A DNA stretch of 64,000 nt, taken from the NCBI GenBank assembly GCA_020055645.1, contig CM034548.1:48476296-48540295 (forward strand). Reading direction: 5' to 3'. Positions 1 through 64,000 of this stretch are shown one piece after another; position 1 is the first letter of the stretch, and every line of letters begins with the position of its first letter. The notes under the pieces were generated by a model. The model made no database searches. It was not told the DNA's origin and saw only the letters and a list, made by a program, of their open reading frames with translations. The DNA comes from Tomocerus qinae. Lineage: Eukaryota; Arthropoda; Collembola; Entomobryomorpha; Tomoceridae. The position numbers and the translations under genes are program-made.

Positions 1-59
1 CACCGCTCTTCCTCCCATGACTCTAGTCCTTCTGCTAGGCAGATTAAGGAAAGGTGAAT

Positions 60-375
60 TTATATCCAGTTTTAACAGGTGTATGGTGCCCCAGTTAGGG
101 TGCCCACCCGCCTTCCCAAGGATGTATATACACTTGTGCCAGTAGAGTGTTGCGTGTTTTTACTTTTTCGAGGCACTTTAGGGACGAGGCAGCTTTTTAC
201 GGCATTTAAGGAAATTAATCCACCCCTCCCACGGATGACATTCCCGTACTTACACCGAGCCGAAATGTCACCCCACAAGCAATCCCTGTAAACAGCCTTG
301 ACAATGGCAGGGATCGAACCCGAGAGTCCGACAACAGTGGCCTGGAGCACCGAACGCTCTACTAGCCAAGCTGTT
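60..375 (-). mobile_element. tRNA-derived SINE
   Basis: Read on the minus strand, the head (about 390 down to 300) contains an A-box-like TTGGCTAGTAGAGCG and a B box within GGGTTCGATCCC, spaced as in a tRNA. A tRNA-unrelated body of about 240 bases follows. An (AAC)n run lies just upstream on that strand. The acceptor stem is not intact, so a functional tRNA gene is unlikely. The 3' end is uncertain. Confidence 0.6.
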
Positions 376-435
376 GTTGCTTTGTTTGTTGTTGTTGTTG
401 TTGTTGTTGTTTTTGTTGTTGCTGTTGTTGCTGCA
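372..435. repeat. (GTT)n microsatellite
   Basis: About 20 imperfect GTT/GCT triplets. They cause the poly-Thr or poly-Asn ORFs seen in translation, which are not genes. Confidence 0.9.
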
Positions 436-836
436 GGTCTGTAACTTCCTACAGTAGACAATCAATCTGCAAATGCAAGACGGATTGCCAAACTAATAAA
501 TGTAATAGATGTAATAGATGTCCATGTAAAAAGAATGACACACCCTGTGGTACAAAGTGTCATGTTGGCAATACATGTGGGAATGTTAAGTGCAATTAAT
601 TGTTCTTTTAAGTTTCTACCCATATTATATTAATCATTTGATTTTTGTAATTATCACTATTTGACTGAGGAAATCAAAAGCTATTAAGATTTTGAGCATA
701 AATTATAATCATAATCATTATAAAGCTGCATAATTGTCTTATTACATGCTTTGTAATGTATTTAAAAATGGAACAGTTGTACTGAAACCTCGGGGGTCGG
801 TTATCCTAGTATAACGGACGAGGAACAGTTATACTA

Positions 837-856
837 GTACAATGGCGCCATTGTAC
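837..856. repeat. 20-bp perfect palindrome
   Basis: GTACAATGGCGCCATTGTAC is perfectly self-complementary, with a cluster of ATACTAGTA/TATACTA-like words around it (800-880). It is probably the core of a decayed inverted-repeat element. Confidence 0.6.
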
Positions 857-859
857 AGA

Positions 860-3800
860 GGGTTCAGTTATACTACGACATGTATACGATATTAACTTTG
901 TATGACTGTTCTTTCCTCACGAAGTACAATTGTATTTTTTAATAAACGTTTTTTCATTCCGACAATAATCATGAAAAACCCGGGTCTTTTGAGTTGGTTT
1001 TGGGGTATCAAAGAGGAAATCCATGGGTTTCCATGCCCTGGTAAGCGCTGTTTATTAAGTAACATTCCTTTATTATCGTTCATTCAGCCATTTAGGATTT
1101 GAGAATCCTCCACACTAATAAATATAAAAACGGGCTTAATTGAAAATCTGATGCTGCCATTGTCGGTGGTTATTAACGATTAGACAAATCGTGACTTCTA
1201 CAAAAAAGCTTCCTTCTACATTTTTGCACCTACTTTTGTTTTTCTACCGCTGAGAGGGTAGTTTTGTATCTATTACTTACGGTAATAATAATAGATATGT
1301 TCAGTGTCCCCTCGCAAACAGCGTTGGGAACTCGGCATACAGATTTAAACCGGCTTTTATCCCTACTCATATCTGTCCATTTCATATTCATGCGTAAAAT
1401 TCTTCAAACAATTAGTTGTATTAATTGTTCAACTGTTTTCTGTGGGTGATGTTTCACAAAGAGTCGTATCAATGGCTATGAGATACTCAGATACCGACTG
1501 GGATGACTCAAATAGAAGATATTTAATTGCTTAGTCTAGTTATTTCGATTGTTTGCATTTTATTTTTGCTCGGATTTAATGAGAGGAAGTCAAGAAGTTT
1601 TTCTAATGGAGAAAGACGAGCGAGCATTAGAGGATAACAAAGGATGTATTATTTCAGAGCTTAAATACCAACATCAGGAATTCATATCAAGTTTATGGGC
1701 AGCTTTGCGACGCGGTGCTTCTCTGCTAAACAACTTTTGTCTAATAACTTTGCGAACTTTTGAGGAATTCGTTTATCTGATACAGGAAATTGTGGGAACG
1801 TTATATGGAAAGTTAGACGTAACTCAAGATTTGTCTTAACTCCTTTTTGAGGAGTTTACCTACTGCTGTTAGAACTTCGTCGTTATCTCAAACAGTTTAA
1901 TTTGGCTAAAACTACTTAGCGGGGTTTCGCTCACTTCCATGCACCCCTTTTCAGCTTTCGGCAATACTACTGCCGGCATCCGGCTCTACCCCCTCTATAT
2001 TCTGTGGGAACCAAAGCAACCATTCAGCAAATTTGCAACAGTTGGCTTTAAATTAACTATAATACAATTTCTAAAGTATCGTAAGGGAAAGAAAATTAAA
2101 AACTCATCACTGTTCATAAATCAGGCCTCTTCAAATGAAAATCAAATGACATACTTTGGGTAAAAATGCAAAAAACTTAACTTTTTTTCATAGTTTTAAA
2201 ATGACATGAATTATAAATAGACTAATTAACCCAAGTTTAGTTGGTTAGCTTACACACAAACGTTTTAAATGATTAAGTAGCGCGCGCTTACATTTTTTTT
2301 TTGAAATCGAGAGGAGTTGAACATAATTTCCAAAATCCCCCACTCTTTACATGTACAAATTTGGCTTTAAAAATCATAAAATAATTTATATTTAACCGAG
2401 TGCCGAGTGGTGTGAATATGATCAACAGGGTTTCTGGCTATGAGATGTACATACAGACAAAATTTTGGTAGTAAAGGATATAGGATACTTTGAGCATCTG
2501 CAGATGCTCAAAAGTATCCAGATACCTCTGAGCATCCTGGAGAAGATCTAACCTAACCTTATATTTTCCAAGAGTGCTCAAAGGTATAGAGATCTTTGCT
2601 ATTTATCGAGACCTTTGTGTTTGCCGTTGGTTGGATCTGACCCCGGTGATTTATAGTAACGTTTGATTGTGCCTACTAAACTAATACATCAGAAAAATAT
2701 CTTATGTGACCATATTGAATAATTTTTGAAGGTTTGAAGTACATTTAAAGAATTGGGATGTCACCGCTGACTAGTTTGTGTACACATCACCCGACATGTC
2801 ATTTAACTGCCACATATACACATAGACTCACTTGCACCCGTGTCCCCGCAAACCCAGGGCCCCACTGCGTTGGCATAAATCCCTAGTTAATAATAAAAGT
2901 AATGATTTTGCAAATATAATTTAGAAGCCCAAAGACCAATGGTTTGCATTGTCCATGGTTTCCATAGTCTTAGAAGAACAAAGAAAAGGAAAGATGGAAT
3001 ATTGGGCGTGATGGTGTTTGCTGGGAGAAATATAAATGAAGAAAACGGTTCAAAGCAGTGCATAATGTATCACAGGAAAGTTGCTCATATAAATCAAATT
3101 ACAAATTGTGATTAGCTTCATGCCGGTCTGAGAAAGCAGTGGTAGAGAAAAATGGTTGGCGGGTGAATATTCAGTTGCGTTGTGATGTCATCGCCAGGCT
3201 TTCTGAATTTAGTTCATTCCACACGCACGCATTTCCCATTGTAGTAGCTGTAAAACTGCACTCGAGGAGGAAATCGATTGATGACGTCAGTGACACAGTA
3301 GTATAGGCGAAGAGAGATCTGAGGATTGGCCCGGTGTGTGGGTGTGTCTCCATTCACATGGTATCTGCCCGATTCCAAGACGTGGTTACGATTCTTCATG
3401 CTGGTGCAGCCTCTCCGGACCGAATGCCATGAACCTCTCCCTCCCCCATTCCTCCCCTACTTAACCTTTTCTGTGCTGATTAGGCTCTATATTACTCTAA
3501 TATTACTTCCTACACCTCGCAACTGGGTCGTATGCTAGATAACCAAAGAAGTCAGAGATGTAATTGTAAATGGAATTCACTTTTAAATGTTGAAATTCCA
3601 TACGCAGGATAAAGAGGAAATTTCAGGTATGAAATTAATTATTTATTGAGTAGGTCAGACTGAGAGACACAGAAAATACCAACATCAGTTTTATATATTT
3701 GATTATATCCCATTTCCATCTTGTTGCCAGACATCGCAAATATTTTAAGTGCAAGAGAAACCAAGCTACACCCACTTAAAAAAATTCTCAAATGTTTACC

Positions 3801-3860
3801 AATACTTTAAGTTTTTTGCAATTTGCTAACTGTGATTCTTCTGCTGCTGCTGAGGGTCCA
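860..3860. other. Noncoding stretch without identified gene
   Basis: No gene or complete transposon recognised. Short ORFs, including a 96-codon one at 1549-1839, have no family signature. A near-perfect palindrome sits at 2483-2519. Around 3320-3480 the GC content rises, without a coding frame I could support. Confidence 0.5.
2483..2519. repeat. Near-perfect palindrome centred on CTGCAG
   Basis: GGATACTT-TGAGCAT meets ATGCTCA-AAAGTATCC around CTGCAG, with a one-base length difference between arms. The words GAGCATC and GTGCTCAAAGGTATA recur just downstream, so it looks like part of a small repeat. Confidence 0.6.
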
Positions 3861-3869
3861 TCCTTTCAT

Positions 3870-4270
3870 AATAATGCACCTTTTCATTTCGCAAGTTCGC
3901 AACCATGATGGTTTGGCATTACACTACAGTAATTTCCAACGAATGCCTATTAATCAAGCAAATAATTGCGAATGCATTAAATATTCAGTTTTGTAATGTA
4001 AATATATTGGTACATTGAATGACAATTGAATAACAATTGAAATGAACTTTTATGTGACTTATTAAGTTTGTTCGTTCACTTGTTCAACACAAAATTACCT
4101 GGTACCTGAATTTATTAGGTACGCGATGGTACATCTACATTTACTTCATATTCGTACGTACATATATGTACAATAATTTGTGATGGGGAATTATTTCGAA
4201 ATGGGGAATTATTAATTTAGAGGGGAAATATCGAAATAATTCTCCAGGCGGGGAATTATTTTGAAAATTA
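3870..4270 (+). repeat. Dispersed repeat copy with GGGGAATTATTTCGA motifs
   Basis: Shares long stretches with the reverse complement of 16320-16815: the block AACCATGATGGTTTG, the block around GCCTATTAAT and AATTGCGA, GTTCGTTCACTTGTTCAACACAAAA, and a terminal cluster of GGGGAATTATTTCGA motifs in both orientations. No coding capacity seen. Class unknown. Confidence 0.65.
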
Positions 4271-4440
4271 AAATTAGCAATCCACAGGTGCGTATGCAAT
4301 GTATTTTCTAAATCCAAGTTTTAACATGCAACTGAATCTTGTGTTAAGGCGTGTTAAGAAATATTTATTTCAATTTTCACGATTCGGGGATGATTGTAAA
4401 CCCCGGAGTAAAATGAAGGCTGTGTCGCAACCCAATCTCT

Positions 4441-4599
4441 ATTAATGTTTTCGATAATTTACCCCAAAGCCGTTCACCCGAAGTCCAACACACGTAATGT
4501 TCCTGTGGCGGGTAACTTCGGAAGGCACCCGACATAGGCACATTACGTGTGTTGGACTTCGGGAAAACTGCTTTGGGGTACATTATCGAAAACATTAAT
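4441..4599. mobile_element. Foldback MITE, 60-bp arms
   Basis: Bases 4441-4500 are inversely repeated at 4540-4599 with a few mismatches, around a 39-base loop. The outer ends read ATTAATGTTTTCGATAAT. No coding capacity; the 76-codon ORF here is a by-product of the repeat. Confidence 0.75.
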
Positions 4600-4851
4600 T
4601 GTATCACTATTATTACTAAATATTACCTCTAAAATCCTCTATTAAAGATATTTGTTCTTATGTTGCATGCGTCTATTTATTTATGATCCATCCCAAGGAC
4701 GTTGCTACTTTTTGCTGCAATGCACATGCGCGTATCCAATGCATATTACATAAAACATGAAAGTTCACTGTGGGCGAACATTAGTTTTCTCCGAATTACT
4801 AATTGGTCCCTGATGGTCTTATAATGTTGCAATGGTTAATGATATTATGAC

Positions 4852-4971
4852 CAGCGTTCAATGTCAGGCCATTTTAACCAGGCAGCTGGCCTGGATTAAC
4901 CTAAAATGGCTAGCCGGATATCCAGGCAACTGGCTGGTTTAAAAGCTTTCTAGCTGGCTAAAATAGAACAC
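4852..4971. mobile_element. Degenerate hAT-like MITE (GGCTGGTTAAAA type)
   Basis: The left end CAGCGTTC and right end GAACACTG are near-inverse. Inside are repeated GCCAGCTGGC/GGCTGGTTTAAAA words. Flanks tattatga and tgttatga could be an 8-bp duplication with one mismatch. Confidence 0.45.
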
Positions 4972-5079
4972 TGATGTTATGATTTGGACTTATTTATGCA
5001 TCCGTTTATATGTTCTGTGGTAGGTAGGAAGAGCCACAATGAAAAATGAACATGTTCACTTCTAAACAATCAAATATCT

Positions 5080-5300
5080 GAATATAAAATTATTCTAAAC
5101 TATGGAGGCTAGACCAATAAATTTACCAATACTAAACCAATAAATTACACAATTTACTGAAAGTCTACAAAACCCATGTGTGCCATCAGATCCTGCTTTA
5201 CCCATTATAAATGTAGGTTTGCCAGTTTTTACATGTTAATTAAAATTGTATTAAAATAAGTAGAATTAATGGCTGTCTAACAGGACTGGGAGCCTAGTAA
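5080..5300 (+). repeat. Dispersed repeat copy, similar to 28505-28720
   Basis: Blocks such as AAAATTATTCTAAACTATGGAGGCTA and ACTGGGAGCCTAGTAA recur in the same order at 28505-28720. No coding sequence seen. Confidence 0.5.
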
Positions 5301-5599
5301 CTTCTTAGAAAAACAAATTATTATTAAACTTATTCTTAGAAAAAATAATCCTTGCCAATCCTAGCTAAGCACTTCCATTTTAGTTCATTAGGTACTTTTG
5401 ATTCTGGATATGTGCTGTAAGTTGTCTTATTGTCATCAAATAAACTGTTGGTAAACAGGCGTATATGCAGGATCGAAGATGGCAATTCCAGGCTCGAATA
5501 AGCCAGAGGGAAAATCGTAACCTATCAAGAGGTTATTGTTTTATATATTTATATAATAAACACCGAAGGAAAAAAACTTACCAATCTATCTATGTATCT

Positions 5600-7135
5600 A
5601 TATATGTATGTCTGGTAGGAGAGCCTAGGGAACCTGCATATATTGCGTAACGTAAAACCCACTCCCCCAAAACCCCAAAAAACGCAAGTGCTGACTGCAA
5701 CACTTTTAAGTACCTCCTCCTCCCATCAATTGCACACGTAATATATGCAGGCTCCTTAAAAGCAAAATGCGCAAGCCCAATTCCTCTAAACCGCCAAAAT
5801 GAGTCGTTTCATATTGTTATTATTATAACATCAAAATAATAATAGAAATTTACATCAGAAAGCTGAATGATGATTGAATAGAAATGATTGGCGAAAGGGG
5901 AAATTTCGTAATGTGCGTATTAAATAGCGTTTCAAAACTTCTAATCCAAATTGGTTCTGCTATATCTACAAACATTTTTAACATTTTTTAGTAGAGCTGG
6001 GTTTACTTTTTACTACCCGCTTGATTCCTTTGTTCCAGTTGGGACATCTTTTTGTAGAATTAAATAACAGTACTGGGAGCCACTAATTTATTCTTTAAAA
6101 ATATTTATTCGTAAGTTGTACTCATAGGATTTGTACGCTTTTCCAAAATCCCACGGGGAATCTTATTTTTTCTGATTTTAAAAGGGAGCTTTTTGGGAGT
6201 TTTTTCGAAAATAGAGTCTTTCATTGTTCCCTCTATTTGATGCTACGATCTACAGTTATTATTTTGGTGTAGGGAATTCTTTTTGATCAGGAAGTTGGGG
6301 CTGCTGCTAATTTTTCCAACCACTGTAGAAAATAAGTAAGTATATTAATTTAAATATACTTTGTATTAACAAAGTTAACTAACCTAATGGGATGTTTTTG
6401 AAATTGTTTTTATTACTGTGATGGGTGGCCTGCTGAAATTCTCTTGAGTGCTGACTATTATAACATCTAAACAAAAACAATAATAGAAATTAACTTAAGA
6501 AAATTGAATGGTGGTGAGTCGTGATTGAATGGAAATGATTAGCGAAAGGGGACATTTCGTAATGATCGTAATGTGGCTTATTAAATGACATTTGAAAACT
6601 TTTAGTACAAATTGGTTATGCTATATCGACAAACTTAACATTTTTAGTAGAGCTGGGTTTACTTTTTTACTACCCTCTTTTGGCAGTTGGCACACCTTTT
6701 TGTAGAATGAAATAACAGTACTGGGTAACTAATTATCCTTTAAAAATATTTATTCGTAAGTTGTATTCATAGAATTTGTACGCTTTTCCAAAATCCCAGC
6801 GGGAATCTTATTTTTGTGATTTAAAATGGAGCTTTATGGTGACTTTGTGGGATTTTTTTCAAGAATGGAGTCTTTCATTTTTTCCTGCATTTGAAGCTAC
6901 GATCTACAGTTATTATTTTGGTTTAGGAAATTCTTTTTTATCAGGAAGTTGGGGCTACAGCTAATTTATCCACCACTATAGACATTAAAGTATTTTAATT
7001 TAGATATACTTTGTATTTACAAATTTAACATAATAACCTAATATAGGGATATTTTCGAAATTGTTTTTATTACTGTGAAGGGTGGCCTGCTGAATTTCTC
7101 TTGAGTGCTAGATTTGCCCCTTAGCTGGGTTCACT
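5600..7135 (+). repeat. Dispersed repeat with an internal tandem duplication
   Basis: The segment 5815-6449 is repeated directly at 6455-7110, from TATTATAACATC through AGTAGAGCTGGGTTTACTTTT to GGGTGGCCTGCTGAAATTCTCTTGAGTGCT. The flank 5600-5800, with AGGAGAGCCTAGG and ATATATGCAGG, belongs to the same family, because the whole order is mirrored in the inverted copy at 42487-43035. Class unknown; no transposase found. Confidence 0.7.
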
Positions 7136-7185
7136 AGTATCCATATATACGGGATATCCACTTGCGTATACAAGTTGTCACTATC

Positions 7186-7528
7186 CAGGGTTGGCAAGTG
7201 AAATATTTCGCTTGAAATAAATAGAGAAATAAATGACTTTATTTCTCGAAATATTTCACTTCAGCTTTTGTTGAAAAGTGAAATTAATGAAATAAATACA
7301 ACAAAGTGAAATAAAGTCATTTATTTCACCCGTCTAAGGTGAAACAAAGTCATTTATATACCTATCCAAGGTGAAATAAAGTCATTCATTTACCTATCCA
7401 AAGTGAAATAAAATCATTTATTTCACTTCAAAAGTGAAATAAATGCCATGTATCCCTATTTATTTTTATTTCATTTATTTCACTTTTCAAGATAAAGTCA
7501 TTGAAATGTGAAATAAATGCCAACCCTT
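7186..7528. mobile_element. hAT-like MITE with GAAATAAATGACTTTATTTCAC arrays
   Basis: Ends CAGGGTTGGCA and TGCCAACCCTT are inverse, of the common hAT type. The interior is made of repeated, self-complementary AAGTGAAATAAA/GTCATTTATTTCAC words. No clear 8-bp flanking duplication. Confidence 0.6.
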
Positions 7529-8188
7529 ATTCATTTTACGGTATATCCATTTGCATACAAGACATTACTACCCTCGTATACGAAATGATTTATACAAGTT
7601 ATCCGTGATCCATTTAATTACCGCGAATGATGTATATGATAAAGTAAATTGCAATAATGCATATAATCGTAAATAACAGTTAGTAATCAACAAATTTTTG
7701 CAATAAAAATTTACAAACGATGCTAAGTTTGCAGTTAAGGTAGAAATTTTCACGTAAAAGTTGACAATCCAAGAAACGATTTGTCAATGTCAGCTTCTAC
7801 TGCTGCCTGCTTCACCTATATAGTGTATTGCTCTACTACTGCGCTGCCAGCCTATCTCACCTGCTGTTTTAATATCACTTCCATTGACCAGGGGATGCGT
7901 CAAATTGAGTTCAAATGATAACTGGTTCTCCTGAATTTATATGCTACTATATATATGCATAAGCAGATTTCAAATGACCCAAATCGTTACGAAGATCTAT
8001 TGACTTAAAACATACATGCACACAGACAGACTGTCACGAACATTCTTATAAAGATACTCATTCTTCAATCCTAACAACTACTAAATAGCAGCATATTTCT
8101 ATTTCTAAACAAACTATATTGTGGTATGGTTTATTTATAGTACCCACTAGTCATATGGGCCATCACAAGCCAAATGATGTATCTATAC

Positions 8189-8844
8189 CAGAGGTGGGCG
8201 CCATCCCTACTTTAACCATCCAAATATGGCCCATATCCATACCCATCCCCTAATTTAATGTGATTTTAGGGATGGGGTGGGCAGGGTAGTTACTTTCAAA
8301 CCAAGTACGGGATAGGTACGGTATGTTTAGTTTTACATTATATACCGAAGTATGCAGTGCGTGGGGATGGAAAGTCTTAAAGCGTCAAGTAAGTAGGGGC
8401 GAGTACGGTATGACTTGAGCTGAGCTTTATGTGCATGTGGTACGGATGGGTAAGGTATGCATACCATACTTAAGCCATACGTATGCATACGTATGTATAC
8501 GTATGGCTTGAACCTAGCTTAAGTAGTAGGGATGAATACGGGAAGGATGACAGGAACCATACACTCAACCTACTTACTTATTCGATTGTCTAAAATATAT
8601 TACCACTTACGCACGTGGTATCCCAAGAAAAACAATATTACCACCATGCAACGTAGTGATTATGGTAGGTGGTAGGTACGGCATGTTACTTTACTTTACG
8701 AGTTGGGTAGGGTATGCATGCATGCGCATGCATGGTAAGACTCCTACTTTACTGGTTGAGTACTGTAGGGTACGGTATGGTTCCTTACTTCACGAGTTGA
8801 GTATGGTAAGGTAAGGTATGCAAATACGATAAAGCCCACCTCTG
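8189..8844. mobile_element. Non-autonomous hAT element, 656 bp
   Basis: Terminal inverted repeats CAGAGGTGGGC and GCCCACCTCTG are flanked by exact 8-bp duplications ATCTATAC (8181-8188 and 8845-8852), the hAT signature. The interior is packed with GGTACGGTATG and GGGTAGGGTA variants in both orientations plus a 38-bp palindrome at 8472-8509. No transposase ORF. Confidence 0.9.
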
Positions 8845-8852
8845 ATCTATAC

Positions 8853-10610
8853 CGTACAACCAAAACAAGATTCAATTTACAGAAGTGTAATATTCGGTGG
8901 ATCTTCTTTGCAGAAACATTTTGTAAGCAAAGTGGTTTAAAAGGAATAATTGAAACTACTCAGGCCGGCAGACTAGAATAGAATTCTCATGAAATGTTGC
9001 TTTGTAATTAAGATATAGTTTGTGTTGAGTTTGACCATGACTAAGTGCGCCGAAAGAAGTTGTGAATAAAATTTAGTAAATAAATAGGCTGGAAAATGCT
9101 GGCTGTAACGGATAAAGGGAATAAATTCTACCATAATAGTATCGTGGCCGCGCCTGGTATTGACAAAGTCTGTTATTGGACTGGATTATTGGGTTTGGCG
9201 AGAATATAGCAGAAAGGGTGCTGAATATAAATGCATCACATATATAGTACTACCACGTATTACACCGATCCTGCCGCGTTTTCGATTGTGAACCCAGACG
9301 AAATGGATTTGCTGCTCACGAAGAATATCAACGGAGTTATGTTGTCGACATTCGTCCTTCGGTTCTCTTGCATAACATTAGAGACTAGTCTACTATACCA
9401 CTACTCTGCGTAGTTGTATATCCGTTGACTCATACTGATACTTGGCACAACACGAGAATCGACGAGACGAACAAAAATATTTTACTATAGTAGTGCTACA
9501 TATGAAATACTACTTATGAGCATGCATAATAAATATTACTGGGCCGAGTGAGAGTTTCTTTTGTTAATTCGTCTGTTCTTCTTAAATATATACATAATTG
9601 TGCTCTTTCACGTATACATTATCATCCAGTCTTGTGTACGTTGTCGTACGTAATTATGTATTCATAATATCATAGGTATATAAATAGTTGTGCTAAGCCC
9701 TACACAAAGTAATTATTTCTATTAAGAGACAACTCATGGCACGAGAGCAGAGCAAAGTCTATCTGAATATTATACAACCGATATTTAGTGGCATGTTAAT
9801 ATTTAGCCATGTACAGTTCAGCGAGTCCATCTCATTCAGATAAATATATCTCCAGACGTGCAAGTAAAAGACAAAAATACCAGACCATTACATAGGCAGG
9901 ATCCCGAACACGTACTCACTCACTTGCATTTAGCATTTCATTACGCACATACCATGTGATTGAGGGATCCTTAAAAAAGTAAAGCAAGGTGATTTTATGT
10001 GTTTATAGTAGTTACATTGGATACTGTGTTATCTGACTTATCTGTGCCACATCCCACATCATATTACAAAGAATCAGTTTTTCCAGTGAACCCGTGTATG
10101 CTCTGTAGTATTCCCTCCCTTACATCATATTGCGTATGCATGTATGTATGAATACTTGTATGTATTTGTCTGTCTGTACTTACTGCTCCTCTCCACTACT
10201 ATCTTCATAATCATCACAGCGAACACGTAATACGGCCGATTTACTACTGTACTTACTACTTACTAGTACTGACTGACTTAGTTTACGTGGTATTACTAAG
10301 CTGACCATGTAAATGGATGTTACTAAGACGAGTGATGTGTATACTGTTGTTGTGTCCTGTGTATTCGCATTGTGCATCGCATCATTGTGACGTCCCGATA
10401 GTAAGGCGGAGGTGAATAAATAATTAATTGCTATTTATTATTATTATTATACCATATACCATTGTATTATGTATGTAGGGACGAAAAAATCACTCAACAA
10501 AAAATAAACTGGAAAGATAGTAAGGTGATACTCATTGGAAACCATCGGAGACTTTGATTAAAAGCAAGGAGAATCCACTGGTCTATATTATCCAATACAG
10601 AATACTTATG
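8853..10610. other. Repeat-poor noncoding stretch
   Basis: No gene, transposon or tandem array recognised. Many short TAC/GTA-rich runs. Short ORFs lack family features. Confidence 0.5.
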
Positions 10611-10805
10611 TGTATTATGGTTCCGCTGCCACAGTCCTCTCTTTGTATTCGAAAGACAATGGATCATATGTTGCATTACAATGGACCTCCCACGTTGATT
10701 TGCTCGACTCGAAGTTTGCGCTGAAGTTAAGCCTTTGTATTGCAACATATGATCCATTGTCTTTCGAATACAAAGAGAGGACTGTGGCAGCGGAACGGTA
10801 ATACA
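10611..10805. repeat. Long hairpin, 74-bp arms
   Basis: 10611-10684 and 10732-10805 are inverse with four mismatches (70/74) and a 47-base loop. The arms contain TTCCGCTGCCACAGTCC and AGACAATGGATCATATG. It is either a small foldback element or a hairpin-RNA locus. The two ORFs called here are mirror products of the arms. Confidence 0.8.
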
Positions 10806-12439
10806 TCGTTGTCTATATACTACACAGCAGGATCAAGTCGTATAAATAAGGAATGGCCTTAGTTAGTATTCATACATGGAAGCGGAGTTGAATAAGACAG
10901 TATTATATACACACGTGTATATCCAGAAGAAGGCATTCTTTGCCTGTTTTCTGTGAATAGATAATCCATAAATAAGTAGATTCTTTTCGCGTTACATAAC
11001 AAAATCACAACAGAGTGCCTGCATCTTATTATTATTAGCATTTTAGATTCGTGTGCTGACGACTGTCTTCGTCCTATACCTACTCGTCTCTCTCTCTCTA
11101 TACCTTTGACACCATTGGTGGTAGTTCAACCACAAAAAAACAATCTTGTCTGTTATAAGACCATAATAAAATTGCGTAGCGGCGACGGCGACGAATGTAG
11201 AGAGTGGGGTTAGCATAACAAGAGTACTGGACACCCGACCTTCTATCTGGCTATCTCTGTCTTGATTAGTGCATGTCGACTAGGAAAACTACGTGGAACT
11301 CTACATGGCCCATTGAACCTCATTATTTTCATCCTATACATAGAGATTAAAGCAGATCTACACAAATCTCGAGTCCTACAGAACATAATCCTTCGAATTA
11401 TCTTACTATCTGTCGATTCCATCTCTGCCCACACCAATGTATAGCTGTAGTAGTTCTCTCTCCTGTAATCTTCATCCTTATCAGTTATGACTGTGGACCT
11501 AACTGATCTGACTAATTCTTTTATAATAGCAATTCATTTATCAAAATAAGCTGATAGATAGTGGCTGCTGTAGATAATATCTGTGGCTATAAACGTGTAC
11601 TTAGTACATCTATAGAAATATCTATTCAGCTTACTGGCACATTACAGCCATACCTCTGTTCTATGTATTTAAGTAAGTGTACATCAAGTGTGCAATGCTG
11701 GATATGAATAGTTAAACAAGCCACGCAGTTAGTACAGTTGGATTAGCAACATATCCATACATACAGTTAATAATCTTTGCTGTAATTGTTTCTGTCCACT
11801 AAGAACAAATCTACATTCTACTTGCAAGTTAATAATTCTACATTCTACTGAGTGTAAACATTGCCGTGTGTGTAGTCTAGAGAGTGAGGAGGATATCTAC
11901 AATATTCAGCAACAGAGACAACGACATAGAGCTACAAACATGCTGACTTGCTGATGTATATTGTTGCTGCATGCATAATTGTGTCTACTAAACACACACA
12001 GACGACCTAACCTTTAGCCTAAATACGGCAACAGTTACTTATTATGTACTTCTTGCAATTACTGCTTGTACCTATCTACATACTTCAGGACTCTGTACAT
12101 ACAAGTACCAGATAAATGGTTAAAGACGGAAACGTGGCAATCCCTACCGAATCTACTTAAGTAAACGAGTCCAGTGGTCCAGAGGCCACTCTGTCCAGCC
12201 AGACTCCAGTAGTAAGAGCAGTGCAGAAGAGCGTCTCATTGCCTAGTCTCCCTAGCAGGAACATTTAACTGGAGAATTACAAGATAGTTGTCCTGAAACT
12301 CATTAAAGAGAATAGTAGTCATTGCTGTTGTGTGTATTTTGTAATTGCGGTGAGTGTTGGCGTCAGTCCCAACCACAAAACTCCAAACTAACATGACTCT
12401 GGCCAAACAACAACTGAATATTATTTTCTTTTGCCTAGA
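10806..12439. other. Noncoding stretch before the candidate hexokinase first exon
   Basis: Less repetitive and slightly more GC-rich than the rest, with no recognised gene or transposon. It would be the upstream regulatory region if 12824 is the real start. Confidence 0.4.
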
Positions 12440-12823
12440 ATCAGTCGAGTTGTCGTTCACGCTGAGCGGAGCTGACCATTCACAATCAGAATTTCATCAC
12501 GACATCACTCAGGAGCCACAATAGAATTATCACCTTCTTATCTCATCACGTACCTCACACACTCAACTCCCTCCCTTGCCCACACTTCTCACCTATTTGC
12601 ATACAATTGCATACAAACTCCCACTCGATCCCCACACTCCAGCACAAAGATTCATTTGTTAGACATTTTCCATCCCTGAATCATCTCAATATTGTTGTTT
12701 CCTCTAAATCAATAAATAAACGAATTTCTCATTTTCACCGAGTCCCACCTGCCCAATCACTTCCTCCTTTTCAACACTTTCGTCTCCTCTACACAAGACC
12801 CATTTGCTGCATCCTCAGCAATC
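12440..12823 (+). promoter_or_regulatory. Possible 5' UTR/promoter-proximal region of hexokinase
   Basis: This stretch before the candidate start is unusually C- and pyrimidine-rich for the window, free of recognisable repeats, and contains two ATTTGCAT/ATTGCAT-like words near 12593-12612. No convincing TATA box or initiator could be fixed. The call rests only on composition and on its place before the candidate first exon. Confidence 0.2.
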
Positions 12824-12844
12824 ATGTCCGGAGTTTCTGCAAAG
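12824..12844 (+). CDS. HK: Candidate first coding exon of hexokinase (E1, MSGVSAK)
   Basis: ATG at 12824 opens seven codons, MSGVSAK, and AAG is followed at once by gtacgt, a strong donor. The exon ends in phase 0, which is what the E2 acceptor at 29299/29300 needs. Vertebrate glucokinase also has a short first exon ending in phase 0 just before the equivalent of E2's first Val, so a short E1 here fits known gene structure. The spliced start would read [17 protein letters not shown]. It would make intron 1 about 16.5 kb and the protein 458 residues. The upstream 400 bases are pyrimidine-rich and could be 5' UTR. No alignment supports such a short peptide; an alternative or additional first exon is possible. 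Confidence 0.4.
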
Positions 12845-14194
12845 GTACGTACATCTCTTAGCATTCTTCATTCATATAATGCATGACAGCAACCTCGTGC
12901 AAATGTAGTGTCGGTAACAACGCGCCGTAAAATACTTTTCCTTTCCTTAGACAAATGTCTTTCTATACCAGATTTTCTCTTACAGCCTTTCCTACAACTC
13001 TCACCTGTGGGAATCAATTGGCAAACCGTAAATTCGCCAACCGTAAACCACATAGCCACAGCGTAAAACCGTGTAGTAATTGCAACCATTGTTTCTGGTA
13101 TTAACTGCATATTCTCGCCAAGCAGAAAATAACTTTCTTCAATCAATGTATACCTAATTTATCTATTTACAAATTATCGGAGCAGTTATTATTAAATGGA
13201 GCAATTTCTTTTCATAAAAATATGAATACTTTTATATGTATTCCACTCTTGTTCTACAAATGGACCTGTTGCAACTATTTAATTGGATCTCTAAACGTCG
13301 CATATACAGAGTTTAGCAAACATCGATGAAAGTGTCCCGTTGAATTATAATTATAATGAATAGGCAGGACTGCACTACACACACTGCACATTAATCTCCA
13401 TGCCTACAACTTCTTGTGACTGAATGCACCATACACTGTGTCTCAAACACGGCTACTACTATGTATTTCTATAGATACGACACAGGTAATCCTGCATTAG
13501 TGAATTTAAAGTTTTTCCTCATGTATGCCTACTATTGATGTAGGAATACTGCTGTTGAATATACTCTTATAGATCTTTTCAGTTAGCTGCTCCTTCTAGT
13601 CCGTTATCTCATCTGTTCATATACAAATATTTAATATGCCTTTCATTTTTATTGTATATACGTTCCATTTATAACACCGATTTAATACTAACATTAGATA
13701 TATTAATCATAATTTCACATTTTCTTTGCTGCAACAACAGTGAACTGGAAAATGTCTCAATGGAAATTCAGGGGACAAGAATACTCAGTGTAGAACAGAA
13801 TTTTGTCATACATGGGTATAATCTGTATAAACTTACAAAACATTTATTATGCAGCGAAAAATGCTCCTTTTTAACTTCAAGATGTATTTTTAACACATGT
13901 ATTTGGTTTTTATTGGTTGAATGGCGAAAACCAGTTTTTCAAGGTCTCTTTATTTTTTAATATAAGCCAATACTGTCGGTGTAGTGGAGTAGAGTGATCT
14001 TTACTATACTGCTTACTTCCGCAATTATTTTCAAGTTTTTCCCTTTTTCTCGAAAATCAAGTCGTACTCTGTTTCCGGCTACCGATTGCGATTCCACAAA
14101 CAGTGTTTATGTAGTACGTAAGTAGCAGACATGTTTAAATGAAATCAAGGTTAAAATATTTGAGACGTAGACTAAATTAATGGATTTAATGGAT
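12845..14194 (+). other. Start of putative hexokinase intron 1
   Basis: Noncoding. Nothing recognised before the minisatellite. The 102-codon ORF at 13652-13960 has no family signature. Confidence 0.4.
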
Positions 14195-14953
14195 GTCATT
14201 TATTTCAAATATTTCAAAATTGTCATTTATTTCAAGTATTTCCAAATTGTCATTTATTTCAAATATTTCCAACTTGTCATTTATTTCAAATATTTTCAAA
14301 TTGTCATTTATTTCAAATATTTCCAAATTGTCATTTATTTCAAATATTTCCAAATTGTCATTTATTTCAAATATTTCCAAATTGTCATTTATTTCAAATA
14401 TTTCCAAATTGTCATTTATTTCAAATATTTCCAAATTGTCATTTATTTCAAATATTTCCAAATTGTCATTTATTTCAAATATTTCCAAATTGTCATTTAT
14501 TTCAAATATTTCCAAATTGTCATTTATTTCAAATATTTCCAAATTGTCAATTATTTCATATATTTCCAAATTGTCATTTATTTCAAATATTTCCAAATTG
14601 TCATTTATTTCAAATATTTCCAAATTGTCATTTATTTCAAATATTTCCAAATTGTCATTTATTTCAAATATTTTCAAATTGTCAATTATTTCATATATTT
14701 CCAAATTGTCATTTATTTCAAATATTTCCAAATTGTCATTTATTTCAAATATTTTCAAATTGTCATTTATTTCAAATATTTTCAAATTGTCATTTATTTC
14801 ATATATTTCCAAATTGTCATTTATTTCATATATTTCCAAATTGTCATGTATTTCAAATATTTCCAAATTGTCATTTATTTCATATATTTCCAAATTGTCA
14901 TGTATTTCAAATATTTCCAAATTGTCATTTATTTCAAATATTTCAAATATTTA
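14195..14953. repeat. 27-bp minisatellite, about 28 copies
   Basis: The unit GTCATTTATTTCAAATATTTCCAAATT is repeated with few substitutions. Because 27 is divisible by three and the unit lacks stops in several frames, both strands show 240-265-codon ORFs with 9-residue periods (minus strand EIFEINDNL). These are almost surely not genes. Variants such as GTCAATTATTTCATATATTTCC recur 135 bp apart and GTCATGTATTTC units recur 54 bp apart, indicating block-wise expansion. Confidence 0.93.
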
Positions 14954-14959
14954 ATTTTT

Positions 14960-15718
14960 CAAGAAAAACTTCTTTAAATAAGAAATTAATGCCATGTCTG
15001 GCCATAAAGGAAACTGGTTTGATTGAAATGAATTCCTACTAAATGATAGGGAGACTGAACTGATTCATACAATTCTAACAATAAGCATCAATTTCAAATA
15101 GTGGCAAACCAGCCAGGAAACAGTTACAACAAAAAATTGTAATATTTTTGGTATGTATCTGAAATATTAAAATAGTATTTTCCATTTGTAAAGGACAATG
15201 TGCAGTGATTATTTTTACAGATTGAAATGACTTATTTAGGGCGAATGAAGAATTTGCTGCTAGCCCTCTGATAAAGACGCTCTTGACAAAAGAAGTAGCT
15301 GTTAATTGGGCATTTATACTCAATGTTTTGACTGCAAAAAATCTGATTTAAAATTGTAATGTAGTTTGAGTTTATATACAAGATACGGTAGATTAAAGTA
15401 TAGTGTTATTGTTTCCTCCGTTCTTAACACTATATTATCATCAGATTTTCTTTCCCATATCATCAAACTACTTGCATACTTACAGAGGGGTCACGTCTTA
15501 TTAATTACTAGTATTTTATTACTAGACAGATTTTTATTTTTGCTGAGTTTACTCTAACGGGATAGGCTAGCAATAAAAGCAATGCTTTAATTCAAAGCCT
15601 AAGCGAAGTCATTCTGCTCCACATCAATTACTAATCTACATTACAACTACCTGCCTGCCACTGCTAGCCTAGAAAATGATCCCCTAATCACATTGCATTA
15701 ATTGTTCACCACAACATG
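14960..15718. other. Noncoding stretch, nothing recognised
   Basis: AT-rich DNA between the minisatellite and the copy-A MITE, with only short uninformative ORFs. Confidence 0.5.
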
Positions 15719-15726
15719 CGATATCG

Positions 15727-16006
15727 CATAGGCGTCGGAACGTAATTTATCTAGGGGGGACAAAATGGCCTCTTCAGAAAGGGTGGGGGGCACCAAGATA
15801 ATAAAATATTGATAAAACGAAAACATATTCGCGCGGAGCGCGAAAATTTTTTGGATTTTTAACCTTTTTTGACAAAAAAATCGCCTTTTCTGGTACTTAT
15901 GTAATTTTAGTTTGGTTTCTGGAACATTTTTATGGGGACATGTCCCTCCTGGCCTTATTCTAGGGGGGACATTGTCCCCCCTGTCCCCCCGGTTCCGACG
16001 CCTATG
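15727..16006. mobile_element. hAT MITE, CATAGGCGTCGGAAC family (copy A)
   Basis: Ends CATAGGCGTCGGAACG and GGTTCCGACGCCTATG are inverse. Exact 8-bp duplications CGATATCG flank it (15719-15726, 16007-16014). The interior carries AGGGGGGACA runs at both ends and a central TTCGCGCGGAGCGCGAA hairpin followed by TTTTTTGGATTTTTAACC, shared with the GCACGTATCCAG copies elsewhere. Confidence 0.88.
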
Positions 16007-16319
16007 CGATATCGTATTACACTGTACAGCATTACACATTCACGACGTGGTTGAACATTCGTCCGGTCTCAAAGAAAATGTTCCTATTGTTAGTTCACTT
16101 TTGCAGAATTGTGTGTAGGCTTTGCAAATTGACTTCCTCCGCATTTTCTGGTAGTAGATACACTCAGCCAACTTGGACTGAATGGCTTTGACGATGCTAA
16201 TTTATGTTATACAAAATTCTTTTCCTTTTGATGAGATTTGAAAAAGATTAGTGACTAGGAGATCTAAAGATTGCATTATTTGCTTTGACAATGGGCATAT
16301 CGTATTAATCGAAGTAGTG

Positions 16320-16815
16320 CCTCATATCAAAATAAGTCCCCACCGGGAGAATTATTTCGATATTTTCCCTTTAACTTATCTTCCAAAAATAATAATTCTC
16401 CATATCGAAATAATTCTGCATCACAAATTATTGTACCTAGTAAGTGTGGATGTAATGATGTACCCAATCAATGTAGGTGCACCAAGCAATTACAGAATTA
16501 TGATCTGAACTGACGTTCAAGCTGAGGATCTAAAGTGAAAATAAGTTCCGTAGCTCAGCCCAATTGAGCTACGAATGAACTGTTGCACAATATTGAGCCA
16601 ACAACCAGTAAACTGAAAATTTTGTGTTGAGCGAGTGAACGAACGAACTTAAGTCGCATCAAAGTTCAAGTCAATTCATGACCAAATATCTCTGCATTAT
16701 TACAACTACAACTGAATAGTTTTTAATGCAATCGCAATTATTTCCTCAATTAATAGGCATAATTTGAAATAATTGCACTGTCAAACCATCATGGTTGCAA
16801 AATGCAAAGGTGTGG
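16320..16815 (-). repeat. Dispersed repeat copy, inverted relative to 3870-4270
   Basis: The same sequence blocks in the opposite order and strand as 3870-4270, diverged by many substitutions and small indels. The AATTATTTCGA cluster lies at its left end (16350-16420). Confidence 0.65.
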
Positions 16816-17299
16816 GATATCATGTGAATATTTCTTCTCCAAAATTCCGTCTACAAAAATAACATCCCTGGGTTTCGATAAATACGGATTCTTTTTTATA
16901 TAGCAATCTATTTTTGAGATGGACATAGCACTGGTTTGCTGTGGTCCCCACGTAGAAACATAATAATGATTTGAATAATGGAAATTTAATTCTCATGCAA
17001 CAAAAGCCTCCTTTTCTTCTAAAACTAAATCATAACAATCAATTAAGTTAAAAGTTTCTTGTGTGTCTACTGACAAAACCACAAAAATTGGTTGGGGTAT
17101 GATCGAATCTGCTTATGCATGTAATTTGTGGTGTTATGGAACATCACAAAGAAAGCAATAAAAAAACTTATTTACATGCCCCGATTACTATTAGTTCACA
17201 AAATAGGCGGCTGTTCTGTTTGCTATGGGTGGGCGATTTCATGTTTGGTGGGGTTCGAATCTATTATCTGCAAATGTGTTTTACTTAATGCAAGAACCT

Positions 17300-18770
17300 G
17301 CGCCGATGGAGAATTCGTCAATACAGTTTCGACAATTGACAAAGGAGATTTCGACAAGAAAAAGTTTAATATCGACAATGGTAAAGGATTATTCGACAAT
17401 GACAATGGAGATATCGACAAATCAAAAATTTCTTTTATTTACATAAAATGTCATACCATGTCAACATAATAATATGCCAATTAGCAGTATTAGCGTTGTA
17501 CTTACTTTTAAAATTCCGTAGTCAATGTTAATATTCTGTAGTCTGTTTATTATATCTTCATAATTCTATTTATGATAATCATAATGGCCATAACTTATAT
17601 TGCAGCATTCTCATTACCTCCTGTGTCAGACGCTTCTTCAATCATTCTATTTCTTCTTATAATCTTTTTATCGCTACTGTCTAATAAGTGGGCTATAGCA
17701 GCACAATATCGTGCAGTATCAATGGTATTGTAAGTTCCAATGACTTTCCAATAGGACATATTTATTGCCAGGTGTTTTCTATAAACCTGCATCGATTCGT
17801 TGTACAGCTAAATGCCACTTGCTCTCCTCTAACTGTAATTTTTCAATGAAACACCAAAATCTATGATGATACGTTCTAAACCTTAGAATAATCGAGTTAT
17901 GAAAACCCTCCTGGCTATTAGTAGTACGCGGAATCCCTGATATTCTACGCTGGTAGCAATTCCATATATCTGGAGGGAAAGTTGGTTGACTTGTCCAAGT
18001 GCCTATCCAACTCTTTTCAACATATTGAGTGAATGGAGTAAGTATTGACGGGAAAGTAGTCCTGAGTTCTAAAAAACGAATCCTTATTTTTTCATTCTGT
18101 GGTACAAATGCTAATGCTATCATGGACCTGACATTCAAGCTAATACTTGTGTTTGGGTCAATTTATTGTTTTTGCAGACCTAACTCTTGTATTTTACGAT
18201 AAAAACACTGACCTAAATGAAAAAGACAACCATATACCTGAGTGCTTGGTAAAACAAAATTCAAAGCGTTTTTAACTCCCATTTCAAAATCAATTATAAC
18301 TTCTCTAGGCTGCCACACTTCTCTTTTGTTTGAAGAAACAATAATGTAAACGTAACCTCCGTAGGCCAACTTTTGACCACCTCTTTGAGATTCGACAAAA
18401 GTAACACCAAGATTCCAGGTCAAATTCTACAGTGCAACTGAAGTGTGGTTTAAGTATTACATTAGTTGAGCAATGTTGACTTCAACTTACACAAATGACT
18501 AATTTTATTATCTTGGACTAAGGGAGATTACGAGCAAAGAAACCAAATGAGGAGTACTAATTTACGTCTTATCAAGTAGCAAATAATACACTAAAGACAA
18601 TATCACAGAATTACAGAGTACATTATTATTATATTCCTATTCATTGTCGAATTCCCCATTGACATTATCGATATCTCCTTTAACATTATCGGAATCACCT
18701 TTTACCTATTGTCGGAATCACCATTGTCAATTGTCGAAATTTTATTGACGAAATCTCCGGATACCGCGCC
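17300..18770 (-). mobile_element. MULE (Mutator-like) transposon relic with sub-repeated TIRs
   Basis: The left flank 17300-17420 and right flank 18640-18770 are inverse and each is built of short tandem words like GGAGATTTCGACAA, starting with GCGC at the outer edge. Long, internally repetitive TIRs are typical of MULEs. A MULE transposase fragment lies between them on the minus strand. At 1.47 kb it is much shorter than an autonomous MULE. No convincing flanking duplication was found. Confidence 0.75.
17779..18423 (-). pseudogene. MULE transposase fragment with an in-frame stop
   Basis: Minus-strand translation gives a MULE-domain core: PREVIIDFEMGVKNALNF (the second catalytic acidic residue region), then YGCLFHLGQCFYRKIQELGL with the CxxH step. 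A TAA (18163-18165) interrupts the same frame, and reading continues DPNTSISLNVRSMIALAFVP, a segment with WIGTWTSQPTFPPDIWNCYQ, and PRTTNSQEGFHN, the usual order in this family. After 17779 the frame is lost; a +1 frame ORF (17792-17595) may be its decayed tail. The N-terminal zinc finger (FLYWCH type in many MULEs) and first catalytic Asp are absent. It is non-functional as it stands. Confidence 0.85.
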
Positions 18771-20520
18771 GATATAGATTGAAGACAAATCTACATTTAA
18801 TTTCGAGCATTCACTGGTTTAATGTTTATGGTGTATTTTTGAACATGTACACCTGTCAAATGGCTCATGCACTTAAATACAATTGATGTTCCATTTGATT
18901 TTTAAACCATGAAATACAGTAGAGTTACCGAAAGGTGGTTATACAATCAATCGAAACATTTTTAGAAATAACTTGCGGCCACTGATTCAACACAAATCAG
19001 CCGCCTAATATATTGTCGATTATATTCATAGAACGCGATGTGAGACAAAAGTATGCATGTTAATATTAAATAAATTACATACAGCTGCTAAATTAGTAAA
19101 AGAAGATAGACATTCAACTTGTATGTGTATGTAAGTAAAAGATAAGTTCTTAAGAGTCCATTTGGTTCAATAGTCATTTTTCATTTACTTTTCTTTGGGA
19201 CTACTCTTGTCATTCAAAGATTGTTTTAATGCTAATTAATGCATTTTCGGTGTTACATGACCAATGGGACTGTTCAAAGTAGCCACGGGCCGTTAACATG
19301 TAAATGGGATTGGTCATACTGAGTTAATGAAACTGTAGCAAAATTGCGTCTTTTAAAATAGACCCCCTTCTAAGAATAGTAAATGGATACAATTAAATTA
19401 AAAGAAATTATTTTCTGTCGGTCTATTCTTCATTTAATTTTTATACGATAGCTCTAGATAGCTGCTACGTGGATTCTCTGTAATTTAATACCCTATAATA
19501 AAAATAGGTACTTGTTAAGTATCATGCGTGGGCGTAACGGTAGGGTAGAGGTACAGGTATTATGGGAATATTTATTTTAGCACAGGATTGAAAATTAAGG
19601 TTATTGTCTAAACTTTCGCAGTGGCTGTGCAACTCCTAGACAAATAGTTCACTATCTGTGTAAGTTATTAAGGTCTATACATGACAGTCCTGCTATTATG
19701 GGTAATGAAACAAAGCAAAGTCAATTTGTGTATAAAAAGCCGTGTCATTTGTTAGATTACACTAAATATAAAGTTGTAAGGTGGGATTTGGTTCAAGTTC
19801 CGTACAGTGAAGAGGCTTTGTTCGAGCCAACACATAACATTGCATTCGGCTTTGTAATTTAGTCGCTATAGGGATAGGGAATGCTGAAATGCTCGCCATT
19901 CAGAAGAAAGACAGGAAAACAGTTCTGAAATGAATGAGTAGAGAGGTGGCTTTTTGTGTTTTGCGATTTGATGTGATATGATGATAGCTTACATTTTATT
20001 TTGTAGCCAAGGCAAAGAAACGGATGGAAATGTGCAGCCCTATATGTACCTATACCATGTATACCTATATAACATTAATATTATTATCATTATAATAATA
20101 GCAACACAAGTACCTCTAAATATCAACCTATTTCTTTTACTACAGGCACATCTAATAGCCAGAAACTCTAATGACTATTTTCATAACGATCGGTTTCATA
20201 TAAATTGTTTTATGATATTTTGAAAGTCAGTTGTTTACATGTAAAGAGTGGGGTTTTTGGAAATTATGTTAACTAACTACTCCTGCAGTTTTTTACCAAT
20301 CTTTATTAATTTTTTCTAAAGCTTCTACTGACCCAAACGTTTTTCAATTTTTGGATTTCAAAATGTATAACTAGCTATATGCGAATAAAGTGCGGCATTG
20401 ACTCTCATATAAGACACAGACTGTAATGTTCTATAGTGGTTTCGAGGAGCATAAAAATTAGTCTGCCTGATAAATGCAGGCATGAATGAGTAAATGTCCA
20501 TCCATATATTACCTTCCACA
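18771..20520. other. Noncoding stretch, nothing recognised
   Basis: AT-rich, with no gene or complete element seen within putative intron 1. Confidence 0.5.
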
Positions 20521-20559
20521 AAAAACTCGGTAAGGAAATTTACCTCATTAAAAAATAAT

Positions 20560-20830
20560 GAGATTTCATGTTTACGTCAACTTAATTAAAGCTAGAAATA
20601 AACTAAATTAAATAATACAATTAATTAAAAAATAAAATATTTGGTTAATAATCTATGAAAGAACACTAAAATAACTCAAGGTAATCGAGGTTGGCTTAAA
20701 ATAAAATAATTGGATGAATTAAAATAGGAGGACTAATTAAAATAACAAAATTGAGAAAGATTACAGGGTTGACTAAAATAACGATAACGGTTAAAATACA
20801 GGGTTAATTTAAAGTAAGCAAGTATGATGT
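20560..20830. repeat. AT-rich TTAAAATAA-type degenerate repeat
   Basis: Irregularly spaced TTAAAATAA and GGGTTGACTAAAATAAC words. The complementary form (TTTTAATCAACCC and TTATTTTAGTC) makes up 41530-41900, so the two belong to one low-complexity family in opposite orientation. Confidence 0.5.
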
Positions 20831-22315
20831 ATGATATTATTTTTTGAAAGTTGCCTACAGCTAATGAAAAGGCTTTAAATAGTAACGGTAGACTGTTCGG
20901 TTAAATGATTTTGAATTTGGTACAGTATTACTATAATGATTCAATAATTATAAATAATTCTCGGTCTGTAGGACGGGCGTGTTTCTAGTTATTATTATGT
21001 ATATTGTATATGTATGCAGGAGGTATGCAGAGAAGTACAAGAGACTTCAATTCAAATGTAATTCTAAAGACTAGTTTCTAATTGCAGTTTATTTAGTTGA
21101 ACTCGTCACATAGGGTTTTAAAGGATTGGTGTGAGCATTTGCCTGGGTTAACGAGATAAGAAAGGAAATTAACATGATACCATAGCATTGTGCATACCTG
21201 GCCTGAGAATCGAGTAGGTATTTATGAAAGGTACGGCACGTGCAATAAAAATAAATCCCTACCTATACCTATCTTCAGAAAATGCCAGAAAGCAATAAAA
21301 TAGTGTCGTTAATGTCGTAGGTATATTTGATTGAGTTAATTGTATGTGGGGAGAAGAAAGGTATCCTATCGTAGAGTGGGAATGGGAATAAACTCTCTTG
21401 ACAAACATTCATTATTTTATATTTAGTTTCTCATTTCAGAGCCTCTAATTGTCAATGTAAGTCTAGGCAGCCTTTAGATACCTACTTCCCTTTAAGTCTC
21501 ACTCAAGTCCTCCACTCTATACATTTATGTACTAAATCACCCCCATTGGAGGACCAAACTCGTCCATACTCCTGTCGGTGATCTTGATTATTTATGTGTC
21601 TCGTCTTTTCTACGGACGAGACGCAATAAACTCATTGTTAAAGATTTCCTACTTAAAACGGCAACCTCTGATTCCGCCTCCTTTCTTCTTTACTTCTGTA
21701 GCAAATGACTTCAAGCAGATACAGTCAGTCCTGGACGGATACTGTTCTTTTAAAGTTTAGTTACTAATTTAAAGTCATTTAGGTCATTTAGGTAGATTCA
21801 CTCAAATAAATAATTACTACAATATTTCATAAGTCGTAAGACATTTAGAACATAAGCGTTAACCCAATGTGGATATGGAAACAGACCCTCCTCACTTTAG
21901 CTTTGGTGTCATGCGATTAGTAGCATTATTGCCATCGTATGGTAACTGCAGTTAACTGAATTTTGTGTTTAGATGTAGCTATCACTTTTGAGGCCAATTC
22001 TGTCTACTACTTATTCCGTGCAATTGTTTTAGGTCTTTAGGTGTGGATACGTTAGATGCATTTCCCCAAGGGGAATTTACATTTAGATCCTTTTGTGAGC
22101 TGTAATTGCTTTAGGTTAACTACGTCCTACGATTACGTTAAATGACGTCTCAGTCTCAAGTTGTATGCAATGAGAGCACTTTATTATACACGTTTGCACA
22201 TTGAGAGTTTATATGTTTGGTGCATCTTCATGCATTCTGTACTTTGTGTCGGTAGAGTAAGAGGGGAAAGTTTTGGTTTTTGTCTTCTTGTGTTTATTAA
22301 CGACGTCATCCATTT
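20831..22315. other. Noncoding stretch, nothing recognised
   Basis: No supported gene or element. Scattered CCTACCTATACCTAT words. Confidence 0.5.
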
Positions 22316-22636
22316 TTCATTTCTTCATTCTCTATTTTACATTTCTTCTTTCTCTATTTTACATTTCTTCTTTCTCTGTTTTACATTTCTTCTTTCTCTG
22401 TTTTACATTTCTTCTTTCTCTGTTTTACATTTCTTCTTTCTCTATTTTACATTTCTTCTTTCTCTATTTTACATTTCTTCTTTCTCTATTTTACATTTCT
22501 TCTTTCTCTATTTTACATTTCTTCTTTCTCTATTTTACATTTCTTCTTTCTCTGTTTTACATTTCTTCTTTCTCTGTTTTACATTTCTTCTTTCTCTATT
22601 TTCCATTTCTTCTTTCTCTATTTTCCATTTCTTCAA
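22316..22636. repeat. 22-bp minisatellite, about 14.5 copies
   Basis: The unit ACATTTCTTCTTTCTCTATTTT repeats with CTAT/CTGT variants in runs and ACAT to CCAT changes at the right end. It generates 150-185-codon Phe/Ser/Leu-rich ORFs, which are artefacts. Confidence 0.93.
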
Positions 22637-23966
22637 AACAAAGTCAAATATTATTAGTCAGTACCACGAATCGTCCTTTTTTGAAAGACCTTTTTTGTAT
22701 GATAAATTTTTCGATTAATAGATGATGTTTGTTTAAGAATTCTGGTTTTGAGAATTGGTGGCCTGGTGGTAATCTCGTTCATTACTATTAATCTTTTCAG
22801 AATTCACACATTTGCATTTGAGTCTAACAATCAAATATATTTTAGTATTTTTGATAACTAATGGCAGTACGATAGTTGTTCATGGTTAGATCACCTAATA
22901 GCTTTTTATGGACTCGGCTACACTAAGGTATATTAGTAAAATTGAAAGATGAGTTTTGGTATCAAATTCAATATTATGGAAGATGCAATGTCCTGCTTAT
23001 GTTGTGACAAAGGGTCATTGAAATTTCAATGCTTGCAATGCAAAAGACAAATGGGTTCAGCAGGGTAGTAAAAATATAAAACCGAAAGACTATATTTCGT
23101 TTGGAACGTTTAGTTAGGATTTGAAATCGAGTGAATTGCAATTGTTCTATAATAATATAAGTCATAAATATGATTGTAGATCCTTCGTTACATGAAACTG
23201 GGTGCCCGAATAGGACAGCAACCACCAATCCACGTTTTATGTTCATATTAGTTGTCCATATTGGCAATTGTCAATTAAACTCTTATTGCTGCACTCTAGT
23301 ATGGATTTGCAATAATAATTTATCTTTTCTTCCTCCTCTCACCGCAGCCAATGTGTTTCCCCTCTGCAATTCTTCGATCCGTTATTGATGACCATTTAAT
23401 TTAAACTTTATCTTTGTTTGTGCATTGTGATAGCGATTGCATTCATTCTACAGTCGGATATGCAGATAGTTAAATCTTTTTCAGATATGCAATATGTATG
23501 TATGATTAAATAATACGACGCTTACGCTTATACAGTAATGCTCGACTTAAATGGTGACCAATTTCAACGGCTAAATGAAAATGCTTAATGAAAAATGTCT
23601 ACTTTTGTTATCCCCTCCCGTCCTCCCTGGAATAAATATATTTTTCATTTTCTGCGATTACAGTTTATCTCTTTTTGACTGCTTTATCTCTTTGGAGAGC
23701 CTTGAAATCGCTTCGTTCACCATTATTATTGCCTTTTGGTATACGAAATCAGAGCATCATAAGTACTAATACGTAGTATAGACGTTAATGTTTATGGTTC
23801 TTATTTTATCATGTTTCCTATAATTAACTTCATAATAATGCAACGCTTTGCCGATATAAGTATAAATGACGTCAACAAATTCCCCAGCCTGCGATTAAAT
23901 AGCATTGTGGCTGTTATTTTGTGACACAACTAAATGGGGTAATAACAAAGGAGGTGCCTAATAAAC

Positions 23967-24120
23967 CAGGCATGTATCCAGAGGGGGGCTAAATCTAAAT
24001 CATAAGAAAAAGAGGTTTTTTGTCAAAAACGGGTAAAAATGAAAAAAATTGTGAGAATGTTACATTTTTACAAATATTTTTTGTGTTCCCTCCTTGGTCA
24101 AATTCCTGGATACGTAGCTG
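23967..24120. mobile_element. hAT MITE, GCACGTATCCAG family (copy B)
   Basis: Ends CAGGCATGTATCCAGAGG and TCCTGGATACGTAGCTG. Flanks TAATAAAC and TGATAAAC match in 7 of 8 positions. The interior has the shared TTTTTTGTCAAAAA and GGTCAAATTCCTGG blocks but has lost the central GCGC hairpin. Confidence 0.82.
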
Positions 24121-24128
24121 TGATAAAC

Positions 24129-26100
24129 GAGAAAAAATTAACCTAACCTAACTATACCTAACATAACAAAACCGAACCTGTTTTGTTTTTCTTAAAAGGT
24201 ACATCAATGTTTATAACATGTTAAAGCAGTATAAAATGTGTCTTATTTAGCGTATTATTACTACGTACGAGGAAACTGGAGCTTCTTCCACTATTCGGTC
24301 AGGATTGCAATGGTCCTATGGACATGGCACAAGATCCGTCCGATCATATAGGTGGCACATGTATTCATGCGTAATATTAAACCCATACTTTTATTAAATT
24401 TTTACTACTGCTAACGCTTAACTACATACGTTGGTAGAATGTAGTTTCCCGTAAAAATCGACATCGTTTTGTGACTGTAAATAAAATTTCATTTGCGTTG
24501 ATGATTGCGACAAACTAGATTTCTGGCCTGATGACTGACATGGCAGAAAGCTGTCAGTCAGACTGGTAAGCCCAGTGCAATTGAGCAAAAGGAAGGAAGA
24601 TAAACATTTTGGTTTAGTCACAATTAAAACTGAGATTGGTAGGACTAAACAATGAGCAAGTTTAGTGCAGTTCTATTCTATGTAACTCGTTGCAATGTTC
24701 AAACGTTCAAACAAGCTCATTCATAAAATGCCGTAGTTGTATACATGATAATAAAGTGTAGAGCAGATAGAATGATAATTAATTGAATGAGAATCTCGGT
24801 ATGCTTATTAATTAGTATCCGTTACAAACATTCTCACTCAACTGTCTATATAACATGCATGGCTTCATTGCCATATAATATATCTACAGTCAACAGATTA
24901 AGATTGTATAATATTTCACTTCTTTAGTATAGTTGCTTGTACACGACCGAGTGAGTGCCCTCAGCAGATAGTTATAGTCAAAGAAGTGAACATCCTTTAG
25001 CATGGACTTTCTTGACGACTGTATTCCATACGATATTAACTCCGACTACATAATTTACAGAGTACGTAATGGGCATTTACTTATTTTAGGTTTCGCAGGG
25101 AGTCAGTGTGGATGGCATTATTGAGTGGCTTGTCGAAGCGGAGTACATTGAAAAGTAGTCGGCTGATTATCTCTCACAGAATTCCCGTTCCCTAATGTAT
25201 GTAATTTAGGTTGCTGTCTCTAAATTATTGTTGCTCAGCTATCTGCAGCTACCTAAAACTCACAAGTAAAATAATTGAAGCAGGCTAAATCAAAGTAGAG
25301 AAGTGTAGCAGTGTGTGTAATCTAAACCAGTAAGTTGGTTGGGGTAAGAATTACAATTAACAATAAGTTGTTGTTGGCCGCATGAGCTCATCCTCACCCA
25401 CTCAAATCACTTGACTATCTCGAGCAATTATTTACATAATAAATAAACAGTGTGTACCTATGCATAAATAAATGTGTAAGAATTTGTACCCAAACCGGCT
25501 CCTTGTCACAAGGATTTCAACGTTGAGGTCGTAAAACCGTAAATAATTTTTATGTCTTGTAACTCTACAATTGCCTCAGTTGACTGGCATTACTGTACCT
25601 GCATCGTATCTGATGCTCAATTGCCTCAATTGCATTGTACGTGTATTACTAATTATACTTGCGTATCTCTTGTCGTCTATATTACAGCCGAGGAACGGAT
25701 GCAACTATCGCATTCAAACTTTATTTCCGGAGTACGGTCTTTTGTCTTTTTCCCAAATACCCAAAATGGCCGGTTTATTTAAGTATCGGTTTAATTTATG
25801 ATGTCGCTAATATGGACATCGCATGCATCTCATCGCACCCAACAACTCCCCAGACATAGCACAACCAATTCCAACTTGTCTCTATATGAAATTACTGATG
25901 AAGCATCTTTGCAAAGCGTGCCTGTTCCAAACCATCCTTTTCTATGCCACTTTAGCCACCGCTTGAATTGGAACTGTAGCTTTCGTACAATTACATAATT
26001 AATTCCGAGAAAGCCAAAACTTTCTCTCCCGAGTACCTCAGGTGTGTTAAAAGTGTTAGATAAAGTTCAAATGCATTAACAAAAATAGCAAAAACTACCT
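24129..26100. other. Noncoding stretch within putative intron 1
   Basis: No supported gene. At 25002-25061 a 20-codon ATG segment (MDFLDDCIPYDINSDYIIYR) precedes a gtacgt in phase 0, but the base before it is A and the frame reads through, so it is not called as an exon. Confidence 0.45.
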
Positions 26101-26104
26101 ACCG

Positions 26105-26215
26105 TAAATATCGATATAGTTCCGCGCGGAATTATTGTTTCAAGCGCACAAAAAAACGGGTGAATAGTCGAAATAATTCCACAGCCGCGGAATTATATCG
26201 ATACGCGGAATTATT
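26105..26215. repeat. Palindromic CGCGGAATTATTTCGA cluster
   Basis: Several GCGGAATTAT words in both orientations with ATCGATAT, similar in kind to 4180-4265, 16345-16425 and 31640-31775. Confidence 0.5.
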
Positions 26216-26229
26216 TTTCAAACAGTCAA

Positions 26230-29145
26230 TTATTATTTTATTTTCATTGCAAAAGTTAAAAATAAGATAGAGTTTAAAAAATGGATTCATATTTCATCTG
26301 AAGGCAGGGATACGTCTATCGGATCCACTAGGTCGAGGTCCATGTCTTCCTCGTCCGAAGGCAGTATTATGAATCCAACGATACTTTTCCTCTGCTGATA
26401 AGAGGACTGTATCAAAAATAATTTTTTGCCAGGTTAGTGCAAACAAAATAGCAATTTTCGGTAAATTATTTTACCTTTGCCTAATTTTCCCAAAAAATTT
26501 TGTGCCTACAGCTGCTTGTTTTGACCTGCAATAATATGTGTAATCTGTGAGATATTTATTTATGTAGAGTCACAGCGGAGATTTGGTGGTTATAGTTATA
26601 GTTAACACATCAGAATTAGCCATTTTGATAATTCTTATCAAAGTTCTTCATCTGATAGTCTACAATACTGCTGAAGACCGACAAAAATATTTATAAAATG
26701 GTGATAAAATGCATGATGATGGGATAAATTTAAGTTGCCACTTTTTGCCTATCAAAATAATAATGTGTCCGCTTCCTACTCTGAAAGGACTGATCCTCAC
26801 TTAGTCGTGGATAACCCACTTTAATGTGCTTACTTAGGTATGTACATTAACTTTATCGGTAGTTCAAGATACACCGGCGTGCACTACTGTACTGCTATGG
26901 CACTAATAAGTCAGCTTTGCAGATGTATTTACTCTATCATTACAGTCAATTAGCTACATACAAAGTTATAAAATTATACAATTACATCATGCTGACTTAA
27001 TTTTAGATGACGATTGTGCATTCATTTAATATTTATATTTGTACATATCTACGCGACACCATTGAGAATAGTCATTATAATTGTCATATTGGAGCGTTTT
27101 ATTTAGTCATACTGGTTCCAACTTCAGTAGTCTTGTCAACTTTTTAAGTTTCTGATATACTTGCACGGATTCGTAGAATTTTAAAAAATTCGAAACGATG
27201 TGCTGGAAATATAGTATTAGTCTGAAAAATTCTTTATACGACCTTCCTTTACATGTTCTTTCCTGTATAAAGCGTTGTAAGATTCCTGAGTTCTGTTAAC
27301 GCATAACTCTTATTCAATTCATTCCTTGAAATAGTTTACCCCAGGATTTTTCACAAATTTCAAAAACGGTAAGTTGTAGGGGTTTCACCAACAAAACGCC
27401 AAAAAAGTCCCTGCCGAGGTCAAATACTAACAATAGTTGACCCTTGTCAATTGAGGTAACGCCAGTTACAAATACACTGCACGCCACAAAGCGATCAAAT
27501 TTATTCAGCTGCATGCGACAAAAATATTTTAAGCCACAATAAAATTTCTGAGGCTTAATAATTTTTAAAAATGACGTTATTAAAAATTAAAAATGGTGTA
27601 AATGTGCTAAAATGATTCTTCTGAATCCAAACAGACATCGAACAATAAATTAGTTCCTAGTCCGTCTTCATAGCCCTCTTCGTTGCCAGTATCATTGTCA
27701 TTTGTTTCATTTCCCTGTAAATATTCATCTGAACAGTGCTGGTTCACTAGTAAAATAACCTTTATTAAAAATTGTTTCTCCGAATGGGGCAGATGTGGGC
27801 AGCTAAATTTAAATGCACATATCAACAGTAGAACCCTCGAACATTCTCGTGCTTTTGCCAACTGTCTGATTTATATATGTAAAAGAGTACGAATTCTAAC
27901 ATTAGTAAAAACTTTGACATCTTTATGCTCAAACATAAATTAAAAACTTAAAATTTACAGAATCATTCTCAAATATTTTTAAGAATATTTTAAAAATATG
28001 TTTGAGTTTGAATAAAAATTTTGAAAATGTCTCATTGCATTACGTCAGGACCACTCGCATTTGATCGCTAATCCTTTGATGAATTTATTTAAAATATAAA
28101 TTTACTAATAAAGCTTACACATAAATCTATAAAATTTCTAGGCGTTAAAGGCTGGTTCAATTTAGTAAGTAAACGTTTACATACATTAATACGTTCCCTA
28201 AATTATTAGGGAAATTACGATCGTCAGCTACCTATAAAAAGTCAGTCTGCCATTGCTGCATGGAATAATCTTCCAAGGAAATGGGTATAATATGAAGTTA
28301 AAATGTATGTAACATGTTGGTTGATCTGTTAACGGAATATCTTGTCTCTAAAATGGAAAATATTTACGTCCACTAAACTAAGTTTTAAATAATGAAAATG
28401 AAACAAAGCTCATATAATTACTCAAATATTTCATATTATGTACTAAAACTGTCTTGACTGATACACATTGACGAGAATTGAAGGCTTATTTGCTTCAATC
28501 CCTATTTTATAAAATTATTTTAAACTATGGAAGCTATAGAGCAATAATTGGCTGCGAATTAGTAAACATTCTTACATTACACTGTTTACTGAAAATCAAG
28601 AAAGAGAATTCCCATTAAAAATAATGTGCTTGCTATGGTGTTTTTAAAATTCAGCCACTCAGCTAGACATGTCTGCGAAGCATTTTGTAGAGCTGGGAGC
28701 CCAGTAATATATAATATAATGATTAGTACTTATAAAATATTAGGTTCAATATTATGTCGGCTGGGTAAGACTAATGCTTGCACTAATGTGGTTCATTTGT
28801 ACTATTGTACTCATAGTGGCCAGTGTGCAATCTTGTATTGATATGAATAAATTAACAAATCAGAATTTTAGATGCATCCTAATATCCTAAATGCGACTTC
28901 TCGTGCGTTGCACCACTATGAAAAGTGCTACAATTTTATAACCAAACAATCCTTGATGGAACCGCCCTGTAGTTAAGTATCCCATTATTTCATGTGCGGG
29001 AAAATTTAAAAATTGGGCCATTTACATGTAAATTATAAAATTTTTCAAGTCGCAAAGGCTTTTTAACTAATGGGTTAATTGAAAAAAATAAAGAGACAAA
29101 AAATGTTTTTCATATTGTCATCTAAAAAGTGAAGTAGTTTTTTGA
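26230..29145. other. Noncoding stretch with two acidic ORF remnants
   Basis: On the minus strand, 26395-26290 reads LPSDEEDMDLDLVDP..., and 27861-27607 ends NETNDNDTGNEEGYEDG. Both look like acidic C-terminal tails of former genes, perhaps transposon-derived, but no family can be named. Otherwise only the dispersed repeat at 28505-28720. Confidence 0.35.
28505..28720 (+). repeat. Dispersed repeat copy, similar to 5080-5300
   Basis: Direct-orientation relative of 5080-5300 inside intron 1, diverged. It includes AAATTATTTTAAACTATGGAAGCTA and CTGGGAGCCCAGTAA. Confidence 0.5.
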
Positions 29146-29205
29146 CGATAGTCCACTTCCTTCCCATTTTGGATGGCTGTAAAATGGTAAGGAAGTGGAC
29201 TATCG
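29146..29205. ncRNA. Pre-miRNA-like hairpin just upstream of hexokinase E2
   Basis: A 25-nt arm starting CGATAGTCCACTTCCTT pairs with the arm ending AAGGAAGTGGACTATCG with one mismatch, around a 10-nt loop. Flanks CTAAAAAG and CTTTTTAG can extend the stem imperfectly. It lies 94 nt before the E2 acceptor. It could be a microRNA hairpin or a tiny foldback repeat; sequence alone cannot decide. Confidence 0.35.
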
Positions 29206-29299
29206 CAGGTCGCAGTATTTAGCAAATACCTTTTTAGTGGTTTTTTACATAGCCAAATACGAAAGGGACTAAATTGCTGCCTTGTTTTTTACTTTACAG

Positions 29300-29462
29300 G
29301 TATTGGAAGTGTGCAATGAGTTGATTTTGACAGAAGAGACTCAGCACAAAGTAATGACATGTCTTCATAAAGAGTTGATCAAAGGACTCGGAAAAGATAC
29401 AAATGAAAAGGCCAAAGTCAAGTGTTTTCCAACTTACGTTCGAGATCTGCCTAACGGAAAAG
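29300..29462 (+). CDS. HK: Hexokinase exon E2 (N-terminal helix and start of small domain)
   Basis: Acceptor tttacag ends at 29299. The exon reads [14 protein letters not shown]..., then a basic helix and [14 protein letters not shown], matching the family block before the phosphate-1 motif. It starts in phase 0 and ends in phase 1 at a mediocre donor, AAAAG|gttaca. The next exon supplies AG to complete a Glu codon. Confidence 0.95.
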
Positions 29463-32400
29463 GTTACAAATAAATCATTTTTAACCTTGATTAGTAACGT
29501 ACTTCGTACCTCATGCCATACCTATACCAAACACCAAGCTAACCTTGCCTAACTATACCTACCTACCAACTACCTAAGCAAATTTTGTCTACGTTAGACG
29601 CACAGAAAGACTGTTAGGGCCGTTCGCAATACCTTACTACGATAGCTCGATAATAAGACGTCAATGTTGAGTATTGAGAGTTAAATAATAGTCCGAAATA
29701 ATATGTGTATCCTTTTTGATGGAGGATTATTGTGTATAAGCTTTGCGAGAATTGACCTGGAAAATATTTAATGTCGACGACAGTCTCTTTATTAAATACA
29801 GGGACGTTGAAAACAGAGTACCTCTGCAAATGCTAGTACCGTATATTTTTAGACTGGAAGGTATATAATGGCTCCCTCAGACCAGACTGAGAGCGATATC
29901 TGTGGTCATAATCAAGGACGTATTTAGGGGGGGGGGGTGCTAGGGTGCTTACCCCCTAAATTTTCCTAAAACCCACTAGATAATTCTCAAAAATTGATAA
30001 AAAGTAGTTTTATACATAAGAATAATCAGCTCGTATGTTTAAGCACCCCCTTAATTTGATTTTTGGATACGCCATTGGTCATAATTACAAGATAATTACT
30101 AAACGGTAATAACTAGAGAGATGATACTAGCGCCATCGATTAAAACTAGTCTAATTATTCTAGATTTGAAATCTTAGAAGATTCCCGATTCTTTTCATGG
30201 TGTAATTCCTTTTGAAGTCCCATTTCAAAGATATTACATCAATTTATTTTTACAAGTTTCACCTTTATTGCAATATCTTTTGATTGGGATGTCCTATCTT
30301 AATAATATTTCTAATCTAGAATGATTAGACTAGTTTTGATTGATGATGCTAGTATCATCTCTCTAGCTAATACCGTTTAGTATAATTATCATGTAATTAT
30401 TACCAACGGTATCCCTCTCAGTCTAGTCTGAGAGAGCGATTATATTATCTCTCACAGTCTCTTTATCCCTTTCAGTCTACCACATATACGCATGCTGTGC
30501 CTCACGGCGTGGAGTACTAAATTTATTATAGTATGCATTTTAGTTTTCTGAATAGACCTCGAAAATAAAAAGAATGAAAGATAAGAAGACAATGAAAACT
30601 CTCGCTTGACTGTGCTCACCGAGGTATATGCGTACCTAGTGAAGGAGTGTACAGTGTGTCTAATCAAGTGGACTTGTAGACATAATGGCGCAATGGATTG
30701 AGTAATGAGTAGGGACTAGGAGATGGTTGAAGTGAAGAGCATGAATTAAACACTGTAAAGTAGCACACAAATAAATAAAACACAAAACACTCAAAAATTA
30801 AACAATTAAAATTTATTTTTAAATCAGCAGTCTTAAAAATTATAAAAACGATTTTCTTCGACAAACTCGAAGCAACAAAAATAACGACGAAAATGTCGAT
30901 TTTTGTGCGAGTTGGTTGAAGCAAATCGCTTTTATAATTTCTAAGACTGCTGATTTATAAATAAATTTTAATTGTCTAATTTTTGAGTGTTTTGTGTTTT
31001 ATTTATTTGTGTACTACTTTACAATGTTTAATTCATTCTCTTCAAGCTCTTCAATCATCTCCTAGTCCCTACTCATTACTCAATACTTTGCGCCATTATG
31101 TCCACTAGTCCACTTGATTAGACACACTGTGCACTCCTTCACTAGGTACGCACAAGCACGTATCCAGAGGGGGGGCCGGGGGGGTCCGGGCCCCCCCTAA
31201 GTATCCAGAAAAAGGCAATTTTTTTGTCAAAAAAGGTGAAAAATCCAAAAAAATTTCGCGCTTCGCGCGAATATGACTTGAATTTATCAATATTTTTTGG
31301 TGGCCCCCCCTAGGTCAAATTCCTGGATACGTGCTTGGGTACGCATATACCTCGGTGAACCCAGTCGAGCGAGAGCTTCCATTGTCTTCTTATCTTTCAA
31401 TCTTTTTGTTTTCAAGGTCTATTCAGAAAACTAAAATGCATACTATAATACGATGGGCAACCTTTCCAGTCACCCTGAGTGAAAACAGTACACCCATCGT
31501 CGACAGCGAACCAAACAAATCTCAAAAAAGAGCTAATCACATTATGTCCAATAACCTATGTTCGATTTTGCAGAAATAAAACAATTTGCATGGCACTTGG
31601 CTAACCATATATCTTAACAGAGTAGAGTGACTACCGTAATAATCGTTAATTCGCTATAATAGTCGATATAATCCCCCGCATCGAAATAATTTCCCGAACG
31701 GGGAACTATATCGATCTTCCCCAGCAAATTGCAGCGTTTTAAACTATAATTTCCCGTATTGAAATAATTTCCCTGTCAAAACTAACGGCATTTAGTACGT
31801 GTACACTTACTGTAAGAACATGTGTACTGGGAATGGATACGGATGAATGGAGCAAAGAGTACAAAATTTTTGTATACTTCAAGAACATTGATTCTATAGT
31901 TACGGTAATGTATTGAGTGTAGCGTACGGTTAGCGATGGGTGGGAATTTTGATAATTTAAATAACCCTGGGTTGCTGAGGAGTTAACAATAATTCAGTTA
32001 TCAGTGAACACCTGCAAAGTAAAGTTAAAAAGAATTTTTACTTTCAAATTATGTGTTTTTCTAGCAATTTGATTTGATTTTTTTGAAGCTCACAACATTT
32101 TTCTCATCTACCAAAACATTTTCAAATAGTGTTTCTTTTAGTTATTTTTCTTTTAAACTACACCACAATGAAATATCCAAAACCTTGGGATTCGACATGA
32201 TATGCGAGGTCAGCAACCCCAAGTCAAATAAAACTAACTAGTGAAGTGACACTCTAAAATGCGTTTGTATGGGATTTTATGGATTGCATGGGACATAATA
32301 AGTTTTAAACTTCGTTATCCACGGGAAATTGATATCAGGTAGAACTGATCCTACCGCATTCTTCCATGAAAGAAGATTTTACCGAAATCTGTAGTGTAAA

Positions 32401-35400
32401 TTCATGTATCATGTAATCATGTAAAATCATCAATCACCGGTTAGTCTCACAATGCCATTTTGTCACTTTTTGAAAAACGCAATTTGTGCATGGGGAGCAT
32501 TTACTTATTAATGATTGATGACTATCATTAGTGGCATTTTAAACACATTACTTACATTATGACAGAGACTATTTATATTAAAGTTTGCCCGAATATCATG
32601 TAATGAAGATTGTGCGTTTGGCTGAAAGGAGTAAGGCTAGGAAACGTTCCGTTTAGCTATAGGCAGGTAGACCTCCTGTTTGGCTGATTGGCCTGTCTGG
32701 CGCTGACATATACTTTAAGGCTTAGTGTTCATTGAGCTACATATTATGATAATGTAAATAGAAAAAAACAAGAGCTATTTCGTTTTTCCGGAATGTCCAG
32801 TCCATAAACCTGTCATCAGTGTTGTGCAGTGGTTAAAACCACTAGTGGTCATAATGGCCATAATGGTCAAAATGGCCTGGTCAAAATGAAATTGAAAAGT
32901 GGTCAAAATGGTCAAAATGTAATTTGGGGCACTGTGAAACTACATTAAAGCCAAGGAGGCTACGTAGTTCCGCAGATGTACGAATTGCTGTTTACATTTT
33001 ACAAGTACTTTTTATGACCAGTATGACAATAATTTCATTTTGTAGCATTCGGTATTTAAAATTTCAGATTAAATTCATGACGGGCACATTAAATAATAAA
33101 AATTACATTCTCAGAAGTATATATTCTCGATTGTAAGGCAACATAATTCTTACATCGTACCTGTGATGTATCTAGAGAAATTTAAAATACCTATTTCTGA
33201 CTCCGACGTAGGATTTCTGTAGTAGAAGGTTACATAAGTTAATATTTCGTAGCCAATTTAAGAGGACATGCAGTGCAGATATAACCATCCAGTCATAATA
33301 TTCATTATTATTATCCTAAATATGCTTAAAGTTGAGTATTTATTTGACTGAATTATGCTAAAGATCGTATTTCTATTGAAAATATTTGATATTCTATATA
33401 GTTAGGTACGATTTGTTATTCAAAACATATGATAACAGTTTAAGTATTTAAAACAGGCGCGGGTCTAGTACGCATGTGCAAGTGATGACGCGCATTTTGA
33501 CCATTTTGACCATTATGACCATTTTGACCATTTTGACCAGTGGCCTGGTCAAAATGCAAAAAAGTGGTCATTAGTACAACACTGCCTGTCATACCTACAC
33601 ATTGTTTGTCTTAGTGTATGAATGTCCGTGTAACGTTTGTATGAATACAATTAGACAACATTTTATTACTATATAGCTAATTGCAGTAGCCATACCTTGG
33701 CTACTGTACCTAAATAGGTAGGTGGTATAATATATAGCTGAGCAAGTAAGTAATTCAGACAATTTCAATTCAAATAAAAAAACTGCTTTCCAAAAAGGGA
33801 CACTTAATAGGTATAATAGGCAGTTAGTTTTATCCCTTAGTGTAACTTTGGGCTTTGCGTAGGGTAAGTCTTTACGCGGCTTCCTTTTCGAAGCTTACTT
33901 ACACTACGGTTACGTAGAATAGTTAGTGATTTTCCGTAAGTATTTGGTTGCTAGGTGCCACAATTTCGAAAATTAACTTTGTAGAATAAACATGAATAAT
34001 GCCAGTCGCCTGGGTAACTACATCCTGGGAGGGCACTAGGGCACTTGCGTATGCCCGTAAGTCTGAAACGTAGTGTAGTCATTTTTACGTTTCGCAACTC
34101 AATTTTTCTGGCGTAGCCTAGGATTCTTACGGAAAGGGGAGGAGTTTGACGTAAGACTTACACTACGGGAGGCTCATTCTTACACTACGAGAAAAAACTA
34201 ACTGCCTAATATATAGCTGTAATCAGAATCTATTCCTTTCCAATATTTCGCCATGTACTTAGATATATTTTAAATTGAAAGTACATATGAATTTCAATTG
34301 TATCGCTTTCTGATGATTTATCTTACAAACACAATGTTAACATATTAAACAGTGGCCAGTAATTTTTTCTTCTAATTCCAGTTTTTGTTGTTGATTCTTT
34401 TCAGAGCTGGGTAAATTTTTAGCTCTGGACTTGGGCGGGACAAACTTCAGGGTTCTGTTGATTGAGTTGGGAGGCGACAACAAGACCCCTTCCAAATTCA
34501 AGATGCTGTCCAAGATTTTTGCTGTTCCTCAGCACATAATGCTGGGGCCTGGAACTGGGGTACTTGCATCATTATCAATTTGCCTGTTTCCATATTATAT
34601 ATTAATTGTTAATCCCGGCAACACTGCTGGTTATTTATTAACCGAGAATACATGGCCCAATTTATTAAAGACAATAAGAAGCTAAATACAGACTATGTAA
34701 AAAGCATTTGATAGTTGATTGTATTAATTGCTGTTTTAGTTGTTCGATCATATAGCGGAATGCCTTTCAATATTCATGAACGAACATTGTGTTCAAAATG
34801 AGAAGCTACCTTTAGGCTTCACATTTTCATTTCCATGTCGTCAAGAAGGTCTCACCAAGGCGCGACTGGCCACTTGGACAAAAGGCTTCAACTGCTCCGG
34901 AGTGGAAGGCGAGGACGTCGTCAGACTTCTGCAGGAAGCCATTAAAAAACGAGGGGTATGTTTTCACTATCACTATTTGCAAATGTATCATCATGAATTG
35001 ACTTGATAGGGACATAAAATACTGGTAAATTTGAAACCATTGTGCATTTGGTCAGGTAGGGACATTTATCGTAAATCCGTTCAGAAATTTTTAAACTCTC
35101 ATTGCACCACATTTTATTGAATTTAATTTACTCATTACTTGCATTATTTTTGTTTTCATATTCCTTAATTCTTCAACACCGATTTTATTTTGTTTCTCTA
35201 AAATTGTGGATAGATTAAATTAGTTGACAACAGCTAATTGAATAACAGGATGTTGAAAAAGAAACATTTTCGTAATGTGTTGAACATTTGGTTTTTAAAT
35301 TGAATTCTCTTTGCGAGTCATCCCTTGATCTTCATCGCCTTAATTCCTCCCAATTGTATATTTGTTTGAACAAAAAGAAAATAGAACATAATAAAGCAAA

Positions 35401-38400
35401 TTAACTTACCTACATAAGGAATTACTCCAAATTTCCAACACGTCATTTTGTCACTTTTTGTCAACACAATGAACGTTATGGTGTTCAGAATTCTGTGTAG
35501 GCGATAAATTCTAGTAAAGAATATCATTACATACATAATAGATATATATATATATATCAAGAATATCATATACATTACAAAATGGCGTCTCATTTATTTT
35601 TGTTAAACTACATTCAGTTTTATTACTCATGGTAGAATTAATTAACACCGAGCATCAAAGTGAAGCTAAGTATCTACCTCATTAATAATTGCATTTTTAC
35701 AATTACACAGAAGTTACCATTTATAAAAAATATTCCTTTTTGTTACATACAAGTGTAGAAGAAAATCTGGACTGTCGAGACATTGTATATAGTGAGAGTT
35801 GACGCTGATTATTTATGTTCAGTTTCTCTAACTGAATCTATTTTCAAATGTCTGCAATAGTAGATTTTATTGCTCTAGCGATTGAAGCCTATTTGATAAG
35901 TGTAATAATATTTTGCGTGTAATTTGAAACGACTATTTGCATTGTAACTTTTAACTCAATAACGATAATACCTTGGTCGTTTCACTGTCAAATTGGTGGC
36001 ATTATTAGTTGTACAGACAGATAGAAATAGAAGACCCATACATATTCAATAACATTTTTAAGTATTTATAATAATGATTTGGAATATTCATGCCAAATAA
36101 TTAGTTTCCATTCTCTCAGTAAAATTTGAAACAAAATATCAATTTAAACATATTATTTTAGATGTAAATAAATCTAACGTACAAATATTAGTTTAAGAAA
36201 CCATCAGGGCATTGGCAAAGTATATATTATTATTATGTTACAAGAAATGTGTACAGACCGGACATAATATTTGGATATTTGTGAATGGGGTGTCGAACGC
36301 AGGACGCTATGCCAAACTAGTACTACTAACTGGGGATTGAAAATTATTAGCACTTAAATGAATATGATTCACTAAGGCACTTCCAGACGGGTCGTAAATC
36401 CGGCTGGTTCGGTATGGTAAAAGAATGTCAATTAATGACGATGAGATGTGGTGATTGTTGAGGTTGAGTGACAATTGGTGTCAGGAGAATGGCTGATTAG
36501 ACTAGGCAGGCTTCGGTTAATTCCAGTTCGGCTGGTCAACTTTGCTAGCTAGCTAAAATGCGTGTACTTTATCGAAACTGTGTTTACTAAATAAAGCACT
36601 GATGGAACGGTAGTTATTTACTAACTACTAACTAATTTATTTAATTATAAAAAGATGTGACAAGTGAAGTAGGAACTTGCACGTTGTCACGAGAGAGAAT
36701 TACAAAGATGCTTTCGGGAAGCAAGAATGAGAGTGAATGCTCGTTGAGCGTCTAGAATCCAATATGGAATTGTGAATGACAGGAATAGCTAAGGCACTTC
36801 CAGACGGGTCGTAAATCCGGCTGGTTCGGTATGGTAAAAGAATGTCAATTAATGACGATGAGATGTGGTGATTGTTGAGGTTGAGTGACAATTGGTGTCA
36901 GGAGAATGGCTGATTAGACTAGGCAGGCTTCGGTTAATTCCAGTTCGGCTGGTCAACTTTGCTAGCTAGCTAAAATGCGTGTACTTTATCGAAACTGTGT
37001 TTACTAAATAAAGCACTGATGGAACGGTAGTTATTTACTAACTACTAACTAATTTATTTAATTATAAAAAGATGTGACAAGTGAAGTAGGAACTTGCACG
37101 TTGTCACGAGAGAGAATTACAAAGATGCTTTCGGGAAGCAAGAATGAGAGTGAATGCTCGTTGAGCGTCTAGAATCCAATATGGAATTGTGAATGACAGG
37201 AATAGCTTAGAATAATGCTTAATAATTACAACTTGATTGAGTGGAATTAAAATAGAATAAAAATGCACTTCTGGGTGCGTGGTCTGGAAAAAGGATAAAA
37301 GTTACCACGAGAGGTCTCGTACAATTTGTATTTTTAAAGAATCTAACCTAATTTAAAACAACTTGTTGACAGTCAAATGTGCTTTCGTGTAGGTTTGATT
37401 AATTAAAATTAGGCGAAGGTCGTTAAAAATCAAAATTTAGATTTTTAAAAATACATAGGCATATTCTACGCATTTTGCATATGTCCGGTGTGTACAAATT
37501 TCCTGTAAAATATATTTTATTTTTAACTCAAGACATCATTATTTAAAGCAATATGTTTCGTAATTTCTAGGTATCTGAGTTTGAAAGTTGATGTGATAAT
37601 TAAGTTCTATAATGTAATGTGGTTTTTATTACTAATGCTGCGATGAAAAAGGAAAAGGTGAAAATTTTTCTTAGATACTGCTGAACCATATATGCAGGCG
37701 CCGGCAGATACCAACCGACAAGACTTGAGGTTCGCCTATTCTATTTCAATCTATTTCAGCCGCACAGAAACCGACAGGCTTCGTCAACCTACCACCTACC
37801 CAATATGCGGTATCATTGTACCTTAGCATAGATAACTAAACCTAACCAATGACAGCAGGCTGCAATTCCATTTTAGTAAGAGATATTCATGTCATTACAA
37901 TTTATTCAAATGAGTGACTAACCTGTACACTGCATAATACAACTAAACTAACTCACTGCAGTCATTTTTATTGTCGTTGAATGTCAGCGACAATGCTATA
38001 ATATAGACCGACGTTGTACTAAATAGGTAGTTTATCATTATCGCTAATAATGTAATGGTAAGGTACACTGATATCGCATGTTGGGTTAGGTTGAATAAGT
38101 CTGTCGGGTTCTGTGCGGCTGAAATAACTGCGGACCTTCTAAGCTTTGTCGGATGGTATCTGTTGGCGCCTGTACACATTTATCTAAATAATCATTAGTA
38201 GTGATGATGTAACTATTACACATTCGTTTCCTTCGATGACATTCAATATAGTTTCTAAATTGTTTGAACATAATTTTGATCGAGAAATGAAAGAGACGTC
38301 CATACTGTGAATGATCAGTTCCTGCCACATCCCTTACCAACGAGACAAAAGAATCATTCATGCATCCCACGTCAATAGATTATTATATAGATTCGTATAT

Positions 38401-41400
38401 TCCGCAGGAACTGCCGCACAAAGCCCATTTTAATTGATGCCATTAATTATTATATACTTACTAATTCGTATCGTCAGTCAGCCGCCTCAAAGAGACTCAT
38501 CACCGCCATTACCATTGATGACGGTGTCACAAATACAATGAACATGCGGAGAGGCAAGGGTAAAGCCCATGGAATCCAAAAATAAGAATTTTTTTCCTCA
38601 AAGTAGCAAAATTTTTTGCGCGAGAAGCGCGAATATATTATAATGGTGAACATGCCTACATGAAATTTTAGGCGTCCCCGAAATTCAGTAAACGTGCTTG
38701 TAGAGAAGGTCTTTTCCATTCGAGATGTGTAAACAGCTTAGTATCCTATAACATAATGACAATGAATAGCTAAATGTGGCTGTACGTTGTATTGATGTCT
38801 GATAATATGGAGGTCTCCCTCTTCTTAACCAAATCTGATATAAGAATGAACACTTCTCTATAGCCGGGTTTTAAAATACCACCGTAAAACACACCTCAAC
38901 TTTCTCATCTGTACTCAGATCTTATGAAATTGTTAGAGGTGTTGAGAATCGTATAGTTACATTAGTCAGCTTAACGAAAATGTGTAACTACGAGACCATG
39001 AAGTCAATTATGACATCACTGGACTCGTTTAGTTTTAATGTATTTATGTAATTATTAATTAACTCAGTGCATTATACTTGTTTGAAATTTATATGAGATT
39101 AACTAAAGTTAACAATCGATTGAATATTAAATAAGGACGTCGAGATTGACGTTTTGGCAGCCTTAAATGACACTACTGGAACTCTCATGTCATGTGCGTA
39201 CAAAAACCCGAATTGCCGTGTCGGTTTGATTGTGGGTGAGAATATTTCTCTATCAATCGCAGAAATGATCACTAAGTTATACTTTATCACAGTCAATGTT
39301 TTTAATTTCATTTGTAGTTGCCGTAAGTCAGTTTTCATTCTAATTTCTAATTAAATCAAAAACTATAATTGTTGGTAATTGCATAAATCCAGTTTCCGAT
39401 TTTTGTTTTGTATTTAAATGGCATGTTTTCATGGAAAATAGGGTACTAGCAAGCACGTATCCAGGAATTTGACCTAGGAGGGGCACACCAAAATATATTA
39501 GTAAAATTATGGCATATTCGCCCGAAGCGCGAAATTTTTTTGGATTTTTAACCTTTTTTGACAAAAAAATCGTCTTTTTCTGGAAGCTTAGGGAGGGGGC
39601 GGGCCCCCCGGCCCCCCTCTGGATACGTGCTTGGGTACTATAACGCACTGTAATTGTTTAAAAAGGATTTAAGATAAAAAGTATTTTTTAAAAGTACTGA
39701 AAATGTTTATTACTATTAAAATACTTACTTAATATTCTCTCATTATATTATCCATTAGTTTGTTCTTGGTCTTCATTTTTTAGTGCTTAAACTATTTATA
39801 AATAAAGATATCCCATCAAATGACAATATTGAGTGCTAGGCTGGGTCTCCTATGGTCATGGTTCTATCATGAGTAAAACATAAGGTGAATTCAAATTCCG
39901 TTTGTTATAGCCATGTTATAGCGTTAAGCTCGTTATTTATGTTAAGATAACGAAGTGTTATGGCGTGACGTCACATCTCCTACTCTTTTACACAGTTATA
40001 TTTTAACGCATTATCATAACATTTTAACCACCTAGGAGGGCATGTTTTTTCTATAACAAATTCGTTATATCCTTTGACAGAAGCGCCAAGAAACAAAAGT
40101 CTGTCAAATTGTTAGTTCACTCACTACTCGTATTACTTTTTTGTTTTTTAATGCAAATGATTTGTTGGGCAATTCAAAAACCAAAATGAATTTTGATGGA
40201 CGTAATTTTTACATCAACGACTTACAACAACATATGAGAAACTTGAAAGCCTGAACAAACCAAAATAATTCAGCCATCAAAAGACGTGGAACCAAAAAAG
40301 AAATTCAGTGAAATTGGACATTCAATCCAAAAAAGAGCATCTCGATTTTGAAAGACTGAAATGGAAAGAAGAATTAGAACAGCGAAAAGTAGCCGAAGAT
40401 AGGAAGCATGAATTGGAAAAATTAAAACTTCAAAATGATGCTGAGTTGGCGAAAATGAAATTTTAAATTAGCTCAAGAGTTTGAACTCGAAAAACTTCGT
40501 ATGTAGATGTAAATTAACTAATTATTTTTATTTGTTCACTCATATGTGGTCATCGTCCATTTATCCAATTAAATAAATCTCTTCTTCGCTCTTCCCCAAG
40601 ATTACAATCTTATCTATAACATTGTTCTGCTTCGTCGTCACCGTCCACTTCATCTAGTGGACCAATAGGTCTAGTATCTAGTTCTGGTAGTTGCCCATAG
40701 TATATTAAAAATTCCGTCGTAAAATACTTTTTCAATCAGTTTCTTACGCTCTGATCTTCGTACCATTTTGAGTTTTGCGATAGAAAAAGTTGAAATTACA
40801 ATTTGACTAAATATTAAATTTCGCGGTGCTATATAACACTAAAACTAAAAGGTTTATTTACTCCAGCAGAGGGGTCTTCAAATTTAAACGGTGTTAAACT
40901 GTTAAATGATTAAAGCTTAACAAATAACAAAAGAATTTGAGTTCACCTATAATTTTTATGCTTAAACAACTAATGAATACGAGGATATGTTTATTAGTGA
41001 CGTCGGTTATTGATTTGCCTACCTTACTTGGCTTAGTGGACGGGTCAAATGTTTATTTTACATAGGATGAGAGTAGTTAAGATGTACATGATTTTAAAAG
41101 CTTATTTCCTATTTATTGTCATAATTACTTATCAATGTTGACTAATCTAATCTTGGGTGGTTTCAGTTGGTTAATTTGGTATAATTTAACAAGCACGGCT
41201 ATATATAATAACCCATTATAAAGCTATTTATGATTTATTTAATTTTTAATCTTAGGCAAGGGTTTGATGAAATGTCGTCCATTTATACTTTCCTTATTAT
41301 TTATCGTTCCATTCTGCTGCTCTGGTGTCGTGTTTAGGTATTGGTAGTTACATGCCTGTAATTAAAATTAGTCTACTTGATGCACCTAAATACATTGAAG

Positions 41401-44400
41401 TGAAACTCCTTAGGAGTGAGAGCTTAAATACCAAATTCGCTATTATACTTTCCAAATTTTTAAGTAAACAGACAATAAATATTATATATTCCTATCGTTT
41501 CAAGTCTAGGGAACAATTCTAAATGTTCGAATCCCTGTTATTTTAATCAATCCTGTTGCTTTAATTAACTGCACTATCATACTTGTTATTTTAGTCAATC
41601 CCATTAACTAATCCTCTGTGAATTTAATAAACCGCACTGTTTTAATCTTCTTTGTTGTTTAGTCGACGAGGTTACTTTATTTAAATACCCGCATTATTTT
41701 AATCAAACCCATCATTTTAAACTTTTTATTTTAATCAAACCCATTATTTTAAACTTTTTATTTTAATCAAACCCATTATTTTAAACTTTTTATTTTAATC
41801 AAACCCAATGTTTTATTAACTCCACTATTTTAATTGGCCCAAATATTTTTTTTAGTTTGAGTCAACTTTGATTCTTTTATTTTAGTATTCTATTTTATAT
41901 ACTGTATTTTATTTTTTTTATTCTTATCTGCATTTATATTTTATTATTTTTATTCTTATTTTTATTCTACATTTTATTGCTTTAATTAGTGTTATTAGTT
42001 AAGTTAGTTCTAATCCCTTTACATTTACAAAGCCCTGCAGTCTTAAAAAGTAGGGCTTTACCAAATTTTTGAAATTCACTAACAAATTTTTGAAATGAAA
42101 TATTGAAAAATTAAGATGGTTTAAGTAGGCCGAAGTTTGATAAATATCGGATAAAAACTGTAGGAGGAGATAACGAAAGAAGCGTGACAGACGCAGACGG
42201 GTGCTTTCTCATACTCCTTGCATATTAAAATTCGAATTTCAAAAACTATAAGGAAGTTGTCTTTGTGAAACTCGAAGTTTAAGGAGTTGCTGTGAAGTAC
42301 ATCTATAGAAAAAGTTTGAAAGAAGTCGCATTTTCGTTGCGTTTGAATATACCTTTTCAGGGTTAGGCACTTTTGGTGGGCCAACATAGACAGTCCACGT
42401 ACCTTGTTCATGTTCTGCCCACCAAAAGTGCCTCGGCCGGAAAATGTCTATTACTATGATTTCTGTTACTAATATTATAATGAACTAGTGAACCCAGCTA
42501 AGGGGCGAACCTGGCACTCAAGAGAAATTAAGCAGGCCACCCATCACAGTAATAAAAACAATTCCGGGTCAAATGGTAAAATTCTTAAACCAAAATCATA
42601 ACTGTATTTCGTAGTGTCCAATACAGGGAATAATAAAATACTCTATTTTTAATAAACACCCCAGAATGTTCCCCTTAAAAATCAGAAAAATATGATTCCG
42701 GGATTTTGGAAAACGGATTGTCTTCTTTGGCTAACTATTTCTAATCAATCACCAATAATCATCTTATGTGAATTTGTATTATTGTTCTGATGTTATAATA
42801 ATATGAAACAACTCATTTCGTTTGTTTAGAGGGGGGCATGCGCATTTTGCTTTCGTGCTTTCAAGGAACGTGCGTATATTACGTTTATAGTTGATGGGAG
42901 GAGGCGATGTCCAAAAGATTTACAGCTAGCACTTGCGCTACACTTGGAAAAGGGGGTTTTAGGTTACGTAATATATGCAGGTTTCCTAGGCTCTCCTACC
43001 AAGACATAGATAGTCAGGTATTAGTGCGATTATATTATAGAAAAAGACGTGGCCCAAACCGAAACATTGTAACAAGTCGTAGCCATCGGAGTAAATCTAT
43101 TTAGTATTAAATTAAGAATTGTTTCTAAGGGTAGTTTTATTTCAGTTGTATATTTGCTTTGGTTTTCAGGAGCACATCTTCAGATTGGGCAAAACTTTAA
43201 AATATGTATTACTAACCCTTGTTCTACTCTTCTACTCTTAATGTCCAAAAGTGAGGGAAAAGATGAAAAACTTGTTATTAACTAATATATTTGGCAAAAT
43301 GTAAAGCAGTGCATAAATTAGGCCAATTTTAAGTGTTAAGGCAAGTTTCACTTGGCGTTTATACCATAGAAATGATGAGGTATTGTAAATTGATAATATT
43401 TCTTAAATATTTTGCCTTTTGTTTTTATGTACATTAATAAAACAATCAACCTCCACTCTGGGTCACATGTTTGTTGATGCCTAAGTTGTTTGAAATTCAA
43501 AAGTGGTAGCCTAGTAATTTTTAAGATAGCGACATGAATACAAGGCGACAGAATTATTTCACGCGCATGTCCCACTCCGCGTTTATCCAATAGTACAATT
43601 CTCTATGAGGAAATAAGTAAAATGCATTTTATCGGATGGTATTGATGGTAATGAAACTTACACAGAGCCGTATTCTTGTAATTTAGGATGTGCAAATCAC
43701 TGTTTGCGCCATTCTGAACGACACAACGGGGACCTTAATGTCTTGTGCATGGCTCAATCCAAACTGTCGCATTGGGCTTATTGTTGGTACGTCTTCATCC
43801 ATATCAAAGGACAAAAATTATCATGCATTCACAATTTTGGAGGATTTACTGACTCATCGTCGGTTTTCATGCCTATTAGTCGAGTCTCACAATTAAGTTA
43901 ACAATAAATTAGATCTTCTTTATTTCTCTGCTGTAATTCCATTAGCAGAAATGTTTGACATTTTTATATTGTTTTAATTTTTATCCACAAAAAGAAGTAA
44001 CTTCGTCAACTCTGTAGAGCCCAAAGCCCATAATATAATGATACTTTGTGATGATCATGATGATGCAATGTGATAGATCTCTTTTGTCTTTTTGTTTTGA
44101 TCGTTTTATTTATACAAATTTTCATTTGTGAAATCTCTTCTTCAAAGTCTTCCACGATATAAAATGTTTATTTGTTTCTTAATTCTGACATTTAACTGCT
44201 GCCATCAAGAAACAATTTATTGTTAACTTAAATTCTTTTAGTTTCCGTTATTTGATTTGATTTTGGAGCAAGTAGTTAAAATCGTTTTTCAGATTGTGTG
44301 CTATGTTCGCCAGTATTGTACGTAGTTGTAGTCCGTGCCGTGGTTAGTCTAGTTAGTGTTGTTATTAGTAGACAGCAGGAATATTAAAATTAGCATTTAT

Positions 44401-47003
44401 TGTGCCCTATGCGTCTGCCTTCTACTTTTTGTTTTCTTCGTTGGTTTGGAGTTGTTTTTGTCATTGGTGTTTTACATCTTTGTTTTTATTCGTGTTCGGG
44501 TGTTCCTATTTTGTGTTTACAATTGTTGTTTCACAAACTTGTATGTATGCATCACATTTATACCCACACTGTCGACCTTTTAGTGCAATCCCCACGTGTG
44601 TGCAACCAGTTTTTAATATCCACCAGCAGATTACAACTTAACATACTGCTACCTTTGACCTTGCCTATATTTACATTCTCTTAGGTATTTTAGTTATTAC
44701 TCACTTATTATTATTTTGCTGCAAATAGAATGTTTTAGTCCAAATTAACCGGTATATTTGCACACGAAAACATTTTATTTTCCCTGTGGAAAATAAACAA
44801 CCAGGCACGTACCCAGAAATATATGGTCGACAAATAATTATAGAAAAACAAAAAGATAATGCGATTTTTGACCTTTTTTGGGAAAAGCCTTCTTTTTTTC
44901 TCATATTTAGCACGGGGGTTGGCCCTCCGATTCCTAAAAAAAGGTAATACCTCGCAACCATAGGTAAAATTTTAAAATTTTTCAACGTACTTGGTTAAAA
45001 CAACCTTTTCTGCGTTTTTAGAGGCCTATTCTTGTCTTTCTACGACCAGTAATCTCGGAGGAGTTTCAAGTTTTCCAAAAAAGTATTTTTCTGTATTGTC
45101 ATAGAGTAAATTTCTATGCCTCTATGTACTTTTAAAACGTAGCCATTAGCAACTTCCCCGTGACCTTTACTTGACCTTTATTTATTGAATTCCCCCGTAT
45201 TTTGAAAACCCCTGAGCCTTAATCAAATCCTTTTATATATTACTCCTGTGGAAAATGGACTAAAATTGTCCCAAAATGGCCTGGAATTTTTTAAAACAGT
45301 AACAACTTGCTTTTTCATGCCTTGGATGTTAAAACTAGTTTATAAGTATAGGCTGAGATAACATCATTTATTTCTTTTCAAATGCTTTACTTATTGGCTA
45401 GCAGTATGTATAATTAAAACTACTTGGAAGGGAATCCACATTCTAACTTTATTGCTTGGTGAATACATCTTTGACTGTAGTAGAATGTTTAATTTATTGT
45501 TTAATTAAATATACCTACCTAATAGCTTTTACTATGCTTTTATAATTTCGTCCTTTAAATATTCTTTCTCTGGACCGTCCATTTTTGATATTTGATTTAA
45601 TTGTGCAAGTAGGCATTAAGCAGTTTAAATTCGACGTTTAAAACTAGGTACATTTTTATTCGTTATTTTAAACATATTCTAACTATCAATTTCCATGTTA
45701 AACAAAAGGTACTGGCTCCAATGCTTGCTACGTGGAGAAATTGGAAAATGTTCAACTGTGGGACGGGGATTTAGATGAACCTCAGCAGGTTAGAAATTTT
45801 TACTTTTTAGAATATAATAAAATTACAGTGTCAGAAATTTCCCATTATCAAATATCTTTAAAGGTTAGTTTGAAGATGTTATTTTAATTTCTCGAAATTA
45901 AAATTCACTAAAAAGCAGTTTATTGATATTTGCTAATAAATAGTTAATTAGCAATATAATAGCTCTAAATTATTATTGATTGTGTGTTGCTTCTATTGGG
46001 GCAGGTAATTGTGAATACTGAGTGGGGGGCGTTTGGAGATGACGGTGCTCTTGACTTTGTAATCACTGAATACGATAGAGATATTGACGAATATTCCGTC
46101 AACAAAGGGAAACAACTGTAAGACCTATTCTGTTTCTTGATAACCGCGATATTTTTCTTCCTGTAAATTAGGACAAAGTAACATGAACTCCTGTCTTGCT
46201 TATTTCAGTTTTGAGAAAATGATATCGGGAATGTATATGGGAGAGTTAGCTCGACTGGTGATAGTAAAATTGACGAAAGAAGGTGTTCTTTTCAAAGGAG
46301 ACCCTTCAGAACTATTGCTTCAACGGGGAAACTTTTTCACCAAGTACATTTCAGAAATAGAAAGGTATGTTCTGCCATATTTGTGTTTGCAGTTCTGGGG
46401 GAGTCTGTCGACAGATTGAAAGAATGGCTGCAACTCATTCGACTTGTTAATTTGCAGTGATAAAGCGGGCGAGTTCCACAATTGCCGTCAAGTGTTAGAG
46501 GAGTTGTGCTTGAATTTTATCAGCGACCAAGACTGCCAAGATGTTCGGTATATTTGTGAGGTAGTCTCCAAACGAGCAGCTCAGCTGGCAGCCTCTGGAG
46601 TCGCTTGTCTTCTGAATAAAGTAACGAATTTTCTTTACCTTCAACTTAATTGCACTGAAAAGCTCTAACCTAACTGAACTACAATAGATGAATGAGAAAA
46701 GTGTTGTCGTCGCGGTCGATGGCTCCGTTTACCGCTTCCACCCCCATTTCCATAATATGATGACAGAGACAATACTGAGACTGGCAAACCCGGACATCAA
46801 GGTAGGAAAACTCCCGTCGTGCCCTAACTGACCATTCTGGTCTGCAAAGCCATGATTGTCAGTAAGCTAAGAATGTGTCATTAAATAATGTGAAATGCCA
46901 TTTTCAGTTCGATCTGATGTTGTCTGAAGACGGAAGCGGGAGAGGAGCTGCCCTTGTGGCCGCCGTTGCCTCTAGGAAACAACACGAACTGGATTCCCAA
47001 TAG
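29300..47003 (+). CDS. HK: Hexokinase, spliced coding region E2-E11 (start codon not included)
   Basis: Hexokinase phosphorylates glucose and other hexoses with ATP at the entry to glycolysis, normally in the cytosol or on mitochondria. Joining 29300-29462, 34405-34559, 34740-34955, 39136-39235 or 43687-43786, 45709-45788, 46005-46117, 46209-46364, 46458-46620, 46688-46801 and 46908-47003 gives 1356 nt, that is 451 residues and TAG, with every junction in phase. Numbering from the first residue of E2, visible family motifs are LDLGGTNFR (62-70, phosphate 1), TFSFPC and TWTKGF in E4 (sugar-binding lobe), NDTTGT with the catalytic Asp near 190, GTGSNACY (212-219), [11 protein letters not shown] (242-252), VAVDGSVY in E10 and [12 protein letters not shown] near the C-terminus. 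The length fits a single-domain hexokinase rather than the 100-kDa tandem vertebrate type. The missing N-terminus is probably one short upstream exon. The family call is very secure; paralogue identity is not resolved. Confidence 0.97.
29864..30444. mobile_element. Foldback element interrupted by a nested MITE
   Basis: The outer ends TATAATGGCTCCCTCAGACCA and the inverse of TCTGAGAGAGCGATTATA match, as do inner blocks such as AGAGAGATGATACTAGC and AAAACTAGTCTAAT. The left arm is split by the 165-bp copy-C MITE at 29913-30077. Without it both arms run at about 230 bp. It lies in the E2-E3 intron. Confidence 0.7.
29913..30077. mobile_element. hAT MITE (copy C) nested in the foldback element
   Basis: Ends CAAGGACGTATTTAGGGGG and TTTTGGATACGCCATTG, with exact 8-bp duplications GTCATAAT at 29905-29912 and 30078-30085. 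A sequence diverged from the other copies but with the same end design. Confidence 0.85.
30524..31450. repeat. Large palindrome, arms of about 335 bp
   Basis: 30524-30857 and 30917-31450 are inverted copies with only scattered mismatches, around a spacer of about 60 bp. The right arm is longer by 193 bp because it contains the copy-D MITE and its duplicated target. No coding frame is shared between the arms. It may be a foldback transposon or a local inverted duplication in the E2-E3 intron. Confidence 0.88.
31153..31337. mobile_element. hAT MITE, GCACGTATCCAG family (copy D)
   Basis: The terminal inverted repeats CAAGCACGTATCCAG and CTGGATACGTGCTTG are perfect, with exact duplications GGTACGCA at 31145-31152 and 31338-31345. 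G-run/C-run blocks sit just inside, and a central TTTCGCGCTTCGCGCGAA hairpin. At 185 bp it is the best-preserved copy. Confidence 0.93.
31640..31775. repeat. Palindromic GGGGAATTATTTCGA cluster
   Basis: Repeats CGATATAATCCCCC, CATCGAAATAATTTCCCG and CGGGGAACTATATCGAT in alternating orientation, of the same motif family as 4180-4265 and 26105-26215. Confidence 0.5.
31776..32800. other. Intronic noncoding stretch, nothing recognised
   Basis: AT-rich DNA in the E2-E3 intron without repeats I could define. Confidence 0.5.
32817..33584. mobile_element. Non-autonomous hAT element, 768 bp, with TGGTCAAAA arrays
   Basis: Ends CAGTGTTGTGCAGTGG and GTACAACACTG are inverse and exact 8-bp duplications CCTGTCAT flank it (32809-32816, 33585-33592). 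Both subterminal regions are arrays of TGGTCAAAA/TGGTCATAA in opposite orientations, a plausible set of transposase binding sites. The middle is AT-rich without a transposase. Confidence 0.92.
33818..34209. mobile_element. TIR element, GGCAGTTAGTTTT type
   Basis: Left GGCAGTTAGTTTTATCCCTTAGTGTAA is mirrored by the right TTACACTACGAGAAAAAACTAACTGCC. Between them are repeated CTTACACTACGG and ACGTAAGAC words. Flanks share TAATA, too short to define the superfamily. It lies 195 bp before exon E3. Confidence 0.65.
34405..34559 (+). CDS. HK: Hexokinase exon E3 (phosphate-1 motif)
   Basis: Acceptor ttttcag ends at 34404. It encodes [19 protein letters not shown], with the conserved [12 protein letters not shown]-phosphate loop, then a small-domain strand region ending in MLGPGTG. 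Phase 1 in, phase 0 out at GGG|gtactt. Read-through past the donor only extends an ORF into intron and matches nothing in the family. Confidence 0.97.
34740..34955 (+). CDS. HK: Hexokinase exon E4 (sugar-binding lobe)
   Basis: Acceptor gttttag ends at 34739. The 72 codons start [13 protein letters not shown] and include [13 protein letters not shown] and ATWTKGF, the hexokinase signature around the glucose site, and finish EAIKKRG before gtatgt. It is phase 0 on both sides, so either copy of E5 can follow without disturbing its own frame. Confidence 0.97.
34956..36371. other. Intronic noncoding stretch (E4-E5a intron)
   Basis: AT-rich. Nothing recognised apart from a short TA run near 35540. 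Confidence 0.5.
36372..37207 (+). repeat. Perfect 417-bp tandem duplication
   Basis: 36372-36788 is followed directly by an apparently identical copy at 36789-37205. The first bases of a third unit (CT) end at the junction. I saw no mismatch between copies. No coding frame or element ends. It lies in the E4-E5a intron. Confidence 0.92.
37210..39135. other. Rest of the E4-E5a intron
   Basis: Noncoding. A patch near 38570-38660 contains AAAATTTTTTGCGCGAGAAGCGCGAATAT, matching the core hairpin of the hAT MITE family, but its ends are not recognisable, so it is at best a decayed copy. Confidence 0.4.
39136..39235 (+). CDS. HK: Hexokinase exon E5a, first of two alternative catalytic exons
   Basis: 100 nt, phase 0 in and phase 1 out, donor GTGG|gtgaga. 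It encodes [20 protein letters not shown] then [13 protein letters not shown], with the catalytic Asp of the NDT motif at exon residue 12. Residues 4-7 (IDVL) fit the usual family form, with Asp at position 5. The acceptor is weak: the upstream 40 bases are purine-rich and end ttaaataag. E5b, 4.45 kb downstream, encodes the same block. Only one copy can be used per mRNA, because including both would shift the frame. Confidence 0.93.
39450..39633. mobile_element. hAT MITE, GCACGTATCCAG family (copy E)
   Basis: Ends CAAGCACGTATCCAGGAATT and CTCTGGATACGTGCTTG. Flanks GGTACTAG and GGTACTAT match in 7 of 8 bases. Central GCGCGAAATTTTTTTGG and TTTTTTGACAAAAAAATCG as in copies A and D, in the opposite orientation to copy D. 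It begins 214 bp after the E5a donor. Confidence 0.9.
39883..40948. mobile_element. PIF/Harbinger-like element relic
   Basis: Ends AGGTGAATTCAAATTCCGTTT and the inverse of AAAAGAATTTGAGTTCACCT match, flanked by ATA on both sides, a 3-bp duplication as in PIF/Harbinger. Inside, plus-strand pieces around 40300-40470 read [20 protein letters not shown] and [19 protein letters not shown], like the coiled-coil tail of the Harbinger Myb/SANT-like protein. On the minus strand, 40763 downwards reads [18 protein letters not shown]. All frames are broken. It sits between E5a and E5b. Confidence 0.6.
40949..41529. other. Intronic noncoding stretch between the alternative exons
   Basis: No gene or element recognised between the Harbinger relic and the AT-rich tandem repeat. 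Confidence 0.5.
41530..41990. repeat. AT-rich repeat containing a 32-bp tandem array
   Basis: A unit of ACCCATTATTTTAAACTTTT plus TATTTTAATCAA repeats about three times near 41700-41810, within a longer run of TTTTAATCAA and TTGTTATTTTAGTCAA words related to 20560-20830 on the other strand. Confidence 0.6.
42366..42433. repeat. Hairpin GGCACTTTTGGTGGGC
   Basis: Arms of 16 bp are exactly inverse (GGCACTTTTGGTGGGC and GCCCACCAAAAGTGCC) around a loop of about 36 bases. A small foldback element or hairpin in the E5a-E5b intron. Confidence 0.6.
42487..43035 (-). repeat. Inverted partial copy of the 5600-7135 repeat
   Basis: Reverse complement reads CTAGTGAACCCAGC..., CACTCAAGAGAAATT..., and further in ATATATGCAGG and AGGAGAGCCTAGG, the same blocks as the copy at 5.6-7.1 kb but without the internal duplication. 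It lies in the intron between hexokinase E5a and E5b. Confidence 0.65.
43687..43786 (+). CDS. HK: Hexokinase exon E5b, second of two alternative catalytic exons
   Basis: 100 nt with a good acceptor (tgtaatttag) and donor GTTG|gtacgt, in the same phases as E5a. It encodes [20 protein letters not shown] then [13 protein letters not shown]. The catalytic Asp and the [11 protein letters not shown] core are unchanged. Seven residues differ from E5a: E to Q, D to T, L to C, A to I, Y to W, K to L and V to I. Among 25 shared non-Met residues, 21 codons differ silently, so the copy is old and has stayed under protein-level selection. It is not a pseudoexon on this evidence. Confidence 0.93.
43787..45708 (+). 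other. E5b-E6 intron
   Basis: 1.9 kb. It contains the decayed copy-F MITE at 44802-44994; the rest is AT- and T-rich with no gene. Confidence 0.6.
44802..44994. mobile_element. Decayed hAT MITE (copy F)
   Basis: Starts CAGGCACGTACCCAG and ends AACGTACTTG, with the shared TTTTTGACCTTTTTTGGGAAAA block. The central hairpin is lost, and no matching target duplication remains. Confidence 0.6.
45709..45788 (+). CDS. HK: Hexokinase exon E6
   Basis: Acceptor aacaaaag ends at 45708. Its GT completes the Gly split after either E5 copy, giving [15 protein letters not shown], the conserved sugar and nucleotide-contacting turn, followed by [16 protein letters not shown]. Phase 1 in, phase 0 out at CAG|gttaga. 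Confidence 0.95.
46005..46117 (+). CDS. HK: Hexokinase exon E7
   Basis: Acceptor ggggcag ends at 46004. It encodes [18 protein letters not shown], the conserved large-domain motif whose Glu contacts glucose in known hexokinases, then [16 protein letters not shown]. Phase 0 in, phase 2 out at CT|gtaaga. Confidence 0.97.
46209..46364 (+). CDS. HK: Hexokinase exon E8
   Basis: Acceptor tatttcag ends at 46208. The split Leu is followed by [17 protein letters not shown], a highly conserved helix, then the segment ending [10 protein letters not shown]. Phase 2 in and phase 2 out at AG|gtatgt. Confidence 0.97.
46458..46620 (+). CDS. HK: Hexokinase exon E9
   Basis: Acceptor atttgcag ends at 46457. 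It encodes [20 protein letters not shown] and the conserved helix [20 protein letters not shown]. Phase 2 in, phase 0 out at AAA|gtaacg. Confidence 0.97.
46688..46801 (+). CDS. HK: Hexokinase exon E10
   Basis: Acceptor ctacaatag ends at 46687. The 38 codons include [16 protein letters not shown], the phosphate-2 (VDGS) motif, then a helix ending ANPDIK. Phase 0 on both sides; donor AAG|gtagga. Confidence 0.97.
46908..47003 (+). CDS. HK: Hexokinase last coding exon E11
   Basis: Acceptor ccattttcag ends at 46907. It encodes [20 protein letters not shown], the adenosine-binding motif, then a short tail RKQHELDSQ and TAG at 47001-47003. Confidence 0.97.
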   Translation, partial: FDLMLSEDGSGRGAALVAAVASRKQHELDSQ

Positions 47004-47660
47004 GATTCACAAGAAACGCTAAATACAAGAAATTCTACGAATATGAAGTAATAGTCTTTTAATGATGGATAGGCCAATAATGCAAAAAAGGAACTTGAGT
47101 GGTTCAGCCAGGACAATATAGACTCTTTGATAAAATGTAGTAAAATGAATAATATTACGAGATAAAGATTAATATGCAATATAAGTAATTAAATAGTGTA
47201 AAGTGTAAACAAACATCTATATAAATAAGATTCATTGTTCTTGAAGATTGTCTGACCCGTTCTGCCATCTTAAACATAAATTCTGTATAAGTCTTCTATC
47301 TGTTTGTCTTTAAATTATAAATATCGCATGTCTTCAAAATTCAAGTCGTGAATAATTTAAACGTTTTTGACGTTAGTACCATTTAGTCAATTCTGTCTGG
47401 TTTACGAACTTTTGGAAGAAACAAAAATGACCCACTAAGTATTAATTAATGGATCACAAAAATGTGTAGATATATGAGACTTGTCAATTTACGTTTTAAG
47501 ATGAACTAGAGGCGGTCGGGACAACTTTGTAACTTAGTGCAAATACATATAACATCAGAATGGTAAATGTGGATTAGAGTCAAGTGTACCTAGCAACACA
47601 AATACCTATAGATAGCTGGAGAAATTATATTTGGAATAAAAGTAGAAACAGATACATCCC
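47004..47660 (+). other. Hexokinase 3' UTR and possible poly(A) signals
   Basis: AT-rich noncoding DNA directly after the stop. A weak ATTAAA hexamer lies at 47188-47193 and a canonical AATAAA at 47635-47640. Which one is used cannot be told from sequence alone. Confidence 0.4.
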
Positions 47661-47850
47661 AGATGAGCCAACTTAGCAATTAGCCAGAGCCTTATAATAT
47701 TATTCCTTAAATAAGTTTCATTTTGTAACTATTTAACACTTACCAGCAAAGACGATCTATTGTTGTATGTAATGTGGGTGCTGTTCTCACCAGTTAACCA
47801 AATACCCACTAAAAGTCTCCAGCACTTCGTTATAATATTGTACTCCAGTT

Positions 47851-48088
47851 CAAGCCCATGTACAGAACTGAGATTCGGAGGGGGTTAAGATTTCCAATAG
47901 ATACTTTAATGATATATATTCGCGCGTAGCGCAAAAATTTTTGGAATTTTTTGACGGAAATGAGTCAAAAGAGGCCTAAATATGGCAAGCGAAATTTTTT
48001 GAAATTTTGAGAAAAAAATGCCCATTTTCTTGGATTTCAGGGGAGCTTCAGCCCGTAAAGCCCATCCCTTAATACTAATACGTCCTTG
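47851..48088. mobile_element. hAT MITE, diverged (copy G)
   Basis: Exact 8-bp duplications CTCCAGTT flank it (47843-47850, 48089-48096). The right end reads AATACGTCCTTG and the left starts CAAGCCCATG. The interior keeps TATTCGCGCGTAGCGCAAAAATTTTTGG, the family core. It lies about 850 bp after the hexokinase stop. Confidence 0.8.
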
Positions 48089-48096
48089 CTCCAGTT

Positions 48097-49989
48097 TATT
48101 CAAGGACGGGTTGTAGTCGGAAGTGTTTTCTTATTCCACCTGATAATTTTTAATCCATCAGGACAAAGTTAGTGTCTAAAGATTAACTATCCTGGAAATT
48201 AAGTGCACTCTATTTTGGGTTATTTTTGCATTTTCAGGTTTCAAATTTATTCGGTAGGGTCTGGGAAACCCTGGACCCGACCGAACGTTAATTTGAGCAC
48301 CACAGGCCCGACCGATAGAATGTGATGATAGGCATTCGGTCTGGCCTTTTGCCGCTCAGCGGCTTGGTTGGGTATTTGGTTAGCTGTCTACAGGGACAAT
48401 ACCAACACGGTGTTCAAATTATTGTCTAAATACTTATTTAGATATTTTATCAATGAGTCAATAATGAGGAATAAGAATTTGTTTAGCGGTTCCACGAATG
48501 GGGCAGACTTTTTCAGAAATAATATTTTAGTATTTGTCAGAGAAAATAGTTAGAAATATATACTTGTTGATGTCGGGGTTTTCCAATACCGACAAGGAAG
48601 TTGAAATTATATTCATCAAATGCTGTCTATCACACAAACGGCCCACAAATATTCCAACTTTGTTTAGGAAAACTTATCAATCAATAATTTAATGGTGGCT
48701 ATAGATAAATAATTCTTTAGGGCTTCGTAAATTTAGTAAATAAATCAATATCAGCCCAAAAATATTGTTGGCAAGAACTATCAGGAAACATAATAAAATA
48801 TTACATAAATATATAATGGCAGATATACAATTAGGTAGTGCTAATAATTATGGAAAATTGATGCTCCACTTTGGTTTATGGGTAAAAAGATTGTTATAAT
48901 AAACCTGTTTAATATTAGAATTAAATATAAGATTTTGAAGAGGTAGCATTGACTCAGAAAATACATTAGCCAATAGTATTTGGTGGAACAATGCAAAATA
49001 CACTGAAAACTGCGTATACATTACCTACATCTCGACAACAGAAGATAAAATATTTAAGTAGACAAAAGACAAATTAATAGTCGAGTGGGACAACTTTAAT
49101 AACATAATCGATAAATGATTTCATTCGGAATATTTTGGATATCTAGCAAGTAGAGATTTTGGGATGCTTCAATAAATAATCATTTTAAAATACATTATTT
49201 TACTATCCAATATTTGGAATGGTGCGCATTTGTAATTCTTATTTCCCATATCATGTACTTTTTTAATTCTGCTATGAATTCTCATCTGTCCTAACTGCAT
49301 GCATGCATTCTCATTTATTTAATATTTGTGTTTGTGGGTACGAGAGAATATGCTATGCAAGATCTATAATAAATGATTGTTGTTACTGTTTCCATCACTA
49401 GCTAATTTATTTCTCAGAGTTCCTATCTTTATTTTTAGCCACATCACTGATGGGGTCCATCTGCTCCGAAAGAATTGCCCATCTCTGCCAAGAACATTGT
49501 TTTATTGTAACTATTTTTTATTTGTAGCTATGGTAGGTCATTTTAGCCATCGGCCAACGAAGAATTGAGCCATTTTAGTCACTACTATTATAACCACCAG
49601 CCAGTGGCCTGTTAATCACCCGCCGTGGCTTCCTTTCCATTAGCCAATAGATTCATTCAGATAGGCAAAAAACTCAAGGGCGGGGTACCCAAAGTAAAGG
49701 ATTAATGATGTTGTGTTAGCGTAACTAGAGCCATTTGAGTAATAATTTAAATGTAAGTAGTGAAAAGTGGTGTAAATAAATTGGAGCGATTGGCATGGAA
49801 AAGAGACAGAAGTAAGTGATGTTATTTTTCGAAACGTGAACAATTTATTACCCCGAAAGCTACAAACATGACACCTGAAAAAAGTTGATTTGGTAGATAA
49901 AACTTGAAAAAAGTATCCACTGACAAAATGTCCGTTGAACAACCGTAAGGTAGAGAATCCTTATTGTTGCTCTTATTGTAAGATGTATA
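48097..49989. other. Noncoding stretch downstream of hexokinase
   Basis: No gene. A hairpin at about 48248-48286 (TTCGGTAGGGTC and GACCCGACCGAA) resembles the end of a hAT-type element, but no partner end was found. Confidence 0.45.
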
Positions 49990-50039
49990 GTAAAAGAGTG
50001 ATCATCGATCGATCGATCGACCCGACATTGAAAGATACA

Positions 50040-50190
50040 AATAACAACGGTGCGGTTCTCGTCCAGTCCACCCACGCACTGAAGCCCTCTGGCCCCACAA
50101 TCATCGCAGTGCATTGACTGGTGTGGCGGGTCAGGCAGGAGCTGCGTGGTGGCCTTCTCTTCATCATCAACAGGCTTCAGTTCCTCTTTT
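50040..50190 (-). CDS. Possible coding exon of an unknown gene
   Basis: A GC-rich island in AT-rich DNA. On the minus strand one frame reads SKEELKPVDDEEKATTQLL, PDPPHQSMHCDDCGARGLQC and VGGLDENRTVVI, with two CxxC-like Cys pairs and a natural amino-acid mix. An AG precedes it at the 5' side (tgtgctaag) and stops lie just beyond. No strong donor is visible, and the plus strand also has an open frame here, so strand and reality are uncertain. No family recognised. Confidence 0.3.
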
Positions 50191-50899
50191 GACTTAGCAC
50201 AAATACCATGTACAAGATGTCCTATTTAATATTAATAGTCAATTCGCAGTACATTTAAGTAAGTAATACGATTCGTACACATTGCTAATTCTATTTGTAT
50301 AGTTACAGTAAATAGTAAGTGTATTATTAAATGTAGTTCATTACTCTATCTTTTCAAAAAGCAACCAAAGCAAAAATATCACAAACGAGATAAAACATTC
50401 CGTACAACAAAGTCCTGACTCATTTCACATAACCTTTAACACCTCCTCCCTCTAACAGTGACATGAGTTGAACTGGTTCTTATATTATTATAATTAAGTA
50501 GAGTTAACTACGTACAAGTGAATCACTAGAACTAACAACACTACACTCTGTCTCCATACTACATACGTACAGTTTATTTAGTGGCATAGTAGCTACTAAC
50601 CATTTATTGGTTGCTATCTCGACATTAACATGGATTCACATTTCTACTACGTAGGTACTTATTAATTAATATGATTATTATTGTTAGGCATTTATACTTA
50701 GTATATATTCACAAGAAACTACCAACTAGGTAGATAGAGCTACGTCGTCTCTACTACACACACGTCTTTACACTTCAAAACGCACACAAACACACGTAAT
50801 ATGCACAGTAATATGTATAGGTGGGCATAAGTACACATGCACACGTACATTATGATTAGTAAGAAGAATTGTATCGACAGACACTCCGAATTCAAACAA

Positions 50900-51070
50900 A
50901 CACCCTCACTTACTCCCTCACTCTTTCCCTCACTCCCTCACTCACTCCCTCACTCTTTCCCTCACTCCCTCACTCACTCCCTCACTCACTCCCTCACTCA
51001 CTCCCTCACTCACTCCCTCACTCACTCCCTCACTCACTCCCTCACTCACTCCCTCACTCACCTCCTCACC
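50900..51070. repeat. CTCACTCACTCC simple tandem repeat
   Basis: About 170 bp of CTCACTCC/CTCTTTCC variants with a main 12-bp period. It gives Pro/Ser/His/Leu repeat ORFs that are not genes. Confidence 0.92.
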
Positions 51071-54000
51071 GTTGAATTTCTATTAAGTCTCAACCACCTA
51101 CCTACCTACTTATTATTATTACTTCACATTGACTAAGTACATGCATTAGCATAATATACAGTTAAACAGACACCAATTTTAATGCAATGCCTGGATACCT
51201 CGAAAGTGTCTCATTTTAGTAGATAGGTGATAATGACAGTAAATATTAGAGTAATACTATAGATACCAGGACCTAAGATGACCCCTCATAACAGTCTACC
51301 ATATTATAGTAGTGACTTTGATTTGTTGCATCAACATCTCCTTGTGATTGTGCTAGTCCTTCTTACACTACTACATTCATCTATTCTATTCCCGACGACA
51401 CTCTCGCCCGCCACAATTAATTAATTAGTACACCTTCCTCCTAATTTAGTATTTGATTGACTCTTAGTCCTTTCTGTAGCTTCTTATCTCTATTACCTAG
51501 TTATAAATACATGTAAAAGCTATATGGTTTTATTTCATATGTCAATCGGTGGCAGGAGAGCCACTTTTGATTTCAGTTGTTCGGAATCGCATATTTTGTG
51601 GCTCAAAAGCATTTGTGGCTGTCGGATTCAGAAAACAAGAATTGTCAGCAGAATCTGCAGGAGCGGATCATTTATCCTTTGTCACCTCTCCCTGCTTTCA
51701 CAAACACGGATAGAGTCATCCAGATTGGGTGAAAGCTGACTTTCATTCCAGTGCCACAGAAGGATCGTCGGAAGGAATAACTCAAATAATTGGTATACAC
51801 ACGAGAGCATATAAAATATCACTAATAAAGAATACCAGATGAGTGTCATGAAAATGCTATTATTGCCTTCATTCAATTGCTTCATTCAATTGCAATTCAA
51901 TTGCATTAGTGTAAGTAGTTTTATACTTAGCGTCCCTTGAAGTTAGAAAATTGCATAAAGTTTCGTCTTAATAAATCTTTATGTAAAATAGTATATAGCA
52001 AGTATAATGTTGCACGAAATCTATACCTCTAATCAGTGTTTCGAGTCTATTTATTTTACTGCATTTCATGATCTCCAAATGGGCCAGAGGCCAGAACGAG
52101 AGGAAGACAGTTTAACGTTAATATAAAAATGAGTGAATGTCGGACACTAAATAGTACGCTTCCAGACTATCAGTCCATGATCTATCCATCCAGCAGCAAC
52201 CAACCATCCATCCCTTTAGTGCCAACTGCATCAACTGACTGACTCAATCAATACTGCAAATGAAGCAACGAAAGATGACAATCCCTTTGACCCTGACATC
52301 ATCCGCCCTCCTGCCCACTCCGTACTGTAGCCATCCCATCATCCAATGAGGCGTTATGCTACATCCCCTTATCTACAAGGAGATGCATCTGGATGACCAA
52401 CGGACATAATCCCATCCACCAGCACATGTATTATTAGCTATCAAGTACATATCTTATTACACAAACTCTCAATTAGCACATGTCTACGTATCTCAATCAA
52501 TAGTTACTTATTTTCCCGTTTTTCTAAGGAGAATATTATTAGTACGAGTCCTTAGATATTTCCTATTAAGTAGAGTCGTCCTATGGACCTTAACAGAAAT
52601 CCACCACAACCCTACCTACATGATATTCTACAACAATAACAAAGATAGATGTAAAGTGGTTACCATATATTATTACTGGTCTGGGCACGCTATAGCTAAT
52701 TTCAAGATAAAAAAATTTGCGCACAAAGTGCCCCGTCGAAAAAGTTGCGTACAAGATTAGAAAACGTATCGAAAGGATTGCGCTGCTCTTATTTTTATGT
52801 TAAATTGATTAGTCAAGTGAATCAAACGTTCAGATATAAGTAGAATGTATGTGTACTATTATTTCGACCTATATACAAGAATTACGTATAACAATCAAGA
52901 TACAATAATGACTACATACGCTTACACACTAATGCATACATACCTATACCATTGATAATAATTAAGTAAATAGATTTATAACAGGGTTTACTTCCCAATA
53001 CATACATTGTTTGACAGTATTAGAATCTTGTTGGTAGACACTCACCACAGATATCATTCAACAATATAGGTAAGGCTAATAATAAGTAAGTATATTGCAA
53101 TTTACTTCTTTAATGCATATTGTTGAACGTTTCAACGTTGGATCGACCAACAGAAGCGACTACAATACAATTAATACAAGTGGGCAGGGAGCTACTTGCA
53201 CAGCGACGCTTATTTTTAGTATTATTATGATTCGACTACCCACAAGAAGGAAGGCTGGACTATACTTTCCCTCCCTGCAAGTTAATACCTATGTAAACTT
53301 GAAACAGTAAGCTAAATGATGATGTAATGTTGGTGTAAGTGTTTTGATGGCCAGTTGCTTAATTATAAGTATTGGTGGGTCTGACTGATTGGACATGCAC
53401 ACGAAACTATAAGGACATGTTATTGGTGTAATAAGATAGTGGCAAGTAGTTGGGTCAGTTGGGTGGGTGAGATACTTACTAATAAATGGGACTAGTGTGG
53501 GTAGGTTGTAGGGAAACGGGTGGGACGAGAGAAGAGGAGACAATGCGGACGACGAAGACTTTCTTTCCACTTGCAGATGACATGACTAAGACATTCTTAA
53601 GATAACGTGAGAATTTTGTATATTCTATGCATATTGTATAATATACTACCATTTCTCTCTGCATGGCGAGTAATACAAAACATTCTACAAGAAGTACTAC
53701 TATATATTATTGTGCACAAGGACTGACTTGGATTGTAAAAGATTAGTAGAGAGATGGTGTCTTGTGGGTCGGCGAATGCTAATTGGAGATGAATGCAGTG
53801 GCAGACAGACTACTTATAAAATGTACAAAGTATGTAGAAAGGTCCATGCACCTTGTTTATACTTACAGTTGATGCGATTCCTACGCTAAGGGCAAAGGGC
53901 CAGTCAAGTGTACAAAACAACCTCTCAGTAGTAACTAGTAGAAAGTTTGTCGTGGAGTAAGAAAGTTGAAAAGACGCGACGTTACGAGAACATGACGTGC

Positions 54001-54271
54001 GTAAATGAATCTCTTCTAAAAAATATGACAGAGCATCCACCTCGACTTCAGTTGGGCGATCAAATACAAAGAATGCGCTCTTCCGTTGAAAAAATTAGTG
54101 ATAAATCTCTCGCCTGATCCTACCCTATCGAGTATAAACACATCATTCGAATTAATTATGCACGATAGCATCCTTTTTACAGTAACAATAAAGTTGCCTT
54201 ATAAAATTCATTATAAAAACTAGAGATTATTATCGTGATTATCTCTTGGGAGTGTCTCTTTGGATCCTAGC
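51071..54271. other. Noncoding stretch, nothing recognised
   Basis: Repeat-poor, with many TAC/GTA words. A slightly GC-richer block at 51520-51760 has broken frames on both strands and no recognisable product. Confidence 0.45.
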
Positions 54272-54401
54272 ACTTTCACCCTTCCCACTCCGTCTACTTT
54301 CACCCCTCCCACTCCGTCTACTTTCACCTCTCCCACTCCGTCTACTTTCACCCCTCCTACTCCGTCTACTTTCACCCCTACCACTCCGTCTACTTTCACC
54401 C
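54272..54401. repeat. 24-bp minisatellite, about 5.4 copies
   Basis: The unit CTTTCACCCCTCCCACTCCGTCTA, with single-base variants. Divisible by three, so it yields PTPSTFT-type repeat ORFs on the plus strand and VKVDGVGG on the minus. Not coding on any other evidence. Confidence 0.9.
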
Positions 54402-57079
54402 GAACTTTCTCTCTTCTCATCTCCTTCCCGCACATTGTTGCCTCATCTCAAATCTCGACATCCACTCTGTGTTTGCTAATCCTCCACTCACGAAGTAGGA
54501 TATTATTGATGATGGTAGTCTACCAAACGCCTTTTTAATTAGAGCAGCAGACATCGAAATCAGACAACACACAAGAATACATCTTCGGGGATCACACAGG
54601 TCTTCGATGGGGCATTACACAGGGAAAGGCTAGTCGCAGTAGATACCAGGATACACTCTGACATAAATAAAAACGTACATACATAATTCTGGTAGTTATT
54701 TGCTGGGCAGGTTATGCTTGGCGTTGCATAGAAAATTACGAGCCGACTCCAAGTCAAAAAAGTCTATTCGTTTCTAATTGTGTGCATTGTTATTGTGTCT
54801 TAAATACAACGGATTGTATCACGGAGTTTCTACGATTTTAGTACGATTTCTAACATCTAATCATCAGAATGAGAACAGAATTATTCTGTTGTACCAAACA
54901 TTTAGCAGTATTGTATAGAATTGATTGATTCCCTCCCGAGATTTATTAATAACTTGCAAAATCAGCACACGGCATGAGATTAAATTCATTCTAGGTAAAT
55001 ATGGTTGCACATGTTGTACATTTACTAGTTAAAGCCAGTTAGTGGTTATCGTTAAAAGTTTTCCTACCAAAAGACCATCCATCTACAAGTCTCAACAACC
55101 CTCACTCGAGACACAGAGGAATATCCCCTTCATGATGAACAGTTACCCACCTCTCTAGCAATATGTAGATCTTACAGACGTATAATAATAACAATTTTAA
55201 CCAACATGGACTGAGCCTCCGCCTTGCAAATATTATTTCTAACAAAGAGTGTCAATAGTCCGAAACAAGTACCTATTAATGCATCGTTTCAGCGTGTGTG
55301 TATGGGCAATATTCTTATCAGTGATTCTTGCCAATAAACAACTATATGTACACAGTCCATAATTAGTAAGTTAAAAGTATTTCCACTTTTAAATACCAAA
55401 GGTTGGATTGGAAAATCCCAATTGTGTTTGCCTAATTTACTATGTAAATGTGTTTTGTTATAACTGGCCGAAATTCGTCTGAAGTTCAGCGCTACATCGA
55501 TAACCTAAGACTTACATGTTACAGAGTTACGTAATTTGGATCATCTACACCCTTAATACTTATCTGTTCTACAATACAATTATTTTCGACTAGAATCCAC
55601 CATACAAGTTATTACAAAAAGATGATATTTTCAACTGGAGTCAAGTGACAACATCGCACGGCAGAAAATGAATCTCCTTTGAAATATCTCCATACTATCA
55701 ACTGTGTCTACCCTCTTCAAAACTGCTCACCAATTGCATTTTATTTAGCCTAGTGCATTATTCTAGACACAAACGAGCATATCCATGACAGGATTAAATC
55801 TACCCCCACACAGATTTATTTAATCTGAAAGTCTGTTTCCACTATTGCTACAAAGTAGACCAGTTAATTAGAAACTGAGAGTGTGTCATTTCTAAGCAGA
55901 CTTTCAGAGTTTGATCTCGTTTCTCCTTGGTTTATTGTACGAGTACACGCCATGAATTCTGTGGGGCCACAAGTCAGTGACTTTGTGACCACTAGAGTAA
56001 GATATCTATCTAAGTATTCCTAGTTGTACCAAATATACGTAGGGAGCCAAAAGTTATTCCAAGATTTCTCATAGAAAGGTTGGTGACGGTTTAAAATTGG
56101 ACTAGCAGTAAAAATTCGCCCGAAGAATGCGACGTAATATTGTAGAGCCATTGTTTGTAAGAAATTAGTAGCACCTGTCAAAAATCACTGCTTCCAGCAC
56201 AATAAACAAGCTGCCCACAGACTGAACTGATGGAAAAGGACCCTGCTAACCTTACACATCTTTTCTGACTTCTTACTGCAGTTTCTCCTAATTATTTAAT
56301 GACTAGGAGCGGGAGAACGGAGATCAAGGTGATTACATGTTTTTCATGACGAGAATTGTGGGCAGCAACTGTTAAATACAAGAGTTATATATACAACTAC
56401 ATAAGAAATAGAAAACTATCTGAAGAAGACAATGGTGACCATAATCTTGTAATAATCTAAGAGCACTCCTCAATTTGAGACATTGGGCAAGTCAGCCTCT
56501 GCTGGTGCTAACAAATAATTGCTGTTACCAGGGGCGGGTTGGTTTCCTTTGAATTTCAAATGGTAACTTTCTCAAGTATTCGGTTCGGAGAATTTTGGTC
56601 AACCCTCTGTTATCATGAAGTCCTTATTTATTTAAGACTAATCTCGCCACTGCATGTTTAAGTAGAAAATTCAGACTCGGTAGAAATACATATAAATTGA
56701 TTGTGGCAACAAAGACCTGTGCAACATCCTCTGATATTCCTTGTACTATTTGTAGGTACAAAATAACAGCGTCGCCTGACAACTTCAACACATACGACTT
56801 TGATTACGAATCTTTGGTTGATCGAGAGACATCATTCTGGCCAGCATGACCATCTCAGCTCACTTCACACACTTCACGCTATGATTGCAACATCTGACTA
56901 AAAAATTACAATTTGTAATAAAATGTATAATCATAATGACTGGCTATAGTAAATGCTATTTGCTGATCAGCAGCTAACTACCTGTAATATTTAGAAAGGC
57001 ATCAGATTGACTGAGTGAACACACGCGGACTAACTTGAGTTTCTCTGTCAGACACAAAACTACGATTACATGGAACGAC
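54402..57079. other. Noncoding stretch, nothing recognised
   Basis: No supported gene, tandem array or complete transposon. Confidence 0.45.
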
Positions 57080-57384
57080 TCCTACGAGGGAATCACTCCT
57101 AAAAGACTTTACTCCTAAAGAACTCCTAAAGCCAGCTAATACTATGTCCAGTGCAGTTTCATCATGTAATAACAGCTTAAGATTTTCTTAACAGTAAACT
57201 AACATTAAAGATACTGAAAATTAAACTGATGTGTGAACCAATCGAATAGTCACGATTAGATGTGATATAAAGGGCAAATCTAAAATAATTAAAAACAATC
57301 AGTTAATATATTGCATTGGAGGAAGAAGCACTCTTTAGGAGTTCTTTAGGAGTAAAGTCTTTTAGGAGTGATTCCCTCGTAGGA
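57080..57384. mobile_element. MITE-like element with 52-bp perfect inverted repeats
   Basis: 57080-57131 and 57333-57384 are perfectly inverse, 52 bp each. Each arm contains repeated ACTCCTAAAG words. The 200-bp middle is AT-rich and noncoding. The perfect identity suggests recent activity. Flanking duplications were not clear. Confidence 0.8.
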
Positions 57385-57522
57385 ATCGGTCCCTGACACC
57401 AAAACGATTTGTAGGAACAACAGTCCAGTGACGAAACGAGTACTCTGGTACAGAAAAAGGAATTATAATAATAACCATCAGAACCTGACACAGGTATTGC
57501 CCGAAGATCCCTTAAGTGTCAA

Positions 57523-58231
57523 CACCTTTTTGTCAAAAAACGTTTCTTAAATCCTTTTTGTCAACAAACGTTTTTTAAATCCTTTTTGTCAACAAACATT
57601 TTTTAAATCCTTTTTGTCAACAAACGTTTTTTAAATCCTTTTTGTCAACAAACGTTTTTTAAATCCTTTTTGTCAGCAAACGTTTTTTAAATCCTTTTTG
57701 TCAACAAACGTTTTTTAAATCCTTTTTGCCAACAAACGTTTTTTAAATCCTTTTTGTCAACAAACGTTTTTTAAATCCTTTTTGTCAACAAACGTTTTTT
57801 AAATCCTTTTTGTCAACAAACGTTTTTAAATCCTTTTTGTCAAAAAACGTTTTTTAAATCCTTTTTGTCAACACAAAACCTTTTTGTTAACATATTGACT
57901 TTAAGCATTGTCGATGACTCAGTAGTTCAGTTGCCTGCCTCATTCTCAACCGCCCAAGTAAGTTTCGCAAGAAACACTGAACTTTGAAAGAACAATTTGC
58001 ACAATTGCTATTGTCGTTAAAGAAACGGAAAATTCTATGAAGAAAATAAGGGGTGATTATTAATTTGGACTTGCTAATGATATTATCTGTTTATGTAATT
58101 CATTTCCTTCACTCTATTATAATGCTAGAAATAACACTGGCTAGTGTTGACAAAAAGGAAAGCGATGGTGACAAAAAGGATTTTTGATATTTTTTGGTCT
58201 GTTGGCAATTTAGTGTTGACAAAAGGGGGTG
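57523..58231. mobile_element. Putative foldback-type element with tandem-repeat end
   Basis: The left outer word CACCTTTTTGTCAA is mirrored at the right by TTGACAAAAGGGGGTG. The right end also holds spaced GTTGACAAAAAGGA and GTGACAAAAAGGA copies, inverse to the left minisatellite unit. Similar sub-repeated ends occur in the MULE relic at 17.3 kb, but no transposase or flanking duplication is seen. Confidence 0.45.
57526..57890. repeat. 28-bp minisatellite, about 13 copies
   Basis: The unit TTTTTGTCAACAAACGTTTTTTAAATCC is repeated with very few substitutions. It lies at the left end of a larger structure reaching 58231. Confidence 0.93.
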
Positions 58232-61200
58232 AATCGTATTGCCACCACAAATACTAACTACAATTGACAATATATATACCGCAAATTAATGATTTTTGTT
58301 AGCTGGCAGGAGTCATAATTCATTTTGGAGAAGGTAGAAAACAGATATCTCTTACGGTTGTCGATGTCAGCCACTTTGTCACCCACTTTTAAGTCGGTAC
58401 CATAATCATCTGAAAAATAGCTCAACATTTTACTATTTTTCTAATTCCATAACGCTTAATTGAGTTGTAGACCTGAAAAGTAGTTGCAGCATTGTTAACT
58501 CCTTAAAATCTTCAGTTCAGAAATACTCGTTCATTTACAAATTACCAAATCGCATCGCATAAAGAAAAATCATAAAGTGGAGACGCCACTTCAACAACGT
58601 ACAGCGCGTACAACTTGCCTGACACTACTTTAATGAGTATAATAATTATAATAGAACGATACTGTTATTTGGAAAAAGTCTTAACTCGATCACCTAGGTC
58701 TACTCCTATCTTTCACAACCTGTTAAACAGTTAAAAACCTACTTAGCCATAATTTCTAAATCAAAATATTCTGGCTTCGCGATCATATTAAAACAGTTTA
58801 ATGGTTACATAAAAAAATTAAATAAGTAATTCAACAGACACTCATACTATTGGGACATAATACAATCCAAATAGACCAACACAACTATCTATAAATAAAA
58901 TCCATTTTTAATAATAAAGCTGTCCATGTAGTCCAATTCTGAACTTTTGAGCCTGGAAAGGTCATTCTGAACGTATTAAGACTACATGTATTGTAAACGT
59001 GTTTGCTGATGTTCAAATACTTAATGAGTTGGTACATTTACACTTCTAAGTTTGGCAGTATAAAACAATTTAAAAAGTACAATACATGCCATTTGTAACA
59101 AATAGCTGCTTAGTGGCTAATTCTAAACTAACAATTGAGCTTTTTGCGTAGGTTTACAAAGGTTTTCTGCTTACCCGCATGCCGAATTGACAATAGTGTT
59201 GGAGATGTATGGCATATCTGGTAACTATACAATAGCAAATCCAATTGCAAAGTCTTACTGCTTGTAATCGTAAGTAAATATTATTTAAATAAATAAATGT
59301 TCACAACAATAAATTGTTGGGTAACTCATCGTTGTTAGTCTATCGCTGAGCTATCTTCTGTGAAAAATAAATACCTTGTAAATTGTAAGTACGAGAATGG
59401 CCTGCATCTATACCTTACTAAGTCTACATGGCACGTCATGAGACATGTACCGTCCTGTAGGTGGACTGTAGAGTAATTGGGAAAACTGCGAGAACAATTA
59501 ATCCAAAAATAAATAAATAAAAAGAATACTGGAGTGAGAGGTCCAGAAGTTCATAATTTCTATTTGTGGCGAGAAAATGTATGAGTATAGTTATATTAAG
59601 TTATATTATTAGGTTAAGTAAGGTGAAATTAAGATCGGTGTCAGATGTATTATTGAAAAATCTGGATTGACTATGGTATTGCTTCACCCATGTCAGCAGA
59701 TTTATAAAGAACTAGGCCACCAGTACTGCTGCTGAATTTCAAAATGCTGAGGCACCAAAATTTAATGGTGCCTCAGCATGATGTTAATCCGTAATGGACT
59801 ATTTTTAATGTAACTTGCATGACATACGCGCTTGCACATATTAACAAAAGGCAGCAACGTCAAGGGTATAGATAGATTGATAGACATTCATATACATACA
59901 TATAAACTTGCTACATAGGTGGAAACAGCTTTATTTATTGTGATTTATTAAGACTCGTATTTTTGATTTCTCCCCATTATGCCAGTCTCAGCTCTAGCCA
60001 TTTTCTACATTTCTGGGTTAGTTGCCGATTGCTGCCAAAGGACAAAGCCACGTACAATAGCCGACCACGGCAGACAACTGAGCTCATTTTCAATAAATAT
60101 TATAATCATTGTGCCCTGAAATAACTAGTCTTTCTGTACTTGTAATAAATATCGAGTTGAGTCAGCTAAATGGTTCTAATGGACATTCGTCAAAACCAAT
60201 TTTTTCGATATTAATTCAACAGAAAAATTAGTTTGTAAATGACAATTGATATGGTCCATATTTTACATATTATTGAAACTTCACAAATTTTAATTAATTC
60301 ACTGCTATTAATGATTGGTAGTTCACGACAAATGAACTTTATAATATAATGATTACATTGTCCATATGTCGACTTGAAAGGGGTTCTAGATTGTTTATCG
60401 GTTTTCTAATAGACGTTTCTCACAATTCTAGGATGACATAGAACCAGGTATTAGATGCCTTGCAATATCTATTCATGTCAATCTGGTAGCCGCCCACCAA
60501 TTAATTGGTAGAATATCTATTGTCAGATTAGCATTTGTTAACAGTGGAAATCCTTTGGAGGAATTCTCTCATCATAAGTCAGAGAAAACCATTTCAATTT
60601 TGCCTCATTACATCACTCAAGGTTCTTTAGTATTTAGATTTGAATTGTCATTATTGGATAGCAAATTATAAAACGCACTGGTTACAGTTCCAATTCTCTT
60701 TGTGCCTAAATCCCATCTTGGGGTAGTTTGTAAATGCTAGCTGTTGTTATTTGTGTACGATATTTTCCTCTGTCATATATAACTTAAATTGGTACCGGCT
60801 TATTCTTAGCTACTGTTATAAAGCTTAATAATTCGAGCGTAAAACCCTTATATCTTGTATGCTAAAACCGGAATACTCTACAAAATACTGACGTCAAATA
60901 CATAATAAAAATATTTTTCTTAAACATTGCCAAACTACAGACGAAATTTCATTTCTTAGCCAATTACCTACTAAGGACTAGGGAATACAAAACTAAATGT
61001 AACCAGATTAACGAAATCTAACAAATATTCTAAAAGGTCATCAATGCTAAATTTCTTTAAAACATGAGTTTACACACATACATAACACAATTAAATGGCC
61101 AATGACACAACAGAACCCACAGCAATAACCTGCAGTATCAATAAGCCCTTGACATCCGATGTACTAAGAATTGATGTTTGTACTATTTAAATGGCTAAAC

Positions 61201-63340
61201 ACAGGAATCTTTATAGTTAGTCGCACATAGTACCACGTCTGTGTATTATATCTACCAAATTTGAAACTTGTAAATGAAGTCAGGTTGTGAGGCAGCACTA
61301 AAGGCTGACTGTTTGTCCGTGTTCGTGACCTTATAATGGTGAAGTTGGTAGGCACTACTGATGCAGTTCAAAAATTGGCGTGTGATATGGCAAACAAGTA
61401 ATAATACAAATTCGAAAGTGATGAAATAATAGAAAATAAAAGAGCGACTTGCATGATCATTGAAGTCAGCAACGAAAAAATAAAAAACATATCTAATTAA
61501 CTAGTACTTAATAGAGTTCAATCAAATAGAACAATGAGCTTTTCTGTCTCAAAAACGAATCAATCAGCTTTCTGTTACATGGAGTGTCCATAAACAGAAG
61601 GAAAAGTCTAAGAATCGATCCAAGTAATGTACAATCTCCTTTAATTTCTATGGAACTGCAAGCGTTGGCCATTTATGAACGCACGTTTTACGTGGATAAT
61701 ACAGTAATTATATAGTCTCGTCTCATGCTTGTTCTAGTTTAACTAAGTATAATAGGATTTATATGGTTTCAAATTAACCCACGGTTTTAGTCAGAAATCT
61801 AACAACGCTTACAAAATAAACAATATAAAATAAAGAAACAATTGCCCTCATGCAAACAGAGAAACGCATTTATAACATTTATGCAGACACTTGAAATATC
61901 GTCCTCATTAACAAAGCAGATATTGCTTTAAAATGGGTTCATAAAATGTTCCATATTTTAAGATACTTGAAATAACGTAAATTGTACGAAATGAAAAGAC
62001 AAGTAAATATTCAGGGTAATATCTAAACAGGAAAAAGAAAGACGAAAAAGTTAAAACGAAAGATTGAAATTGGTGAAAGGAATTTTGTGTATATACAACA
62101 ATTGCAAAGGACATTTATGCATACACTGCTCGAATACGCAAATCAAATACTGGTGGTTATCTACACACTCCTGAGTAATATTATTTCATACCTAATTTTG
62201 AACATGCATTTAAGTTTGTTGACAAAAGATGACACGTACACATAATCAATATTTACATGTGAGTGGTTAATAATAAGGACTGAATAAGATTATACTGTAC
62301 GGAGACTACCAAAAAGAAAAGTAGATTTATGCATAATATAGTGAATGCATAATAGGTTAAAACCTTTGTTTATGCATAAAGGTATGTTTCTGTTGGTAGT
62401 TATGATAATAAAATAGTTAATGATAAGTTTATGCATGCAACATGCAGTACTAGTACTACAGACTTATTAAAACTACAATGGACGACGACAGGTAATACAG
62501 GAGCAAATCAAATTGATGTGCGGTGGAAAATGAAAGGTCTTAGTGACAATTAATTGGGGGAAGCAAAGAAGCGGATTGAGATGTGAAATCATGATATGTA
62601 AATTAAGGGTAAGCAGTGAATTGAAGAAAATCGCAAATGATATGTAACAGTATAGGTATAATAATAACCATAATAAAACACAAAGAACTCAGTACTAAAT
62701 TTTTTATAACCACATGGAAAAAATATAATTCCACATCAATTAGGGAAACAAAGGCGTCATAAACAAAAAATAGCCAAAAGATAATAAAATCGCCCAAGAC
62801 ATCAAGACGTGATCATACAAAATTCTTCGTCGATTAAATGTGTATTATGTACTAGGTAAATAATGTACGTAGGTATTGTAAGTATAATAATATTTAGCAT
62901 AATACAATAATTATGTGTACATTTCCATAAAGAAAAGTTTTGTGTTCAATGTATAATTAATTATCGTGTGTATGCATGTAGTATTTATAATATGCGTAGA
63001 GCAGTAGAAACATTAATTAGGATTCATTTTTAGTAGATACTAATAAGACACGATTCACCAAAAAATTGATGGCACCACAATGTGAAACAACAATGACATA
63101 CTTAACTGTTATTTATCAAAACAAAAATCCAAAGTCAGGACGATTTTTTAAAAATTGAAATGAATTTTGACCAAAAACATGACTAGGCGTAGATTTAATT
63201 GCTTACACGACCGACAGAGTGTATAAGCCGAATTGTAACCCACCAACCGCCACAATTAACCAACAATTTTCGTTTCTGTTGCCCTCTGTCGTCTTTTGCT
63301 CACACACTCACCTATACGTACTCATCAAAGGTAACCATCT
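58232..63340. other. Noncoding stretch, nothing recognised
   Basis: Five kilobases of AT-rich DNA without supported genes. One 14-bp-arm hairpin at 59744-59779. Confidence 0.5.
59744..59779. repeat. Short perfect hairpin
   Basis: ATGCTGAGGCACCA pairs with TGGTGCCTCAGCAT around an eight-base AT loop. Confidence 0.7.
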
Positions 63341-63344
63341 TCAT

Positions 63345-63812
63345 CTGTGGTGGATAGACTTTTACATGTAGGTAGAAAGGAACCCACCCAGGACGTCAAA
63401 ACGCGTCTTCTGCGTCATCTTCTCACAATCTCCGCCCTCGTACTGTTGGCTCCGACTCTTCTTCCAACACATGAGGAAATCCTCCCGAGCCATGTCAAGA
63501 TGAATTCCAGAATGACCGTGACTTCCGATACCAACGGACAGATGGTGGAAGATAGTACTACTGATTTCCCAGGCAGATGTGGGCGTGGCTTCGGATTAAA
63601 ATTGAATGTCCTGTTGGTCCACAGTTGTTGAGGCATTGATGAAGACGTGTGCATTTCAATCGAGGACTGGATAGAGTTCCACCAAGGATCCCATCTGAGG
63701 CAGGCAGGTCAATTTGGCAGACCTTGTTGTTCAGTTGCAGGCTAAATCTCTCAAATACAATTGTCTTGAAATGCAAAGGACGACAAGACAACAGGAACAA
63801 GTTCCCACCCAC
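63345..63812. other. GC-rich block with overlapping ORFs, unresolved
   Basis: Richer in GC than the surrounding 5 kb. Plus strand 63347-63631 (94 codons) contains a hydrophobic LLTISALVLLAPTLL stretch; minus strand has 79- and 84-codon ORFs over the same bases. None shows a family motif and no splice sites clearly frame one. It may be an exon of a neighbouring gene that continues past the window edge. Confidence 0.25.
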
Positions 63813-64000
63813 CCATCATTTACTGTCCCGCCTTACTCCCTCCCGCCCTCCCTCCTGCTGAATCCCAGTCACATCCACTAGTAGAGAAAACCCCTCTTTG
63901 CAAAATAAAAATATATCCAGGCCATAATCACTTTACTATTATTTCTACTTAAATTAGCATGGCGTCCGGAGGTCCCATGCCTCATTCCTCCTCGCACGCA

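Follow-up and report, generated by a model that had tools for sequence, protein, structure and literature searches.

A putatively mutually exclusive pair of exons around the catalytic aspartate of a hexokinase gene in the collembolan Tomocerus qinae

A single-domain animal hexokinase gene of Tomocerus qinae carries two versions, here termed 5a and 5b, of the exon that encodes its catalytic aspartate. We consider it likely, with a probability of about 0.8, that the two form a mutually exclusive pair, in which the exon was duplicated alone long ago, both copies were kept by selection, and a single copy is productively used per pre-mRNA. Hexokinase, which traps sugar inside cells, controls how sugar enters metabolism; in animals, the best-known source of variation in this enzyme is the possession of several genes.

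The gene and its two versions of exon 5

The window analyzed here is a stretch of 64,000 nucleotides (assembly GCA_020055645.1, contig CM034548.1, positions 48,476,296 to 48,540,295). The hexokinase gene lies on its plus strand, where exons 2 to 11 were assembled (29300–47003, through the stop codon) with consistent phases and AG/GT splice sites; the first coding exon lies upstream, outside the model, and the 451-residue product is partial. Exon 2 (29300–29462; 163 nt, phase 0 to 1) is followed by exon 3 (34405–34559; 155 nt, phase 1 to 0), which carries a 13-residue motif, and by exon 4 (34740–34955; 216 nt, phase 0 to 0), which equals human GCK exons 4 and 5 joined (120 + 96 nt). The two versions of the next exon occupy 39136–39235 (5a) and 43687–43786 (5b); both are 100 nt long, run from phase 0 to 1, and encode 33 residues with the catalytic Asp at codon 12, and the acceptor of 5a is poor in pyrimidines. 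The remainder of the gene comprises exon 6 (45709–45788; 80 nt, phase 1 to 0), exon 7 (46005–46117; 113 nt, phase 0 to 2), exon 8 (46209–46364; 156 nt, phase 2 to 2, the length of human GCK exon 8), exon 9 (46458–46620; 163 nt, phase 2 to 0), exon 10 (46688–46801; 114 nt, phase 0 to 0), and the coding part of exon 11 (46908–47003), which ends in a TAG stop. The introns are of the GT-AG type, and none was judged by eye to be minor-spliceosomal.

With either version of exon 5, the predicted product is free of stops and exceeds the curated cut-offs of both Pfam hexokinase families. Hexokinase_1 (PF00349) scores 239.5 bits with 5b and 237.9 bits with 5a, covering positions 4–201 of a 201-position profile, and Hexokinase_2 (PF03727) scores 285.3 and 284.6 bits, respectively, over its whole profile. 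The catalytic Asp, assigned by alignment to Asp205 of human glucokinase, is residue 190 of the partial product and resides in an NDT motif; a 10-residue motif, which we take to play its usual role in hexokinases, is also present.

The window is punctuated by repeats. Between exons 2 and 3, the intron contains nested inverted repeats (30524–31450; arms of 104–137 nt, 93–94% complementary) that look like a foldback transposable element. Between exons 4 and 5a it holds two tandem copies of a 417-bp unit with 100% matches (36372–37207), which either were duplicated very recently or reflect an error of assembly. Tandem arrays are found at 14194–14948 (27-bp unit, 28 copies, 96% matches), 50903–51069 (12-bp CCCTCACTCACT, 13.6 copies), and 57525–57873 (28-bp unit, 12.5 copies).

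Divergence, selection, and ancestry of the two copies

The preliminary description of this locus had reported two equally long exons encoding the same active-site block, and the details of that report are borne out. The copies lie 4,451 nt apart, share their phases, and are each preceded by an acceptor AG and followed by a GT donor (GTGAGA for 5a, GTACGT for 5b). They agree at 26 of 33 residues, including an unchanged 11-residue core, and at 59 of 100 bases; among the 25 shared residues other than Met, 21 are specified by different codons. The seven residues that differ flank the catalytic Asp, with E/Q, D/T, L/C, and A/I (5a/5b) before it and Y/W, K/L, and V/I after it.

Identity is distributed very unevenly over the codon, at 25, 28, and 5 of 33 for first, second, and third positions, and 12 of the 13 comparable fourfold sites differ; by the NG86 method dN is 0.22 and dS is not computable. 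Local alignment of the two exons scores 20, a value reached by none of 200 base shuffles (8.2 ± 1.5); for the 300-nt flanks, where 30 and 18 of 200 shuffles match the observed scores, no clear similarity emerges. Given that third positions are saturated while the residues are kept, both copies appear to have been under selection for a long time. Simulated neutral copies of 5a (n = 4,000) remained stop-free with 26 residues kept in 0.2% of cases at 0.3 substitutions per site, and in none at 0.5 or above. At 0.2 substitutions per site 4% were stop-free with at least 26 residues kept; at 0.1, 69% were stop-free and 49% also kept at least 26 residues. The saturation, the conserved residues, and the simulations together back the earlier view of two ancient copies under selection: the duplication appears to lie beyond dating by silent sites, and protein-level selection on both copies is indicated for most of the time since. 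If one copy fell out of use within the last ~0.1 substitutions per site, its sequence might not yet show it. There is, in addition, some faint indication that silent sites have been pushed apart: the copies use the same codon at 4 of 25 residues, against 8.8 expected when codons are drawn independently according to the usage of this gene (P 0.027 by simulation). Such a shortage may stem from copy-specific splicing signals or from the avoidance of gene conversion.

The origin of the duplicated unit can be approached through the exon structure of human glucokinase. Human GCK exon 2 would, assuming a start at c.46, measure 163 nt, as does exon 2 of T. qinae. The GCK exon ends stated in a published table (c.208, c.579, c.679, and c.1019) or implied by its other entries (c.363, c.483, and c.863 for exons 3, 4, and 7) yield lengths of 155, 120, 96, 100, 184, and 156 nt for exons 3 to 8 (PMC11919142), and the matching stretches in T. 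qinae measure 155, 216 (120 + 96), 100, 193 (80 + 113), and 156 nt. GCK exon 6 spans c.580–679, starting after Gly193 and ending inside the Gly227 codon (PMC11919142), and is thereby 100 nt long like 5a and 5b; as they do, it carries the catalytic Asp, Asp205 (PMC10131484). The human gene has this exon in single copy, in contrast to the two copies in T. qinae. Because length, phases, and boundaries all coincide, exon 5 is most simply read as an old animal exon that was copied alone, its length and phases probably inherited from an early animal hexokinase. It follows that the odd length of 100 nt, being shared with the human exon, is probably ancestral and in itself no sign of evolved exclusivity. 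We know of no alternative version of human GCK exon 6.

The doubling appears to have struck exon 5 only. When the assembly was searched in six frames, with the best 12 candidates scored, the matches listed place the block at 5a, at 5b, and in one paralogue on another contig. Among the 15 assembly-search matches, no exon other than exon 5 was hit twice on the gene's own contig (C3), and neither duplicated neighboring exons on that contig, which would signal a second gene, nor a third copy of exon 5 were found; a third copy was likewise absent from the window at tblastn E below 1. The paralogue, a second hexokinase gene (contig C5, 21544937–21547075), shares 53% identity with the window gene across a stretch of 182 residues. 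This stretch lies in one open frame in the paralogue, exon 5 block and neighboring sequence included, and is split over several exons in the window gene. A search for relatives with a 263-residue piece in genome and viral contig collections returned 19 and 2 pattern matches, respectively, none of them confirmed.

Comparison with other hexokinases distinguishes the two copies. Six rows were used, namely human glucokinase, the C5 paralogue, the N and C halves of hexokinase-1 (without the first residue and the first two residues, respectively), and the N and C halves of hexokinase-2. Where the two copies differ, 5a matches glucokinase at four of the seven positions and agrees with the C half of hexokinase-1 three times, with the N half of hexokinase-1 and both halves of hexokinase-2 twice each, and with the paralogue once. 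The corresponding counts for 5b are two for the paralogue, one for the N half of hexokinase-2, and zero for glucokinase, both halves of hexokinase-1, and the C half of hexokinase-2. Over the whole block, all five vertebrate rows have higher identity to 5a than to 5b; the paralogue shares 16 residues with 5a and 17 with 5b and is equidistant by BLOSUM62 score. Both copies keep the same seven of the eight positions that are invariant across the six rows, including N, D, T, T, and G, and position 7, Val in all six, is Leu in 5a and Cys in 5b. On these alignments, 5a appears as the copy nearer to the vertebrate enzymes and 5b as the divergent one.

Reading frame, splice sites, and competing explanations

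The proposal that only one copy can be used per mRNA holds for productive mRNA. Inclusion of either copy alone leaves the frame open, inclusion of both leads to a stop after 267 residues, and skipping of both to a stop after 199; since double inclusion and double skipping break the frame, only single inclusion is productive. Such exclusivity is a property of the frame and no proof of regulation. The two exons are, moreover, homologous and adjacent, alike in length and phases, and equipped with intact AG and GT sites. As judged from these features, 5a and 5b are very probably a real and functional mutually exclusive pair, through which splicing probably makes two types of enzyme from one gene.

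How the choice is made may be written in part in the acceptors. That of 5a has 7 pyrimidines of 16 and a longest pyrimidine run of 2 within 30 nt, the lowest on both counts among the 11 acceptors scored; that of 5b has 10 of 16 and a longest run of 5. As such, 5b is expected to be the default copy and 5a to be in need of help, and 5a may be rarely used, its polypyrimidine tract being all but absent. Upstream of the 5a acceptor, the next AG lies at a distance of 27 nt. The 4,451-nt spacing would argue against simple steric exclusion or crowding. In 12 duplex comparisons between 500-nt stretches, a method insensitive to short sites, no intron pairing that might impose exclusive use was conspicuous, and 7 of 40 shuffles did as well as the best pairing. 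A dispersed repeat occurs at 31168–31308 and again, in opposite orientation, at 39480–39620; the two copies are 84% complementary over 141 nt and could pair in the pre-mRNA. The second starts 245 nt past the last base of exon 5a, and a related motif is also found at 23974.

The same feeble acceptor lends itself to another reading, in which 5b is the sole working exon and 5a a relic whose acceptor strength was recently lost and which is spliced rarely or never; the simulations accommodate this, as a recent loss would leave the coding sequence still unmarked. We deem it unlikely. The 5a exon is open and retains as many of the family-invariant residues as 5b does. Its acceptor AG sits precisely at the boundary, its donor is a GT, and an in-frame stop would be brought in if splicing moved to the next AG upstream. 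In five of six comparisons, the paralogue being the exception, the other hexokinases resemble 5a more closely than 5b. The frame itself suggests a further alternative, that one copy serves as a poison exon whose joint inclusion shifts the frame and cuts hexokinase output via nonsense-mediated decay, as the early stop after double inclusion would allow. A poison exon would, however, have no need to keep most of its residues and the catalytic motif at a saturated synonymous distance, which renders this account quite improbable; poisoning could be an added role and hardly the main one.

Assembly duplicates can in general arise from split haplotypes, and a second copy might also be a fragment of a second hexokinase gene. 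We give such explanations very little credence, considering that the flanks of the two exons are not clearly alike, that no other exon of the gene is matched twice on its contig among the matches listed, and that the one further hexokinase among those matches is located on a different contig, where its block shares an open frame with the neighboring sequence. Moreover, 41 of 100 bases differ between 5a and 5b, and the reading as an assembly artefact was rejected on that count.

Under the favored explanation of a mutually exclusive pair, an ancestral 100-nt exon with the catalytic Asp would have been duplicated alone inside its own gene long ago, and both copies, to judge from their divergence pattern, would have been maintained by selection since. 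Each pre-mRNA would productively take one copy. The choice would most likely hinge on the acceptors, that of 5a being weak and that of 5b better, and trans-acting factors would presumably promote 5a where it is wanted. Frame failure and nonsense-mediated decay would clear the products of double or no inclusion. The two resulting enzymes would share the same chemistry; with the differing segments flanking the catalytic Asp, glucose affinity or the domain-closing step would probably be altered.

Likely consequences and relation to known systems

Anchored on Asp205 of glucokinase, block position 22 (Y in 5a, W in 5b) corresponds to Tyr215 and block position 5 (D in 5a, T in 5b) to Asp198. Hex-A of Drosophila may have the Trp form at the former position. 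In the human enzyme, D205H is catalytically dead, Y215A chiefly speeds glucose binding, and Y214A and Y214C favor the active state (PMC10131484), while helix alpha5 with Tyr215 may touch residue 455, part of the allosteric site (PMC8563668). Met197, the neighbor of Asp198, gives rise to activating mutants, of which M197V lowers the glucose S0.5 from 7.63 to 2.57 mmol/L, and lies 19 A away from the activator site (PMC6825936); the equivalent position is Ile in both 5a and 5b. Some of the differences between 5a and 5b thus appear, by homology, to sit where small changes shift the glucose response. An altered response in T. qinae may follow by analogy, and its enzyme may lack cooperativity altogether. 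The preliminary description had suggested that splicing could switch kinetics or sugar preference. A switch in kinetics is plausible in view of the Y/W exchange at the Tyr215 position; a change in sugar preference finds no support of its own, because the 11-residue core is identical in both copies.

Alternation of this kind has precedents in other enzymes. Ketohexokinase (KHK) belongs to a different protein family, with a PfkB/ribokinase fold, and exons 9 and 10 of the pyruvate kinase gene PKM encode an effector and interface region, not a catalytic residue. In the shrimp Litopenaeus vannamei, two lactate dehydrogenase subunits reportedly arise from one gene by alternative splicing; this is an arthropod glycolytic enzyme like the T. 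qinae hexokinase, yet a different one. Mammalian KHK is a sugar kinase with mutually exclusive catalytic-domain exons, 3A and 3C, whose isoforms differ in catalytic activity or fructose affinity and in tissue use (PMC13296549, PMC6464065); its alternation, unlike the one proposed for T. qinae, has been shown in RNA, and in a vertebrate. Mammalian PKM is likewise a glycolytic enzyme, distinct from hexokinase, whose mutually exclusive exons 9 and 10 alter activity and regulation (PMC13296549). The latter source, a review from 2026 on cancer metabolism and splicing, discusses both PKM and KHK and contains no word beginning with "hexokinase" (PMC13296549). Among the titles and abstract openings listed by searches of an open-access collection, no hexokinase with such exons was met, in line with the initial impression. 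Automatic insect gene annotations may already carry both isoforms without comment. Mutually exclusive exons in enzymes of sugar metabolism are already known; what the present analysis adds is the match of the hexokinase exon to human glucokinase exon 6.

With a splice switch at the catalytic segment, a single gene would be able to provide two enzymes of different kinetics. More tentatively, and with the odds in our estimate somewhat against it, the gene may yield two hexokinases of different glucose affinity or response by exchanging the exon with the catalytic Asp and the adjacent helix. The 5a version would then resemble the vertebrate enzymes, 5b would be tuned to a different tissue or stage, and evolution would have preserved both for a long time. 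If true, this would be a splicing counterpart of the vertebrate split between hexokinases and glucokinase. The pair would also offer a natural experiment, in which two evolved segments around the catalytic Asp differ at a site that alters the glucose response in human glucokinase.
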